Below are positions 1-64,000 of a DNA stretch of 64,000 nucleotides, piece after piece. Below the pieces are notes generated by a model. That model had not been told where the DNA came from. It was given only the letters and a program-made list of their open reading frames with translations, and ran no database searches. Every line of letters starts with the position of its first letter. Position 1 is the stretch's first letter. The position numbers and the translations under genes are program-made. Source of the stretch: an uncultured Alphaproteobacteria bacterium (lineage in GTDB: Bacteria > Pseudomonadota > Alphaproteobacteria > RF32 > CAG-239); contig CALXUE010000009.1 of the NCBI GenBank assembly GCA_944391615.1, forward strand, positions 1 to 64,000. Direction: 5' to 3'.

Positions 1-827
1 AAATTTGAACATTCCTCAAACGTGCAGACTGTGCACGGCGGACATTCACTCTCTGTGCCCAAGTTCGGGCATTTTTTGCATTCCGAACACTTGACCTGAT
101 TTCCGCTTTGACAGGTTGAAGCCCCATCCTCACAACCTAAAGTTCCGCAATCCAAAAATCCGGAACAGTCTTTTTCTTTCACTCTGTATTTTTTGATTGC
201 CGTGGTATTGTTGCCATCACATTGCACACAAGGCTCGCCTACCGCCTCATATCCGTCAGGAATTGAACCTAATGTATATTTGTAATCAGCTCCGCAAGTG
301 TCGATACAACATTCTGGGTATAAACCATTGCCGCAAACTTGCCCCGCACCTTTGTATGGGGATTTACACGTTTTATAATCACTTGGACAATCGGGAATAC
401 ATTTGGCATAGTACCCATCCGCATACATACATTCGCCTTCTCCTTTATATCCATCCGGACAGTTGGTGACGGTATAACCTTCTTTGATGCAATCTTCAGG
501 TCCTTTCTTGTCATATTCGTCCCCACCTCCCGAACCACCGGTTCCACCATTATTGCCGATATCCGAGTTTACAAAGTCCAAACCGGCGCAATCACCCGTG
601 TCCATAATCCAACAGACTTGGGCAACCTTAACCAAAGATTTTTGATTTTTTGAAACTTGTTGTGGAGATAAAGCTCCATTCAAAGATAAATGTGTGTGAA
701 GTGTGTTGAAAAGTGTAACATCTTTGAATATATAATTCATTGAAGAAGAAATATCGGCTTGCGCCGTCTCCGCAACAAACGCGCATACAGACAACGAAGC
801 CAACAAGATAAACTTCCGCTTACTCAT
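1..827 (-). CDS. Cys-rich secreted protein, copy A (3' end cut by window edge)
   Basis: The frame is open from the ATG at 825-827 to the window start, about 275 codons without a stop. The first ~80 residues (signal peptide, then a segment ending in the CWIMDTGDC motif) are almost identical to the genes at 22295-23173 and 61320-62219. A Gly-rich linker and a Cys-rich region with CPDGY- and CIPDCPS-type motifs follow. The signal peptide indicates export, and the dense cysteines suggest a disulfide-bonded surface or periplasmic protein. A good SD (AGGAAA) precedes the ATG, and a consensus sigma-70 promoter lies at 866-894. In the two complete copies a DUF1566-type gene follows directly, so one is expected just left of this window. 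No biochemical function is recognised. Confidence 0.85.
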   Translation of the reverse strand, partial: MSKRKFILLASLSVCAFVAETAQADISSSMNYIFKDVTLFNTLHTHLSLNGALSPQQVSKNQKSLVKVAQVCWIMDTGDCAGLDFVNSDIGNNGGTGGSGGGDEYDKKGPEDCIKEGYTVTNCPDGYKGEGECMYADGYYAKCIPDCPSDYKTCKSPYKGAGQVCGNGLYPECCIDTCGADYKYTLGSIPDGYEAVGEPCVQCDGNNTTAIKKYRVKEKDCSGFLDCGTLGCEDGASTCQSGNQVKCSECKKCPNLGTESECPPCTVCTFEECSN

Positions 828-865
828 GATAATTTCCTTTCAATTACTTTATCTCCACGACTCGT

Positions 866-894
866 ATTATACCACAAGGAAAAAAGTCTGTAAA
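866..894 (-). promoter_or_regulatory. Sigma-70 promoter of Cys-rich copy A
   Basis: On the minus strand, TTTACA (889-894) and TATAAT (866-871) are separated by exactly 17 bp. The same promoter sits upstream of the other two copies with one base different in this copy (just upstream of the -10). It lies about 40 bp from the start codon. Confidence 0.85.
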
Positions 895-940
895 TAGAAA
901 TTTTCAAGGATTGACAAGGGTTTAGGCAATCTTTTTTTGC

Positions 941-972
941 AAAAAAAAAGACGGGGAATATTTCCCCGTCTT
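941..972 (-). terminator. Intrinsic terminator of the DUF2125-like gene
   Basis: An 11-bp stem AAGACGGGGAA/TTCCCCGTCTT with a very short loop is followed on the minus strand by nine T. The T-run marks the point where the conserved upstream flank of Cys-rich copy A ends. Confidence 0.9.
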
Positions 973-994
973 GGCAATGTCTGATAAAATAATT

Positions 995-2032
995 TTATTT
1001 ATCTTGTGGCAACATTGAAATGTTTTCGATATTAAACTGCCCATCTGAATAACTAATCGGCAAAGAAAATGTTCCTTCCTTATTGCCTTGAGCTTCCCAT
1101 TCTTTTTGTTTGGTAGAGAGCAAAATTTTAGCTACAAACACATTTTTTGAATCAAAAATTTGTGCATTTCCCAAGTTGTCAAGAGTTTGCTCTGCACCTT
1201 TAGACGTTGTCATTAATGAAATACTTGGCTCCAACTGTCCATTGAATGCAATTTTTCCTTTTCCGACCAAAACCAACGGAGCCCAGTTAACAATTGTTCG
1301 TTGAACTTCAAACCTACCACCGTCTTTTTGCCAGGTCAGTAAAGAATCATAAAAAGAACCGTTGCTGCTGAATTTTTTGGTTGTTGACATTTCCACATAA
1401 ATTTCTTCAAGAGCCGTGCTCATATTCCAACTTTTGCCTTCCAACAGTTCCACATGGCGAATATCTATTTTGGCATCATAGGTTTCATCATCATTTTGTT
1501 GCATGGCAGCTTTAATGTTTTTAATTTTAATACCATTTTCAAAATCAATATTTCCGGCATTAAACAACAAGCTGTAAAGCCCATCTTTCCTGAAATAAGT
1601 ACTAAGGTTAATTTCTCCGACCTTAAAATTAAGTTTATCTTGATTGAAAACCAAAGATTGCTCCGGTGAAAAATACACTGAAATACCCTTATAATTAAGT
1701 AAATTAGCATTCAACGTAACTTCGGGCACATTCCATTCCCAACGTTTGCCTTTATCATCCACATGATAAAGCTTAAAGTTTTGAATTTGCATCATATGAA
1801 ATGGAGAAATGGATGAAAAATCAATATCATCATAAGCAATATCATATCCTTTTTGGTTAAGGGCATTAACAAGCTGGCTAAAGTTATTTTTGATGAGTTT
1901 TAAGCCATAAGCTCTGGCCATAAGCATCCAAATAATAACAATCATCACCAAAAAAACGGCGCCAAAAGTCACCAAAGGAAGAATAAATGCTTTTTTCTTT
2001 TCGCTATTTAAAGGATTATCATTATCAGTCAC
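995..2032 (-). CDS. DUF2125-like membrane-anchored protein
   Basis: 345 aa with one N-terminal membrane segment (about residues 17-38) and a long, probably periplasmic, beta-rich domain. The overall look (anchor, then an AFDG-type lipid-transport-like fold with few charged clusters) fits the alphaproteobacterial DUF2125 family, which has no established reaction. It is the last gene after plsC and is followed by a strong terminator. The family call rests on overall pattern, not a specific motif. Confidence 0.55.
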   Translation of the reverse strand: MTDNDNPLNSEKKKAFILPLVTFGAVFLVMIVIIWMLMARAYGLKLIKNNFSQLVNALNQKGYDIAYDDIDFSSISPFHMMQIQNFKLYHVDDKGKRWEWNVPEVTLNANLLNYKGISVYFSPEQSLVFNQDKLNFKVGEINLSTYFRKDGLYSLLFNAGNIDFENGIKIKNIKAAMQQNDDETYDAKIDIRHVELLEGKSWNMSTALEEIYVEMSTTKKFSSNGSFYDSLLTWQKDGGRFEVQRTIVNWAPLVLVGKGKIAFNGQLEPSISLMTTSKGAEQTLDNLGNAQIFDSKNVFVAKILLSTKQKEWEAQGNKEGTFSLPISYSDGQFNIENISMLPQDK

Positions 2033-2054
2033 GTTTAATCAGCTCCTGTTTTTT

Positions 2055-2816
2055 TTACAACGAATTTTCAAAAAATTTTTTTGCCTCAGGATAGTTTTTG
2101 AGCGTTTCGGCATTTAGCTCGGCGCATTTATCTTCAATGCGTTTTTGCAAACAAACCATAAACTCCTTTTTATCTAAACCTTTAGGCATAGGTTCCAAAA
2201 ATTCAAAAATAATTTTTCCCGGATATCTTAAAAAAGAATTTTTCCGCCAAAAGAAACCGGAGTTAATGGCAACCGGAATAATGTCAACATCCGTATTTTG
2301 GTATAAGAAAGCCACACCGGATTTATATTCTGTTTTGGCTCCGGGTTTTGTGCGTGTTCCTTCCGGAAAAATAATAATAGAACAACCGATTTTTAACAAC
2401 CTTTTGGCATGAGAAAGCATCTCTTTCATAGCCGCGCTTCCGCCTTTGCGATTAACGGGAACAGAGCCATAAAACCAAATAGCCCATCCAAAAAACGGAA
2501 TATGCGTAAGCTCTTTTTTGAAAATGTAGGTTGCTTTTTTGATATAAGACGTCAAATAATAAGTTTCCATGGCGGATTGATGCTTAGAGGCATAAATAGC
2601 CACTCTGTTTTCAATATGCTCTTTGCCTCTGATTTCAATCTCCAGCCCGCAGATAAACTTTAACAATTTGCGAGAAATAACCAACAATCCGTCATTCCAC
2701 CACGCCCAAATCCATTTTTTAGGCACAAAAAAGCCGACAAGACAAGTAACAATACAACCAAACAAAATAATGGAGTAAGCCAAAATATTAAAAATCAGCG
2801 AACGCACAAAGATCAT
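2055..2816 (-). CDS. plsC: 1-acyl-sn-glycerol-3-phosphate acyltransferase family
   Basis: 253 aa from the chosen start. The PlsC family adds an acyl chain to lysophosphatidic acid at the inner membrane. An N-terminal hydrophobic segment precedes the acyltransferase motif I, which reads HQSAME, i.e. HX4E rather than the usual HX4D. The FPEGTRTKPG motif that binds the glycerol phosphate is intact. The ATG at 2814-2816 overlaps the TGA of the upstream DUF218 gene as ATGA and has a GGAGAG ribosome site, so it is preferred over the ATG at 2828. It is last but one in the ftsE-ftsX-DUF218-plsC cluster. Confidence 0.85.
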   Translation of the reverse strand: MIFVRSLIFNILAYSIILFGCIVTCLVGFFVPKKWIWAWWNDGLLVISRKLLKFICGLEIEIRGKEHIENRVAIYASKHQSAMETYYLTSYIKKATYIFKKELTHIPFFGWAIWFYGSVPVNRKGGSAAMKEMLSHAKRLLKIGCSIIIFPEGTRTKPGAKTEYKSGVAFLYQNTDVDIIPVAINSGFFWRKNSFLRYPGKIIFEFLEPMPKGLDKKEFMVCLQKRIEDKCAELNAETLKNYPEAKKFFENSL

Positions 2817-3397
2817 ACTTCTCTCCATACCAAGTCAATAATTTTCATTTTAAGATAAACGAGTAAAAATTTTGTATATTCAGAGGCAACCAAACAAAAA
2901 GTCCCGCTTGAAGCCCACCAGTGAGAGGCCACATTTTTAGAAAACACCGGCGTCAACACCAGATGAAGCCCTTTGTTTTGAATCTTAAATTCAAGTGCAC
3001 TGCGCGGCAAATGGTAATGAGAAGTCACCAAACGAATGGATTTTATATTATTTTTTTTAATCCAGTCATTAACTTCAATAGCGTTTTCGACGGTGTTTTG
3101 AGAGGCGTTTTCTAAAATAATTTTTTTGTTAGCAGCCGGATAAACGCCTTGCGCTTTCAGCAAGGATTTAAGGGAAGTTCTTTTTTCCACGCCGGAAATA
3201 AACAGCGTGTCGCTCAAATCATTGTTCAGTAAATCAAAAGCCACCTTAATTCTGTTTGCTCCACCGGTCAAAACGACGATAGCATCAGTTTTAGTTGTGT
3301 TATCGATAGGGTAACTCCGAATATAGAGATTGAACAATCCCAATCCCACAAACCACAAAATGACAAGAAGCAACAAAACTTTACAAATAAACTTCAT
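2813..3397 (-). CDS. DUF218 (YdcF/ElyC/SanA-like) membrane protein
   Basis: 194 aa. An N-terminal membrane anchor (about 5-25) is followed by the DUF218 core: DAIVVLTGG near residue 40, an ENASQNTVEN segment near 98 and TSHYHLPRSA near 125. Such proteins face the periplasm and are linked to envelope maintenance; the reaction is not settled. The gene starts 1 bp after ftsX ends and stops with a TGA overlapping plsC, so it is translationally coupled on both sides. The ftsE-ftsX-DUF218-plsC order recurs in alphaproteobacteria. Confidence 0.8.
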   Translation of the reverse strand: MKFICKVLLLLVILWFVGLGLFNLYIRSYPIDNTTKTDAIVVLTGGANRIKVAFDLLNNDLSDTLFISGVEKRTSLKSLLKAQGVYPAANKKIILENASQNTVENAIEVNDWIKKNNIKSIRLVTSHYHLPRSALEFKIQNKGLHLVLTPVFSKNVASHWWASSGTFCLVASEYTKFLLVYLKMKIIDLVWREV

Positions 3398-3398
3398 T

Positions 3399-4319
3399 TT
3401 ACATCATCTTTTCGAGAGTTCGTTTAACCGTATAATAAGCAGTAATCATGGCGGTTACGGCTGAAAACAACGGCAGCAAAAGAATCATCAACCATGAGAT
3501 GGAGCTCAATCTGGCTTCATTAATAATTCCGCCCTCGATTTGCGCTGCCAAATGAGCAATCATAAAGATGGTCGGGATAGCAAACACCAAGCCGATGATA
3601 CCGCCGAACAGTCCGATAAAAAAGTCCTGTCTGGCATATTGTTGAGCGACATAAGTATCTTTGGCGCCCATAATGTGTAAAATTTCAATAATATTTTTGT
3701 GCAAGCCGAGATTTGTTTGCGTCGTATAAAAGATAGCGCCGGCAGAAATAGCCACGACCAACACCAAAATGCTCATGGCCAAAATTTTAAGCCCATCGGC
3801 AAAGGATATAAGTTTATTAAGCCATAATTTGTGGTTATCAAGAGAGGCATAAGGAGAAACTTCAGCCAACTTTTCCGCAAGTTTAGGATAGTCGATAGAA
3901 GCCCCGTGTTTAATCCGAACATCAATCAAACGAGGTGTTGGCAGCTCTAAAATATCGATTCCGTCGCCGAGCCACGGCTGCAAAAGCATCAACAGCTGTT
4001 CATCACTCAAAGGGGTAGCGCTATCCACTTCAGGCAAAGACTTCAAAAACTCTAAAGTTTTTTCTTGATTGAGGAGAGTTTCCTCGCGAGCTTTTTGCTG
4101 GTCAATATCATTAACCGGCATAATCTGCACGGTTAAAGACCCCAAAATACTATTGTTCCAAGCGGCAAGCATTGCATTGATGGAGAGCACGCCGGCAAGT
4201 GTGACGGCAAACAAAAACACGGCAATAGAAATCATCACCTTCAAAAAAAGACCGGTTGTGTCATTATGTAAAGGTAGTTCCTGTTTGCGAAGAATAAGGT
4301 TAGATGTTCTGTTTGACAT
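3399..4319 (-). CDS. ftsX: Cell division protein FtsX
   Basis: 306 aa. A cytoplasmic N-terminus, a first membrane helix near 25-50, a large extracytoplasmic loop (about 60-170), then three further helices (about 175-205, 225-255, 270-300): the FtsX topology. FtsEX couples ATP hydrolysis to activation of peptidoglycan hydrolases at the division site. It begins 5 bp after ftsE, as in most bacteria. Confidence 0.93.
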   Translation of the reverse strand: MSNRTSNLILRKQELPLHNDTTGLFLKVMISIAVFLFAVTLAGVLSINAMLAAWNNSILGSLTVQIMPVNDIDQQKAREETLLNQEKTLEFLKSLPEVDSATPLSDEQLLMLLQPWLGDGIDILELPTPRLIDVRIKHGASIDYPKLAEKLAEVSPYASLDNHKLWLNKLISFADGLKILAMSILVLVVAISAGAIFYTTQTNLGLHKNIIEILHIMGAKDTYVAQQYARQDFFIGLFGGIIGLVFAIPTIFMIAHLAAQIEGGIINEARLSSISWLMILLLPLFSAVTAMITAYYTVKRTLEKMM

Positions 4320-4324
4320 TAGGG

Positions 4325-5050
4325 TTAAACTCCTCTGACATAACCCTCGCGGGCATCATAGATTCGCAAGGCACCGTTGTTAAGATGCAGTCTCGGATAA
4401 GGAAAGTCCGTAATAAGTTTGTCACTATGTGTGGCAATAACAACGGTTGTGCCAAGTTTGTTGAGTTCAATAAAAAGCTTCATAAGTTTTTTAGCAATAT
4501 CATTATCGACGTTTCCGGTCGGCTCATCGGCAAGTAAAATATCAGGACGATTAATAACGGCTCTGGCAATAGCGATTCGTTGTTTTTCACCACCGGAAAG
4601 AGTGCTTGTTTTATCAAACATATGGCGGTCCAGTTCGACCCAAGACAAAAGTTCTTTCACTCTTTTTTTGATTTCTTTTTCGTTCATACCACACACGCGC
4701 AAAGGCAAAGCAACGTTGTCAAACGCGCTGAGATGTTCAATAAGTCTAAAATCCTGAAACACAACGCCGATTCTTCTACGCAACACGGCCATACTGTCGC
4801 GGTCGGTAAAATTAACATTATGCCCAAACACGTTAAGCACGCCGCGACTGGGCTTTTGAGCCAAATACATCAAACTTAAGAGGGAGGTTTTACCTGCACC
4901 GCTTTTACCGGTCAAAAAATGAAAAGACCCGCGTTTAAGGGACAAATTAATATCGCTCAAAATTTCAGGTCCGTTATCATAGCGGATACTCACGGATTTC
5001 ATATCAATAATCGCCGGTTCGCCGATATTAGAATTTCCAAACAAGCCCAA
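4325..5050 (-). CDS. ftsE: Cell division ATP-binding protein FtsE
   Basis: 241 aa from a TTG start. Walker A GKSGAGKT lies near residues 48-55, the ABC signature LSGGEKQR and Walker B ILLADEPT follow. FtsE is the cytoplasmic ATPase partner of FtsX. The frame is open to 5155, but that extension would code for an unrelated hydrophobic stretch and passes a TATAAT box at 5107-5112. The TTG at 5048-5050 has GGGGAG seven bases upstream and gives the usual N-terminal length. The ATG at 5000-5002 is possible but has no ribosome site. Confidence 0.92.
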   Translation of the reverse strand: MGLFGNSNIGEPAIIDMKSVSIRYDNGPEILSDINLSLKRGSFHFLTGKSGAGKTSLLSLMYLAQKPSRGVLNVFGHNVNFTDRDSMAVLRRRIGVVFQDFRLIEHLSAFDNVALPLRVCGMNEKEIKKRVKELLSWVELDRHMFDKTSTLSGGEKQRIAIARAVINRPDILLADEPTGNVDNDIAKKLMKLFIELNKLGTTVVIATHSDKLITDFPYPRLHLNNGALRIYDAREGYVRGV

Positions 5051-5106
5051 TTTTTTTCTCCCCAAACAAGGCCAACAAGATGAAATGAAAATAGCACAGA
5101 AAAATA

Positions 5107-5112
5107 TTATAC
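5107..5112 (-). promoter_or_regulatory. -10 box of the ftsE operon
   Basis: TATAAT on the minus strand 57 bp upstream of the TTG start. No good -35 is seen at 17 bp. It makes a translation start at 5155 unlikely. Confidence 0.5.
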
Positions 5113-5133
5113 TCAATAAAATAATTTTTTCTT

Positions 5134-5161
5134 TGCTTAAAAGATAAATGTGCATATTATG
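5134..5161 (+). promoter_or_regulatory. Promoter of the zinc-ribbon protein gene
   Basis: TTGCTT (5134-5139), 16 bp, TATTAT (5156-5161), about 20 bp before the ATG at 5183. It is divergent from the ftsE promoter. Confidence 0.5.
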
Positions 5162-5182
5162 GAATGGAAGAGGGGAGAAAAA

Positions 5183-6211
5183 ATGCTGATACGTTGTCCG
5201 GAATGCTCAATTTGTTACCGAATAGATACAAGTTTTATGCCCAAAAACGGCATGAAATTTCGCTGTGCCAAATGCGGCAGAGTCTGGCTTTGTCATCCGG
5301 AAGATGCCTTTGAAGAAAGTGAAGAAGATGTTGAAATATATAAAGTAAAGGCACAAAACGCCGCCCAAAATATCTTAGATTCACAAGAACCGGAAAACAA
5401 ACCTGATGTAGGTGAATCATCAAATCAAGAGCAACTCTCTCATCAAGAAGAATCAACCGCTTCAGAAAATACATTAGCGGAAGTAGACGGACAATTATCC
5501 GCCGACATCGATTCGATTCCGCCATCCGTAAATGAAACATCCACAGATGAAAATCAAACCACCCCAGCAGAAAATTCGGCTCAAACGTCAAACCAACCCT
5601 CGGACCAATCGCAAACGGATACATCTGATAAAATAGATGAAAAAGATTTAGCCATGAGTTCGGATATGGCGCAAATTTTTTCGAGATTAAACAAACAGGT
5701 TGAATTGATAGATGATGAAAACGCCAAAACCTCGCTAAAAGAAAAACTCCTAACACGGATTCTCTATAACATAAGAGAGAACCGCCTGCTAAAATGGCTG
5801 ATAATCGGTGTTGCCGTAATTTTAGGCATATTGATAATTCTCTCCTACCGCTATGAAATCACGCGCCATTTTTCGTGGATGGAAGGATTCTATAATATGA
5901 TTGGATTGGAATCAAAAATCATCGGAGAGGGGCTTGAGTTTCATAATATCAGCCACCGTGAATATGAGGAAGATTATGTTCGCAAAATGGAGATTAGGGG
6001 CTATATTTATAATGGTACGGATACCGAACAAACAATACCGACAATAAGTATAAGTGTGATGGATAAGGACGGCAATCTCATTCAAAGCCAAACGGAACAA
6101 GCACCAAAACCATCAATCAAACCACGGGAGAGGGCAGCATTTCGGGCCATAATCACACAGCCATCAACATTAAGCAAATATGTTTTGGTAACCTTTGAGC
6201 AAAAGCCCTAG
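5183..6211 (+). CDS. Zinc-ribbon (MJ0042-type) membrane protein with DUF3426-like tail
   Basis: 342 aa. A CPEC...CAKC zinc ribbon fills residues 4-30; a long acidic, Gln/Ser-rich linker runs to about 175; one membrane helix lies near 205-225; the rest is extracytoplasmic and resembles the DUF3426 beta domain. Such proteins are common next to ftsEX in alphaproteobacteria but their role is unknown. The ATG at 5183 has AGGGGAG five bases upstream; an ATG at 5150 lies before the predicted promoter -10 and is rejected. Confidence 0.75.
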   Translation: MLIRCPECSICYRIDTSFMPKNGMKFRCAKCGRVWLCHPEDAFEESEEDVEIYKVKAQNAAQNILDSQEPENKPDVGESSNQEQLSHQEESTASENTLAEVDGQLSADIDSIPPSVNETSTDENQTTPAENSAQTSNQPSDQSQTDTSDKIDEKDLAMSSDMAQIFSRLNKQVELIDDENAKTSLKEKLLTRILYNIRENRLLKWLIIGVAVILGILIILSYRYEITRHFSWMEGFYNMIGLESKIIGEGLEFHNISHREYEEDYVRKMEIRGYIYNGTDTEQTIPTISISVMDKDGNLIQSQTEQAPKPSIKPRERAAFRAIITQPSTLSKYVLVTFEQKP

Positions 6212-6657
6212 CGTTTGGATTTAAAAAAAGTTTTAAGCAGAATAGATGATTCTTCAGCCAAAATTCCGGAATGAACTTGGGGGCGATGATGGCATGTTGG
6301 AGCCTCAAAAAACTTCACGCCGTTGAGAACGGCACCGCCTTTTTCATCTTCTGCCCCAAAATAAAGATTTTCAATTCTAGCAAAAGAGATAGCGGCCGCG
6401 CACATCGTACAAGGTTCCAGCGTAACATACAAATCCAAGCCGCGCAGACGATTCTGTTTAAGCTTGGTGCAGGCTTTACGAATAACCTCAATTTCAGCAT
6501 GAGCGGTAGCATCCAAAACATGCTGAGATTGGTTGTAAGCCTCTGCCACAATTTCATTGGTTTTCGGGTCAACAATCACCGCTCCGATGGGAACTTCATC
6601 TTCAAGGGCGGCTTTTTTTGCAAGCTCCAACGCGCGTAACATAAATTTATTTTGCAT
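6208..6657 (-). CDS. tadA: tRNA-specific adenosine deaminase
   Basis: 149 aa. TadA deaminates A34 of tRNA-Arg(ACG) to inosine. The catalytic zinc site is complete: HAE near residue 53 and PCTMC near 82. The C-terminal ends overlap: its stop shares 4 bp with the convergent zinc-ribbon gene. Confidence 0.93.
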   Translation of the reverse strand: MQNKFMLRALELAKKAALEDEVPIGAVIVDPKTNEIVAEAYNQSQHVLDATAHAEIEVIRKACTKLKQNRLRGLDLYVTLEPCTMCAAAISFARIENLYFGAEDEKGGAVLNGVKFFEAPTCHHRPQVHSGILAEESSILLKTFFKSKR

Positions 6658-6730
6658 GAAATAGCCTTTGCGAAATTAAAAATTATCTGTTATATAATAT
6701 AAAAAAATAAAGAATGAAAGTAAAAAAAAT

Positions 6731-7450
6731 ATGGCAGAAAGATTGGCAAAATACATTGCACGCTCCGGTGTGTGCTCCAGACGTGCGGCAGAAGAGTTAA
6801 TCCGCCAAAAGCGCGTGAGCGTAAACGGCGAAATAATAGATACACCGGCATTTAATGTGAATGGCAATGAAAAAATCTTAATTGATGGCGAAAAACTTCC
6901 CGCAATTGATAAAACACGTGTTTGGATATATTATAAACCCGTTGGTTTGATAACCTCGCACAAGGACGAAAAAGAACGCGCCACGGTGTTTGACAATTTA
7001 CCGGAGGGAATGCCTCGGGTCATATCGGTTGGTAGATTGGATTTAAATTCAGAAGGTTTGCTGCTTTTGACCAACAGCGGCGAGTTATCTCGTAAATTGG
7101 AACTTCCAAGCAACGGTTGGTCGCGCCGCTACAGGGTAAAAGTCCACGGCCGCATCAGTCAGGAAAAGTTTAAAGAGCTGGAAAAGGGCATAACCATAGA
7201 CGGCATCACCTATGGCTCAATAAAAGTAGAGATAGATTCGGAGCAGGGAACAAACGCTTGGCTGACCGTAACCTTGCAGGAAGGTAAAAATCGTGAAATA
7301 AGAAAAGTGATGAAGTTTTTAGGCCTAGATGTCGCAAGACTTATCCGCGTATCATACGGACCATTTCAGCTCGGCAGCTTAAAAAGAGGCGAGGTAAGAG
7401 AGGTTTCGCAAAAAGTTTTGAAAGAACAACTGGGAGGCAAACTTGCCTAA
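6731..7450 (+). CDS. rluB: 23S rRNA pseudouridine synthase, RluB/RsuA family
   Basis: 239 aa. An S4 RNA-binding domain (about 1-60) precedes the catalytic domain with the family motif GRLDLNSEGLLLLTN near residue 97, whose Asp is the nucleophile. The RsuA/RluB/RluE/RluF subfamily is clear; RluB (U2605 of 23S rRNA) is the most likely member. It overlaps rsmD by 8 bp, a pairing frequent in alphaproteobacteria. Confidence 0.85.
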   Translation: MAERLAKYIARSGVCSRRAAEELIRQKRVSVNGEIIDTPAFNVNGNEKILIDGEKLPAIDKTRVWIYYKPVGLITSHKDEKERATVFDNLPEGMPRVISVGRLDLNSEGLLLLTNSGELSRKLELPSNGWSRRYRVKVHGRISQEKFKELEKGITIDGITYGSIKVEIDSEQGTNAWLTVTLQEGKNREIRKVMKFLGLDVARLIRVSYGPFQLGSLKRGEVREVSQKVLKEQLGGKLA

Positions 7451-8000
7451 TATGCGGATAATCGGCGGAAAATACCGAGGCAAAAAACTAATCTCTCCAA
7501 CAACAGAAGGTGTACGCCCCACCTCAGACAGAGCCCGAGAAGCCGTGTTTAATATCTTGTATTCTAGGTTGCCCGAAGATTGGTCGGCCTATAGGTTGCT
7601 GGAGCTGTTTGGCGGCAGCGGCGCATTTGGGCTGGAGGCCATGTCCCGTGGGGTTTCAAAAATATGTATGGTGGATAAAGACTTAAGTACCATAAACAAA
7701 AATGTGGCTTTGTTTCCGCAAGAAAAAGACAGAATTAAATTGATAAAAGCAGATGCTTGCAACCTGCCCACGGCAAAAGAAAAATATAATCTTTATTTTT
7801 CGGATGCGCCGTACAGTCAGGGCTTGTCTGAAAAAGCATTGTCTGAGGCGCAAAGCAAAGGCTGGCTGGAAAAAGGAGCTGTGTGTGTTGTTGAAGTTAA
7901 AAAAGATGAAACATTTACCCCGCCCCTTGGTTTTGAACTAAAAGATGAACGCATATATGGTATCGCTAAGATACTGATATTAGAAAATAATAATTCATAA
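7443..8000 (+). CDS. rsmD: 16S rRNA (guanine966-N2)-methyltransferase
   Basis: 185 aa. The N-terminal MRIIGGKYRGKKL and PTSDRAREAVFNIL motifs, the SAM-binding LELFGGSGAFGLEA and the catalytic DAPYS (for D/NPPY) identify RsmD. The TTG at 7443 has GGAGG five bases upstream; an ATG lies 9 bp further. It overlaps the end of rluB. Confidence 0.92.
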   Translation: MPNMRIIGGKYRGKKLISPTTEGVRPTSDRAREAVFNILYSRLPEDWSAYRLLELFGGSGAFGLEAMSRGVSKICMVDKDLSTINKNVALFPQEKDRIKLIKADACNLPTAKEKYNLYFSDAPYSQGLSEKALSEAQSKGWLEKGAVCVVEVKKDETFTPPLGFELKDERIYGIAKILILENNNS

Positions 8001-8044
8001 AGAATTGAATCTGTTGATAAAACGGGCGGTTAAAATTTTGTTCT

Positions 8045-8072
8045 TGAAAAATCTGTATTTGGTGATAGATTA
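8045..8072 (+). promoter_or_regulatory. Possible gapA promoter
   Basis: TTGAAA, about 16 bp, TAGATT upstream of gapA. A GTGCGG-GGTAA-CCGCAC hairpin follows at 8092-8108, before the AAGGAAGG ribosome site. The match is moderate. Confidence 0.35.
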
Positions 8073-8121
8073 CAAACGGATTAGAAAAGCCGGTGCGGGG
8101 TAACCGCACATAAAACTATAA

Positions 8122-9150
<1,029 letters not shown>

Positions 9151-9164
9151 TAAGTAGAAAAACA

Positions 9165-9226
9165 AATCCCGCCAAACAGACATATCGCAAGAAAAACAAA
9201 AATTTTGCGTTATGTCGGGCGGGATT
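9165..9226 (+). other. Long RNA hairpin between gapA and pgk
   Basis: AATCCCGCC (9165-9173) pairs with GGCGGGATT (9218-9226). Inside, 9179-9192 pairs with 9203-9216 with one mismatch and one G-U. The arms are joined by a 5-nt/1-nt internal loop and closed by a ~10-nt A-rich loop. No T-run follows, so it is not an intrinsic terminator. An RNA processing or 3'-end-protecting element for gapA mRNA is the likely role. Confidence 0.75.
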
Positions 9227-9247
9227 AAATATTATAAGGAAAAGAAA

Positions 9248-10456
9248 ATGGAATATAAAACAATAGAAGATTTAGGCGATATGCAGGGCAAAGTGGTCAT
9301 GCTGAGAGCCGACTTAAATGTTCCGATGGATGAAAACTTTCATGTTACGAATGATGCCCGCATTGTCCGCACGGTTCCAACGATTAAATTGTTGAAGAAA
9401 AAAGGCGCAAAAGTTGTTGTTGTTTCACACTTCGGCCGTCCGGAAGGCAAAGGCGATATGAAAAATTCATTGAGCCATATAGTCAAAGATTTGGAAAAAG
9501 CATCTGGCTACAAAGTTGTATTTGTAGATGACTGCATTGGCGAAAAGGTCAAGACCGCGATTGAACATTTAAGAGATGATGAAATCATTTTGCTTGAAAA
9601 TCTTCGTTTTTATGATGAAGAAAAGAAAGGTGATGAGAATTTTGCCAAAGCATTGGTTGCACCGGTTGATATGTATGTATCAGATGCGTTTTCAACAGCA
9701 CACCGTGCCCATGCTTCAATGGTAGCAGCGGTTAAAGAACGTCCGTCAGCCATGGGTTTGTTGATGGCAGAAGAAGTTAATGCTTTGTCACAAGGTTTGA
9801 ACAATCCGAAACGTCCGTTAATGGCAATAGTCGGCGGCTCTAAAGTTTCCACCAAATTAGATTTGTTGAATAACCTGGTTAAAAAAGTTGATATGCTGGT
9901 TATATCTGGCGGTATGGCCCATACCTTTATGAAAGCAAGCGGCATTGATACGGTTAACGAGGCCAATTCTTTGGTCCAAATGGATATGATTGACACTGCA
10001 AAAGAGATTATGAAAACCGCTAAAGACAATCATTGCGAAATCATTTTGCCAAAAGACGTTGTTGTTTCTAAGGAATTCAAGGCAGAAGCCGAACACAAAA
10101 CGGTTGATTTGGAGCATATTCCGGCTGAAGGTTGGAGCTTGATGGATGTTGGTGAAAAGACCATTGCCGCCATTAATGCCAAGATGAATGAATGCAAAAC
10201 CTTGGTCTGGAACGGCCCGTTAGGCGTGTTTGAGTTAAAACCGTTTGACAATGCCACCAACAAAGTTGCAGCTCATGCGGCTGAGTTAACTTTGGAAGGC
10301 AAGTTGATGACGGTTGCCGGCGGTGGTGATACCGTTTCAGCTTTGGCCAATGCAGGTGTTGAATCTAAATTTACATATATTTCAACAGCCGGCGGCGCAT
10401 TCCTTGAATGGATGGAAGGCAAAGAGCTTCCGGGCGTTGTCGTTTTGAAAAAATAA
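9248..10456 (+). CDS. pgk: Phosphoglycerate kinase
   Basis: 402 aa from the ATG at 9248, which has AAGGAAAAG upstream; the ATG at 9212 lies inside the hairpin and is rejected. The N-terminal RADLNVPM motif, HFGRPEG near residue 65, and the C-terminal GGGDTVSALA nucleotide motif are all present. It transfers phosphate from 1,3-bisphosphoglycerate to ADP in glycolysis. Confidence 0.97.
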   Translation: MEYKTIEDLGDMQGKVVMLRADLNVPMDENFHVTNDARIVRTVPTIKLLKKKGAKVVVVSHFGRPEGKGDMKNSLSHIVKDLEKASGYKVVFVDDCIGEKVKTAIEHLRDDEIILLENLRFYDEEKKGDENFAKALVAPVDMYVSDAFSTAHRAHASMVAAVKERPSAMGLLMAEEVNALSQGLNNPKRPLMAIVGGSKVSTKLDLLNNLVKKVDMLVISGGMAHTFMKASGIDTVNEANSLVQMDMIDTAKEIMKTAKDNHCEIILPKDVVVSKEFKAEAEHKTVDLEHIPAEGWSLMDVGEKTIAAINAKMNECKTLVWNGPLGVFELKPFDNATNKVAAHAAELTLEGKLMTVAGGGDTVSALANAGVESKFTYISTAGGAFLEWMEGKELPGVVVLKK

Positions 10457-10478
10457 TGCTTTTTTCAAAGCAAGATAA

Positions 10479-10509
10479 GGGGTAGCGTAAAGGCTGCCCC
10501 GTTTTTTTT
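10479..10509 (+). terminator. gapA-pgk terminator
   Basis: GGGGTAGC, 6-nt loop, GCTGCCCC (one G-U pair), then G and eight T. Confidence 0.9.
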
Positions 10510-10601
10510 AGAAAAAATATATTTTTTGTCAAAAATTAGTTGTTTTTTAAGCAAATTATGCTATGATAAAAATAATAAATGACTTTTGAAAGGCAATAAC
10601 T

Positions 10602-12548
10602 ATGGCGCAAAACCAAACCGGCTTAAAAACATTTACCTTTAGCGATATGGACAAGACAAAAATTTCCACGGATGAAACCGCGGAACAATTAAAAAAACGT
10701 ATGGACAAGCGCTTGAGCGAATTAACCGCCATTGTGGAAGAGAATAATCAACAAATTCAAACAAAAGTTGCCAAGCTAAGCACGGCAGATGAAAAAACAA
10801 AAACCGAGCTGATGAAAGAGATTGCAGACTTAAAAAAACAAAATGTAATTATCGGCAAGGTCAGCAAGGACGAACAAGAAAAATTCAACACCAATCCTGA
10901 ATTGTTCACCCAATTAAGCAACATCAAAAACCGCTTGGATTCAAGGTATAACGAAAACGGCAAAGATGTTAATATGCTGATAAGTATGACGCCGGACAAA
11001 GAATTAATGCTTGTTGTGGAAAAGATGACGCCGTCGCATTTTTCCTTTGCCTTAAGGGATGGCAAAGTCACTTTTTCCGATTATGATGTGAACGTGGCGC
11101 AGGCCAAAGAACTATTAAATATGCTTGCGGAATTAGGGATAAAAAACATTGCCCTTCCGGACGGTATGGAAGAAAGATTGAAAGGCACGCTGGAGCAGGC
11201 AAGATCAGAGATTGCGCAAGAAGAAAATAACGAATACTCGCCATTAACCGGAGAGAATGATTATCCGAGAGAAGAGAACATTCTGCATGGTGAGTTAAAG
11301 CATGATGAAGTCGGCACGACCAAAGTTATGGCGCAGGCCAATGCGCCTAAGTATAAGCTGACATACGGCGAGGTCAAAGAGCGCATAGAAAATATTTTAA
11401 CCGATGGTCTTAATAAAAAGAGAGGCTTGAGCTATTTTCCGGTGAGCAAAGGCGGCTGGGACGCATGGTATTTGTACGACAATGAGTCGCCGGACAATTA
11501 TGACACGGATGGCAAGTTTAACAACAAAGGTAATCTTGAAAAAGTCAAACATAGCGTGATTTACTGGACCCGCCCGAGAGATGACGGAGGCATAGATTTC
11601 GCCTTTTCGCTTCCGGGAAATAAGAAGATAGATGATGATACGGCAGATAGATTAATCGGTTTGAACAAATCAATGGGTTGCACGCACATTGAGTTTAGCG
11701 GCTTAAAAGATGGCGATAAAGGTGTTTTAAGAAACTTCTGTGCAGCCCACGGAGTAGTTCCGATTGGAATTGGAATAAATGCATCACAAGCAATGCAAAT
11801 GGTGGAAAAAGCCAAATCCTTACCGGAATCTCAGCAACAGATGTTTAAGTGGCGTCTGGCGCAACAGTTAAGAGAAAATGCGCAAAAAGCAGGCAATATG
11901 GCTGATATGGCAGATACAATCGGCGCCTTGGAGGCAGAATATAATTACACACCGTTTAAGAAGGCTTATGAGGGTAGCTTAAAGAAATTAATGGAACAAG
12001 AGATAAAGAAGGCGAGTGCTGAAAACATCATTGGCGCTGGCCGCACGATAGCTAAGTTGTATGAAGCTTATCGCGGTGGAGAAGAAGATAACCCGCAAGT
12101 TAGCTTAGGCAAAGTATTATCTCCGGAAAGAGGCATTTTCACGGCGGAGGAAATCGAGCTGATAAAAGGCAAATTTGCAGCTATGGGGCTTGGCTTGAAT
12201 ATGGAAAGCACCATGAGGGAATTACCGCCGGAATATATGACCTATATGTATCAGGCTTTGCAGCCGCATGAGGCAAAATTGGCCGGAGAAGAATTAAAAG
12301 AAACATTGAACAGTCCGGATATGAACACCAAGGAACGCAAAGATAGCATCAAAGAGGCTGTCGGAGTTGCCTTTGAGTTAGTCCGTAACGTAACCGGAGA
12401 TATGGAAGCCAAAGGCATCAGAGGGCTGAGAGCACCAAACCGCGGGAGCATAACCCCGACCTTAAGCGCGCAATATCTGCCGGATATAATGAAACAACCA
12501 AGACAACAGCGCCCGAGCAATAATTATGAGCGTGGCGGCCGAGAATAG
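10602..12548 (+). CDS. Unknown 648-aa soluble protein with coiled coil
   Basis: Not recognised. No signal peptide or membrane segment is seen. Residues 20-85 are predicted coiled coil (Lys/Glu/Gln heptads). Two segments look like divergent copies of one fold: about 175-205 (KELLNMLAELGIKNIALP) and about 345-390 (DRLIGLNKSMGCTHIEFSG, then FCAAHGVVPIGIG). The second resembles the LPD7-type polyvalent-protein domain pattern, but this is tentative. The C-terminal ~150 residues are helical and end in a Pro/Gln/Arg tail. The gene stands alone between two terminators. Confidence 0.7.
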   Translation: MAQNQTGLKTFTFSDMDKTKISTDETAEQLKKRMDKRLSELTAIVEENNQQIQTKVAKLSTADEKTKTELMKEIADLKKQNVIIGKVSKDEQEKFNTNPELFTQLSNIKNRLDSRYNENGKDVNMLISMTPDKELMLVVEKMTPSHFSFALRDGKVTFSDYDVNVAQAKELLNMLAELGIKNIALPDGMEERLKGTLEQARSEIAQEENNEYSPLTGENDYPREENILHGELKHDEVGTTKVMAQANAPKYKLTYGEVKERIENILTDGLNKKRGLSYFPVSKGGWDAWYLYDNESPDNYDTDGKFNNKGNLEKVKHSVIYWTRPRDDGGIDFAFSLPGNKKIDDDTADRLIGLNKSMGCTHIEFSGLKDGDKGVLRNFCAAHGVVPIGIGINASQAMQMVEKAKSLPESQQQMFKWRLAQQLRENAQKAGNMADMADTIGALEAEYNYTPFKKAYEGSLKKLMEQEIKKASAENIIGAGRTIAKLYEAYRGGEEDNPQVSLGKVLSPERGIFTAEEIELIKGKFAAMGLGLNMESTMRELPPEYMTYMYQALQPHEAKLAGEELKETLNSPDMNTKERKDSIKEAVGVAFELVRNVTGDMEAKGIRGLRAPNRGSITPTLSAQYLPDIMKQPRQQRPSNNYERGGRE

Positions 12549-12562
12549 CCAAAAGAAACAAC

Positions 12563-12597
12563 AAAAAAAGGCTGAGGAACATCCCCAGCCTTTTTTG
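12563..12597 (+). terminator. Terminator of the 648-aa gene
   Basis: AAGGCTG-A-GGA pairs with TCC-C-CAGCCTT (one mismatch) and is followed by six T. Confidence 0.8.
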
Positions 12598-12613
12598 TAT
12601 ACAATGCGAAATG

Positions 12614-13053
12614 TCAACGCTTTGCAAAATACACACGTTTACCAAATTTAAGCGCAAGGTTAACCGCCTCATAAGCCCCGCCATATTCTCTTGCGATATA
12701 AGCAATAATAAAATCGGCATTGCGAGCCATAAAGCGGTTACGGGCAGAAATGGCAAATTTATAAGGTGCGGCTTCGACCTCGGGCGGATAATCAAAAGTA
12801 TCAAAAACAAAATTTTCGCCATATTGATGCAGTTGCCGCGGGTAGGCGAGGATTAAAACAATGGCAATATGAGGAAATTCATTTTTGAGTTTATGAACAA
12901 CGCGTGCGGCAATAGCATCAAACTTTCCGTATCCGCCGACCCAAAAAGTGTCAACATTTTCTTGGGTGATTAGGTTTCTGACAAGTTTTTCGATTGAAAC
13001 ATCAACATCGGAGGGCGTATCCCGATGTCAAAAAAAGGCGCATATATTTCCAT
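12614..13053 (-). pseudogene. SLOG/DUF1273-like gene with broken 5' end
   Basis: A ~127-codon frame ending in TGA at 12614-12616 encodes a SLOG/DprA-like Rossmann pattern: a helix after DVDVSIEKL, VDTFWVGGYGKFD, HIAIVLILAYP, a RNRFMARNADFIIAY segment and a final EYGGAYEAVNLALKFGK. The family's N-terminal CxFFGHRD motif is visible just upstream as ICAFF-stop-HRDTP: an in-frame TGA stands where Gly is expected. The only ATG (13051-13053) is two bases out of frame, as if TA had been gained in an ATATAT run. No start exists in the intact frame. The 5' end follows the structured RNA at 13069-13194. Confidence 0.65.
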
Positions 13054-13068
13054 AAGATTTCCCGAACT

Positions 13069-13102
13069 AAAAAAACGACCACCTTAAGCGCAAAGGTGGC
13101 CG
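13069..13102 (-). terminator. Terminator or attenuator of the structured RNA
   Basis: On the minus strand CGGCCACCTT (13102-13093) pairs with AAGGTGGTCG (13085-13076) over a 7-nt loop, then seven T. Its 5' arm shares five bases with the closing stem of the RNA upstream, so the two structures are mutually exclusive. Confidence 0.8.
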
Positions 13103-13194
13103 GAGAGTTCGTAAATCGTATACCAAGCAATGATTCTCTTGGTCTTTGGGGAACAAAAAAATCTCCCTGAACATACGCCAAGAGCTCCCCGACC
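13069..13194 (-). ncRNA. Unclassified structured RNA, three-way junction with overlapping terminator
   Basis: Minus strand. A 10-bp closing stem pairs 13185-13194 with 13098-13107 (two G-U pairs). Flush against it, CTCTTGG (13178-13184) pairs with CCAAGAG (13136-13142), and a third short stem (13114-13118 with 13131-13135) completes a junction. The P2 loop holds a further GGGA/TCCC hairpin. The closing stem overlaps the terminator arm by five bases, as in riboswitches and attenuators. It could instead be a free sRNA. The sequence was compared by memory with 6S, SRP and common riboswitch consensus motifs and matched none. Confidence 0.6.
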
Positions 13195-13245
13195 TACATA
13201 ACATAAAGCACATATAAAAGAATTTTGTTAAATTTCAACTAAAAT

Positions 13246-13254
13246 CCCCCCCCC
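13246..13254. repeat. Nine-C homopolymer tract
   Basis: Nine consecutive C on the plus strand (G on minus), in the AT-rich gap upstream of the structured RNA. The putative -35 TTGAAA of that RNA begins about 15 bp downstream on the minus strand. It is the longest G/C run noticed in the window. Confidence 0.9.
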
Positions 13255-13324
13255 GCATTTTCTAATATTAATCAATCCATCATCAAAAATTCGCTCATGC
13301 CGTCAAACCGCCATTTTAAAACAC

Positions 13325-13358
13325 AAAAAAAGGAACCCAATATTTGGATTCCTTTCAT
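13325..13358 (-). terminator. Terminator of the 66-aa gene
   Basis: An AAGGAA-T-CC stem pairs with GG-G-TTCCTT around an AAATATT loop, followed on the minus strand by seven T. Confidence 0.7.
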
Positions 13359-13389
13359 TTTTGTAAAAGCAGAGGCAAAAACCTCAACT

Positions 13390-13590
13390 TTAATCCTTGT
13401 CAATACGGTCACCACCCCAAATATAACGAGTTTTGTAATCCTCAACACCAAGACCGTGTTCACGTTCTTCTTTCTGCCAAGAATACTCTTTACCGTCACC
13501 ATGATAAGAAGGTTCCGGATAGTTAGGATTTGAAGTGTAACCTTTGTCGCTACTTGAGCAATTTGAGCTGCTCTGATAATCTTTTGCCAT
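13390..13590 (-). CDS. Small hydrophilic protein, unknown
   Basis: 66 aa, rich in Ser, Tyr, Asp and Lys, with no membrane segment or known motif. It lies 39 bp downstream of the 381-aa gene on the same strand and is followed by a terminator, so it looks like the second gene of a short operon. No Shine-Dalgarno sequence precedes its ATG; the leader is AT-rich, unlike the SD-rich genes around. This fits the same foreign origin as its neighbour. Confidence 0.5.
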   Translation of the reverse strand: MAKDYQSSSNCSSSDKGYTSNPNYPEPSYHGDGKEYSWQKEEREHGLGVEDYKTRYIWGGDRIDKD

Positions 13591-13629
13591 AAGTTTAAAG
13601 TTTTAAGTGTTAGTAAATAAAGTAAACAA

Positions 13630-14775
13630 TTAGCGGTCGAAGAAGCTTGTCTTCGGCGTGTTCTTCAAGTAGGTTAAGAAATCCCCACCATCATAAACAC
13701 CGGCAAACTTCTGATATTCAGCCACGTCCTGACGAATTTCGTCATCATAGCTGTCTTCCGTAAAGGAAGCGCGGGCGTATAAGTCCGCCACCAGAACATT
13801 TGTCACTGCGTCTTCATGGTTAGACCCGAATAGAATTTCTTCATAGTTCGGCCAACCCATGTTGGCGTAGTTTTTAATGAGCTCTTCCAACTGTCCCCAG
13901 TCGAATTCTTTCACCCCAGGCATTAAGAAACGCTCAGGATGAGCAGATTCTGTCGTGCCGTCAAAGCCGATTGTGTCTTTGCACAACGGCCCAACTGACG
14001 CTTGCGCATAACCAAGTGAAAGTTCAGACGGACGCCCGTCAATAACGTGGAAGTTGAGATACAGAGGACAGTGGATGAGCACGAAGTTCATTTTCACATC
14101 TTTGTACTTTTCTTCCCGTGCGTGCCAAGCAAACTCGGCAACCACACGTTTGTCGTACCACGGCTGTCCGGTGCAGAGAATGAATGTTACTTCTTTCTCC
14201 TGAGCCCGAGCAAAAGCGGCTAACTCATCGAGGTTTCCTGCGGTGTCGGTATCCTGACAAATTCGAGCATTTTCCCGAACCCAAGCAGATGGTGCCATAA
14301 GTTCCAAAATGTTCATATATGTCTTGTTTTCGGCTTCTATCATCAGCCCTTCGGTGCGGTCAAAAACCTTTCCGAACAAGCCTTTGTTGCCTTCTTTCCC
14401 GACCAGCAACAGCGGCAACAGTTTGCCTGTTTGTTTTGCATAGAAGCGGACGGCTTCCATCAAATACGTTGGCAAAGCCATCGTACCTGAAAATCCGACC
14501 AACACTGGGTTAGTTAAATTCTTCGGAATATTGTTTAATTCGCAAACACGGAAAACGGACTTTCCACCCTGCGCATTAATATATTCGAATTCCTCCCCAG
14601 CCTTGCATCCGCCGACTTCTTCAGCTAACTGCAATGTTTTCAAAATATCTCCGCTGAACGCGCGCGGTTCTGTTAACTGAATTTTATCAGCAATGAACTT
14701 TCGCCCTGCAGCGTTACATTTGAAACCATTCTGTGCTGCTAACTCTTTTACTTCTGCAAAAATTTTTGTCTCCAT
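13630..14775 (-). CDS. Unknown 381-aa cytoplasmic protein, probably acquired
   Basis: Not firmly recognised. Segments such as LLLVGKEGN (about 125), TAGNLDELAAFA (about 190) and FILCTGQPWYDKRVVAEF (about 207) recall the order of motifs in YdcF/DUF218 proteins, but no anchor is present and the match is weak. The gene looks clearly more GC-rich than its neighbours and lacks a Shine-Dalgarno sequence (the leader is T/A only). These traits suggest transfer from a lineage with different translation signals, such as Bacteroidota; that is inference. Confidence 0.65.
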   Translation of the reverse strand: METKIFAEVKELAAQNGFKCNAAGRKFIADKIQLTEPRAFSGDILKTLQLAEEVGGCKAGEEFEYINAQGGKSVFRVCELNNIPKNLTNPVLVGFSGTMALPTYLMEAVRFYAKQTGKLLPLLLVGKEGNKGLFGKVFDRTEGLMIEAENKTYMNILELMAPSAWVRENARICQDTDTAGNLDELAAFARAQEKEVTFILCTGQPWYDKRVVAEFAWHAREEKYKDVKMNFVLIHCPLYLNFHVIDGRPSELSLGYAQASVGPLCKDTIGFDGTTESAHPERFLMPGVKEFDWGQLEELIKNYANMGWPNYEEILFGSNHEDAVTNVLVADLYARASFTEDSYDDEIRQDVAEYQKFAGVYDGGDFLTYLKNTPKTSFFDR

Positions 14776-14888
14776 AATTATAAAAAAATTAATTTATTTA
14801 TTTAACATAAAAATATTCATATCAATTATTACTTATACCACACTTTGCCGTGCAATACAAGTGTTATTTTTGTCAATTTTCAAAAAAA

Positions 14889-16286
14889 TTAAATTTTCTT
14901 GAGTTGCTTTATTCTTTTTTCCAAATCATCAAGCTTTTGTTTGAGCTGGGCGGTGTTGCGCGCACGTGCTGCATTTTTCCCGTTAAGCATTTCGCCTTGT
15001 GGCTTAAGAGCCTCCCGCGCGGCCTTAATTTGCTTTTCCGCCGTGCCAAGTTCGCCAATACGCAGGCTAAACTCCGCCGAGGCATAATTGGCATAAGCCA
15101 TGTCATCATCCATTCCATAAGCCTGCGCCAACAACATCCACGCAAAAGTGTTGTTTTCTTTTATCAAAGCTTTGTTTAACAAGTTGATAATTGTTTTAAC
15201 TTCTTGCGGGGAGGGGGTGTTTTCGAGCATTGCCTGCGCCAAACTGATTTGAATGGTTGCCGCATTGGGCAAAATTTTGTTGGCAATTTTATATTCCGCC
15301 ACAGCCTGCGCCACATTTCCGCTCTCAAAATAAATTTGCCCCTTTAGCTCGTGGAAAAATGGGTTTTGCGGCTCCTCTTGAATTAAAGAATTAATATTTC
15401 TAAGCGCACCGTTAATATCTGTTTGCCGAAACAGAGCAACCGTGTGCGCATACCGAGCCGGCGCTGAGGTATCATTTCGCGGATAAATTTGCCATACGCG
15501 CCGTGGCGCCGCCAAAAATCCAATCAACTTGGCCTTAACCATCTCAAACCTGTGTTGCAAATTTTTGTCAGGTATAAACGGCTTGTTTTGCGCCGCTTTG
15601 TTCAAAAAGCTGACTCTCTCGCTGCTCATTGGGTGTGTTCTAAAATAATCGCTTTCTTCAATACCGGAGAGCATATTTTGTTGCTGGAGTTTTTTCATAA
15701 AATCACGCAAACCAACGGCTGACTTGTTGAGTTTGCCTAAAGTTTCAACTGCCGATTCATCGGCACTTCTTTCTTCTTGGAGCTGATGCGCCACCATAGA
15801 GTGCAAGGCCGACGTTTGCGAACCAAGCATAATCGCCATCCCGACATCGGGACGCCCGCTGGCCGCACCCACCACGCCGGCCGCAATCATTGACGCCAGA
15901 CTCACCGATTGCATATCTTGAATTTTAAGCTTTTGGCGCAAAATGTGCCCACCTTGAATATGTCCGGCCTCGTGCGCCAAAACTCCCTCAATTTGGTTGT
16001 AGTTGTCAGCCTGTATCAAAGTTCCCGTATGCACAAACATATCATTTCTGTCCGCCACAAAGGCATTAAGCGAATTATCTTCCACAATAAACACTTTGTT
16101 GCGATTAAACGGAATATTCACGGCTTTATAAATTGGCCGGAGAATATCCGCCAAAAAAAGCTCTGTTTCTTCATCCGAAATCAACCGAATAGATTGAGCC
16201 TGAGCGTTGCTTGAACCAAAAAAGACCAATAGCAGGAAAATTCCTGCCATTAGTCCCTTAAAAATATGTTGCACCTTCCGATACAT
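14889..16286 (-). CDS. bepA: M48 metalloprotease with TPR domain, BepA family
   Basis: 465 aa from the ATG at 16286, which overlaps the rne stop as TAATG; an upstream TTG at 16310 is less likely. A signal peptide ends near AQA (residues ~25-27). The zinc motif HEAGHIQGGH with a downstream Glu (EERSADE) marks an M48 peptidase, and TPR-like helices follow from about residue 290. The C-terminus is a Lys-rich coiled coil. BepA-type proteases act in the periplasm on outer-membrane protein assembly. Confidence 0.88.
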   Translation of the reverse strand: MYRKVQHIFKGLMAGIFLLLVFFGSSNAQAQSIRLISDEETELFLADILRPIYKAVNIPFNRNKVFIVEDNSLNAFVADRNDMFVHTGTLIQADNYNQIEGVLAHEAGHIQGGHILRQKLKIQDMQSVSLASMIAAGVVGAASGRPDVGMAIMLGSQTSALHSMVAHQLQEERSADESAVETLGKLNKSAVGLRDFMKKLQQQNMLSGIEESDYFRTHPMSSERVSFLNKAAQNKPFIPDKNLQHRFEMVKAKLIGFLAAPRRVWQIYPRNDTSAPARYAHTVALFRQTDINGALRNINSLIQEEPQNPFFHELKGQIYFESGNVAQAVAEYKIANKILPNAATIQISLAQAMLENTPSPQEVKTIINLLNKALIKENNTFAWMLLAQAYGMDDDMAYANYASAEFSLRIGELGTAEKQIKAAREALKPQGEMLNGKNAARARNTAQLKQKLDDLEKRIKQLKKI

Positions 16287-19078
16287 TAGCTGATTAACTT
16301 TCTCCACCAAGCCGATTTTTTCTCTTCCTTAGGAGAGGCATCATCATTTGTCCCCTCAGAAGAAGGAATATCTTCGTGACTGTTATAGAGCATAATCGGT
16401 TCCGAATGTTCAACCACCGAGTTATCTCCGTTATTTTCTTCATTATTCCGATAGCGTGAGTCACGGCGGCCTCTGCGGCGTCCGCGCTTGTCAAAACGAT
16501 TATTGCGCATTCTGCGAGAGCGTTTGTCAAAGCGTCGGTTGTCTGTTTGCTCAGCCTTATCATCTTCCAAACCTGTCGTCTCATCGGATGCCGCCGTTTC
16601 CTCATCAGAAGCAAAGGATTCGCCATTTTCTTCGTCAGCATTGTTATCATCGTCGTCATCATCAATTTCTTCAAAAATTTCTTCAGACACGGGTTTTTCT
16701 TGTTTTTGTGGAACAGCCTTTGATGCTTTAATGCGTTCGATTCTAAAATCATCCACACATTTCATTTCATTATCCGCGCTGATGATAATTTGAATTTTAT
16801 AGCGTTTTTCCAAATCAATCAAAGCATCGCGCTTGTTGTTCAAAATATAGATAGCCACATCGCTTGGCACAAAAACATTCACCACAGCGGCTCTGTTTTT
16901 AATACCTTCTTCTTCAATACTGCGCAAAATCAACACACAGCTTGACTCAATCGTGCGGATTAAGCCTTTTCCGTGGCAGAACGGACAAACTTTGTAGTTG
17001 CTTTCAAAGAAAGACGAGTGCGTTCTCTGTCTTGAAATTTCAAGCAAGCCGAAACAGCTCATCTTTGCAATCTGCACACGGGAGCGATCGTTTTTCATAG
17101 CCTCTTTCATACGCTTTTCGATAGCGGCATTATTTTTGGGGTCTTCCATATCAATAAAGTCGACCACGATAAGACCGGCCAAATCGCGCATTCTGAGTTG
17201 GCGTGCAATTTCATCAGCCGCTTCAAGGTTTGTTTTGAGGGCAGTTTCTTCCAAATCTTTTTCTTTGGTGGCGCGTCCAGAGTTCACATCAATTGAAACA
17301 AGAGCCTCAGTCGGGTTAATCACCAAATATCCGCCGGATTCGAGCTGAACATTGGTGTCATGCAGTTTATCAAGCTGAGCCTCAACCTGAAATCTCTGGA
17401 ACAAAGGCAAATCATTTTTGCGGTTGCTCTTAATTTTTTTGAGGTTTTGCGGAGCCAACATTTTAATAAACTCACGAGCAGTTTTATACGCACTGTCACC
17501 ATCGACAATAACCTCGGTCATATCCCGTGTAAACATATCTCGAAGTGCGCGTTTAATCAAATTTCCTTCTTCGTGAATAAGAGCCGGTGCTTTTGTTTTA
17601 AGAGCAGATAAACGAATATTATTCCACGTGCGAATAAGATAATTATAATCTCTGACAATATCAGCCTTAGTCTTGTCTTCACCGGCGGTACGCACAATCA
17701 TAGACATATCCATGGTCAAAGGCAGTTCTTTGACAATACCTTTGAGGCGTTTTCTGTCCGCCACACTGGTAATTTTGCGGGAAACGCCGCCGCTTTTAAT
17801 TCTGTTTGGCATCAAAACGCAATATCTTCCGGCCAAAGACAGATAAGTTGTTAAGGCAGCGCCTTTGTTGCCGCGCTCTTCTTTAACTACTTGCACGAGC
17901 AAAACTTGCCCTTCTTTAATAACATCTTGAATGGTGCAACGATGATATAACTTGCGTACGCGTAACAATTTGCGTTGCAGTTCAAAATCATTTTCCATGT
18001 CATCGTCATCATCGTCGGCATCTGAGTCGTTATTTTGAACACCTTTTGCAGATACTTCGTCATCATCACCGGCGCCGGAAGAAATAACTTCGCTTTCAAC
18101 TGAGGCTGTTTCATCGTTGTAAGATTCTTTTTCCTCAGAAGCAACTTCTTGTACAACCGCTTCGTCATTAGATTCAAACTCTGGCTCGCCGGAAACTGTT
18201 TCATCTTTTTTTGAAGCTTCCGCCAAAACTTTGAGCTCTTCTTTGGGGGCAGAGAATTTTTTGCGGCGAAAACGTCTTTTAGGTTTGGTAGGTGTTTCTT
18301 GCGCAACAACAACGTCTTCCTCAACTAAAGCAGATGATTCCTCGTTATCATTTTCCCGAACACTTTCGTTGACTCCCTCATCGGAATGAGCAGCTTGAGC
18401 CCCGCTTTCCCCGCTTTCCCCGTTTTCTCCGTTTTCCCCGCTTTCCCCGCTTTGGGTCGCATCTTCAACAGAAACGGCAGCATCACTTTGTTCTTCAAAA
18501 GCCGGAGCTTGAGTATCTTGTTCATTTTGTGCTGTAGTGTCGCCCTCAGAAACAACATTTTCAGGCAAAGCCTTTTCATTTTCATTATTTTCCGCGTTAA
18601 CAGCCTCAACCTTTTCCGCCGTTTCCACATCATTTTGCTCATTGTTCAAAGTTTCAGCAGATTCGGCATTTTTCAAGGCTTCAGCCTCGGCCATAGCTTT
18701 CAGTCGTTCTTCCCGACGTCTGGCTTTTTCAGCACGAATACGCTCTCTTTCGGCTTCCTTTTCTTTGAGGTATTGCTTTTTAGCTTCAATAATATCATCA
18801 ACTTCCTTGTCTACTTCGGCTATCAACGCATCCGAAACATTATAATAATCGGGATGAATTTCGCCAAAGGCCAAAAAACCGTGCCTATTTCCGCCATAAT
18901 CCACAAACGCTGCTTGCAAAGAAGGTTCAATTCTCATAACCTTAGCAAGATAAATATTACCTTTAATCTGTTTGCGGCTGGTTGATTCAAATTCAACATC
19001 TTCAATTTTATTACCATCAACGATAACCACGCGTGTTTCTTCCGGTTGCGTGTCGTCGATAAGCATTCTTTTAACCAT
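16286..19078 (-). CDS. rne: Ribonuclease E/G
   Basis: 930 aa. The S1 domain begins at residue ~35 (GNIYLAKVMRIEPSLQAAFVDYG) but is split by a ~270-residue acidic/charged insertion (about 90-360) before it resumes at HRCTIQDVIKEGQ. The catalytic core follows: SIDVNSG near 600, VVDFIDME near 640 and the Zn-link CPFCHGKG near 720. The tail is acidic then Arg-rich, as in degradosome scaffolds. An S1 insertion is known in alphaproteobacterial RNase E. The start ATG at 19078 has GGAG upstream; an in-frame TTG at 19090 overlaps that site. Confidence 0.95.
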   Translation of the reverse strand: MVKRMLIDDTQPEETRVVIVDGNKIEDVEFESTSRKQIKGNIYLAKVMRIEPSLQAAFVDYGGNRHGFLAFGEIHPDYYNVSDALIAEVDKEVDDIIEAKKQYLKEKEAERERIRAEKARRREERLKAMAEAEALKNAESAETLNNEQNDVETAEKVEAVNAENNENEKALPENVVSEGDTTAQNEQDTQAPAFEEQSDAAVSVEDATQSGESGENGENGESGESGAQAAHSDEGVNESVRENDNEESSALVEEDVVVAQETPTKPKRRFRRKKFSAPKEELKVLAEASKKDETVSGEPEFESNDEAVVQEVASEEKESYNDETASVESEVISSGAGDDDEVSAKGVQNNDSDADDDDDDMENDFELQRKLLRVRKLYHRCTIQDVIKEGQVLLVQVVKEERGNKGAALTTYLSLAGRYCVLMPNRIKSGGVSRKITSVADRKRLKGIVKELPLTMDMSMIVRTAGEDKTKADIVRDYNYLIRTWNNIRLSALKTKAPALIHEEGNLIKRALRDMFTRDMTEVIVDGDSAYKTAREFIKMLAPQNLKKIKSNRKNDLPLFQRFQVEAQLDKLHDTNVQLESGGYLVINPTEALVSIDVNSGRATKEKDLEETALKTNLEAADEIARQLRMRDLAGLIVVDFIDMEDPKNNAAIEKRMKEAMKNDRSRVQIAKMSCFGLLEISRQRTHSSFFESNYKVCPFCHGKGLIRTIESSCVLILRSIEEEGIKNRAAVVNVFVPSDVAIYILNNKRDALIDLEKRYKIQIIISADNEMKCVDDFRIERIKASKAVPQKQEKPVSEEIFEEIDDDDDDNNADEENGESFASDEETAASDETTGLEDDKAEQTDNRRFDKRSRRMRNNRFDKRGRRRGRRDSRYRNNEENNGDNSVVEHSEPIMLYNSHEDIPSSEGTNDDASPKEEKKSAWWRKLIS

Positions 19079-19552
19079 AATAAACTCCAAATCAGCCGAT
19101 AAAAATCGGCAAAGACAAATACTTTGGAGCAGATTGCATAAAATACGGTCACAATCCCACCAATCACTTCTTGGTGGAAAGTTTCATTAAAACCCATAAA
19201 AGCCTATAACCCAAAAACAAGTAAAAGACTTAAACATAAATCATAAACCCTATATTTTTTTTCAAATCCCGTTGGCTTAATTATTCTTGCTTAGTTAGTG
19301 CCGCAAAGGACTTGGTTAGCAAAACTGCTCAAAAAAACTTTTCCTTTTGTTATATGAATTTTTATGTGTAACGTTAAGACCGATAGCCAATCAACTTAAA
19401 GTGCAAGGTCAAAAAAATTCTAAAAAAGACATATAACATCTTTAGCATATACATTTTCTCTAAAAAAACAACACAAATTTTTTCAACAACCCACATTTTT
19501 TTCTTAACATAAAAGTAAGAAGTCTTTTATATAATAACAAAAGCGGGGAAAA
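19079..19552. promoter_or_regulatory. 474-bp gene-free region: rne leader and amidase promoter
   Basis: No credible gene on either strand. On the minus strand the rne leader carries two perfect hairpins: GCCGAT-TTTT-ATCGGC just before the ribosome site, and CCACCAA/TTGGTGG about 75 bp further up (about 19157-19177). A possible rne promoter is TTGACC with GGCTAT 18 bp downstream, giving a leader of roughly 300 nt. Long structured leaders are used for RNase E autoregulation in enterobacteria. On the plus strand TATAAT at 19530-19535 and GGGGA serve the amidase gene. Confidence 0.5.
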
Positions 19553-20815
19553 ATGAAAAACAGCGAACTAAAAACAACAATCAAAAACAAACCAAAGGGA
19601 AAGTTAGGCATAATTTTCTCGGTGTTTTTGTTTGTCTGGAGCTTATTGATTTCAACATTTTCATATGCTGATGAAATATCATCACTCAGAATAGGGCAGG
19701 GTATCGGCACAGTCCGCATTGTGTTGGAATCAGATTCTGAGTTTGAATACAAGGCTTTTTTGCTGTCATCGCCGTCTCGCTTGGTTGTTGACACATACGG
19801 CATAGATGTCAGCCCCAAAATAGAAAATCAAATTACCAAGAATAACATTATCGCATCGGGTCGTCTCGGCACGATAGAGAGTAACGGCCGTCGCATTGTT
19901 TTTGATTTGGCCAAACCTGCAATTATCAAAAAAGCATTTGTCCTAAAGCCTCAAAGCAATTTTGGTTGGCGCTTTGTAATTGATATGTCGGTCGCAACAG
20001 AACGAGAGTTTAACAAAAAAGTAGGCACATCTTATGCCTTTACCAGCACGGATTCCCCGAAAAGTTATGTTAGCCGCAATGCCTCAAAATCATCAAGCAA
20101 AGCCAAAAGCAAAGAAAGCGGAAAAAAGATTATTGTGCTTGACCCGGGGCATGGTGGTAAAGACCCCGGAGCGATAGGCTATTCCGGCATGTATGAAAAA
20201 AATATTACGTTGGCCATGGGCAAGGAGCTGAAAAAAATGCTTGAAGATACAGGGCGTTATAAGGTTTATTTAACCCGTAGCACAGACATTTTTATTCCTC
20301 TGCGAGATAGAGTAAAAATCTCGCGTAAACATAAGGCAGATTTATTTATATCACTGCACGCAGATAGCACAAAGAACCGCTCAGCCAAGGGGTTGTCAGT
20401 TTATACCTTGTCAGAAAAAGCTTCCGATAAAGAGGCCGAGGCTTTGGCAGAAAGAGAAAATAAAGCCGACGTGATTGATGGGCTAAACTTGGTTGAACAT
20501 TCGAAAGAGGTGTCAGATATATTGATAAATCTGGCGCAAAGAGAAACGATGAATCGCTCTTCAGAGTTTGCAACCTTTATGGTTCAGGAAATGCGTTCAG
20601 CCGCCAAGTTGGTGAATGACACGCACCGTTTTGCCGGATTTGCGGTTTTGAAGGCGCCGGATGTTCCCTCGGTTTTGCTTGAGATGGGATATTTGTCAAA
20701 CCGCACGGAAGAACGCTTGTTAAAGCAGCAAAGCTACCGCCGCAAATTAGCCAAAGCCACCACCCGCGCGGTAAACCGCTATTTTGATAATATGAAACAC
20801 GCCTCATTATTCTAG
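19553..20815 (+). CDS. amiC: N-acetylmuramoyl-L-alanine amidase, AMIN plus Amidase_3
   Basis: 420 aa. A long N-region and hydrophobic signal (about 22-42) precede an AMIN domain (about 45-145), a Ser/Lys linker, and the zinc amidase domain. The latter shows LDPGHGGKDPGA (first Zn His), a downstream E in SGMYEKNIT, SLHAD (Zn His) and the catalytic Glu in LLEMGYLSN. It cleaves the peptide stem from peptidoglycan during daughter-cell separation. FtsEX, whose partners include such amidases, is encoded elsewhere in the window. Confidence 0.93.
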   Translation: MKNSELKTTIKNKPKGKLGIIFSVFLFVWSLLISTFSYADEISSLRIGQGIGTVRIVLESDSEFEYKAFLLSSPSRLVVDTYGIDVSPKIENQITKNNIIASGRLGTIESNGRRIVFDLAKPAIIKKAFVLKPQSNFGWRFVIDMSVATEREFNKKVGTSYAFTSTDSPKSYVSRNASKSSSKAKSKESGKKIIVLDPGHGGKDPGAIGYSGMYEKNITLAMGKELKKMLEDTGRYKVYLTRSTDIFIPLRDRVKISRKHKADLFISLHADSTKNRSAKGLSVYTLSEKASDKEAEALAERENKADVIDGLNLVEHSKEVSDILINLAQRETMNRSSEFATFMVQEMRSAAKLVNDTHRFAGFAVLKAPDVPSVLLEMGYLSNRTEERLLKQQSYRRKLAKATTRAVNRYFDNMKHASLF

Positions 20816-20832
20816 AAGAGAGAATAATAAAA

Positions 20833-20860
20833 AAACAGGAGCTAAAGCCCCTGTTTTTTT
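20833..20860 (+). terminator. Bidirectional terminator between amidase and DUF1566 gene
   Basis: AAACAGGAGC-TAAA-GCCCCTGTTT with seven T on the plus strand and seven on the minus strand; one A-C mismatch. It serves the converging genes. Confidence 0.8.
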
Positions 20861-20876
20861 GTGAACAATGAGCGTT

Positions 20877-22250
20877 CTAAAAAGCTAGGACTGGGAGAAC
20901 GTAATTGCTGTAACCCTTAAGGTCGTAGTCCACACTACCACTATAGAAGGACAATGTCCAAACATAGCCATTATCATACTCGGAAGAAGACCAATGATAA
21001 TTTGTCGAAATATCCTTCTTACCCAACAACGACAACGCATAGTTCATATAGTCCTTATTACTATACACTGTATTCAACTCACCCAAAGCCGGCAAATACC
21101 ACTCTCCCGCATTCGTGCCGGTGGTTTTATAATTATATGCATAGTATGCCGCTGCATAATTCGACAGATTACTATTATACGCCTTTATCGCCGCCGTATT
21201 CGCCTTACCGTTAAAGTCTTGTTTGGCTTTACTTGAATCTCTAATATTCGTTATCCCAGGAATATCACCGTACCCCCATACCATTGTTGAAGGCAAACTT
21301 TCCAAGGCTATCGCCGTACGCCGACTTGCATCAAACACAATTCCTATCGGCGTCTTCCCACTTGGCGTACTTCCCGCATAACATTTTTTATCTGAATATA
21401 AAATAGAACCCAAACCGCAAGCGGTTTCATTACTGCTAACGTAAGCAAAATTTGTCTTATTCTTGCTACCAAAGTTTATCACCGGTTTTGCTTTATTTTT
21501 AGCAATCTTTCTTCCTGTAGTGCTACTATTGTTTCCTATGCCGATATAATAGCTGCTGCCACTGTTTTGTTCCGATGATGACCAATAATTACCCGACATC
21601 TGTGTTCCGCCAATTTTAGCTAACGTTGTATTCAAAGTATCTTTGTTGGTCGAGATTGCCTGTAATTCTCCCGCCGCCGGCAAATACCATTGTCCCTGTT
21701 CTGTTCCAGTTGTTGAATATGTCAAAACCTTTTTAATCGCCGGATAATTATACCCTGATTTATCTGCCTCATACATTGCTTTGGTATTGTTAAACCCTTG
21801 CCAGTCTGCAGTTGAGGTTGATACACTGCTTGAGTTTTGTACCCCAGACACATCTTCTCCAACATAGCCCCATGGCATATTTGCAAACTCATCTTTAGCT
21901 ATGGCCAAACCATTGGTAGTATCAAACACCACACCGATTGGCGTTTTAGATGCAATCATATTTGCATTACAGCTCATATCTGAGTACAATATATCACCGA
22001 TTTTGCAATTTTTGAGGGCTTCTTCGGCTTGATTTTTTTCAATAATTTTTTCAAGTTCTGTAATTTTATTGACTAAAGTACAGTTCCACGCATTGCCAAA
22101 CGGACATTTCAAGCCACCGGAACAAGAAGTTGTGCTTTCATAACCCAAAGATGAACACGTCGGTGTTTTAATACAGGCCGCATTCGCCACCCCACTGTTC
22201 AACAAACCACTAGCAACCAAAGCCGATGTTAAAAGTAAATATTGTTTCAT
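20877..22250 (-). CDS. Secreted protein with two DUF1566 (Lcl_C-type) domains
   Basis: 457 aa. A signal peptide (to about residue 24), a Cys cluster (CIKTPTCSS...CPFGNAWNC), a short coiled coil (about 58-80), then two tandem DUF1566 domains. The first has QWYLPAAGEL near 190 and NYWSSSE near 222; the second has EWYLPALGEL near 395, YHWSSSE near 425 and the terminal PVLAF. The first domain ends with PVINF instead. Such domains occur in surface adhesins, including the Legionella Lcl C-terminus. The gene follows the Cys-rich gene by 44 bp and is probably co-transcribed. Partner and ligand are unknown. Confidence 0.8.
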   Translation of the reverse strand: MKQYLLLTSALVASGLLNSGVANAACIKTPTCSSLGYESTTSCSGGLKCPFGNAWNCTLVNKITELEKIIEKNQAEEALKNCKIGDILYSDMSCNANMIASKTPIGVVFDTTNGLAIAKDEFANMPWGYVGEDVSGVQNSSSVSTSTADWQGFNNTKAMYEADKSGYNYPAIKKVLTYSTTGTEQGQWYLPAAGELQAISTNKDTLNTTLAKIGGTQMSGNYWSSSEQNSGSSYYIGIGNNSSTTGRKIAKNKAKPVINFGSKNKTNFAYVSSNETACGLGSILYSDKKCYAGSTPSGKTPIGIVFDASRRTAIALESLPSTMVWGYGDIPGITNIRDSSKAKQDFNGKANTAAIKAYNSNLSNYAAAYYAYNYKTTGTNAGEWYLPALGELNTVYSNKDYMNYALSLLGKKDISTNYHWSSSEYDNGYVWTLSFYSGSVDYDLKGYSNYVLPVLAF

Positions 22251-22294
22251 TTTCTAAATCTCCTCAATAATAATTAAACTTTTCTCTCTCACCC

Positions 22295-23173
22295 TTATTC
22301 AAAAGCGCAGTAGTCACAGTAATCTTGGCACCCCGTGGCACAACCTGTCACAATGTACAAGTTGGAGCATTCTTCATAAGAGCAAACCGAACACGGCGGA
22401 CATTCTGATTCTGTGCCCAAGTTCGGGCATTTTTTGCATTCCGAACACTTGACCTGATTTCCGCTTTGGCAGGTTGAAGCCCCATCCTCACAGCCTAAAG
22501 TTCCGCAATCCAAAAATCCGGAACAGTCTTTTTCTTTCACTCTGTATTTTTTGATTGCCGTGGTGTTATTACCGTTGCATTGCGCACAAGGCTCGCCTAC
22601 CGCCTCATATCCGTCAGGAATTGAACCTAAGGTGTATTTGTAATCTGCCGGACAAGTGTCTTGACAACATTCCGCATACAAGCCATCCCCACAAACTTGC
22701 CCCACCCCTTTATAAGGCGACGTGCAGGTGGTATAAGATGACGGGCAGTCGGGAATACATTTGGCATAGTAGCCATTGGCATACATACATTCTCCGTCAC
22801 CTTTTTGCCCATCCGGACAGTTGGTGATGGTGTAACCCTCTTTGATACAATCTTCAGGGCCTTTCTTGTCATATTCGCTCGGTGGTTTATTGCCCGAACC
22901 ATTAATATCCGAACTCACAAAGTCCAAACCGGCACAATCTCCCGTGTCCATAATCCAGCAGACTTGGGCAACCTTAACCAAAGATTTTTGATTTTTTGAA
23001 ACTTGTTGTGGAGATAAAGCTCCATTCAAAGATAAATGTGTGTGAAGTGTGTTGAAAAGTGTAACATCTTTGAATATATAATTCATTGAAGAAGAAATAT
23101 CGGCTTGCGCCGTCTCCGCAACAAACGCGCATACAGACAACGAAGCCAACAAGATAAACTTCCGCTTACTCAT
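22295..23173 (-). CDS. Cys-rich secreted protein, copy B
   Basis: 292 aa with a signal peptide (cleavage near AETAQA) and 29 cysteines in the mature chain. Residues 1-83 are shared almost unchanged with copies A and C; a short Gly/Pro linker (about 88-98) varies; the Cys-rich remainder keeps its Cys spacing but drifts in sequence. It ends in DYCDYCAFE. Together with the DUF1566 gene downstream it forms a two-gene cassette. Its promoter is at 23212-23240 and the ribosome site is AGGAAA. No catalytic motif is seen; a disulfide-rich surface or matrix protein is the plainest reading. Confidence 0.82.
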   Translation of the reverse strand: MSKRKFILLASLSVCAFVAETAQADISSSMNYIFKDVTLFNTLHTHLSLNGALSPQQVSKNQKSLVKVAQVCWIMDTGDCAGLDFVSSDINGSGNKPPSEYDKKGPEDCIKEGYTITNCPDGQKGDGECMYANGYYAKCIPDCPSSYTTCTSPYKGVGQVCGDGLYAECCQDTCPADYKYTLGSIPDGYEAVGEPCAQCNGNNTTAIKKYRVKEKDCSGFLDCGTLGCEDGASTCQSGNQVKCSECKKCPNLGTESECPPCSVCSYEECSNLYIVTGCATGCQDYCDYCAFE

Positions 23174-23211
23174 GATAATTTCCTTTCAATTACTTTATCT
23201 CCACGACTCGT

Positions 23212-23240
23212 ATTATAACACAAGGAAAAAAGTCTGTAAA
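23212..23240 (-). promoter_or_regulatory. Sigma-70 promoter of cassette B
   Basis: TTTACA (23235-23240), 17 bp, TATAAT (23212-23217), within a ~120-bp upstream flank shared by all three copies. Confidence 0.85.
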
Positions 23241-23285
23241 TAGAAATTTTCAAGGATTGACAAGGGTTTAGGCAATCTTTTTTTG

Positions 23286-23316
23286 CAAAAAAAACTCTCT
23301 GAAATTTCAGAGAGTT
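23286..23316 (-). terminator. glgP terminator
   Basis: A near-perfect palindrome AACTCTCTGAAA/TTTCAGAGAGTT followed on the minus strand by eight T. Confidence 0.9.
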
Positions 23317-23339
23317 TTATGCTAAAGCAAAAAATACTT

Positions 23340-25853
23340 TTATTTTTTATCTGCTTTTTTGCAGTTGCAAGATTTGTCTTTTTTCTTGCTGGCTTCAGTA
23401 TGCCAAATATATTTATCATATTCAAGCACAGCTCTGTCAGAAGAAAACTTGCCCATATGAGCCACATTTTTAATAGCCTTTTGAGCCCATTTTTTATGGT
23501 CTTGAAAGTCTTCGCTCACTTGTTTAATAGTATTATCAAAGGCTTCCAAATCAGCCAATACAAAGAAGTAATCTTTGTTGACCAGCTCTTCAAAAATCGG
23601 CTTAAACAGCAAAACATAATCTTTTTCGCAAAACATATTGGAATTAAGAGCATTCAAAATGCGTTTGATATAATCGTTATTTTCATAAATTTCGCGCGGA
23701 TTATAAGTGCTGCGGCGTTTCAAAATTTCATCAGAAGTCAAGCCAAAGAGATAAAAGTTTTCTTCGCCGACTTCTTCTCTGATTTCGATATTAGCACCAT
23801 CAAGAGTTCCAACAGTCAGTGCGCCGTTTAGGGCAAATTTCATATTACCGGTACCGCTGGCTTCAAACCCTGCAGTTGAAATTTGCAAGCTGACATCGGC
23901 AGCCGGAATCATAACTTCAGCCAAAGAAACCTTATAGTCAGGAACAAAAACCACCTTAATCATATCATTAACACGCGGATCATTGTTAACCACATCGGCC
24001 ACATTATTAATGAGCTTGATGATAAGTTTTGCAAAATTATAAGACGGAGCAGCTTTACCGGCAAAAATATACGAACGCGGTGTCGTAAACTTTTTGTTGT
24101 CTTTAATAATGGCCAAATAATCTCCAATAACTTGTAAAATAGTCATCAATTGGCGTTTGTATTCATGAATACGTTTGGCATGAACAATAAACATGCTGTC
24201 CGGATCAATAAGAACACCGGTTGTTTTGGAAACAACCTTAATAAGGCGTTTTTTGTTGTCTCTTTTAATTTTAATAAACTCTTTGATAAATTCGTCGTCA
24301 TTAACAAATTTTTCAATTTTACGCAATTCATCAAGATTAGTAATCCAACTATCACCGATTTTAGATGTAATAAGGGCAGCCAGTTCAGAGTTTGCATGAA
24401 GCAACCATCTTCTGGGTGTAACCCCGTTGGTAATGTTGATGAATTTTTCGGGCCAAAGTTCATAAAAGTCAGGAACCAAATTTGTTTTAATCAGTTCAGA
24501 GTGTAGCCTAGCCACACCGTTGACCGAGAAGGAGCCGACGATAGAGAGGTTTGCCATACGAATAATCTGGTTGTCTCCATCACCGACAACAATGGACATC
24601 CTGCCGAGTTTTGCATTATCACCACCGAATTTGGTGCGTGCAAAATCCATAAAACGACGGTTAATTTCATAAATAATTTGGACGTGTCTCGGCAAAATCT
24701 TTTGCATAATGCGCGTTGGCCAAGTTTCCAAAGCTTCCGGCAACAAAGTATGGTTGGTATAAGCAAAAATATGCGTTACAATATCCCAAGAAGTATCCCA
24801 TTCTTGACCATAGACATCCATCAACAAGCGCATCATTTCAACAATGGCAAGGGCCGGGTGCGTATCATTAAGCTGAATACAAGCATAGTCCGGCAATTTG
24901 TGAAAGTCGTTGCATTTTTCCAAAAAGCGACGGATAATATCTTGAACGGCGCAAGATACAAAAAAATATTGCTGAACCAAACGCAAAGCCTTGCCTGATT
25001 CGACAGAGTCGGAAGGATAAAGCACACGAGAGATTGTTTCTGTCCCGATTTTTTCTTTAACAGCTTCAATATACCCACCTTCGTTAAAGATATTAATATC
25101 AAGCTCATCATCGGTTTTTGCAGAGAACAAGCGCAAATAGTTAACAGATTTTCCGTCATATCCTACAACCGGAAAATCAAACGGCACGCCATAAAAATGC
25201 TGCGTATTCATCCACACAAAAGTATCCTTACCATCGGCATTTTTGACAACTTCCACATTACCGTGAATAGGAATAAGAACTTTTCTGTCATTACGAGCAA
25301 ATTGCCAAGGAGAGTCTTCGCCTAGCCAACTATCAGCCTGTTCTACTTGGTAACCGTTTTCAAATTTTTGTTTGAACAAACCGAATTGATAGTTAATACC
25401 ATAACCAAAACCAGGGATTCCAAGAGAAGCCATAGAGTCCAAATAGCAGGCTGCCAATCTTCCCAAGCCGCCGTTCCCCAAGGCAGGATCATATTCGGTA
25501 TCAAAAATTTCCTGCAAGGTGATATCGGGCATACCCTCGATTTTAATATCTTTTAAAATGTCAAACAGCCCCAAATTATGTAAGTTATTTTCCAAGGAGC
25601 GTCCGATAAGATATTCAATAGAGAGATAATAAACACGTTTAGCGTTTTCTTGATTATATCTGGCAATTGTTTCATACATTTTATCCATAGCAAATTCTCT
25701 GACAGCCATGGCAATAGCATCCAAAGCCTCATCCTTGGTAATTTCACAGGTGCGCTTACCAATAAAGTATTTAATGTAATGCTCAATGGATAATTTAAGT
25801 CTGGCCTTATCAATTTCATTCAAAATTGCAGTGGCATTTTCTTTCTTTTTCAC
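23340..25853 (-). CDS. glgP: Glycogen/starch phosphorylase
   Basis: 837 aa, full length, GTG start preceded by GAGGAGG. The PLP-lysine motif EASGTGNMKFALNG (about 672) and the substrate loop GNGGLGRLAAC (about 126) are intact. It releases glucose-1-phosphate from glycogen. No other glycogen gene is in the window. The C-terminus ends in a Lys/Cys-rich tail (KSCNCKKADKK) beyond the usual end. Confidence 0.96.
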   Translation of the reverse strand: MKKKENATAILNEIDKARLKLSIEHYIKYFIGKRTCEITKDEALDAIAMAVREFAMDKMYETIARYNQENAKRVYYLSIEYLIGRSLENNLHNLGLFDILKDIKIEGMPDITLQEIFDTEYDPALGNGGLGRLAACYLDSMASLGIPGFGYGINYQFGLFKQKFENGYQVEQADSWLGEDSPWQFARNDRKVLIPIHGNVEVVKNADGKDTFVWMNTQHFYGVPFDFPVVGYDGKSVNYLRLFSAKTDDELDINIFNEGGYIEAVKEKIGTETISRVLYPSDSVESGKALRLVQQYFFVSCAVQDIIRRFLEKCNDFHKLPDYACIQLNDTHPALAIVEMMRLLMDVYGQEWDTSWDIVTHIFAYTNHTLLPEALETWPTRIMQKILPRHVQIIYEINRRFMDFARTKFGGDNAKLGRMSIVVGDGDNQIIRMANLSIVGSFSVNGVARLHSELIKTNLVPDFYELWPEKFINITNGVTPRRWLLHANSELAALITSKIGDSWITNLDELRKIEKFVNDDEFIKEFIKIKRDNKKRLIKVVSKTTGVLIDPDSMFIVHAKRIHEYKRQLMTILQVIGDYLAIIKDNKKFTTPRSYIFAGKAAPSYNFAKLIIKLINNVADVVNNDPRVNDMIKVVFVPDYKVSLAEVMIPAADVSLQISTAGFEASGTGNMKFALNGALTVGTLDGANIEIREEVGEENFYLFGLTSDEILKRRSTYNPREIYENNDYIKRILNALNSNMFCEKDYVLLFKPIFEELVNKDYFFVLADLEAFDNTIKQVSEDFQDHKKWAQKAIKNVAHMGKFSSDRAVLEYDKYIWHTEASKKKDKSCNCKKADKK

Positions 25854-25980
25854 GAAACGACCTCCTCATAAATAAACCTACAACTTTATCCCAAGATAAA
25901 CATAATTGTTTGAAATATAGTTAATACGGATTATTTTTAAGACAAGTTAAAAAATGTTATTATTTTATTTAGAAATTTCA

Positions 25981-26008
25981 TTGCATAATGCAAAAAGTTT
26001 AATATACT
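25981..26008 (+). promoter_or_regulatory. tolC promoter
   Basis: TTGCAT (25981-25986), 16 bp, TATACT (26003-26008), 37 bp before the tolC ATG. Confidence 0.65.
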
Positions 26009-26044
26009 AGGTTAAAAAAATAAGTTTTTTTTGAGGTGTAAAGA

Positions 26045-27403
26045 ATGAAAAAAAGTTTTTTGAGCGCATTGTTAATTGCAACAGCCATAACAAGTAATGC
26101 CGGAGCAGAGACTATATTTGAAGCTATGGGAGCCGCTTATGAAAATAACCCGACGCTTCAAGCCCAGCGTGCATATTTGCGCTCAATAGATGAAAATGCC
26201 GCCATAGCGCGTTCAGGTTTTCGTCCGACAATTTCGTTAAACGGCACATATAACGAAACAAATTCAAATGATGATTTAAATATTAATAATGACGGGTCAA
26301 GTGGAACAACATTGTCGGCCAATGTGTCACAACCGATTTTTTCAGGCCTGTCAACGGTAAATACAGTCAAGTCAACGGATAGCGCCATCAGAGCCGAACA
26401 GAATAATTTGATGAATGTTGAGCAGGAAATATTGCTTGCAGCGTCAACAGCTTATTTTGATGTCGTGCAAAATAAAGCAATCGTTGAACTCCAAAAAAAT
26501 AACGAAAATTTGTTGAAAAAGAGATTGGATGAAACTTTAGAGCGCTTTAAGGTCGGTGAAGTGACCAGAACCGATGTCTCACAGGCTAAGGCAAGATATT
26601 CAAGTGCAAAGGCAGACAGAATTAGCTCCGAAGGAACATTGGAAGCCTCAATGGCAGAATATGCGCGTATTATCGGTAATGAGCCCAAGGATTTGACCGA
26701 ACCTGGAGATATTAACAAATATTTGCCGTCAGATTTTAGAGCAGCGTATATGTATGCCAAGGAACATAACTATTCCATTCAACAAGCCAAGCACAATCTC
26801 GATTCTAAAACATATAATGTATCAGCCCAAACCGGCGGCTTGTTTCCGGTTGTGAGCTTGGAAGGCGGTGTTTCAAAGGTTGATGCTAATCCGGCCGGAA
26901 TTTATGGAGAACACACGACAGATGATGTAGAGTGGGGTTTAAACGTAAATGTGCCATTGTATAACGGTGGTGAAACCAGAGCCAAGATTCGCCAAAGCAA
27001 ATATCAAAAATGGCAAGCCCAAGAACAAGTAATGGAAGCCGAGCGTCAATTGCGTTCTGATTTGAAATCTGCATGGGAGTATATGAGCACCAACAAGGCA
27101 AGAATATCATCCATCAAAGATCAGGTCAAAGCCAATGAAATAGCCTTGGACGGCGTCCAAAAAGAAGAAGCTTTGGGAAACAGAACAATTTTGGATGTGT
27201 TAAATGCATATCAAGAGTTGTTAAATTCAAATGTTGAAGAGGTCAAGGCCAGAAGGGATTACTATGTTTCATCCATGCAAATGTTAATGGCCATGGGCAA
27301 ATTAACAGCCAAAGATTTGGATTTGAAAGTCAATATTTATGATGCCAAAAAGTATTATAAAGATACCAGAGGCAAATGGTTATCCATCTCAGTTGATAAA
27401 TAA
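26045..27403 (+). CDS. tolC: TolC family outer-membrane efflux/secretion protein
   Basis: 452 aa. A signal peptide (to about NAGA, residue 21) precedes two TolC repeats rich in long helices, each with a short strand segment (LSANVSQPIFSG near 100; LNVNVPLYNGG near 300). It forms the trimeric channel for type I secretion or drug efflux. A GAGGTG ribosome site precedes the ATG. The order tolC-popZ-valS is common in alphaproteobacteria. Confidence 0.92.
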   Translation: MKKSFLSALLIATAITSNAGAETIFEAMGAAYENNPTLQAQRAYLRSIDENAAIARSGFRPTISLNGTYNETNSNDDLNINNDGSSGTTLSANVSQPIFSGLSTVNTVKSTDSAIRAEQNNLMNVEQEILLAASTAYFDVVQNKAIVELQKNNENLLKKRLDETLERFKVGEVTRTDVSQAKARYSSAKADRISSEGTLEASMAEYARIIGNEPKDLTEPGDINKYLPSDFRAAYMYAKEHNYSIQQAKHNLDSKTYNVSAQTGGLFPVVSLEGGVSKVDANPAGIYGEHTTDDVEWGLNVNVPLYNGGETRAKIRQSKYQKWQAQEQVMEAERQLRSDLKSAWEYMSTNKARISSIKDQVKANEIALDGVQKEEALGNRTILDVLNAYQELLNSNVEEVKARRDYYVSSMQMLMAMGKLTAKDLDLKVNIYDAKKYYKDTRGKWLSISVDK

Positions 27404-27438
27404 GATTAAGAAAACAACATAAATAGGGGTTAAGGATT

Positions 27439-28482
27439 ATGGATAAAGCAGAAAGTCAAGATAACAATATGTCGATGGAGGATATTCTTTCATCCATCAA
27501 AGGAATACTTTCAGAAAATGAAAAGCAGTCACCTGAGCAAACCGTACAAACTCAGGCACCGCAAGAAAAGCCTGAAGATAAAGTCTATGACTTGTCTGCA
27601 TCCATGATTGTAGAAGAACATCAGCCAACCCCAAAAACGCCGACAACTGAAATAAAAGATGCGGATTTTTCCATAGACGATTTACCGATGCCGTCAGCGG
27701 ATAAACCTGAAGATACGGCAGAGCTGCCAGAATTCAAGCTGGATTCTCCGCATACGGAGATAGATGTGGATTCGGAACCGATATTTGATGCGGAAGAAGA
27801 TTCACGTCATTTGGATGAAATATCAGCCTTAACGCCCAAACAGCCAGAAGATTCGGAGGAAAATTCTATTTCGGATGAAGCTTTAGATGAATTAATTCAT
27901 TCAATAGATGAAAATAATAGTGATGAAATTTTAGAAAAAGAATTGCCGAGCAAAGAACCCGCGTCGGTAGATGAAATTTTATCACAAATAGATAATGAAG
28001 GCACAATACAGCCGCAAGAGGTTAAACCAGAAGAAAATACTCAAACAGAAAAAGGAGCGGTTGCAACAAAAGAAGACAATATAGAAGAACCTAAATCTGA
28101 AGAAAAGGCAGAGCCCTCTGCAGAAAAAACGGAGCCCAAAGCCGAGAAACAAGCCGATGTACCGGATGAAATCATTGATAACTTTGCCGCAATGTTTAAT
28201 TCAAACAACGGCGGAGCAGGTGCAGTTGCGCCGATAGATTCCGGCAAAAAAATCGGTGATGGCGCACAAACGGTTGAAGACTTGATAAAAGCCGTGTTAA
28301 GAGAGAGCTTAAAACCAAGCATAGAGGATGCGCTGACAAAAATAGATGAGAATATGTTAGCCGAAGCAAGAGCCGCCGTTGAGGTAGAGGCCAAAGTTTG
28401 GGTTGATAAAAATTTAACAAGAGTCGTTGAAGAAGTAGTCAGAGAAGAAGTTAGACGAGTTATGGCAAAGGTTGGTTCATAG
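27439..28482 (+). CDS. popZ: PopZ-like polar organising protein (DUF2497)
   Basis: 347 aa. The N-terminal helix MSMEDILSSIKGILSENE and the C-terminal helices (TVEDLIKAVLRESLKP, then VWVDKNLTRVVEEVVREEV) are the two conserved ends of DUF2497/PopZ. The ~230-residue middle is acidic and Pro-rich, low in complexity, and longer than in Caulobacter PopZ. PopZ forms a cytoplasmic polar matrix that tethers ParB and cell-cycle regulators. It is followed by a terminator before valS. Confidence 0.88.
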   Translation: MDKAESQDNNMSMEDILSSIKGILSENEKQSPEQTVQTQAPQEKPEDKVYDLSASMIVEEHQPTPKTPTTEIKDADFSIDDLPMPSADKPEDTAELPEFKLDSPHTEIDVDSEPIFDAEEDSRHLDEISALTPKQPEDSEENSISDEALDELIHSIDENNSDEILEKELPSKEPASVDEILSQIDNEGTIQPQEVKPEENTQTEKGAVATKEDNIEEPKSEEKAEPSAEKTEPKAEKQADVPDEIIDNFAAMFNSNNGGAGAVAPIDSGKKIGDGAQTVEDLIKAVLRESLKPSIEDALTKIDENMLAEARAAVEVEAKVWVDKNLTRVVEEVVREEVRRVMAKVGS

Positions 28483-28506
28483 GCGCAAGCTGAATCGACC
28501 TTAATC

Positions 28507-28546
28507 AAAAATGCTCTCAAAGAAGACAATTGGGAGCATTTTTTTA
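28507..28546 (+). terminator. tolC-popZ terminator
   Basis: ATGCTCTCA pairs with TGGGAGCAT (one G-U) over an 11-nt loop and is followed by seven T. Confidence 0.8.
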
Positions 28547-28603
28547 GTTTACATCTCCAATAAAAGATGTTAAAAAAATGTAAATTTTTGAAAAATTGTG
28601 AAA

Positions 28604-31252
28604 ATGGATAAAACAATGTTAGAGAAAAATTATAATCCAAAAGAATTTGAAGAAAAAATATATCAAGACTGGGAAACCAGTGGAGATTTTAAGCCGGATA
28701 TGCGTTCGGATAAGGATGCTTTTTCAATTGTGATACCGCCGCCGAATGTGACGGGCATTTTACATATGGGACACGCACTGGACGACACACTGCAAGATAT
28801 TTTGATAAGATATAATCGAATGCTTGGCAAAAAAGTTTTGTGGCAACCGGGTACGGACCATGCCGGCATAGCAACCCAAATGGTAGTTGAAAGAAACTTG
28901 GCCAAAGAGGGCATAAGCAAACACGATTTGGGGCGAGAAAAATTTATTGAAACAGTCTGGAAGTGGAAAGCCCAGTCCGGTGGAACAATCACCAAGCAGT
29001 TGAGAAGATTAGGCGCGTCATGCGATTGGTCAAGAGAGCGCTTTACGATGGACGAGGGATTAAGCCGCGCCGTCAGAAAGATATTTGTAAGTTTGTATAA
29101 AGACGGATTGATATACAAAGCCAAAAAGCTAGTCAACTGGGATACCAAGTTAGGCACGGCAGTTTCGGATTTGGAAGTTGTCCAAAAAGAGGCCAACGGC
29201 AAAATGTATTATTATAAATACCCGATAGAAGGAGAAACAGGGGAATATGTTCATATTGCCACCACCCGTCCGGAAACAATGTTTGGTGATACAGCCGTAG
29301 CCATTTCAAAAGACAATGAAAAATTAAAACACTTGATTGGTAAAAATTGTATTATCCCGATAATTAATAAAGTTATACCGATTATTGCCGATGAGCATGC
29401 CGATCCTGAAAAAGGAACAGGGGCTGTTAAGATAACGCCGGCACATGACTTTAACGACTTTGAAGTCGGAAAACGCCACAATCTTCCGCTGGTAAATATT
29501 TTGAATAAAGACGGTACATTGAACGAAAATACACCGTTTAATGGGTTGAACACGCAGGAGGCCAGAAAGAAAACCATAGAAAAATTGACCGAATTGGGGC
29601 TCATGGACAAGATAGAGGATCACCCGATGGTTATTCCTTATGGCGACCGTTCCGGCGTGGTGATAGAGCCTTTGATGACGGATCAGTGGTTTGTGGACGC
29701 TCCGACATTAGCCAAAGAGGCAATTAGAGTGGTTGAAGACGGCGAAATGGAGTTTGTTCCAAAGTCTTATGAAAAGACATACTTTGAGTGGATGAGAAAC
29801 ATTCAGCCGTGGTGTATTTCCCGTCAGTTGTGGTGGGGACACCAAATGCCGATATGGTACGGTCCGGATGGGCATATTTTCTGTGAAGAGGACGAAGAAA
29901 CAGCCCAAAAAGCCGCGGATGAGTTTTATGGCAAGAGAGAAGAGCTCACCCGAGAGACAGATGTATTGGATACATGGTTTTCATCAGGAATATGGGCTTT
30001 TTCAACATTAGGTTGGCCGGATAAGAGCGAATATTTAGACACATTTTACCCGACATCTGTTTTGGTAACAGGCTTTGACATCATCTTTTTCTGGGTAGCA
30101 AGAATGATGATGATGAGTATGTATAAGATGAAGCAAGTTCCGTTCAGAAAATGCTATATTCATGGTTTGGTAAGGGACGAACAAGGCCGCAAAATGTCCA
30201 AATCAAAGGGCAACACGGTGGACCCGATGGAAACCATTGAAAAATATGGAGCGGATGCATTGCGCTTTTTCATGGCGGCAATGGAAACTCAAGGCCGAGA
30301 CATTAATTTGAGTGAGGCACGCATAGCCGGCTACCGCAATTTTGCAACAAAATTGTGGAATGCAGCGCGTTTTGGGCAGATGAACGAATGTGTAATGCAA
30401 AATGGATATTCTGCAGACAAAGTCGAGTTGGCGGTTAATAAATGGATTATCGCCAAAGCGCAAGAAGCCACCCAAGAAGTGACCCAAAATTTGAATGATT
30501 TTCGTTTTTCGGATGCGGCCAATGCGGTTTACCAGTTTGTCTGGGGTTCTTTCTGCGATTGGTATATCGAGATGATAAAGCCGATTCTCTATGGAGAGAA
30601 CGAAAAGGATAAGTCCGAAACCAGAAGCACATTTGCATGGGTTTTGGATAGAATATTGGTAATTTTGCATCCGTTTATGCCTTTTATTACGACCGAATTG
30701 TGGAACAATACGGCGCAAAGGTCAGTCAAACTGATTCATGCCCCGTGGCCTAAGGATGAAAGCATTGATGTTGAGGCAATGAATGACATTGACTGGGCGG
30801 TTGAATTGATTAGCAATATCCGTTCATTAAGGGCTGAGATGAATATACCGGCAGGTGCTAAACCGATAGTTTATCTGAAAGATGCCAACGCAGAAAGTAT
30901 CAAGCACATCGAACAGTTTAATCCGATAATCTGCACATTGGCAAGATTGGAAAAATTATCCGCCTATGATGGCGATATAACACCGGATATGGTTCAAAGC
31001 GTGTTCAGAGAAAGCACAATGCTGATGCCGTTAAAGGGTGTGGTTGATTTTGCAGCGGAAAAAGAGCGTTTAAACAAAGAGCTTGCAAACGTGAATAAGT
31101 TTTTGGAAGGCTATAAGAAAAAATTGAGCAATCCAAGCTTTGTTGAACGTGCGCCGGCGGCCGTTGTGGCAGAAGAAAGAAGACGCCAAAGCGAGGCCGA
31201 AGCCAACAAAGCCAAATTAGAGGCAGCCTTGGAACGCATCGCAAATTTCTAG
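28604..31252 (+). CDS. valS: Valyl-tRNA synthetase
   Basis: 882 aa from the ATG at 28604. The HIGH-type motif in PNVTGILHMGHA, the editing domain, KMSKSKGN near residue 530 and the C-terminal coiled-coil arm (from about 815) are present. GTG at 28598 and ATG at 28616 are alternative starts; no strong ribosome site distinguishes them. Confidence 0.96.
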   Translation: MDKTMLEKNYNPKEFEEKIYQDWETSGDFKPDMRSDKDAFSIVIPPPNVTGILHMGHALDDTLQDILIRYNRMLGKKVLWQPGTDHAGIATQMVVERNLAKEGISKHDLGREKFIETVWKWKAQSGGTITKQLRRLGASCDWSRERFTMDEGLSRAVRKIFVSLYKDGLIYKAKKLVNWDTKLGTAVSDLEVVQKEANGKMYYYKYPIEGETGEYVHIATTRPETMFGDTAVAISKDNEKLKHLIGKNCIIPIINKVIPIIADEHADPEKGTGAVKITPAHDFNDFEVGKRHNLPLVNILNKDGTLNENTPFNGLNTQEARKKTIEKLTELGLMDKIEDHPMVIPYGDRSGVVIEPLMTDQWFVDAPTLAKEAIRVVEDGEMEFVPKSYEKTYFEWMRNIQPWCISRQLWWGHQMPIWYGPDGHIFCEEDEETAQKAADEFYGKREELTRETDVLDTWFSSGIWAFSTLGWPDKSEYLDTFYPTSVLVTGFDIIFFWVARMMMMSMYKMKQVPFRKCYIHGLVRDEQGRKMSKSKGNTVDPMETIEKYGADALRFFMAAMETQGRDINLSEARIAGYRNFATKLWNAARFGQMNECVMQNGYSADKVELAVNKWIIAKAQEATQEVTQNLNDFRFSDAANAVYQFVWGSFCDWYIEMIKPILYGENEKDKSETRSTFAWVLDRILVILHPFMPFITTELWNNTAQRSVKLIHAPWPKDESIDVEAMNDIDWAVELISNIRSLRAEMNIPAGAKPIVYLKDANAESIKHIEQFNPIICTLARLEKLSAYDGDITPDMVQSVFRESTMLMPLKGVVDFAAEKERLNKELANVNKFLEGYKKKLSNPSFVERAPAAVVAEERRRQSEAEANKAKLEAALERIANF

Positions 31253-31270
31253 AGCTAAAAAAATAAAAAG

Positions 31271-31307
31271 AAAAAAATCCTCAAGAAAAACTTGAGGATT
31301 TTTTTAG
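31271..31307 (+). terminator. valS terminator
   Basis: AAAATCCTCAAG-AAAAA-CTTGAGGATTTT, a 12-bp stem followed by further T. Confidence 0.92.
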
Positions 31308-31400
31308 ATGATGGGTGCGGATAAGTGAAATGAAGATGTTTATTATTATAATAAAAAGAGTATACTCCAAACAGAAGGGAAGTAGGAAAAAACAAAAAGA

Positions 31401-32564
31401 ATGAATAAATTTTGGGGAATAAGCATTTTAATCGGAATAACAGCCTTCTTTGGCAAAGCGGCAGCCAAAGAAGAAAAGGCCGTATTATATGCCCCGCAAG
31501 TTTATCAGGAAGAAGAAACGTTAGCTTCCGCCAAATACATAGATGAAAACAATCTAAACTTTGATGATTTAACTTTTGAAGAAGATTCGCCTTCGACAGC
31601 AGTTCCACCTCCGGCCAAAGATGTTAAACGTCAGGCAGATATGCCGACACCCTTGCCGGAAGAAACGCCCAAGCAAAACATTCCGGAGCGCCCATTAGAG
31701 CAAAGCAATATACCAATCACCATGAAGTCAGAAAGCTTAACGGACGTATTGCAGCAAAAAGAAAATTCGCAAGCAGAAACAACAACAGAAGAAAACAAAA
31801 GTTCAGAAACACAAGAACAAGCCACCAAACCGGAAAAAAGAGCCAATTGGTCCCAAAACATAAAGGAAACCCTAAAAGACATTGGCAGTAGCATAGGTGG
31901 GGGGCAGGATTCCACCAGTGTTCTTGAAAATTTGGTTGATGATCCCAAAAATGCGCAAGCACGGTCGAATGCGGCTGTTTTTGATATATCAGGCGTTATG
32001 CTGAGAATGGATAAAACGCAAGTGGAAGAAAATATGAAAAAGAGGGGCTATCAAAAAGTAAAAGACAAATACGATATCCCGAATTTTATCCGTTGGCGTA
32101 ATGAGGAGACATGCCGCAACAGCGGAGTTATAGGCTATGAAAGGCTTCAAAACTGTGTGGTGGAAATGGCCAAAAAAAATAATTACCAGTATTTGTCCAC
32201 GAGCCAATACGCCAAATATAAAACCAAAGAAGAAATTATAGTAAGATATACCAGTAATTTTAGCGGCAACAAGGTTTATAAAATAAGTTATAAGAGTATG
32301 GCCGCTCAAGATTATGGCACCAGCCCCAAAGCTACCTATTTGAGAAACATCAAGATATATGACTTTTGGAAACAGGTGAATCGCAAATATGGCGTACCGG
32401 ATAACAAAGATGATGCCACCTGGGGACTAGGCAATCAAAAGCCTTACTTGCAGGCCGCCACAGGGATGTTGGTTTTGGAAGACCCAATGTTACGGGAGCT
32501 TGACTTTGCCCGCATGGCCCAAGAAGACCAAAAATTTATGAACACGGGAATATATAGTTTTTAG
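31401..32564 (+). CDS. Exported protein of unknown function in a signalling operon
   Basis: 387 aa. A signal peptide (about 1-22) is followed by a ~160-residue Glu/Pro/Gln-rich disordered stretch, then a folded C-terminal domain (about 195-387) with two conserved-looking Cys (RNEETCRN and RLQNC) and YNG-poor, Tyr/Lys-rich strands. Not recognised. It sits 9 bp upstream of the chpT gene and is probably co-transcribed, so an envelope role linked to motility or the cell cycle is possible. Confidence 0.7.
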   Translation: MNKFWGISILIGITAFFGKAAAKEEKAVLYAPQVYQEEETLASAKYIDENNLNFDDLTFEEDSPSTAVPPPAKDVKRQADMPTPLPEETPKQNIPERPLEQSNIPITMKSESLTDVLQQKENSQAETTTEENKSSETQEQATKPEKRANWSQNIKETLKDIGSSIGGGQDSTSVLENLVDDPKNAQARSNAAVFDISGVMLRMDKTQVEENMKKRGYQKVKDKYDIPNFIRWRNEETCRNSGVIGYERLQNCVVEMAKKNNYQYLSTSQYAKYKTKEEIIVRYTSNFSGNKVYKISYKSMAAQDYGTSPKATYLRNIKIYDFWKQVNRKYGVPDNKDDATWGLGNQKPYLQAATGMLVLEDPMLRELDFARMAQEDQKFMNTGIYSF

Positions 32565-32573
32565 GAAAGCAAA

Positions 32574-33179
32574 ATGGAAGCAACACAATTAAGCGCAATA
32601 ATCAGCACCAGAATGAGCCACGACTTAATCGGCAACATTGGAGCCGTCTGCAATGCGGTTGAGTTAATGGAAGAAGGTGACACGGATTTTATGTCAGATA
32701 TCAGCAACATACTCAAAGTAAGTTCGCGAGTGTTAAGCAGCCGGCTCAAGTTTTTCCGAATGGCATTTGGATTAGATAACAGTAATTTAACGGATGCAGA
32801 AACAGTTATTAAAACCAGTGAAGAATATATTAAAACATTGGGCAATCCGGACAACAACGGCATAAGCATAAAGTTAAAATTAGCCGATATAACAATGTCG
32901 CGCATAGCGATGTTGACACTCATGGCTTTAACGGATACGATAGTAAAAGGAGGAGTTATAGAGATAGAGGCGGCTGCGGGCTGTGTTGCAGGAGAGGTAA
33001 CATCACCAGCCAAATTATCGCAAGAAAAATATGAAAAGATGAAAGAAATAGAAGAAGGAAATTATCCAGAAAATTTAGCGTTATATGCGCCGATAATAGC
33101 CTTGAAGGCCTATGCCGAAAGTCAACACAAAACAATATCAGTAAAAGCAACGAGCGGAATAGCAATCATCGTCAGATAG
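32574..33179 (+). CDS. chpT: Histidine phosphotransferase, ChpT-like
   Basis: 201 aa. The phosphorylatable His sits in STRMSHDLIGNIGAVCNAVEL (about residue 16), matching ChpT proteins; the rest forms a degenerate GHKL-like domain. ChpT relays phosphate from CckA to CtrA and CpdR in alphaproteobacteria. It is the second gene of a four-gene operon with a receiver and CheR, so in this organism it may also feed motility. Confidence 0.8.
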   Translation: MEATQLSAIISTRMSHDLIGNIGAVCNAVELMEEGDTDFMSDISNILKVSSRVLSSRLKFFRMAFGLDNSNLTDAETVIKTSEEYIKTLGNPDNNGISIKLKLADITMSRIAMLTLMALTDTIVKGGVIEIEAAAGCVAGEVTSPAKLSQEKYEKMKEIEEGNYPENLALYAPIIALKAYAESQHKTISVKATSGIAIIVR

Positions 33180-33190
33180 GGGAAAAGATC

Positions 33191-33556
33191 ATGAGAAAAT
33201 GTATAATAGCAGATCCATCACCGATAATAAGATTGTTGCTGACCAAAATAATGGAAAATCTGCAGTATGAAATCCATGAGGCAGAAGACGGAGAAGAGGT
33301 CGTAGAATTATGTGAGCGTCTGGAACCCGATTTAATTTTAATGGATACGAAACTTCCGATATTAGATGGTCTGGATGCGATGTATAAGATAAGAGATATG
33401 TTAAAGATAAGCCAGCCGCGCATAATATTTTGCTCAGGAATGACGGATGTTGATCATATCAAAGAGGCCTTAGACGGAGAAGCAGATGATTATATCATGA
33501 AACCGTTTGATGAAGAAATCATCATATCCAAGCTTGAAATATTAGATTTGGTGTAG
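33191..33556 (+). CDS. Single-domain response regulator (CheY/DivK type)
   Basis: 121 aa, receiver domain only. The acidic pocket (AD near 8), the phospho-Asp in LILMDTKLP (about 52), the conserved Ser/Thr (FCSGMT, about 83) and Lys (MKPFD, about 105) are present. TKLP replaces the usual MxMP after the Asp. It lies between chpT and cheR, so it could be a motility CheY or a cell-cycle receiver; the sequence alone does not decide. Confidence 0.88.
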   Translation: MRKCIIADPSPIIRLLLTKIMENLQYEIHEAEDGEEVVELCERLEPDLILMDTKLPILDGLDAMYKIRDMLKISQPRIIFCSGMTDVDHIKEALDGEADDYIMKPFDEEIIISKLEILDLV

Positions 33557-33565
33557 GAGAGAAGA

Positions 33566-34525
33566 ATGAGAAAAGATGATTTTGACTTTCTGATTGAATT
33601 ACTGAAAAAGAATGTCGGCTGGAATCTGGGCGAGGATAAATACTTTATCATAGACCGCAAGATGTATAATTTTGTGAGAGAGAAGAATTATGCCTCAGTA
33701 GAAGATTTAATAACGGAATTACATTTAGGGCAAAAGACATTGCTTTGGCAGGTTATAGAGGCTTTAGCCCTATCGGATACGAGCTTTTATAGAGATTATA
33801 AAGTTTTTACAGGTTTCGAAGATAGGATATTGCCGCATTTAAGAGAAGCCAACAGAGATGTAAAGAAATTGCGGATATGGAGTTTGGGCTGTTCATCAGG
33901 GCAAGAGACCTATTCCATAGCCATATCAGTCAAGAACAGAATGTTTGCGGCCTCAGACTGGGACATAAAGATAATCGGCACAGATTTATCAACCGCATCA
34001 ATCAGCAAAGCGCAAAGAGGCGTTTATAATAACTTTGAAATACAAATGGGTTTAAATGCGCGTACGATAATAGAAAATTTTCATCAAGACGGAGATGTAT
34101 GGCAAGTTAATAATGACATAAAAAAGCTGATAGAGTTTCGTCGCCACAATCTGTTGGATGATGTTACGTTTTATGACCCGTTTGATGTTGTGTTTTGCCG
34201 CAATGTATTGAGATTTTTCACTCCGGAAAAGCAGGAGGAAGCCATAGCAAGAATACACAAGAACCAAATTCCGGGAGGTTTTTTGTATTTAGGTTTAGGA
34301 GAAAGCATACAAGGCATAGAAAAATATTATAATCAACTGAAGGGAATGAAGTGCCTGTATCAAGCAAAAGTATTGAGCAAAGAAGAGCTAGAGCCCAAGG
34401 CGCAAGAGACGACGCAAGAAAAGCCGCAGGTAGTAGAAGCACCGAGCCTGCCTAAGTTTGTGCGCCCTGAAGGACTAACCCCATTAAGTTCCGGCCCCAT
34501 CCATAAGGTAACATTTGATAAATAA
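33566..34525 (+). CDS. cheR: CheR-type protein-glutamate methyltransferase
   Basis: 319 aa. The CheR N-terminal helical domain (about 1-75), then the SAM-binding fold with LGCSSGQETYSIAI near 108, IGTDLS near 140 and DVVFCRNVLRFF near 212. A Pro/Glu-rich tail (about 268-319) extends beyond typical CheR and ends in GPIHKVTFDK. It methylates chemoreceptor glutamates. No cheA, cheB or receptor gene is in the window. Confidence 0.92.
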   Translation: MRKDDFDFLIELLKKNVGWNLGEDKYFIIDRKMYNFVREKNYASVEDLITELHLGQKTLLWQVIEALALSDTSFYRDYKVFTGFEDRILPHLREANRDVKKLRIWSLGCSSGQETYSIAISVKNRMFAASDWDIKIIGTDLSTASISKAQRGVYNNFEIQMGLNARTIIENFHQDGDVWQVNNDIKKLIEFRRHNLLDDVTFYDPFDVVFCRNVLRFFTPEKQEEAIARIHKNQIPGGFLYLGLGESIQGIEKYYNQLKGMKCLYQAKVLSKEELEPKAQETTQEKPQVVEAPSLPKFVRPEGLTPLSSGPIHKVTFDK

Positions 34526-34565
34526 AAAATATATAAAAATAGATTAGAAAAAAATTATATATATA

Positions 34566-34790
34566 TCAAAGATATTCAAAATACCGATCATCATACATAC
34601 AAACTTTGTTTGGACCTTTGCCTTCAGGGCAAGAGGTTAAGGTATAGCCTTCTTTGATGCAATCTTCAGGGCCTTTTTCATCAAACTCATCTGTTGGTCC
34701 GGCACCACCCCCAGGGGTGTCGTCACTCCAGCCAAATTCATTACCCAAGCAATCACCGGTGTCCATAATCCAGCAAAATCTGTAAATAAA
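34566..34790 (-). pseudogene. Decayed remnant of the Cys-rich family
   Basis: The frame from CWIMDTGDC to CMYDDRYFEYL matches residues ~73-140 of the complete family members (CWIMDTGDC, Gly/Pro linker, EFDEKGPEDCIKEGY, SCPEGKG). Upstream, the signal peptide, conserved N-terminal segment and promoter are missing, and a TAA occurs in frame 9 codons before CW. The C-terminal ~150 residues are also lost. It is a leftover of a fourth copy. Confidence 0.8.
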
Positions 34791-34827
34791 ATTTTATGAA
34801 ATAAACAAGCCTGAAAAAGAGAGCGTG

Positions 34828-34858
34828 AAAAAAAAAACCGCCATAAACGGCGGCAAGT
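34828..34858 (-). terminator. Terminator of the lipoprotein gene
   Basis: CCGCC-GTTTAT-GGCGG on the minus strand followed by a run of T. Confidence 0.85.
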
Positions 34859-34871
34859 CAAAGCAGAAAAA

Positions 34872-35336
34872 CTAAATTTCTTCGCGGCTGAACGGCTCAT
34901 TCTGTAACTTTCGTTGTGGCTTATAAATATAGATGTTTGTCGTGGTCGGAATATCATACTGCCGGTTCCAATATCCGCGGCGTTCCATACATTCACGATA
35001 ATCACTTGGGTCAATATTAGCGTCATCACGCAAAGAATTAACAATAATGGGCTGCGCCCCCGGATAGGGAATATAAGAAGCCCAAATACCCTTTTCACTA
35101 TGCCAGTCAGCGCGAATATCTAGCTTAACCTCTTCAGAATAAAACCAATTTTCAATATCCGGAATAAGCGTAAAATATTCAGCTTTACGTAAACATTCGG
35201 AGTGGTCGCGCGCAAATTTTTCCACTCCTGTATTCTCTCTTTCCCAATGAAAAATAACCTGTCCATGCCCTTGGGTTAGCCAAGAACAACCACCCAGAAC
35301 CAAAAGGGCCAAAGACAAGAAAGAGAGTTTTTTCAT
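34872..35336 (-). CDS. Lipoprotein of unknown function
   Basis: 154 aa with a lipobox LGGC at residues 14-17, so membrane-anchored. The mature part holds two Cys (SECLRK and RECMERR), each in a short helix near an Asp/Arg-rich patch, and ends in a Tyr/Arg-rich tail. The spacing suggests a single disulfide. No family is recognised. Confidence 0.75.
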   Translation of the reverse strand: MKKLSFLSLALLVLGGCSWLTQGHGQVIFHWERENTGVEKFARDHSECLRKAEYFTLIPDIENWFYSEEVKLDIRADWHSEKGIWASYIPYPGAQPIIVNSLRDDANIDPSDYRECMERRGYWNRQYDIPTTTNIYIYKPQRKLQNEPFSREEI

Positions 35337-35354
35337 GACAGCCTCATAAAATTA

Positions 35355-36020
35355 TCAAAAATCAAGATTGGCATAATGTTTAGCGGGCAAAATCCCTTTA
35401 ATGGAATCTTTAAGCAAATCCTGAAAAGAGGGTCTGGATTTGATTTTAGAATACCAAATTTTAGCGTTTTTATAGCCCTCCCAAGGCACATCACCAAGAT
35501 AGTCTATAATAGAAATCTGGGCAGCCGCAGCGATATCGGCCAAAGAAAAAGCCTCACCGGATAAATAATTGCGTCTTTCAGCCAGCCAATCCACATATTC
35601 CATGTGGAAAGCCAAATTGTTTAAGCCTGAATTAATAATTCTTGCATTAGGAGATTCGCCCAAAGAAAAACGCTTATAAATTTTTTCGGCCACGATAGGT
35701 GTAAAAACCTCGCGATAAAATTTATCGTCGAACCACTCGACCAAACGTCTGGTTTCGGCCCTATCCTGAATTTTTTTTGGCAGCAAAGGCTCATCGGGGT
35801 TAGCTTCTTCCAAGAACTCCGAAATAGCATAATTACCGGCCACAACTTTTCCGTCGAACACAAAAATCGGCAAACTTCCGGCCGGGTTTAGTTTAAGGGC
35901 GTCATCAGACAAAGCCCAAGGCAGTTCTTCCTTAAGAACAAAAAGCATTTTTTTCTCACTTAAAATCAACCTAATTTTGCGAGAAAAAGGCGAAGCCGGA
36001 TGATGCACCAATAAAACCAT
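35355..36020 (-). CDS. Glutathione S-transferase family protein
   Basis: 221 aa. The thioredoxin-like N-domain shows HPASPFSRKIRLIL (catalytic Ser position) and GSLPIFVFDG with the cis-Pro; the helical C-domain has DIAAAAQISIIDYLG. Substrate unknown. The start has AAGGAG upstream. Nineteen bp separate it from the lipoprotein gene, which may be co-transcribed. Confidence 0.87.
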   Translation of the reverse strand: MVLLVHHPASPFSRKIRLILSEKKMLFVLKEELPWALSDDALKLNPAGSLPIFVFDGKVVAGNYAISEFLEEANPDEPLLPKKIQDRAETRRLVEWFDDKFYREVFTPIVAEKIYKRFSLGESPNARIINSGLNNLAFHMEYVDWLAERRNYLSGEAFSLADIAAAAQISIIDYLGDVPWEGYKNAKIWYSKIKSRPSFQDLLKDSIKGILPAKHYANLDF

Positions 36021-36112
36021 AATATCTCCTTTGCAACAAACAAGATAATACTACCAACATCAAATCATCAGGTCAAGTATGCATAAGATAATATGCATAA
36101 GATGTTGAAAAC

Positions 36113-36958
36113 CTAATTTTCAGCAAAAAAGTTAGGAGCCACCACACCTTGATACTGATTTTCGTAGTTGTGAATAATTTTAGAAATATTATCAAGCACC
36201 GATTGATTGGTTTCTTTTTTCTCCGCTAATTGAGAAAGACCGCGCCTGATTTGGTCGCGATATCCGGATAATTTAGAAATACCAATAAACAAAGGCATAT
36301 TCCAAATAGCGTTATTGGAAATAGAGAGTTGGCCGGTCAGCCCCAATTTAGCCAAGACGATTCTCCCGTTGTAGGCTGAAGCCAAAACATAATCAAATTC
36401 ACCGGTATACAAGCCCTTGTATAGATGATAAGGCGTAGAAATTTGTTGAATGTTATATTGTTTAATTTGTGATTTAACAAATTCGCTGAGGTATTCATAA
36501 GCACCGATAGCCCCTTTAAGATTTTTCAGGTCATCAATCGTTTGAATAGAGGCTTTTTTATCAGGCATCGTAACAACAACAATCGGGTTAGAAATAATGG
36601 ACGGATACACAAGTTCCAATTCATTATGAGGGTCGCTGTCGGCATAAATTCCGAGCACAACATCAATTTTACCGGCTTGCACTTGTTGTAAGTTTTTTTG
36701 ATAGGGCTGATTATAAATATAAGTGATGTTAAAATTAAATTTTTTAGCATAATCTTCAATAAAAGGGATGAGAGCGCTGTCAAAATAGGTTAAGTTATAA
36801 TTAGGCTGCGTATCGCCAAAGGGAGGATAATCGGTAAAACCGGTCACAAACAAGGGTTTGTTTGAAACGGCATCATCTTTTGTAAAGTCAATTTGAGCGG
36901 TAGCATTCAAAGGGAAGCTCAAAAACGCAAGAGCCAAAAATAAAAACAAATGACGCAT
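36113..36958 (-). CDS. Periplasmic solute-binding protein, family 3
   Basis: 281 aa with a signal peptide ending near NATA (residue 20). The SBP_bac_3 fold shows FTDYPPFG near 41, KIDVVLGIYAD near 98 and the hinge LKGAIGAYEYLS near 148. No permease or ATPase gene is adjacent, so the ligand (often amino acids) and any transporter partner are unknown; a sensory role is possible. Confidence 0.82.
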   Translation of the reverse strand: MRHLFLFLALAFLSFPLNATAQIDFTKDDAVSNKPLFVTGFTDYPPFGDTQPNYNLTYFDSALIPFIEDYAKKFNFNITYIYNQPYQKNLQQVQAGKIDVVLGIYADSDPHNELELVYPSIISNPIVVVTMPDKKASIQTIDDLKNLKGAIGAYEYLSEFVKSQIKQYNIQQISTPYHLYKGLYTGEFDYVLASAYNGRIVLAKLGLTGQLSISNNAIWNMPLFIGISKLSGYRDQIRRGLSQLAEKKETNQSVLDNISKIIHNYENQYQGVVAPNFFAEN

Positions 36959-37059
36959 AATCTAAACCTTATAAAAGAAAATTTATATAATTTTAACAAA
37001 AATAGGATATAATAAGATTGTTAAGAAACATTTTAGATTATAAAAAAATAGGAAAAAAC

Positions 37060-37479
37060 ATGGATTCTACTCAAGCATACGCGGAAGTGCAAATGTCAGG
37101 CTTAAGCGAAAACGAGCTGGAGACAAGAGCCTTAATTCGTACGGCATCAGCCCTTAACGCGATAAAAGAAAATTGGGAAGAGAAGAAATCTGAATTACCG
37201 CAGGCGCTAGAAAAGAACCGCCGATTATGGACAATATTGGCCACAGCGATGGGCGAGCCGGATTGTCCGCAAGACAAAAGCGTAAAAATCAATATCATCA
37301 ATTTGTCGATATTTATCTTTAAGCGAACCAATATGTTGCTGGCGGCCACAGACCCTAAGCCGGAGCAACTCAATATATTGATAGATATAAATATGAACAT
37401 TGCGCGGGGTTTGGCAGAAAATATAAATGCTGCCGAACAAGCGCCAAACCATCCGGCCTCGACGCAAGAAGTTCTGTAA
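37060..37479 (+). CDS. flaF: Flagellar regulator FlaF-like
   Basis: 139 aa. The FlaF core is visible: LETRALIRTASALN near 20, KNRRLWTILATAM near 50, INLSIFIFKRTN near 80 and LIDINMNIARGL near 108. FlaF is an alphaproteobacterial protein needed for flagellin production, opposing FlbT. The ATG at 37060 follows AGGAAAAAAC; the TTG at 37018 lies only 5 bp after a TATAAT (37008-37013) and is rejected. A near-CtrA site TTAA-N7-TTTA lies at about 37020. Confidence 0.82.
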   Translation: MDSTQAYAEVQMSGLSENELETRALIRTASALNAIKENWEEKKSELPQALEKNRRLWTILATAMGEPDCPQDKSVKINIINLSIFIFKRTNMLLAATDPKPEQLNILIDINMNIARGLAENINAAEQAPNHPASTQEVL

Positions 37480-37503
37480 TATAATTTTTATAAAACAAAT
37501 CCC

Positions 37504-37545
37504 AAGCCTTTCGAAAGACAAAACATTCGCAAGGCTTTTTTATTA
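37504..37545 (+). terminator. flaF terminator
   Basis: AAGCCTT (37504-37510) pairs with AAGGCTT (37531-37537), followed by T-rich sequence. Confidence 0.7.
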
Positions 37546-37556
37546 TATAATCAAAT

Positions 37557-37574
37557 TTGGCACGCTATTTGCAT
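37557..37574 (+). promoter_or_regulatory. Sigma-54 promoter of the fliK-flgD-flgE operon
   Basis: TTGGCACGCTATTTGCAT: GG at -24 and GC at -12 are separated by exactly 10 bp, matching the consensus TGGCACG-N4-TTGC. It lies about 40 bp before the fliK ATG. Confidence 0.93.
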
Positions 37575-37612
37575 ATCATACTTCAGGATAATTGAACAAT
37601 GAGGATTCAATC

Positions 37613-39469
37613 ATGGAAGTTAAAGATATAAATAGCATAGCGGCAATGTTGGTTTCAAACCGTTCTCAAAAGACTGAAGGTCAAAACGGCGGGCAAACGG
37701 CATTGCAAAATTTCAGAGAGCTGTTTACCCAAGGGAGCTTGTTTGATTTTCAAACGGCGGAAAAAACTTCCACCACCTCAAACACCTCAGCATTGAACAT
37801 TGTTAAGAAGGCCGATGCAGCTGATAAAGCAAACAAAAAAGCCACCAAGTCCAGCGTCGTATCAGATAAAAAAGATTCCGTATCGATTAAAGAAAATAAA
37901 ACAGATAAGGCCGAAAGCAAACCAGCAGCAAAAGAAACCTCGAATTCTGCCACAACAGAACAAAAGAAAGAGACCGTTCAAGATAAAGATACGGAAAAAA
38001 CAGATACCGCACCGGCTCAAACAGAAGACAAAACAGATACCGCAAAAGCTGATAATTCTCAGCCGGCAGATGAAGGCAACCAACCGCAAGCCGAAAATTC
38101 TGAAGATGTTGCAGAAATACCCGCTCCGACAGAGCCAACAACACAAATCCAAGAAACGATGGATGATGATTCTGCCACGGCTATCATGCCCGATGTATTA
38201 AATATTCTTTTGCCGGATACACTTCAGACAATGGGCGCCGTAACCGTATATAACAGTATGGACAATACATATAGTGTGATGACCGGAGAAGAAATTTCTG
38301 ATTTATTGGCTTCTTCATCCATAGACATGAGCGCGTATTTGAGCACCGACGGACACTCCGACGTTACCCTTATGCAAACGGTTCAACCCGCGGAGCCACA
38401 AAATCAAGCACCGCAAATTGCATTGGATGGATTTGAACAAATTATGCCGGAGGTTGCAGAAAATGTTTTACCGACAGAAAAAACATCAGAGACAAGCAAA
38501 CCGCACCCCACCACACAAACAGCAGAAACTTTTGTGCAAACACAGGATATAACCGAAAATTTGGTAGATGAAAACATAGTTAAACAGTCAGATAAATTGG
38601 CAGAAATGATATCTTCAGATAAAAAACTAAAAGTAGATGTTAAAGTCGAAGAGGAAAATTTTTCCTACCAAACAGCAAAAGTATCTGTCAAAGAAGTTTT
38701 AGCCTCAGCCGATACAAAACAATTTTCAGGTGAAGGAAAAGGCTTATTGAATGCCAACGCGGAAGATGCTCAGCCACAACCAATTCAAGCACAAAATAAT
38801 ACAGTTACTGCCAATGTTTTGAATGGCACAGTATCTCCGCAAGCCATGCCGGACCAAGATATGGCAGCAACAACCAAAATAAATGTGCAAAACACGCAAA
38901 CAACCGCAATTAAAGCAATGGGCGAGGTAAGCAGCACAAATATGAGCCAATTAGCCGGAGTAGATGGAGCGGCGCAGGGCCTAAAATCGGAAAACGGTGT
39001 TGCGGCAGAAAACAAAACGTCATTTAGAGATATTTACAAAGGAATGAGCCGCGAAGTAGCAGAGCAAGTTAAAGTAAATATAACCAAATCAGCAGTGAAG
39101 GGCGTAGATAGTATAGAAATAAAACTAAAGCCGGAAGAACTTGGGCATATAGAAATCAAAATGCAGTTATCCAAAGACGGCAAGTTGCAGGCGCATATCA
39201 TAGCCAGCCGAGCCGAAACCGGAGAAATGTTGCAAAAAGAATTACCCACATTGGAAAAAGCTTTTAGCGATGCCGGCTTTAATTTGGATGAAGGCAGCTT
39301 GAGCTTTAGTTACAGAGAAGAGAACTCCGCTCAAGAGCAAAACAACGAATTAAGAAACTTTATCGGCCGTGTTTTGGAACAAGATGCCGAGAATGAAAAC
39401 ACACCGGAATACGGCAGCCATATCTCTGAAGTCTGGGACGGCACTTCCGCCTTGAATATCAGAGTATAG
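37613..39469 (+). CDS. fliK: Flagellar hook-length control protein FliK
   Basis: 618 aa from the ATG at 37613 (GAGGA upstream). The long N-region is Lys/Thr/Asp-rich and disordered. The conserved FliK C-terminal domain shows IEIKLKPEELGHIEIKM near 510 and the NLDEGSLSFSYRE end. FliK measures hook length and switches the export gate. First gene after the sigma-54 promoter. Confidence 0.92.
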   Translation: MEVKDINSIAAMLVSNRSQKTEGQNGGQTALQNFRELFTQGSLFDFQTAEKTSTTSNTSALNIVKKADAADKANKKATKSSVVSDKKDSVSIKENKTDKAESKPAAKETSNSATTEQKKETVQDKDTEKTDTAPAQTEDKTDTAKADNSQPADEGNQPQAENSEDVAEIPAPTEPTTQIQETMDDDSATAIMPDVLNILLPDTLQTMGAVTVYNSMDNTYSVMTGEEISDLLASSSIDMSAYLSTDGHSDVTLMQTVQPAEPQNQAPQIALDGFEQIMPEVAENVLPTEKTSETSKPHPTTQTAETFVQTQDITENLVDENIVKQSDKLAEMISSDKKLKVDVKVEEENFSYQTAKVSVKEVLASADTKQFSGEGKGLLNANAEDAQPQPIQAQNNTVTANVLNGTVSPQAMPDQDMAATTKINVQNTQTTAIKAMGEVSSTNMSQLAGVDGAAQGLKSENGVAAENKTSFRDIYKGMSREVAEQVKVNITKSAVKGVDSIEIKLKPEELGHIEIKMQLSKDGKLQAHIIASRAETGEMLQKELPTLEKAFSDAGFNLDEGSLSFSYREENSAQEQNNELRNFIGRVLEQDAENENTPEYGSHISEVWDGTSALNIRV

Positions 39470-39490
39470 TAAGCATAAAGGAGTAAGACC

Positions 39491-40330
39491 ATGTCAGATG
39501 TAAATGCCATAAATGGTTATACCCAAACGGGAGCAAGCAGTACAACATCTTCGGCGGCACAAACTTTGTCGGCGGATATGAACACGTTTTTAACACTGCT
39601 GACCACCCAGTTAAAATATCAAGATCCGCTTGATCCGATGGATACGGCAGAATTCACAAACCAGTTGGTACAATACTCAAGCGTTGAACAAGCCATACAA
39701 ACCAACGAAAAATTAGATAGTTTGTTGAGTATGAATATCCAAAACTTAGGCGCACAAGCTGTGTCATATATCGGCAAAGTTGCGCAAGTTTTGGGCGATG
39801 TTATGCCTTTGCAAGATGGCCAAGCCAAGGCGGCATATACTTTGGATAAAGATGTTCAAAGTGTCACGATTATAGTCAAGGATTTGAATGGTTCGGTTGT
39901 GTATTCTGAAAGCGGAGAAGTAACAGCCGGCACACATGAGTTTGACTGGGACGGTAAAACGGCGGGCGGCCAGCAGCTTGAAGATGGAGCTTATCAAATA
40001 GTCGTAAGCGCCAAGACAGCCACAGGAGAAACTGCGGCCAATGTAACGACGACAATATTTGGAAAAGTAACGGGCGTAGCGAGCGACAGCGATGGCGTCT
40101 ATATTGGGTTAGGCGATGCCGTCACGGCAAACCTGAATGATATCTTAACCGTCCGTTATGATGATTATTTTGACAAAGATAAAGATACTGTTACGGGTGA
40201 AGAAGGTACAGGAAGTGAAGAAACACCAGAAGAAGGAACAGAAGAAGATTCAGGCGTAACGGAAACATTGGCTAGTGTAGCAAAAACAGCAGCCAGCGTT
40301 GCCGGCAGCGTCTTGAGTGGAATTATTTAG
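39491..40330 (+). CDS. flgD: Flagellar hook assembly scaffold FlgD
   Basis: 279 aa. The N-terminal FlgD motif (MNTFLTLLTTQLKYQDPLDPMD, around residues 30-50, and TNQLVQYSSVEQ) is clear; the FlgD Ig/Tudor-like domains follow. The tail is a Glu/Gly/Thr-rich linker ending in an Ala/Val-rich segment, longer than in many homologues. FlgD caps the growing hook. The next gene is its client FlgE. Confidence 0.94.
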   Translation: MSDVNAINGYTQTGASSTTSSAAQTLSADMNTFLTLLTTQLKYQDPLDPMDTAEFTNQLVQYSSVEQAIQTNEKLDSLLSMNIQNLGAQAVSYIGKVAQVLGDVMPLQDGQAKAAYTLDKDVQSVTIIVKDLNGSVVYSESGEVTAGTHEFDWDGKTAGGQQLEDGAYQIVVSAKTATGETAANVTTTIFGKVTGVASDSDGVYIGLGDAVTANLNDILTVRYDDYFDKDKDTVTGEEGTGSEETPEEGTEEDSGVTETLASVAKTAASVAGSVLSGII

Positions 40331-40353
40331 AAAGCACTTTAGGGAGAAAAACA

Positions 40354-42552
40354 ATGAGTATATTTGGCGCAATGCAATCAGGTATTTCAGGATTAGCCGC
40401 CCAATCGACCGCGATGGGAGCCATTTCTGATAATATCTCAAACGTCAACACCGTCGGTTACAAAGGAACCAATACGGCGTTTCAAACCTTAGTCACAAAA
40501 CAAACAACCAGCAGCCACTATTCACCTGGAGGCGTGCAGCCAGTCAGTAAACAAACGATAAATGCACAAGGATTGTTGTCATCGACCTCATCTTCAACAG
40601 ATATAGCCATCAGCGGAAACGGCTACTTTGTTGTCAATCAGGCGGCCAATCCGGGAGAAGGTGATATGTGGGCCTATACCAGAGCCGGAAGCTTTGACGT
40701 AGATGAAAACGGTTATTTGGTCAACACCGGTGGATTTTATGCGCAAGGCTGGTCATTATTGCCCTGGAACGGGAACACCCAAGCCTCAACGGTAAATATT
40801 AATGGCATTACCTATATGAAGGCATATTATGATGAGGCTGGAGATGTAGTGTTGATTAATGATAACATCATAGACAACCGCAACTTAAAGCCGGTAAATT
40901 TGAAAAACATCGGAGGAACAGCCACTCCGACACGTCAAATCAATTTTGGAGCCAACTTGCCGAGTGATGATGCCATCGGAACCAACCGCAAAATTTCAGC
41001 TTTAATATATGATAGTCTGGGCAATCCGAGCAATATGAGCTTAGACTTCCAAAAAATGAGCACCAGCGGCTGGAATATGTCAGCATCAGTTCCTGACGGA
41101 GCCGCAACATCAATTTTGTATGGTAGCAACAATACGTTAGATGTTGGCTCAGATGTATATTCTGCCTCAGGACAATTAGAGTTCACCTCAATACCGGAAA
41201 ATGGCTCAAGCATAGCCATAACGGACCAAGGCACGGGCACGACCTACACCTTTGTGTTCACAACCAACCCGGGAGGCGTAACCGGCCCCAACAGTGTCGC
41301 AATAGACTTAAATGACAATATTGTTACTTTGGGTGATTTTACGGCAGCTTTTGCCGAGGCTTTGCAAGAAACAATGCCTTCAGGCGAACGCTTCCAAGCA
41401 GGTTCAGATAGAATCACCATCACACAATCCACAATGGGTTCAGCTTTAACAATAGATGCCAGTCAAACATTGTCCTGTGTGCAAAGAGCCGCGAACCCGA
41501 ATGAAACGACAGGAATTCCGACCGGAAAATTTGTCATTCCGCAAATTGATGATGACATCAAGAACGGTGCCAGAATAGACTTTACCGAAGACACGGCAAA
41601 TAATTACATTGGTAAAAGCTTAACCATAGACGGAATCACCTATCACTTTGTGAATACGGATACGCCGAATGCCGGAAGTAATGTTTACGTAAATATCAAC
41701 ACGGCCACCAGCATAGCCGATGTAGTCAGCCGTTTAGGCGATGCCATACAGGCCAACGCCAAAGAACCGAGCCGATTTGTAGTAAGCGGCACCAGCTTGG
41801 AAATTTTGCCGACCTCAACCGGTGGAGATATAGCCTTGAACACAACGGGCATGGATACGACGATTTCCGGCGTTGTCAGAACCAAGGATTCAGCAAACTT
41901 CATCACGGTACAAAGCTATAACAACACGATTGGTTACCAGTTCCAAACCGGACCGGATTCAATAGAAGAAGGATCCAAATCACCAGCTGTATGCTTTAAT
42001 TCAGATGGTACGCCGAAATATTTCAATGTTGATGAAATGTCCATAACATGGGCCAACGGCGCACAAAATATGGATGGAGGCGTCAACAGCGGCAGTATAA
42101 TACAGTTGTTTATGGGAAACACCGGCACAAACGACGGTTTAACAAGCTTGTCCGGAGATTTCACCACAGATTATATCAATCAGGACGGTGCAAAATTTGG
42201 TAGTTATTCAGGCGTATATATTGATGAGAGCGGCGTTGTGACAGCGTTGTTTGATAACGGCGAAACACGTCCGATAGCAATTCTGCCTTTGGCAACATTC
42301 TCCAATCCGAACGGCATGGAAGCGCTAACCGGAAACGCATGGATAGAAACCGATTCATCAGGCCAAGCACTGTTAAAGAGAGCCGGAACCAATGGTGCCG
42401 GAGAAATTTCATCCAGTGCGTTAGAGAGCTCAACCGTAGATTTGGCAACAGAGTTTTCTAATATGATTGTAACCCAAAGAGCATATTCAGCCTCAACAAA
42501 AATCATAACAACCGCAGATGAAATGCTCCAAGAATTAACCAATATGGTATAG
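40354..42552 (+). CDS. flgE: Flagellar hook protein FlgE
   Basis: 732 aa. The N-terminal rod-like motif (MQSGISGLAAQSTAMGAISDN and NVNTVGYKG) and the C-terminal helix (SNMIVTQRAYSASTKIITTADEML) define the FlgE family. The 732-aa length is well above the ~400 aa of enterobacterial FlgE owing to extra middle domains, as in many alphaproteobacteria. It polymerises into the hook. Confidence 0.95.
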   Translation: MSIFGAMQSGISGLAAQSTAMGAISDNISNVNTVGYKGTNTAFQTLVTKQTTSSHYSPGGVQPVSKQTINAQGLLSSTSSSTDIAISGNGYFVVNQAANPGEGDMWAYTRAGSFDVDENGYLVNTGGFYAQGWSLLPWNGNTQASTVNINGITYMKAYYDEAGDVVLINDNIIDNRNLKPVNLKNIGGTATPTRQINFGANLPSDDAIGTNRKISALIYDSLGNPSNMSLDFQKMSTSGWNMSASVPDGAATSILYGSNNTLDVGSDVYSASGQLEFTSIPENGSSIAITDQGTGTTYTFVFTTNPGGVTGPNSVAIDLNDNIVTLGDFTAAFAEALQETMPSGERFQAGSDRITITQSTMGSALTIDASQTLSCVQRAANPNETTGIPTGKFVIPQIDDDIKNGARIDFTEDTANNYIGKSLTIDGITYHFVNTDTPNAGSNVYVNINTATSIADVVSRLGDAIQANAKEPSRFVVSGTSLEILPTSTGGDIALNTTGMDTTISGVVRTKDSANFITVQSYNNTIGYQFQTGPDSIEEGSKSPAVCFNSDGTPKYFNVDEMSITWANGAQNMDGGVNSGSIIQLFMGNTGTNDGLTSLSGDFTTDYINQDGAKFGSYSGVYIDESGVVTALFDNGETRPIAILPLATFSNPNGMEALTGNAWIETDSSGQALLKRAGTNGAGEISSSALESSTVDLATEFSNMIVTQRAYSASTKIITTADEMLQELTNMV

Positions 42553-42611
42553 AGAACAAGAACAGAATGTTCAAAAATAATTAAGAATATAATTATGTTC
42601 CCTAAAGTCAA

Positions 42612-42650
42612 AAAAAACAACCCCGTGTTTCCCCCACGGGGTTGTTTTAA
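42612..42650. terminator. Bidirectional terminator between flgE and hpnE
   Basis: AACAACCCCGTG pairs with CACGGGGTTGTT (12 bp). TTTT follows on plus and eight T on minus. Confidence 0.93.
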
Positions 42651-42659
42651 TACATAAAA

Positions 42660-43739
42660 TTAAGAGATAGACTTGATAAATTTTTTGGCTTGAAGCGCGG
42701 CTCTTTTTCCGGAAAGGGCGGCTGTTTCAATAGAAGAAGGCAAATTTTTCATCGTCCAGTCACCGGCCACAAAAACATTATCAAGCAAAGTTTGGGCAGA
42801 AGAAGGGCGTCTGGCAACATTTTCAGCATCCAGAGCAACAGTTGCACGCTTAAAACGTAAAACGCGACAGGGCGGTACAAAAGCGGAAGCCACATTTCGA
42901 ATAAGGCAAATTTCTTTCCAAACCTCACGCTTAAGTTCATCATCCGATAAATGTATGCTGTTGGCAAAGCTGATGGTTACCGACAAAACATTTTGATGAA
43001 CACTGAGCCATTGCACAAATTGAGCGCCATGCACCCCCATAAAAGATTTTCCGTTAGGCAAAAAAATCGGCTGGCTAGTCAAGTAGTGCAGATTAATAAT
43101 GGAATTATGCTTTAGTTTCGGCAGCATCAAAAAGTGAGATGCGTTCATATTATCAAGAGCAAGGATTAACACATCGCGCCGACGAAGTTTTACCGCTGAG
43201 TTCTGAAACACCAATTTTTGAGCATGATTACCATAGGGAACAATCTCGCAAAGTCTGTGATTATAAAAAACATCATCCAGATATTGCACCTGAGGAGAAA
43301 CAAGCGTCTGTTGCTGAGTATTTTGAGAAAAATAAACTTTTGCGGCGTTTATGAATGGAAAAAGCTTCCAAAACATAGCTTTGATAACGCATTTGTCAAC
43401 CAAACCCAAAGGTTCGTTAAGAGCGGCTAACGCAATATCATCAAAATAGCGAAAAGGAGAAGCAATTTTTTTTGAGTTAAAGTCAAAAAAAGATGGCACA
43501 CAAAAATCATTTTGCCCCCACAATTTTCGCGCCTCATGATTAGATTTAAGAATAGCATGTACGGCATAATCGAGCCGACGGTTAAGAGCTTTATCAAAAT
43601 AAGAACCGCAACGACCCCCTAAGCGGTTGCTTGCTTCAAAAAGCCGCACCTTAGATTTCGGGAAAAATTTTTTAATGTACTTGGCCGCGGTCAGTCCCGC
43701 CATTCCGCCGCCGACAATAAAAAAGTTATTTTCTTGCAA
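42660..43739 (-). CDS. hpnE: Hydroxysqualene dehydroxylase HpnE
   Basis: 359 aa from a TTG at 43739 that overlaps the hpnD stop by 14 bp. The FAD-binding VGGGMAGLTAAKYI motif is at the N-terminus and GGRCGSYFD near 45; the C-terminal FAD motif VFAGDWT is near 335. HpnE reduces hydroxysqualene to squalene, the hopanoid precursor. The upstream extension to 43814 lies within hpnD and is rejected. Confidence 0.87.
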   Translation of the reverse strand: MQENNFFIVGGGMAGLTAAKYIKKFFPKSKVRLFEASNRLGGRCGSYFDKALNRRLDYAVHAILKSNHEARKLWGQNDFCVPSFFDFNSKKIASPFRYFDDIALAALNEPLGLVDKCVIKAMFWKLFPFINAAKVYFSQNTQQQTLVSPQVQYLDDVFYNHRLCEIVPYGNHAQKLVFQNSAVKLRRRDVLILALDNMNASHFLMLPKLKHNSIINLHYLTSQPIFLPNGKSFMGVHGAQFVQWLSVHQNVLSVTISFANSIHLSDDELKREVWKEICLIRNVASAFVPPCRVLRFKRATVALDAENVARRPSSAQTLLDNVFVAGDWTMKNLPSSIETAALSGKRAALQAKKFIKSIS

Positions 43740-44565
43740 AATAAGCCCTAGCCGCAATAGAAAGTTTTTGGAGTTTAGACAAATGCGGTTTAGGAGAGAT
43801 AACTTCCCAACCACGGTTTTTCATAACATCAAAATACTTATGATAAATAGCTTCCATAGCCCGAACGGAGCGAGCTGATTTTTTATCCAATAAGGCAATA
43901 AGTTGTTGCGCTTTTTTGTAATCATCTTCAACAACATTAGCCAACTCGGCGCGTGCTTTTACAAAGTTTTTATTAACCAAAACATCTTGCGGGTTCGTAG
44001 AGCTAATGCCGGCTTTTTCGAGCATTTCTTTAGGGATATATAGCCTGTTAGACAGAGCATCTTCTTTCACATCGCGTAAAATATTTGTGAGTTGCAAAGC
44101 ATTGCCCAAAGCCACCGAGAGCTCTTCAATCAATTTTTCGTCTTTACAGCCAAAAATCCGCAAAGACAAATTCCCCGGAGCACCGGCCACTCCACGACAA
44201 TATTTATAAAGATCCTTGAGTGTAGGTGCCTGTATAGGATTAGGAATATCCATAGAAAGCGCGTCAATAAGCTTCGTAAACTCCTCTTTAGGCAGTTTGA
44301 AGCGCATACAATTTTTATAAATTTTGCGTCCGATATCGGTTGTCGGAAGTTTCCGGTCATAAATATTATCAATTTCGTCTTTCCAAGCATTAAGAAGTTC
44401 AATTTTTTCGGCCATAGCCAAATCATCACCATCCACAATATCGTCGATATGGCGGCAAAACGCATAGATTGTATACATAGCCATACGCTGAGCTTTAGGC
44501 AAGAATCTCATACTCCAAAAGAAAGAGCTGCCAGAGCGTTTGACAATTTTTTTAATATCGTTCAT
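43726..44565 (-). CDS. hpnD: Presqualene diphosphate synthase HpnD
   Basis: 279 aa. Two Asp-rich motifs of the squalene/phytoene synthase fold are seen: FCRHIDDIVDG near 35 and NILRDVKEDALSNRLYIP near 162. CRGVAGAPGNLSLRIFG near 118 fits HpnD. It condenses two farnesyl diphosphates. It starts directly after the hpnC stop, so the genes are coupled. Confidence 0.9.
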   Translation of the reverse strand: MNDIKKIVKRSGSSFFWSMRFLPKAQRMAMYTIYAFCRHIDDIVDGDDLAMAEKIELLNAWKDEIDNIYDRKLPTTDIGRKIYKNCMRFKLPKEEFTKLIDALSMDIPNPIQAPTLKDLYKYCRGVAGAPGNLSLRIFGCKDEKLIEELSVALGNALQLTNILRDVKEDALSNRLYIPKEMLEKAGISSTNPQDVLVNKNFVKARAELANVVEDDYKKAQQLIALLDKKSARSVRAMEAIYHKYFDVMKNRGWEVISPKPHLSKLQKLSIAARAYFARK

Positions 44566-45426
44566 TTATATACCTTTATTAGTCACAGTTTTGGTTTGGG
44601 CAAACATTCCGCGTATAATGCCTTTGATAAGGGCAGAAACACGCTGAAAACAAGAAAGTTTAACCTCATGAGCCAAAAAATCTTTTTTTAATAAGTTATT
44701 TATCATATATTTTGTTAAATAAAAGATAACAAAAACCTCAATTTTTAACGCGCGTGATTGTACAATACTCGGGAGCAAAAGAGCTTCTTTGAGCAATCCG
44801 TTAATTTTTTCCATCATAAAAGCAACGGCGTTTTTCAGTTGAGGGCAAGCAGTGTCAGCCTTCAGGTCATCAACCGAGAGCGAAAATTGCCGCAAAATTT
44901 CCTGCGGAACATAAACGCGGTTAAGCACACAAGCATCATATTTAATATCTTGAATATGATTAACAATTTGCAACGCGGCACAAAGAGAAGCCGCCGGCAA
45001 ATAGGTTGAAGGATTTTCGTTATAAAGCGCGAGCAAAAAGCGCCCGACTGGAGCCGCAGAATACCGACAGTATTCCGTGAGTTGAGCCCAAGTCTGATAT
45101 TCAAAACCGGCCGCATCTTGCCGAAAGGCTTTGAGTAAGTCTGTTGCCAAAGAGAGGGAGAAATTTTCTTTTACAAAAATTTCACGCAAATTTGCGGCAG
45201 AGGCATATTTTTTGCTTTGAGGTTTGCTGCCCAAAAGCACATTTTCCATATGATTAAGAATATCAAGCTTTTCTTGAGCAGAAAGATGGGGATTATCAGC
45301 CACGTCGTCAGCTTCTCGAGCAAAAGTATAATAAGCATTCACCGTCTGCCGAAATGCTTTAGGAAACAAACAAAAAGCCACCGGAAAATTTTCATCTTTC
45401 TGCAATTTGTGCCGTTCTTTTATCAT
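44566..45426 (-). CDS. hpnC: Hydroxysqualene synthase HpnC
   Basis: 286 aa from the ATG at 45426, which overlaps the trmFO stop as ATGA. Squalene/phytoene synthase fold with [12 protein letters not shown] near 35 and [18 protein letters not shown] near 160. The first residues ([12 protein letters not shown]) match HpnC, which turns presqualene diphosphate into hydroxysqualene. Confidence 0.89.
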
Positions 45427-46778
45427 GGACGTATATTCTCCAACCAAGCTTGAATATCATGCAGTGCACGTGCAGAATAGGCTGACTTTCGGTCGTTACC
45501 TTTGAGCTTTTTGAATTTTCCGTTAGCTGTCACTTCACCTTGAATGGTAGGAAATATTCCAAAGTTAATGTTCATCGGCTGAAAGTCATCAATATTCGTA
45601 TCATCGATCAGGTGGCTGAGCATCGAGCCGAAAGCGGTTACGCGCGGCGGCAAAATAGGCTCATTTCCATTGATTTGGCAAGCCGCAAAATATCCGGCCA
45701 AAAAGCCAATAGAAGCACTTTCAATATATCCCTCACAACCGGTAATTTGTCCGGCAAAGCGAATGTTTGGCTGCTTTTTGAGCCGCAAAAATTTATCCAA
45801 CAAAATAGGACTTTTGATAAATGTATTTTTATGAATTCCACCCAATCTGGCAAATTCAGCATTTTCAAGCCCCGGAATCATTTGAAATATGCGTTTTTGC
45901 TCACCATATTTAAGCTTTGTCTGAAATCCCACGATATTTCGGAGTGTATCTTCTTTGTTGTCTTGACGAAGTTGTACCACGGCATAAGGCTTAACGGACG
46001 AGTGAGGATTCGTCAGGCCGACAGGCTTCATCGGGCCATAAAGCAGGGTGTCAACACCGCGTTCAGCCATAACCTCAATCGGGAGACAACCATCAAAATA
46101 GTTCACTTTTTCCCAGTCGTGAAATTCTGTTTTTTCAGCTTTCAGAAGTTCATCAACAAAATGATAATATTCTTCTTTAGTAAGCGGACAGTTGATGTAG
46201 TCAAACTTGTCGCCCTTATCATAGCGCGATTGAAACCAAGCTTTTTCAAAGTTGATAGAATCTTTAAATACGACGGGAGCAATCGCATCATAAAAAGACA
46301 GGGATTGATTGTCTATTGTTTGCAAAATAGATTTTGCCAAAGGCTCAGAAGTGAGAGGGCCGGTTGCAATAATTGTTTCACCAAAATCAGCCGGAGGCAA
46401 AGCAGAAATTTCTTCATGAATAACAGTAATATTCGGATGATGAGATATTTCATCAGTAATCATTTGGGAAAAGCCGTTTCTATCAACAGCCAAGGCGCCG
46501 CCTGCCGGAACTTTAGTGGCATCGGCACATTGCATAACAAGAGAGTTTGCAAGGCGCATTTCCTGATGGAGCAACCCGACGGCATTATGTTGAAAGTCAT
46601 CGGAGCGCAAAGAATTTGAACAAACGAGCTCAGCCAAATTTTGAGATTTGTGCGCCGGCGAAAATTTGCACGGCTTCATTTCATGAATAACGACGTTAAT
46701 GCCGCGAAGAGCAGCCTGCCAGGCAGCTTCAGAACCGGCCAATCCACCACCGATAATGTGTAAAACTTTTTCTTTCAT
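45423..46778 (-). CDS. trmFO: Folate-dependent tRNA (uracil-5-)-methyltransferase TrmFO
   Basis: 451 aa. N-terminal [19 protein letters not shown] motif, SNSLRSDD near 50 with the conserved Cys before it, NINFGIFP near 410 and the C-terminal DIQAWLE. TrmFO makes T54 in tRNA using methylene-THF and FADH2. The ATG at 46778 follows GAGGA. It is the first gene of the operon with hpnC-hpnD-hpnE. Confidence 0.93.
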
Positions 46779-46859
46779 ACAATCCTCAAAAAACAAAACA
46801 ATTAGATATTATATCTAAAAAAGCAAATTTTTCAACTATAATAAACAAGAGCCAATCCA

Positions 46860-46890
46860 CAAAAAAAATCCAAGATTTTAACCTTGGATT
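46860..46890 (-). terminator. Terminator overlapping the end of the 110-aa gene
   Basis: AATCCAAG pairs with CTTGGATT, then eight T on the minus strand. The gene's TAA is inside the loop. Confidence 0.8.
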
Positions 46891-47210
46891 TTAGAATTCA
46901 ACAAAATGATAAGCAGCACAAAAGGTGCAAACAAAAACCACCACAACCCCAAAGTGATAGCAACAACAAACGCGACAATCATTGAGACCAACACGGTTAA
47001 TCCGATGGTTTTAAGCCCAATTCGCACAGCCCAAAGCACCACCCCGAGAGTTAAAGCATTAAGAGCCAAAGCAAAACAACAAAGAATATGGCTAATAAAA
47101 GCATTTTCCCACTGAGAACTTTGAATTAAAATAACACAAACCGCTATGACAAATAGCGATACGCTGATTAGCCCAAATTTAGAGCAAAGTTTAGGATAAA
47201 TATGCTTCAT
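46878..47210 (-). CDS. Small membrane protein, unknown
   Basis: About 110 aa with four hydrophobic segments (about 12-30, 40-60, 68-85, 88-106), ending in NSKIQG. No motif is recognised. The start is uncertain: ATG at 47210 gives a Lys-rich N-terminus facing the cytoplasm; an upstream ATG at 47252 adds a Tyr/Phe-rich stretch. Neither has a ribosome site. Confidence 0.55.
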   Translation of the reverse strand: MKHIYPKLCSKFGLISVSLFVIAVCVILIQSSQWENAFISHILCCFALALNALTLGVVLWAVRIGLKTIGLTVLVSMIVAFVVAITLGLWWFLFAPFVLLIILLNSKIQG

Positions 47211-47322
47211 AAGAATAAAAATATAAAGATAAACATAAAAATAACAAAACACCTAAGGATAAGCCAAGAACAAAAGATAATCAAGCAAAATTTTCAAAAA
47301 CGCACCAGCACAAAAGCACAGA

Positions 47323-47528
47323 AAAAGAGATTGTGGCTTGCAATCTCTTTTTTTTGTGTTTATATTGAAGTTGCCGGTTAGAGGTAGCCGGCGGTGCCTC
47401 AAAAACACCTTCACTATAAAAATCCTCCACCTGAAAAGGCGGAGTGCCGGTAATATATTGAATAACGGCGACTGTATAGTGACAGTTTTTGAGCTCCGCC
47501 TGCCTAAATTAAAGGCAGGTATTTTTTA
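47323..47528 (+). ncRNA. Structured RNA repeat, unit 1
   Basis: First of two units 208 bp apart. It starts with a hairpin AGAGATTG/CAATCTCT plus eight T, then CCGGTTA-GAGG-TAGCCGG, then a long-range helix: CTCAAAAAC (47398-47406) with GTTTTTGAG (47485-47493) and TCACTATA (47411-47418) with TATAGTGA (47475-47482). Inside lie CTCC-A-CCT-GAAA-AGG-C-GGAG and a GCCG/CGGC hairpin. The unit ends in CCTGCCT/AGGCAGG followed by TATTTTTT. Short ORFs over it lack start signals. Strand is inferred from the T-runs; a non-transcribed repeat is the alternative. Confidence 0.65.
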
Positions 47529-47530
47529 TT

Positions 47531-47860
47531 AAAAGAGATTGTGTCTTGCAATCTCTTTTTTTTGTGTTTATATTGAATTTGCCGGTTAGAGGTAGCCGGC
47601 GGTGCCTCAAAAACACCTTCACAGTTAAAAATCCTCCACCTGAAAAGGCGGAGTGCCGGTAATATATTGAATAACGGCGACTGTACTGTGACAGTTTTTG
47701 AGCTCCGCCTGCCTAATATGTTAAATTGAGGAGAATGAGTCAAATAGTAGGCGTCAAGGGCGAGAAAAATTTTAGCGTACAAAACAGTACGTGAATTTTT
47801 CAAGACCCGCAGACAACACCCTAGTTGACCATTATACGCAATTTAAGGGCAGGCTTTTGT
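47531..47860 (+). ncRNA. Structured RNA repeat, unit 2 (long form)
   Basis: Nearly identical to unit 1 up to CCTGCCTAA. The helix pair is changed in step: TCACAGT (47619-47625) with ACTGTGA (47685-47691), so two base pairs differ by compensating substitutions. Its terminal stem (CCTGCC 47708-47713 with GGCAGG 47848-47853) encloses ~130 bp absent from unit 1. That insert is itself nested: TTAAATTG/CAATTTAA, GTCAA/TTGAC, GAAAAATT/AATTTTTC and CGTAC/GTACG. It ends about 35 bp before the HTH gene. Confidence 0.65.
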
Positions 47861-47889
47861 TTATTAATAAATAAAACAGGAGCTAAAAA

Positions 47890-48129
47890 ATGGGAATAAA
47901 AAAAGAACAAGTTAATTACATTTGGGATAACAGACAAGAAGTCGGGCATAAACTTTACGAACTCCGGCAAGAACGTGGCCTGAGTATAGATGAAGTGTCA
48001 AAAATCAGCGGTTTATCTCGCCTCAGAATAGAACATCTGGAACAAGGCAAAGGCTTTGACTTAAGGAGAGTTGCGGTAGTGGCCGCCATCTATAATCATA
48101 AATTGAAGTTTGAATTGGTCAAAGCCTAA
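47890..48129 (+). CDS. Small XRE/Cro-type HTH protein
   Basis: 79 aa. A helix-turn-helix occupies about residues 18-58 (LRQERGLSIDEVSKISGLSRLRIEHLEQGK). It is short for a repressor with only ~20 residues after the HTH. An AGGAG ribosome site precedes the ATG. It lies directly after the structured RNA repeats; a partner toxin gene is not seen. Confidence 0.75.
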   Translation: MGIKKEQVNYIWDNRQEVGHKLYELRQERGLSIDEVSKISGLSRLRIEHLEQGKGFDLRRVAVVAAIYNHKLKFELVKA

Positions 48130-48500
48130 CAACTTCAACATTTCTTTTTTAACAACGCCCGAGAATAACACTCGAGGTTTTCTGTATGGTAACCAACAAA
48201 AAATCCTCTTTGAAAAAAATCAAAGGGGATTTTCTGCTAAGCTATCACAAAAAGCAGCCACAAAACAAGCAAACAAAATAACTATGGTAGAGACATTTCC
48301 TTTTGCATATGCATATTAAAACTTCATAAGCATACCAATCTTGGCTCTTAAAGATAAATAAGAAACGAGCAAACAAAACAATTACAATCGAGAAGTAGCT
48401 TTCTGCATATTCATTTTAAAGTCCCATAAACATATCTACCCCAGAACCTAAAAATAAAATCACACACATCTGATATTTAGCAGAAAACACACTACATGTT
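48130..48500. other. 370-bp gene-free region between HTH gene and lexA
   Basis: Holds a terminator for the HTH gene at 48199-48235 and an imperfect ~70-bp direct repeat (about 48268-48338 and 48367-48437, sharing AGCAAACAAAA and GCATAT-CAT blocks). No convincing gene on either strand. Confidence 0.6.
48199..48235 (+). terminator. Terminator of the HTH gene
   Basis: AAAATCCTCTTTGA pairs with TCAAAGGGGATTTT (one G-U) over a 6-nt loop, ending in TTTT. Confidence 0.75.
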
Positions 48501-49157
48501 CTAATGATACGTGCGCATCAATCCAGCCAAAATTCCCTGAACTTTAACGCGAGAGGCTGGGAGCCTGCGAGTTTGATAATCTTTGTTCATCGGAATGAGC
48601 AAAACATCATTTCCGTCGCGTTTAAATATTTTGAGCGTAGCTTCAGCATTATCAACCAACGCCACCACAATATCGCCGTTATTAGCGGTGTCTGCTTTTT
48701 TGATAATCACGGTATCACCATCCATAATTCCGCCCTCAATCATAGATTCGCCCTCAATGGTTAAGGCATAAAACTGACCATGGCTGACCATTTCAAACGG
48801 CACGGGAATAACCTCATTTTCATCGGCAATTGCCTCAATCGGAGTACCGGCCGCAATTTTGCCATACAAAGGAATTTGCGCGGCGGAGTTCTGCAAGGCA
48901 ATATCACGCTTTTTCTCTTCTTCGACAATAGCCCTTGGCTTAAATTTAGGCAGTTTCAAAACCTCAAGCGCGCGTGCTTTATGCGGAAGTTTACGAATAA
49001 ACTCTCTTTCTTCCAGAGCTTCAATCAAGGCATGAATACCTGATTTTGACTTAAGCCCGACGGCATTTTTCATTTCTTCAAAGGATGGGGAGCAACCGGT
49101 TTCTTTCAAAACCTTGTTAATATACATCAAGAGCTTGTATTGCTTTTCGGTTAACAT
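48501..49157 (-). CDS. lexA: SOS repressor LexA
   Basis: 218 aa. An N-terminal winged helix (about 1-65), the Ala-Gly cleavage site in GKIAAGTP (about 110), catalytic Ser in EGESMIEGGI (about 145) and Lys in ATLKIFKR (about 183). The ATG at 49157 follows GGGAGG. The promoter carries a long palindromic operator (49196-49230), consistent with autorepression. Confidence 0.95.
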   Translation of the reverse strand: MLTEKQYKLLMYINKVLKETGCSPSFEEMKNAVGLKSKSGIHALIEALEEREFIRKLPHKARALEVLKLPKFKPRAIVEEEKKRDIALQNSAAQIPLYGKIAAGTPIEAIADENEVIPVPFEMVSHGQFYALTIEGESMIEGGIMDGDTVIIKKADTANNGDIVVALVDNAEATLKIFKRDGNDVLLIPMNKDYQTRRLPASRVKVQGILAGLMRTYH

Positions 49158-49195
49158 ACGCTCATCCTCCCTCAAAAAATTGAAATATAAAAAAA

Positions 49196-49230
49196 GAACA
49201 TTATTAGAATATTTTGTACTAATAATGTTC
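49196..49230. promoter_or_regulatory. lexA operator: palindrome of two GTTC-N7-GTTC-like sites
   Basis: GAACATTATTAG (49196-49207), 11 bp, CTAATAATGTTC (49219-49230). Each arm reads as GTAC- or ATTC-TAATAAT-GTTC, one mismatch from the alphaproteobacterial LexA box GTTC-N7-GTTC. On minus, TTGACA (49250-49255) and TATAGA (49229-49234) form a promoter whose start would lie in the palindrome. As RNA it is also a hairpin followed by seven T, so it could end transcripts of the upstream gene. Confidence 0.7.
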
Positions 49231-49263
49231 TATAACTGTTGAAAAGCGATGTCAAGTATTTTC

Positions 49264-50565
49264 TTATCGATTCAAGTCTTTTTTTGCATTTATCATATAT
49301 TGAGCGGAGGCCAAACTTAAATCACTTTTTGTCTTTTTAACCGGAGCAGAAAGTTCTTTTTCTTTGGCTTTTTGGGCTTCAGCCATAATGCGTTGCTGGA
49401 TATCATCCAACTTCTGAGCTTCCTGATAAGTTTTTCCAGGATATTTGTTCAAGAGTTGAACATAATCGTCCAAAATAGATTTATCTTTGGCAATCAAAGA
49501 CAAGTCACGCATAGTCGTTAAAGAAGGCGCATCATGAATATGCTCTTTGGCAAAGGCAATGGCTCTTTTACCGCCTTTTGTACTAAAGACGCCTCTAAAC
49601 ACCGTGTTTAACTCGGTAATATAGCTCAGGGAGTTAATACTTCTCAGGCTCTTTCCTTTAATGGTTTTTTCTATTCCGTTAAGATTTCCGGTTGCGATAT
49701 CTTTGGCACACCACAAGCCGATAACCACCCAGTGCACATCTTCAATGTCAATGTTTTGTTTGGCAAGGGTAGAGCGGATGGCATCAAAAGTCTTTTGATT
49801 ATATCCGATATAGCATTCTCCGCCGAAGTCGCGTTGCGCATGCAAAAATTCCACCGGATTATTTTTGCCTTCGTTTCTGAACTTTTGTTTAAAATCAGGC
49901 ACTACAAAGCGCGCCAGAGCATCTCGTTTGGCATTTCCGCTATGATAAGCCAAGTTACCTTTTTGAGCCAACTCAGCCTTAAATGCGGTCAAAGCTTTTT
50001 GAAAACCTGTGGCTGATTTATTAAAAAAACGATCCCCAATATCTTTATAGTCATCATGAAGCAAAATATAAATGGCAAAATTTTTGGCATTAAACATATC
50101 CAGCTGCAAGCTACCGGCATAACTGTTAAAAACGCCGACCGGATTAGCTTCTTCACCCACTTCGCGCTGATAAGTCACATCCCAAATAGAACACTTTGTG
50201 GCATTAGCAAAATCTTTAATTTCCCGACCGCGTTTATCAAACACTTTGTTATGAAATTCATAATGCGGATATTTCTCCAAAGAAGAAACATTAATCATAT
50301 CTTTGTCAAAGAGCAGCTCATCGGCCACAATTTCGGGAGCATCACCAAAACTTGCCTCTGGAGCATTAACTTCAATATTCGCGTCATAAACATTGCGTTC
50401 AGCATGAACGGCATGAGGCTGATAAGAGGCAACGGTTGCAATCGTGACCATAGCAGCATTAGCCACCATGTCAGACTTAGCCTTAACTTTTTTATTTAAG
50501 GTTTGTTTGGCATGGCGCAGGGCTTTTTTAGCAGCTTCTAATCTTTCACGAATATCAACACTCAT
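49264..50565 (-). CDS. Unknown protein with N-terminal helix and possible signal segment
   Basis: 433 aa from the ATG at 50565 (GGAG about 10 bp upstream); the frame extends to 50673 but that part has no ribosome site. A basic coiled N-terminus (about 1-30) precedes a hydrophobic segment ending in HAVHAER (about 53), which could be a late signal peptide. The main domain contains KCSIWDVTYQREVG and FGGECYIGYNQKTFDAI, followed by a helical C-terminal third. No family is recognised. Confidence 0.7.
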   Translation of the reverse strand: MSVDIRERLEAAKKALRHAKQTLNKKVKAKSDMVANAAMVTIATVASYQPHAVHAERNVYDANIEVNAPEASFGDAPEIVADELLFDKDMINVSSLEKYPHYEFHNKVFDKRGREIKDFANATKCSIWDVTYQREVGEEANPVGVFNSYAGSLQLDMFNAKNFAIYILLHDDYKDIGDRFFNKSATGFQKALTAFKAELAQKGNLAYHSGNAKRDALARFVVPDFKQKFRNEGKNNPVEFLHAQRDFGGECYIGYNQKTFDAIRSTLAKQNIDIEDVHWVVIGLWCAKDIATGNLNGIEKTIKGKSLRSINSLSYITELNTVFRGVFSTKGGKRAIAFAKEHIHDAPSLTTMRDLSLIAKDKSILDDYVQLLNKYPGKTYQEAQKLDDIQQRIMAEAQKAKEKELSAPVKKTKSDLSLASAQYMINAKKDLNR

Positions 50566-50776
50566 CGGCGAACAACTCCAATTTAACAAAAAAAACATCA
50601 TAACATCTCGAAATATAACAATATTATAGTGATTTTTTTTGCCGAAATAAAGTTTTTTTTGCATAAAAATCAATTATTTTATTGAAAATTTATCTCATTT
50701 GAGTATAGTCAGAACAAAGAAAATTCATTTTGTAAAAAAAATCATAAAAATAAATAAAATAAGGAATAAAATAACA

Positions 50777-52249
50777 ATGACAGCAGAAAGTACGTTTCAT
50801 CGCGATTCGCGTTTGGCAAAGTTAAAGACTTTGCAAGAAAAAGGCTATAATCCATATCCGTATGTTTTCAAACCAACGGCCTACGCCGCCGATTTGCAAG
50901 AAAAATACAAGGACTTGGAAGCCGGCGCCGAAACCACGGATGAAGTCACCATAGCCGGCCGCGCCATGGCCGTTCGCAATAGCGGTATGTTTATTGATGT
51001 TAAGGACGCAACCGGAAAAATACAAGCTTTCTGCCACAAAATGCATTTGGATGAAGAAAATTTGGCGCGCCTTAAAAGCTTGGATGTTGGCGATATTGTC
51101 GGTATAACAGGCTTCATCCGCCGTACGCCGCGCGGAGAATTGTCTATAGCCGCCAAAAAATTTGATATTATTTCTAAGTCTTTGCAGCCCTTACCGGAAA
51201 AATTTCATGGCTTGACCGATATGGACGCCCGTTATCGTCAGCGCTATGTCGATTTTATTATGAATGATGACGCTAAAGAAATATATAAAAAGCGCTGCCA
51301 AATAACCTCAGCCATTCGTAGCTATTTTGAAGAACACGGATTCTTAGAGGTTGAAACGCCGATGCTCCACCCCATCATGGGCGGCGCAAATGCAAAACCA
51401 TTTATCACCCATCACAATACATTGGATATGGATTTGTACTTAAGAATTGCGCCGGAACTATATTTGAAGAGATTAGTCGTCGGCGGATTTGACCATATAT
51501 TTGAAATCGGCCGCAATTTCAGAAACGAAGGTATTGATAAAAGTCATAATCCGGAGTTTACGTCACTAGAGGCTTATCAAGCTTATGCCGATTATAATGA
51601 TATGGCAGAGCTGATACCTGATTTAATCAAATATGTTGCGCAAAAGGTTTTGGGAACAACCCTTATCAAGGTTGGAGAAAATGAAATTGACTTAGGCCAG
51701 CCTTTTGCCAAAAAATCAATGATTGATTTGGTTAAAGAATACGCCGGTGTTGACTTTTTGCAGGCCAAAACCTTGGAAGAAGCCAAAGCAATGGCAAAAT
51801 CCGCAGGCGTGAATGCTGATGATTGCATCTCATGGGGAAAGGTTATTTCTGAGGTGTTTGATGCAATGGTTGAACCCAAGCTTATTCAACCGACATTGGT
51901 TATGGATATGCCGCGCGATATTTCACCTTTAGCTAAAACGCACCGCAGCAATCCAAGATTAGTGGAACACTTTGATGCTTATATCGCCGGAATGGAAATG
52001 GGCTGCGCCTATTCCGAGTTATCTAATCCTTTAGAGCAGAGAGAGCGCTTTGAGGCTCAATGCGCAGATCGAGAAAAAGGTGACGATGAAGCTCAAATGC
52101 TGGATGAAGATTTCTTAAATGCATTGGAAATCGGTTTTCCTCCGACCGGTGGTATGGGTATGGGCATTGACCGCTTGGCCATCTTGCTGACCGGAGCAGA
52201 AACCATCCGTGATGTAATAGCTTTTCCAACCTTGCGCAAAAAGGATTAA
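50777..52249 (+). CDS. lysS: Lysyl-tRNA synthetase, class II
   Basis: 490 aa from the ATG at 50777 (AAGGAA upstream). OB-fold anticodon domain (about 35-150), then class II motifs: FRNEGID (motif 2, about 255) and GMGMGIDRL (motif 3, about 465). The extension to 50699 is an AT-rich leader and is rejected. Confidence 0.96.
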
Positions 52250-52252
52250 TCC

Positions 52253-53467
52253 TTGTCAAACAAAGGCACAGCAAATCAAAATAAGCGCCCGACATTTGAA
52301 ATGAAAAAAAAGAAAAAGTTCATTTCAGGTTGGAAGCTCTCTCTTTTTGCGTTGCTGTGCCTTTTTGTCTTTTATGCATTGCACCCGTTTATATTCGGCA
52401 CACCGCAAGATGAATACGGCTATGAAAATGACGAGCCCGAAATCGCTTATGAAGAAGAGATTATAGAGCAGGAACAAATCCCGATAAAAGAGCAGGTAGA
52501 GGAACCGTTAACGCAAATCAGCGCATCAGAACAGGTCATAACCAAAGAGGATGATATTGCCTATTTAATTGGAGCGTTGAATGCGGAATATGAAAATGAG
52601 GCTGAGGAAGAAAATAAAGAAAACAGCACCGATAGCATTCATGATGAACATTCATATAAACTTTATGAAGAAGAATTGCCGGATAATATCATTGATGAAG
52701 AACAAACAGACGAACCTTCATCAACGGTACATTACCAACAAAAAAACATCAAAGATATGGATGTAAAAGTTTTGCCGCGCCCTGAGCATAATGAAAAAAA
52801 ATTGATAGCTGTAGTGATAGATGATATGGGCGTAAATGTCAAAAGAACCAAAGACATAATCAGTTTGCAAGCACCGCTGACATCATCGTTTTTGACCTAT
52901 GGCCCGCATTTATCCAAGCAGATAGAACAGGCGAGGGCAGCCGGGCACGAGATAATGGCGCATGTCCCGATGCAGCCATACAAAGATTTATATACTGCGC
53001 CTGATGGCCTGACTGTTAATATGAGTGATGAGGAGTTGAGCCAAAAGTTTGAAATAATGCTGCAAAAGTTTTCCGGCATAAGAGGGGTTAACAACCATAT
53101 GGGCAGCAAGTTTACGGAAGACAAAAGAGCCATGGGAGATATCATGAAGATTCTAAAGGCGCATGATTTGTTCTTTTTGGATTCCAAAACCACGGCCAAA
53201 TCAGTAGGTGGAGAAGTTGCTAAGAAGTATGGTGTCAAATATGCAACCCGCCATGTATTTTTAGATAACAATAACGAAAAAAATTATATTTTAGGACAGT
53301 TAAAACAAGCAGAAAAAATCGCCAATAAAAACGGCTATGCCGTGGCAATAGGCCACCCCAAGAGCCAAACGTATGCGGCATTAAAAGAATGGCTGCCGAC
53401 CTTGGAAGCAAAGGGGCTCAAATTAGTGCATATGAGCGAAATAGTAGAGCTGAGAAATAAAGAATAA
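52253..53467 (+). CDS. Divergent polysaccharide deacetylase family (YibQ-like)
   Basis: 404 aa. A cytoplasmic N-terminus and one membrane helix (about 27-45) are followed by a Glu-rich linker (about 55-155). The DUF610/YibQ domain starts with LIAVVIDDMGVN near 183 and includes GHEIMAHVPMQP near 235 and NNHMGS near 275. Such proteins are envelope-linked; activity is unproven. The TTG at 52253 has AAGGA upstream; an ATG is at 52301. Three bp after lysS. Confidence 0.82.
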   Translation: MSNKGTANQNKRPTFEMKKKKKFISGWKLSLFALLCLFVFYALHPFIFGTPQDEYGYENDEPEIAYEEEIIEQEQIPIKEQVEEPLTQISASEQVITKEDDIAYLIGALNAEYENEAEEENKENSTDSIHDEHSYKLYEEELPDNIIDEEQTDEPSSTVHYQQKNIKDMDVKVLPRPEHNEKKLIAVVIDDMGVNVKRTKDIISLQAPLTSSFLTYGPHLSKQIEQARAAGHEIMAHVPMQPYKDLYTAPDGLTVNMSDEELSQKFEIMLQKFSGIRGVNNHMGSKFTEDKRAMGDIMKILKAHDLFFLDSKTTAKSVGGEVAKKYGVKYATRHVFLDNNNEKNYILGQLKQAEKIANKNGYAVAIGHPKSQTYAALKEWLPTLEAKGLKLVHMSEIVELRNKE

Positions 53468-53469
53468 TA

Positions 53470-53502
53470 AAAAAAGACACAGAACAAACTGTGTCTTTTT
53501 AA
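53470..53502. terminator. Terminator of the lysS-yibQ operon
   Basis: AAAAAGACACAG pairs with CTGTGTCTTTTT; T-runs on both strands. Confidence 0.92.
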
Positions 53503-53559
53503 AAAATCAAAAAGCTAAAGAGCCCAAAATCAAAGCTAACACTAAAAAAACGCAAAAGC

Positions 53560-53599
53560 AAAAAAAAGAAAAGCGAGGTGATTTCACCCCGCTTTTTTG
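53560..53599 (-). terminator. eno terminator
   Basis: On minus, AAGCGGGGTG-AAAT-CACCTCGCTT (one G-U) followed by TTTT and more T. Confidence 0.85.
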
Positions 53600-53617
53600 T
53601 TGTGCTGGAAATAAAGC

Positions 53618-54931
<1,314 letters not shown>

Positions 54932-55083
54932 CTATAACTTGGGGTATTTAAATTCGAATGTCAAGTATTTATGCATAAAAAAATGAAAGAGATTTTGTTA
55001 AGCAAAGTTTTCCAATGATAAAATGCTTGTATAAAAAAATAAAATAATTAAAATAAAGAAAAACATAAAGGGGAGGTCATCAA

Positions 55084-55545
55084 ATGTTTTCAGAAAAATG
55101 GAACAGACGTTTTATGGATGTTGCTTTTTTGGTTGCATCATGGTCCAAAGATCCCTCAACCAAAACCGGCGCAATTGTTGTAGGCCCCGATAGGGAAATT
55201 AGGGCAACAGGGTATAATGGATTGGTCAGAGGCGTGGATGATGACAAACCGGAGCGAATGGAACGCCCAACGAAATACGATTTTTTTGAACACGCGGAGC
55301 GCAACGCGATATACAATGCCTGCTTAACAGGAGTTTCACTGAAAAATTGTGTGATGTATGCAACACATCCGCCTTGCACGGATTGTGCGCGTGCAATCAT
55401 ACAATCAGGCATCAAAATTGTAATAACCAATGAACTGGAAGCTCGTCCGGATATTAAAGATAATACATGGCGGGACAAACTAGGTTATGCGCGCCAAATG
55501 TTTGAAGAGGCAGGTGTCGAATATATCGAACTCCCGAAAAAATAA
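55084..55545 (+). CDS. dCMP deaminase-like cytidine/deoxycytidylate deaminase
   Basis: 153 aa. Zinc site HAE (about residue 71) and PPCTDC (about 100), with the dCMP deaminase N-terminus FMDVAFLVASWSKDPSTKTGA. It likely supplies dUMP for thymidylate synthesis. The ribosome site is GGGGAGG. Confidence 0.88.
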   Translation: MFSEKWNRRFMDVAFLVASWSKDPSTKTGAIVVGPDREIRATGYNGLVRGVDDDKPERMERPTKYDFFEHAERNAIYNACLTGVSLKNCVMYATHPPCTDCARAIIQSGIKIVITNELEARPDIKDNTWRDKLGYARQMFEEAGVEYIELPKK

Positions 55546-55647
55546 TTTAATCTCCGCTCTTTAAAAAATATATTTGATAAATATATTAGAAAAAAATGTT
55601 TCTAAACTTTGTGTCAGGAGCATTATTATAAAAGGGTGGAGAATAGC

Positions 55648-56274
55648 ATGAAAATTTTAATTGCAGAAGATCATGCCTTGTTTAGAGAGGCACTAAAGGC
55701 GCTGATTTTGTCCTTAGAACCCACATCAAAAATCCTAGAAACATCGACCTACCAAGAAACCTACAAGATAGCCCAACAAATTGCCGATATTGATTATATC
55801 GTGCTTGACTTGGATTTGCCGGATGCGGTTTGGGAAGAAGGCTTAAATGAAATAATGTCCATCACGCACCAAAGTAAGGTGATTGTCATCTCCACCAGTG
55901 AGGATGCCCCAACCATGAGAAAAGCCGGAGAGTGCGGCATCGTTGGTTATATTCCCAAATCGGTAGATACCAAAATCTTGTCAGGAGCGCTGCACTTAAT
56001 ACTAGCCGGCGGCAGCTATATACCGATAGAGGCCATCCGGGGAGGATTTGTCACCAGCCACTCACCCAATAAAGCAAACAGCAGCGGCTTAACCAAACGC
56101 CAAAACGAGGTTTTGCATTTGGTAGCGGAAGGCAAGTCCAACAAGCAAATCGCATATGAAATGGGGGTTTCGGAGGCCACGGTCAAGCTTCATATCAATG
56201 CTTTGCTGAGAACTTTGGGGGTCACCAACCGCACGCAGGCAGTTATTACCGCGCAAAGGCACGGTTATATATAA
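55648..56274 (+). CDS. NarL/LuxR-family response regulator
   Basis: 208 aa from the ATG at 55648 (GGAG upstream). A receiver domain (acidic pair ED near 7-8, phospho-Asp in VLDLDLPD about 54, Lys in IPKSVD about 105) and a C-terminal LuxR HTH (LTKRQNEVLHLVAEGKSNKQIA). No histidine kinase is adjacent. It lies upstream of the flagellar block with a terminator between. Confidence 0.92.
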   Translation: MKILIAEDHALFREALKALILSLEPTSKILETSTYQETYKIAQQIADIDYIVLDLDLPDAVWEEGLNEIMSITHQSKVIVISTSEDAPTMRKAGECGIVGYIPKSVDTKILSGALHLILAGGSYIPIEAIRGGFVTSHSPNKANSSGLTKRQNEVLHLVAEGKSNKQIAYEMGVSEATVKLHINALLRTLGVTNRTQAVITAQRHGYI

Positions 56275-56298
56275 TAAAGAACTAATACCTCAAAAAGC

Positions 56299-56333
56299 AA
56301 ACGGCGCATCAAAAAAATGCGCTGTTTTTTTTA
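56299..56333 (+). terminator. Terminator of the NarL-type regulator
   Basis: GCGCAT-CAAAAAA-ATGCGC with extended pairing, then eight T. Confidence 0.82.
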
Positions 56334-56345
56334 TGAAAAAAATTT

Positions 56346-56364
56346 TTGGCACGCTTTTTGCAAT
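56346..56364 (+). promoter_or_regulatory. Sigma-54 promoter of flgF-flgG-flgA-flgH
   Basis: TTGGCACGCTTTTTGCAAT with GG (56348-56349) and GC (56360-56361) 10 bp apart. It is nearly the same as the fliK promoter at 37557 and lies about 40 bp before the flgF start. Confidence 0.93.
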
Positions 56365-56406
56365 AGGATTAACGAAAAGTTAATTATCCGCAAAAAGGGG
56401 AATAAA

Positions 56407-57153
56407 ATGGATAATACCAATTACATAGCCTTATCACGCCAAATGGCCTTGTGGAAGCAACTGGACTTGGTTTCAAATAATATGGCAAATATGAACACCG
56501 CCGGCTACAAAGGGGATGATGCCGTGTTTTCTTCATATTTGGTTGAAACGCAAAATGCCTCACCTGAAATTGTGGGCAATCCGTTGTATTTCACGCAAGA
56601 CTATGCTTCATACAAAGATTTTTCGGAAGGCATGATAGCCCATACCGGCAACAAACTTGATGTTGCCATACAAGGCAATGCGTTTTTCTCGGTAGACACG
56701 CCGCAAGGAGAATTATACACCAAGAAAGGCCAGTTTACCCTGAATGCCGATGGAGCAATTTCGACCATAGACGGCTTTCCGATTTTATCAGAGAATGGTA
56801 CACCATTTTTCATTGCCCCCGGAGAAACCGAATTAACCATTACCGAAAACGGTGAAGTTTTAACCGAAAACGGCAGCTTAGGCCGGATGAAACTTGCCAC
56901 TTTTGCCGATAATCAGTTACTGGAAAAAGTCGGCGACACCATGTTTGCCCTGAAAGAAGGCAACAGCGTTGAATTTAATAACGACAATTACAGAGTGGTG
57001 CAGGGCTCAATTGAAAAATCAAATGTCAACTCGATTAACGAAATGACCAAGTTAATCAAAATCCAGCGTTCATACGACTATGTACAACAAATGATAGACC
57101 AAGAACACGAACGCTTATCAAACACCATTCAAGCCTATTCGGAATTAGCATAA
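56407..57153 (+). CDS. flgF: Flagellar basal-body rod protein FlgF
   Basis: 248 aa from the ATG at 56407 (GGGG upstream). N-terminal rod motif (LSRQMALWKQLDLVSNNMANMNT) and a C-terminal helix around SNVNSINEMTKLIKIQRSYDYV. A proximal/distal rod component. Extension to 56317 would run through the sigma-54 promoter and is rejected. Confidence 0.93.
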   Translation: MDNTNYIALSRQMALWKQLDLVSNNMANMNTAGYKGDDAVFSSYLVETQNASPEIVGNPLYFTQDYASYKDFSEGMIAHTGNKLDVAIQGNAFFSVDTPQGELYTKKGQFTLNADGAISTIDGFPILSENGTPFFIAPGETELTITENGEVLTENGSLGRMKLATFADNQLLEKVGDTMFALKEGNSVEFNNDNYRVVQGSIEKSNVNSINEMTKLIKIQRSYDYVQQMIDQEHERLSNTIQAYSELA

Positions 57154-57185
57154 CAAATTAAAGACAAGATAAAAGGGGAAAAATC

Positions 57186-57974
57186 ATGAGATCATTAAAT
57201 ATCGGAGCCACGGGAATGTTAGCCCAACAAACCAATGTTGATGTAATATCCAACAACATTGCGAATATGAACACAACGGCTTATACCAAGCGCCGTGCAG
57301 AATTTAATGATTTGCTGTACCAAAACATTATTCGCCCTGGTTCAGCCTCAACCGCTGATCAAAATATCGTTCCGGCTGGTTTGCAATTAGGTACCGGTGT
57401 CAGAACGGCGGCGGTATATCGCATAACCGACGGCGGAGCATTAACCAACACCAACAATGCGCTTGATTTAGCCATCAAGGGCAGGGGTTATTTTCAAATT
57501 GAGTTGCCGGAAGGGAAAGGTACAGCCTACACCAGAGATGGTGCATTTCAGCGCAACGGCGATGGTACATTGGTAACACATGACGGCTATGTCGTGCAGC
57601 CTGAAATCACCATTCCGGAAGATGCAGTTGAAGTATATGTCAATGCCTCAGGGGAGGTTTGGGTCAAACAAGACGGACAAACAGACGAGCTGAATGTTGG
57701 CCAGTTGGAATTGGCAACTTTTGTGAATGAGGCAGGATTAGAGGCCATTGGTCAAAACTTGTTTATTCAAACGGAAGCATCAGGCGACCCAGTAGTCGAC
57801 AATCCGGATACCGAAGGTTTTGGTTCAATTCAGTCTGGATATCTTGAAACATCAAATGTCAACGCGGTGTCAGAAATCACAGAACTGGTGTCTGCACAAC
57901 GTGCTTATGAATTAAACTCAAAAATCATCACCACCTCGGACCAAATGTTATCAACAATCAATCAAATGAAGTAA
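57186..57974 (+). CDS. flgG: Flagellar distal rod protein FlgG
   Basis: 262 aa. The N-terminal motif MRSLNIGATGMLAQQTNVDVIS and the C-terminal TSNVNAVSEITELVSAQRAYELNSK match FlgG. Forms the distal rod. AAGGGG precedes the ATG, and it is followed 2 bp later by flgA. Confidence 0.95.
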   Translation: MRSLNIGATGMLAQQTNVDVISNNIANMNTTAYTKRRAEFNDLLYQNIIRPGSASTADQNIVPAGLQLGTGVRTAAVYRITDGGALTNTNNALDLAIKGRGYFQIELPEGKGTAYTRDGAFQRNGDGTLVTHDGYVVQPEITIPEDAVEVYVNASGEVWVKQDGQTDELNVGQLELATFVNEAGLEAIGQNLFIQTEASGDPVVDNPDTEGFGSIQSGYLETSNVNAVSEITELVSAQRAYELNSKIITTSDQMLSTINQMK

Positions 57975-57976
57975 AA

Positions 57977-58687
57977 ATGATGCGCCATCTTTTTAACATA
58001 ATCACATTTGTAGCCGTCTTGTTGCTGAGCTTTGGAGCAAAGGCCGAAACGCAAGTTTCAGAAGCCGACATTCTAACCGCGCTGAAGGAAGAATTTTTGA
58101 ATCAAGGTGTGGAAGAAGCTTTAGATATAGAGTTGTTCGGCGGGCAAACCAATTTTATGTTAGAGCAAAACGCTGCAGTTAAAATTATGATATCTGGGCT
58201 TAAATATTCGGACGAACAAGAAAAATTCACGGCACATGCAGATATTTTTGCAGATGGCAAACTGATAGGAGGCACAGATTTAATAGGCAAATTTTACCGC
58301 TTGGAAGAAATTTCTGTACCCAACCGCAACATAAACCGTGGCGAACAAATCACCGCCAAAGATTTGGACAAGAAACTATACCGCAGCTCAAAAATAAAAG
58401 AAACCAACATCACCGATGCGGCCAAAATCATTGACCAAGAGGCCAAACGTCAACTAAAAAAAGGCAAATTAATTCAAACCACGGAGATTGGCCCCAAAAT
58501 GTTGATTCGCAAAGGAGATAAATTAACCGCCGTATACCAAACGCCGCACATGCAAATAACGGCAAAAGTAGAAGCCGAAAACGATGGCGCCAAAGGGGAT
58601 AGAATAGAGGTCATCAATATAAAAAGCGGCAAAACATTTACGGCAGAAGTCATTGACAGCAATACCGTCAGGGTAGACGTTCAATAG
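57977..58687 (+). CDS. flgA: P-ring assembly chaperone FlgA
   Basis: 236 aa with a signal peptide (cleavage near AKA, residue ~22). The SAF-like region (VPNRNINRGEQITAKDLDKKLY, around 113-134) and the C-terminal domain ending in DSNTVRVDVQ match FlgA, which helps FlgI form the P ring. flgI itself is not in the window. Two tandem ATGs leave the start uncertain by one codon. Confidence 0.9.
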   Translation: MMRHLFNIITFVAVLLLSFGAKAETQVSEADILTALKEEFLNQGVEEALDIELFGGQTNFMLEQNAAVKIMISGLKYSDEQEKFTAHADIFADGKLIGGTDLIGKFYRLEEISVPNRNINRGEQITAKDLDKKLYRSSKIKETNITDAAKIIDQEAKRQLKKGKLIQTTEIGPKMLIRKGDKLTAVYQTPHMQITAKVEAENDGAKGDRIEVINIKSGKTFTAEVIDSNTVRVDVQ

Positions 58688-58704
58688 AGAGGGGAACTAT
58701 TGTA

Positions 58705-59460
58705 ATGAAAACAGCATATAAAAACATCATTTTAGGCTTAGTGGTCAGCACAATGTTGAGTGGCTGTAACACTTGGTCAAGATTAAGCAGTATCGGCAAA
58801 GAGCCGGAGCTGGCTCCGATAGAAAATCCGGTAACACAGCCAAATTACCAACCTGTAGCATTACCGATGCCGCCAGTGGCAGAGAGCCAACCGGCAGGAG
58901 CCAATTCTTTATGGAAAAAAGGTTCATCAGGCTTTTTCAAAGACCAAAGAGCATCGAAAGTCGGCGATATCATAACCGTAAACATTTCAGCCAAAGATGC
59001 CGCCACATTAAAGAACAAAACCGAGCAAACGAGAGACACCAACTCCGATACAGTTAACGTGGATAATTTCTTTGGATATGAATCATATGGCAAAGATTAT
59101 TTGCCGGATGCGGTAGATATGGGCAATCTGGTCAATGTTACTTCAGACCACGATATTTCAGGAGAAGGCAAGATAGACCGTTCGGAAAACATCAATATGA
59201 CCATGGCCGCAATCGTAACGCAAGTTTTACCGAACGGCAATTTGGTTATAGAAGGCTCACAGGAAATCAGAGTTAATTATGAGTTAAGACAGTTAACGGT
59301 TAAGGGCGTGATTCGCCGTGCCGACATCACCTCTGACAATACGGTAGATTCGGCCAAGATAGCAGAATTAAGAGTATCCTATGGCGGCAAAGGCGTCATT
59401 TCGGATGTTCAAGAGCCAAGATACGGCAGACAGTTGATAGACATCTTGTCGCCGTTCTAG
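58705..59460 (+). CDS. flgH: Flagellar L-ring lipoprotein FlgH
   Basis: 251 aa. Lipobox LSGC at residues 18-21, then the FlgH core: SLWKKGSSGFFKDQRASKVGDI near 70, NGNLVIEGSQEIRVN near 175 and the conserved C-terminus DVQEPRYGRQLIDILSPF. Forms the outer-membrane L ring. Confidence 0.95.
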   Translation: MKTAYKNIILGLVVSTMLSGCNTWSRLSSIGKEPELAPIENPVTQPNYQPVALPMPPVAESQPAGANSLWKKGSSGFFKDQRASKVGDIITVNISAKDAATLKNKTEQTRDTNSDTVNVDNFFGYESYGKDYLPDAVDMGNLVNVTSDHDISGEGKIDRSENINMTMAAIVTQVLPNGNLVIEGSQEIRVNYELRQLTVKGVIRRADITSDNTVDSAKIAELRVSYGGKGVISDVQEPRYGRQLIDILSPF

Positions 59461-59536
59461 GCAAAAATTTCCCCATTATTATTATGTGTTATAAAATAAA
59501 AGAAAAAATATCCCCATTTTTTCTTTGAACCAGAAA

Positions 59537-59577
59537 GCCTGTCCAATTTTTCCCCAAATAGCCGGACAGGCTTTTTT
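59537..59577 (+). terminator. flgFGAH terminator
   Basis: GCCTGTCC pairs with GGACAGGC over a 19-nt loop and is followed by six T. Confidence 0.88.
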
Positions 59578-59690
59578 CTGTGAATAATAAAATTCTGTGC
59601 TTTAATAAAATGTTTAGAAGTGTAATGTAATAATGATTGCGGTTACCGACCAATCAATATTATGAAGTTATTTTATAAAAGGAAGCTAAA

Positions 59691-60353
59691 ATGAAAAAAA
59701 ATACGAACCAGGTTACAAATGCTGAGGAAGAAGCTTCAATCATGCTCAACCATGCGGTATCATTGTCAAGAGCGGCAAGTTCCGGCACGGACAGAGAAAA
59801 GATTCAAGCTTTAGACAGCAATTTAAAACTATGGGTTGAGATAGAAACAACGTTGAAAAATGCAAAGAATTTGCTTCCCCAAGAAATTAAAGACAATTTA
59901 ATGAAACTATCAAAATTTGTTGAGAGATTAACCTTGTCCAAAGGCATTCACATGTCAAAAAGCGACTATGACACATTGGTTAATATCAATATGCAAATAT
60001 CAGAAGGCTTGGTACAAGCTGTCAAGCATTCATTAGCGAGAGAAGAAGCCTTTTCATTATTGAAATGCGCCATAGACTTGTCCTCAGCCAAAGAAAACAA
60101 CAACACGGCAGAATTAGTCAGCGCACTGGATAACAATATGAAGTTATGGGTTTATATAAAAACCTTGGCCTCCTCAGAGAAAAATGAATTGCCGCAAGCC
60201 ACCCGCACAAATTTGATTAAGTTGGCAGATTATATTTCGAGCAAAACGCTTGAGGTTGGGAAGAATGTAAATAATCTCAATCACAAAGCATTAGATTCGA
60301 TGATAATGACCAACTTGCAAATATCAGAAGGCTTGATGAGCAACAGAAAATAA
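59691..60353 (+). CDS. Tandem-duplicated FlaF-like protein
   Basis: 220 aa made of two FlaF-like halves. Half 1 (about 1-110) has LDSNLKLWVEIETTL, NLMKLSKFVERLT and LVNINMQISEGL; half 2 (about 115-220) has LDNNMKLWVYIKTLA, NLIKLADYISSKT and MTNLQISEGL. Each lines up with the single-domain flaF product at 37060 (NRRLWTILATAM, INLSIFIFKRTN, LIDINMNIARGL). It stands alone behind the flgH terminator with AGGAAG before its ATG. FlaF binds flagellin-related targets; a two-site version may bridge or titrate them. The duplication is seen; the role is inferred. Confidence 0.72.
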   Translation: MKKNTNQVTNAEEEASIMLNHAVSLSRAASSGTDREKIQALDSNLKLWVEIETTLKNAKNLLPQEIKDNLMKLSKFVERLTLSKGIHMSKSDYDTLVNINMQISEGLVQAVKHSLAREEAFSLLKCAIDLSSAKENNNTAELVSALDNNMKLWVYIKTLASSEKNELPQATRTNLIKLADYISSKTLEVGKNVNNLNHKALDSMIMTNLQISEGLMSNRK

Positions 60354-60377
60354 GACAACAATAAAGAGCTTACGACA

Positions 60378-60416
60378 GAAAACTCCCCGCAGACAAGTTC
60401 TGACGGGGAATTTTCC
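60378..60416. terminator. Bidirectional terminator between FlaF-like and DUF1566 genes
   Basis: GAAAA-C-TCCCCG pairs with CGGGGA-A-TTTTC with a 14-nt loop; T-runs of four on both sides. Confidence 0.7.
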
Positions 60417-60428
60417 TCTTTATGATAT

Positions 60429-61298
60429 TTAGAACGCTAGGACTGGACGAACGGAAACATAGTCAGTTTCTGTTTTATATGTTGAAGCTATGTAATAGGT
60501 TGTTTCACCACCAGCATTGCTACCAAGATAAAGAGTCCATGCTTTAGAGCTAGATTCTTCCGAAGATGAAAGAAAATATGCCGGTTGAGTGTAATGGGAC
60601 TTAGCAATCTCACCACCACCGACCTTTCTTAACGAGCTGTTTATAGAATCAATATTATCAATGATTGCATTTAATTCGCCAGCTGCTGGTAAATACCAAT
60701 CACCGGCTTTTGTTCCTTCTGTTTTATAATTATTCACATACTCAAACGCAGGACAACTTTTTCCTTTTGCTTTACAATAATCCAAAACAATTTGCGTATT
60801 TTTTTTACCTTGCCAATCAGCAATAGCCGCACTGGAAGATAAATTGTTTAAGCCAGGAACATCAAAATTATCAGAAGACCATAGATTTTGGAGGTAAGGA
60901 GCCCCATATAATCCTATTGCCAGCTTATTGGTGATGTCAAAAATAACACCAATTGCCGTTTTAGACGCAACAACGTTGGTGTTACAGCTCATATCTGAGT
61001 ACAATATGTCACCGATTTTGCAGTTTGCCGTTGCGGCGTCTTTTTGAAGCTCGGTAACTTTTGTTTCCAAGGTGGTTATTTTGTTGGTAAGATTGGTTAT
61101 CTGTGAGTTGATTGAGTTCACTTTGTTTATCGCGTCGCAGTTCCAATAATTCCCGAACGGACACTTTGTCCCACCCGAACAAGATGAGCTTGAAGAATAT
61201 CCCAAACTTGAACAACTCGGGGTTTGGATACAGGCAGCCTCAGCCACGCCGCTTAATCCCACCATCAAAGCCGATGTTAAAAGTAAATATTGTTTCAT
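60429..61298 (-). CDS. Secreted protein with one DUF1566 (Lcl_C-type) domain
   Basis: 289 aa from the ATG at 61298 (GAGGAG upstream). A signal peptide (to about residue 21), a Cys cluster (CIQTPSCSS...CPFGNYWNC), a heptad coiled coil (about 56-90: VNSINSQITNLTNKITTLE) that could trimerise, then one DUF1566 domain with DWYLPAAGELNAI near 205, YFLSSSEE near 245 and the terminal RPVLAF. The first ~50 residues match the two-domain protein at 20877-22250. Second gene of cassette C, 21 bp after the Cys-rich gene. Surface stalk-and-head architecture is inferred. Confidence 0.8.
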   Translation of the reverse strand: MKQYLLLTSALMVGLSGVAEAACIQTPSCSSLGYSSSSSCSGGTKCPFGNYWNCDAINKVNSINSQITNLTNKITTLETKVTELQKDAATANCKIGDILYSDMSCNTNVVASKTAIGVIFDITNKLAIGLYGAPYLQNLWSSDNFDVPGLNNLSSSAAIADWQGKKNTQIVLDYCKAKGKSCPAFEYVNNYKTEGTKAGDWYLPAAGELNAIIDNIDSINSSLRKVGGGEIAKSHYTQPAYFLSSSEESSSKAWTLYLGSNAGGETTYYIASTYKTETDYVSVRPVLAF

Positions 61299-61319
61299 AA
61301 TCTTTCTCCTCAATAATAA

Positions 61320-62219
61320 TTAATTTCCAAAAGCGCAGTAGTCGCAATAATCGGTGCAGCCTGTTTTGCAGCCCGAAACGACATATAAGTTTGAACATTC
61401 CTCAAACGTGCAGACCGTACACGGCGGACATTCGCTTTCCGACCCCAAGTTCGGGCAAGGTTTGCAACGTGAGCATTTTGTCACACTCCCAGACTTGCAA
61501 GTTGTCGCGCCGTCATCGCAGCCCATTTTTCCGCAGTCTAAAAAGCCGGAACAGTCTTTCTCTTTCACTTTATATTTTTTGATTGCTGTTGAATTATTGC
61601 CATTGCATTGCACGCAAGGTTCACCAACCGCCTCATATCCGTCAGGAATTGAACCTAATGTATATTTGTAATCAGCCCCGCAAGTGTCGACACAACATTC
61701 GGCATACAAGCCATTGCCGCAAACTTGCCCCACACCTTTATACGGTGATTTGCAAGTCACATAATTACTCGGACAGTCGGGAATACATTTCGCATAGTAA
61801 CCATCCGCATACAAACATTCTCCATCACCTTTATACCCATCCGGACAGTTGGTGACGGTATAACCCTCTTTAATACAATCTTCAGGGCCTTTCTTGTCAT
61901 ATTCCTCTGGGTTGTCGTCAGCACCGCCACCGGCTCCACCGTGATTGCCGATATCCGAGTTCACAAAGTCCAAACCAGCGCAATCTCCCGTGTCCATAAT
62001 CCAACAGACTTGGGCAATCTTCACCAAAGATTTTTGATTTTTTGAAACTTGTTGTGGAGATAAAGCTCCATTCAAAGATAAATGTGTGTGAAGTGTGTTG
62101 AAAAGTGTAACATCTTTGAATATATAATTCATTGAAGAAGAAATATCGGCTTGCGCCGTCTCCGCAACAAACGCGCATACAGACAACGAAGCCAACAAGA
62201 TAAACTTCCGCTTACTCAT
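61320..62219 (-). CDS. Cys-rich secreted protein, copy C
   Basis: 299 aa. Signal peptide and residues 1-83 nearly identical to copies A and B (one Val-to-Ile and one Ser-to-Asn change). The linker here is IGNHGGAGGGADDNPEE, longer than in copy B. The Cys-rich part keeps the spacing of the others and ends in DYCDYCAFGN. Promoter at 62258-62286. Followed by the single-domain DUF1566 gene. Confidence 0.82.
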   Translation of the reverse strand: MSKRKFILLASLSVCAFVAETAQADISSSMNYIFKDVTLFNTLHTHLSLNGALSPQQVSKNQKSLVKIAQVCWIMDTGDCAGLDFVNSDIGNHGGAGGGADDNPEEYDKKGPEDCIKEGYTVTNCPDGYKGDGECLYADGYYAKCIPDCPSNYVTCKSPYKGVGQVCGNGLYAECCVDTCGADYKYTLGSIPDGYEAVGEPCVQCNGNNSTAIKKYKVKEKDCSGFLDCGKMGCDDGATTCKSGSVTKCSRCKPCPNLGSESECPPCTVCTFEECSNLYVVSGCKTGCTDYCDYCAFGN

Positions 62220-62257
62220 GATAATTTCCTTTCAATTACTTTATCTCCACGACTCGT

Positions 62258-62286
62258 ATTATAACACAAGGAAAAAAGTCTGTAAA
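62258..62286 (-). promoter_or_regulatory. Sigma-70 promoter of cassette C
   Basis: TTTACA (62281-62286), 17 bp, TATAAT (62258-62263); identical to cassette B. Confidence 0.85.
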
Positions 62287-62332
62287 TAGAAATTTTCAAG
62301 GATTGACAAGGGTTTAGGCAATCTTTTTTTGC

Positions 62333-62358
62333 AAAAAAATAGAGGCGTTTCCGCCTCT
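62333..62358 (-). terminator. Terminator of the glycosyltransferase gene
   Basis: AGAGGCG-GAAA-CGCCTCT on the minus strand followed by A and seven T. Confidence 0.9.
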
Positions 62359-62386
62359 TCTAGATTGTTTTTTATAGATTAAAAAA

Positions 62387-63448
62387 TTACATAATCGTCG
62401 GCCAAGGATAATTTTCTTTTTTGAATCCGCCAAACATAACTTCAATCACATATTTTGCAATCAAAATTTCATTAAACAATTTATGATACTTAACCCATCC
62501 GTTTTCGGCAACTTTTTTGCGAGCATCAGAATTTTTATGATAAAACGTAATCTTGTCATAGAGCTCTTCCTCTGTTTGATAAAAAGCAATTTCATCATCA
62601 GAAAACAGATCAGAAAAACCCGTTGCTTTGTCCACAAAAGCGAGAATTCCGTTACCCATAAGATGAGCCATTCTGTCCGAGCTGTATAGATAGTCAGAAT
62701 TAACCCGAGAGAGATTAACACCCATAGCACAATCTTCGAGTGTAGATTGATAATTAGCCCCATCTAACTTATCCCCGACCACTTGCGGAAACAAAACTTT
62801 AAGTTCCTTTGTATGTTCGCCAATTTTTTTAATGATGTCGGTGGTAGGTTCAAAAGTTCCGCAAAATTCACGTTTAATCTTGGGATTAACGGCGCAAATC
62901 AAATCATAAGTTAAAGCATTTTTTTCAAAAACCTTGGCTTTTTCCAAAGATTTATCAACGGCATTAGGAATAAAACCAACGGTATGAACTTTAGGGGTAA
63001 AAATTTCAAAACGTTTTTTATCTGCCGTTGTAATAAGACTAGCATCCACCACATCAATTTTAGACATTAGTCGCGCAATATTATCAGGATTATCATCGGG
63101 ATTGATATTATCAACATTATATTGCAATACTTTAAGATTAGGGAGCTTTTCTCTGATTTCAGCAATCGTCTGTGGAAAAATAGTGTCTGCATGAGAGAGA
63201 ATAAGCCCGTCAGGCTTAAGGGTCAAACAATATCTGATAAAGGCATCATTTGCTTTTTTGAGAGCAAAGCGGCTCATATGTCCAGTCCAAGAATACATTC
63301 TCAAGGCATCTCTGTCCGGATAAGCAAAAACACTATGCCCGTTTCGGATTAGGCCGTTATTGAGTTTAACTTGCAGGGAGTTCATAAAACAACCTTTAAG
63401 GCGTTGCAAATTAAAGTTGGCACAATGCACAATACGTTTGGTATCCAT
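62387..63448 (-). CDS. Glycosyltransferase-like protein (CgeB/GT-B type)
   Basis: 353 aa from the ATG at 63448 (AAGGAG upstream). The GT-B pattern includes HADTIFPQTIAEIRE near 85, LQYNVDNINPDD near 108 and, in the C-domain, DYLYSSDRMAHLMGNGILAF near 255 with FSDDEIAFYQTEEEL following. Similar proteins with a C-terminal Glyco_trans_1_2 domain are called CgeB-like. Sugar and acceptor are unknown; surface glycan modification is plausible. Confidence 0.75.
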   Translation of the reverse strand: MDTKRIVHCANFNLQRLKGCFMNSLQVKLNNGLIRNGHSVFAYPDRDALRMYSWTGHMSRFALKKANDAFIRYCLTLKPDGLILSHADTIFPQTIAEIREKLPNLKVLQYNVDNINPDDNPDNIARLMSKIDVVDASLITTADKKRFEIFTPKVHTVGFIPNAVDKSLEKAKVFEKNALTYDLICAVNPKIKREFCGTFEPTTDIIKKIGEHTKELKVLFPQVVGDKLDGANYQSTLEDCAMGVNLSRVNSDYLYSSDRMAHLMGNGILAFVDKATGFSDLFSDDEIAFYQTEEELYDKITFYHKNSDARKKVAENGWVKYHKLFNEILIAKYVIEVMFGGFKKENYPWPTIM

Positions 63449-63614
63449 GGCAAAACTCCTTTTATAATAGACAAATCTTATAAGAGGCAAAGACAAAAAG
63501 CAATCCAAAGTTCATATTTATCCTAAAAGAAAAAAAATAAGTTTACCTAAATTTAAGAAAGATAAGCGATAATAAAAAAATAAGAAAAGAAAAAAAAGAA
63601 AGTGCATAATAATA

Positions 63615-63932
63615 ATGGGGATATGGTCTGAATTACAAAATCGCATAAGAAAATCGGGGATACTTATGCTGTTTGTGGTAATGTTTTTTTATTTTGCCTT
63701 TTACACCATCAATGGAGAAAGGGGCTTAAGGAGATATTTACACCTTAAACAAGAAATCAGCTACGCCACGGAAATAGCGGAGCGTTATAGCCAAGAGAAA
63801 AAAGAACTTGAAGATAAAATAAGATTACTATCCTCAAATTCCCTAGACTTAGACATGTTGGATGAACGAGCCAGAACAGTCTTAAATATGGTTCAAAAAG
63901 ACGAGTTTGTCATATTGGATCAAGAAAACTAA
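63615..63932 (+). CDS. ftsB: Cell division protein FtsB (DivIC family)
   Basis: 105 aa. One membrane helix (about 17-34), a coiled coil (about 42-75) and a short conserved end with LDMLDERARTVLNMVQKDEFV, as in alphaproteobacterial FtsB. It links FtsL and FtsQ in the divisome. In many alphaproteobacteria it lies between eno and pdhA; here eno is 9 kb away. Confidence 0.88.
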   Translation: MGIWSELQNRIRKSGILMLFVVMFFYFAFYTINGERGLRRYLHLKQEISYATEIAERYSQEKKELEDKIRLLSSNSLDLDMLDERARTVLNMVQKDEFVILDQEN

Positions 63933-64000
63933 CCCAAATATCCCCATAGAAGATTGAATTAAAAAAAAAGCTGTTATTTTAAAATAATATCTGCTATAAG

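Follow-up and report, generated by a model that had tools for sequence, protein, structure and literature searches.

Dispersed two-gene operons with lectin heads as probable remote targets of a diversity-generating retroelement in a gut alphaproteobacterium

The two-gene cassette in this study belongs to a set of two dozen or more two-gene operons with one common promoter in a single genome, and its second gene, B, is targeted from another contig by a diversity-generating retroelement (DGR), a driver that the first-pass annotation of this DNA overlooked. The best overall explanation, with an estimated probability of about 0.87, is that operons of a Cys-rich gene (A) and a DUF1566 gene (B) have the lectin head of B diversified in trans by a DGR consisting of a reverse transcriptase (RT), the protein bAvd and two template repeats, TR1 and TR2. 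The stretch of DNA that was analyzed, referred to as the window, comprises positions 1–64000 (64,000 nucleotides) of contig C9 in a 1.57 Mb draft genome of 32 contigs (G000).

The cassettes and the pairing of A with B

The features of the window are as follows:

22295..23173, minus strand: gene A1, first gene of the operon, exported Cys-rich protein of 292 aa with ~30 Cys (open reading frame)
20877..22250, minus strand: gene B1, exported DUF1566/Lcl_C protein of 457 aa, DGR target
20883..20993, minus strand: variable repeat (VR) of B1, from template TR1 at C17:26331-26441 (TR/VR alignment)
20827..20854, minus strand: hairpin ACAGGGGCTTTAGCTCCTGT and T-run 3' of B1, probable terminator, not specific to VR genes
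23195..23240, minus strand: promoter of cassette 1, with TTTACA at 23240-23235, 17 bp, TATAAT at 23217-23212 and a conserved 5' leader to 23195
61320..62219, minus strand: gene A2, Cys-rich protein of 299 aa, 87% identity to A1 (open reading frame)
60429..61298, minus strand: gene B2, DUF1566 protein with a single head
62241..62263, minus strand: promoter of cassette 2, TATAAT-leader part (motif search)
3..827, minus strand: gene A3, cut by the window edge
849..871, minus strand: promoter of cassette 3, TATAAT-leader part (motif search)
34566..34793, minus strand: A-gene remnant, 75-aa frame with 56% identity over 68 aa

Two complete cassettes of common order, strand, short gap and promoter, with a third cut at the window edge, had been described previously, and this layout was recovered in full. 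The frames are open on the minus strand with gaps of 44 bp (A1–B1) and 21 bp (A2–B2, counted from the ATG of B2, for which an alternative longer frame with a TTG start extends to 61313), A3 has its own promoter motif, and all three copies in the window have TTTACA-17-TATAAT with the 5' leader ACGAGTCGTGGAGATAA. Alignment upstream of the A genes gives a promoter region of ~110 bp in common, with a fixed 5' leader, and the TATAAT-leader motif occurs in 27 copies genome-wide (26 of them exact), while a reversed control pattern gives 0. The isolated A remnant has neither the promoter motif nor a B partner.

In this genome, iterated profile searches returned open frames or fragments numbering ~33 for A and ~38 for B, figures that are approximate because the draft is fragmented and many contigs end within A or B genes (e.g., L011, L014, L020, L023, and L026–L029). 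The repeat family is probably a main cause of this fragmentation, and the true copy number may be higher than that counted. The count of VRs is firmer, since every VR is distinct. Of 125 genomes sampled from the order, 52 contain relatives of A; these belong to 9 of 16 genera, and the copy number ranges from 1 to at least 27.

The protein B1 consists of a signal peptide, a small N-terminal Cys module, a coiled coil and two C-type-lectin heads. The earlier description of one or two DUF1566 heads in B stands, with a Pfam Lcl_C/DUF1566 (PF07603) score of 46.6 bits for B1 against a gathering cut-off of 34.9, and 24 bits, below that cut-off, for B2. The active head of B1 was modeled with a pLDDT of 90 and a pTM of 0.88, and the model resembles the Bacteroides fimbrial protein 4eps (Z 17.0) and the C-terminal domain of Legionella Lcl (8q4e, Z 13.9), by which the head is, as modeled, a C-type lectin. 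Gene A has no match in Pfam, NCBIfam or the PDB sequences, and no fold is claimed for it because its structure model is poor (pLDDT 56). Of the former proposal of a disulfide-crosslinked matrix protein with a displayed adhesin, the exported lectin-adhesin head is retained, and a crosslinking or matrix role of A is conjectural. Two further candidates were rejected: the Lcl collagen-like adhesin equivalog NF046116 scored 21.9 bits against a cut-off of 500, and homology of the N-terminal Cys module of B to A reached an hhalign probability of only 5%. A likeness between this module and A is visible by eye in L157 only.

Within the window genome, ~27 of 32 testable DUF1566 genes sit 3' of a Cys-rich gene. 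Among the 20 B genes with a VR, an automatic count places A directly upstream in 14, and in two more (on C29 and C31) the contig edge retains the last ~45 residues of A; three of the 20 are cut by a contig edge. Pairing with A was also found for 11 of the 15 non-VR B genes whose upstream flank could be tested. Wherever the downstream flank of an A frame is visible, a B follows, except for three long variants and one remnant. Long A relatives without B are seen at L044:2057-4855 (932 aa), L040:2516-4228 (570 aa) and L041:3829-5406 (525 aa); these have many more Cys-rich repeats, and two of the three have the promoter motif, one with two mismatches. The perfect TR1-type VR gene at C1:119680-120381 (L018) is possibly a cytosolic DGR target.

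It is doubtful that A merely hitch-hikes, with one operon duplicated often and its two proteins not working together. The operons are plainly paralogs of one another and their promoters are almost identical, as this would predict, and the sampled loci of three congeners (G003, G005, and G006) hold B without an upstream A. The B proteins of these congeners, however, have Cys-rich segments between the N-terminus and the head, most clearly in G006, where a single chain combines Cys-rich modules with the lectin head. In G002, A and the last B head are fused in one frame at L084:556-2058 and L103:982-2502 (500 and 506 aa), and B is behind or fused to A in 18 of 18 fetched loci with A, most of which were picked for a nearby B match and five of which were not. 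Pairs have also been kept just 5' of the RT in the MAG loci L113, L115 and L157, even though A there is only 32–35% identical to that of the window, and C1:119680, which alone among full-length VR genes lacks an A partner, is also without an obvious signal peptide. An accidental pairing had been considered in the first-pass annotation; A and B stay together in the window species and in G002, but not throughout the genus, the upstream A being absent from the sampled loci of the three congeners. Judged from sequence, the pairing does not appear to be accidental, and a physical partnership of A and B is likely.

Signal peptides are predicted for both A and B, as read from their sequences, and neither has an obvious lipobox or membrane anchor, as would be expected if A and the lectin formed a secreted, non-anchored product such as a mucus-binding particle in place of a cell-surface display. 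This is considered unlikely, as the cellular DGR targets that have been characterized are mostly proteins of the cell surface (PMC10907252, PMC8144416), and a flagellar L-ring gene in the window implies an outer membrane on which an unseen anchor might act.

The retroelement and its variable repeats

The PF07603 matches in the genome include two stop-containing stretches just 5' of its sole RT, on contig C17. At this locus (L010) the order is an A–B cassette, then bAvd, two non-coding template repeats and the RT. The RT is the single PF00078 match in the genome (RVT_1, 64.3 bits) and contains the motifs LPIGNLTSQ and YVDDF; its profile best matches 8ub7 in the PDB (E 1e-35, with the next RT at 3.2e-8), which is the RT of the BPP-1 DGR. 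The bAvd protein scores 58.6 bits for PF22296 (cut-off 40) and 53.3 bits for NCBIfam DivGenRetAVD, which is under the cut-off of 80. The templates are:

C17:26331-26441: template TR1, between bAvd and the RT, non-coding
C17:26605-26718: template TR2, between bAvd and the RT, non-coding

Each template holds 15–16 AAY codons without an open gene. An IMH-like 3' constant segment, ACGTTCGCCCAGTCCTAGCTT, is present in the TR and in most VRs, and is followed by ATTC in the TR and mostly by TTTAG or TTTGA in the VRs. With an RT of the DGR group, an Avd-type protein, a template by the RT, A-specific VRs, an IMH-like segment and a lectin target fold all observed, the C17 locus is near certain to be a DGR.

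Alignment of all B 3' ends to the templates identified the 20 B genes with a VR by their low number of non-A differences; 11 of them fit TR1 and 9 fit TR2. When these VRs are pooled, the template A is changed at 336 of 817 positions and other bases at 72 of 1423 (Fisher p = 1.6e-99). The VR of B1 has an exact 5' anchor and a near-exact 3' anchor relative to TR1, with 19 of 41 template adenines replaced and 4 of 70 other bases, the latter being more than would be expected after a fresh transfer. The 3' end of B2 retains the end CGTTCGTCCAGTCCTAGC, and with 20 non-A mismatches and 27 gap columns against the present templates it is not derived from them, as is the case for the 3' ends of about a dozen or more B genes, B2 included. 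On a target tree built from the head part 5' of the VR, template type is unclustered (7 changes, with a shuffled mean of 6.8), and no fewer than 3 template-type changes are required by branches with strong support. Template type is therefore uncoupled from target phylogeny, which argues that the targets have been rewritten repeatedly and in trans.

These VRs, including that of the window, might instead be frozen relics in ordinary paralogous adhesins, most of which the DGR no longer acts on, but this is improbable. Non-A mismatches (4 in the VR of B1 and up to 12 in others), clearly retired copies such as that at 60429–61298, and the retention of A–B pairs in G002, in which no RT was detected, are all consistent with relics. 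The VRs at C7:77012 (0/73), C1:119680 (0/70) and C17:24661 (0/70), on the other hand, match the template at every non-A base, so that some transfers are recent, and two of these three lie on contigs other than that of the RT. The scatter of template types over the target tree also speaks against relics, as does the RT itself, which is intact and, with ~60% identity, is conserved in 8 of the 11 genomes from the genus, several with intact templates alongside.

Further observations were made on individual repeats. The window VR, at 20960–20993, and the VR of the gene at C5:100702 (L020) have a common 5' block, TATGATAATGGCTATG, non-A changes included, and differ afterwards, which points to VRs of mosaic origin, to gene conversion or to a template variant that was not seen. 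The first heads of the double-headed B proteins at C16:33498 and C19:9700 are VR-like and look like retired VRs, because the 3' constant end is absent. A post-VR hairpin was considered as a target-recognition signal and rejected; such hairpins occur after genes with and without a VR, and so are probably terminators and not diagnostic.

Although many DGRs are phage-borne (PMC8144416), it is scarcely credible that the A–B units serve a phage or prophage in receptor binding and are varied to change its host range, in the manner of BPP-1, given the housekeeping neighbors of the window cassettes (amidase, carbohydrate phosphorylase, FlaF, and glycosyltransferase genes), the lack of any A relative in IMG/VR or 50,697 phage records, and the signal peptides read from both sequences.

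Template arrays and the leader hairpin

In a scan of named genomes, close relatives were found in gut Alphaproteobacteria MAGs, including Azospirillum sp. CAG:239, which would point to the GTDB order RF32 and its genus CAG-239. Templates in the relatives form tandem arrays of 1–7 units, each of ~270 bp, with a period of about 250–300 bp, there being two units in the window genome, three in L104, L115 and L118, four in L114 and seven in L119. The seven of L119 (L119:805-2640) are non-identical and lie 5' of one RT; the unit at about 1150 is adenine-poor, as if mutation had affected a template. Each unit has a 15-bp hairpin immediately 5' of its template; in the window genome these hairpins are at:

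L010:6258-6334: leader hairpin 5' of TR1
L010:6532-6608: leader hairpin 5' of TR2

An alignment of 29 hairpin sequences contains compensatory change at 9 of 15 pairs, with 95.9% of cells able to pair, and the observed measures are attained by 0–4 of 500 shuffles. The leader hairpin has no Rfam match, Rfam giving tRNA only in L010, L119 and L114. In the window genome, a covariance model detects two significant copies and no more, both 5' of templates, and a hidden third template was rejected on this basis. Beyond its seed, the model finds copies in L118, L124, L125, L149 and a DGR of Bacteroides timonensis (L129:7727-7794), each with a template-like stretch next to it that is AAC-rich in all except L118. 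Within this RT clade, such a hairpin may mark the template RNAs of DGRs in general.

On balance, the somewhat favored view of these loci is of a template-array DGR, in which one RT would be served by 1–7 non-identical tandem templates, each with a hairpin marking the RNA for the RT, and these would be written interchangeably into co-regulated two-gene surface operons, giving a repertoire of lectins, each with a Cys-rich partner.

Proposed mechanism and comparison with known systems

If the B heads are diversified in trans as proposed, the RT and bAvd would copy either of the two adjacent template RNAs and randomize the template adenines, with the RT–Avd complex most likely recognizing the template RNA through flanking structure, the leader hairpin included. 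The mutated cDNA would then replace the 3' end of ~20 dispersed B genes in trans, including that at 20883–20993 of the window, and this retrohoming may be active at present. The displayed lectins would then form a repertoire of as many as ~10^22 sequences at each site, this being the number of protein variants that one template allows by codon arithmetic. Co-transcribed from the common promoter, A may scaffold or anchor B or help to present the head at the surface, as suggested by the operon structure, the A–B fusions and the single-chain stalk-head proteins. The head could possibly bind host glycans, other cells or phage.

A gut genome of 1.57 Mb would thus commit ~20 variable lectins, over 25 promoter-matched operons and its sole RT to diversification, and the repertoire may be likened, by analogy, to a small bacterial counterpart of an antibody repertoire. 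The leader hairpin offers a searchable and testable RNA mark of a DGR template, and A, being fused to the head in some species, provides a concrete hypothesis for the presentation of cellular DGR lectins. The finding bears on an under-studied group of gut Alphaproteobacteria.

Most described DGRs have one or few targets and one template. The BPP-1 DGR (Mtd, Avd, and bRT) is similar to the present system in its RT family, Avd partner, template by the RT, adenine-specific mutagenesis, and C-type-lectin target with a C-terminal VR, whereas the system here is bacterial and chromosomal, with two templates, ~20 targets in trans, the DUF1566 family and a two-gene target operon. The Legionella Lcl adhesin (NF046116) shares the C-terminal domain family and fold with B, which lacks its collagen-like repeats. 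Lcl itself is not known to have a Cys-rich gene as its partner.

The DUF1566 domain ranks with the most frequent targets of DGRs (PMC4159848, PMC6642488). DGRs with multiple VRs and with multiple TRs are already known; several VRs are counted in 271 of 948 DGRs, 216 of these 271 having one TR (PMC6642488). The Treponema denticola DGR (TvpA family) likewise has one RT with dispersed exported C-type-lectin targets elsewhere on the chromosome, but 2–7 targets per isolate compared with 20 here, and no Cys-rich partner gene is described in the accessible sections of that paper (PMC4891356). The DGR of Stenotrophomonas sp. SKA14 also has two templates and several DUF1566 targets, with six VRs and, in the text accessible, no partner gene or template-leader hairpin reported (PMC6642488). 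Thiohalocapsa PB-PSB1 is alike in having many targets (15) per genome, some in trans; these belong to nine DGR loci with NACHT/ternary-conflict targets, in contrast to the one RT and ~20 mostly exported lectins here (PMC10907252). In the literature covered, no DGR in this lineage, hairpin-led tandem templates or A–B pair was found. Relative to these known systems, the novelty lies in the scale on which a single RT works, in two-gene operons with matching promoters and some gene fusions, in templates arranged in tandem and in a leader hairpin that shows covariation.
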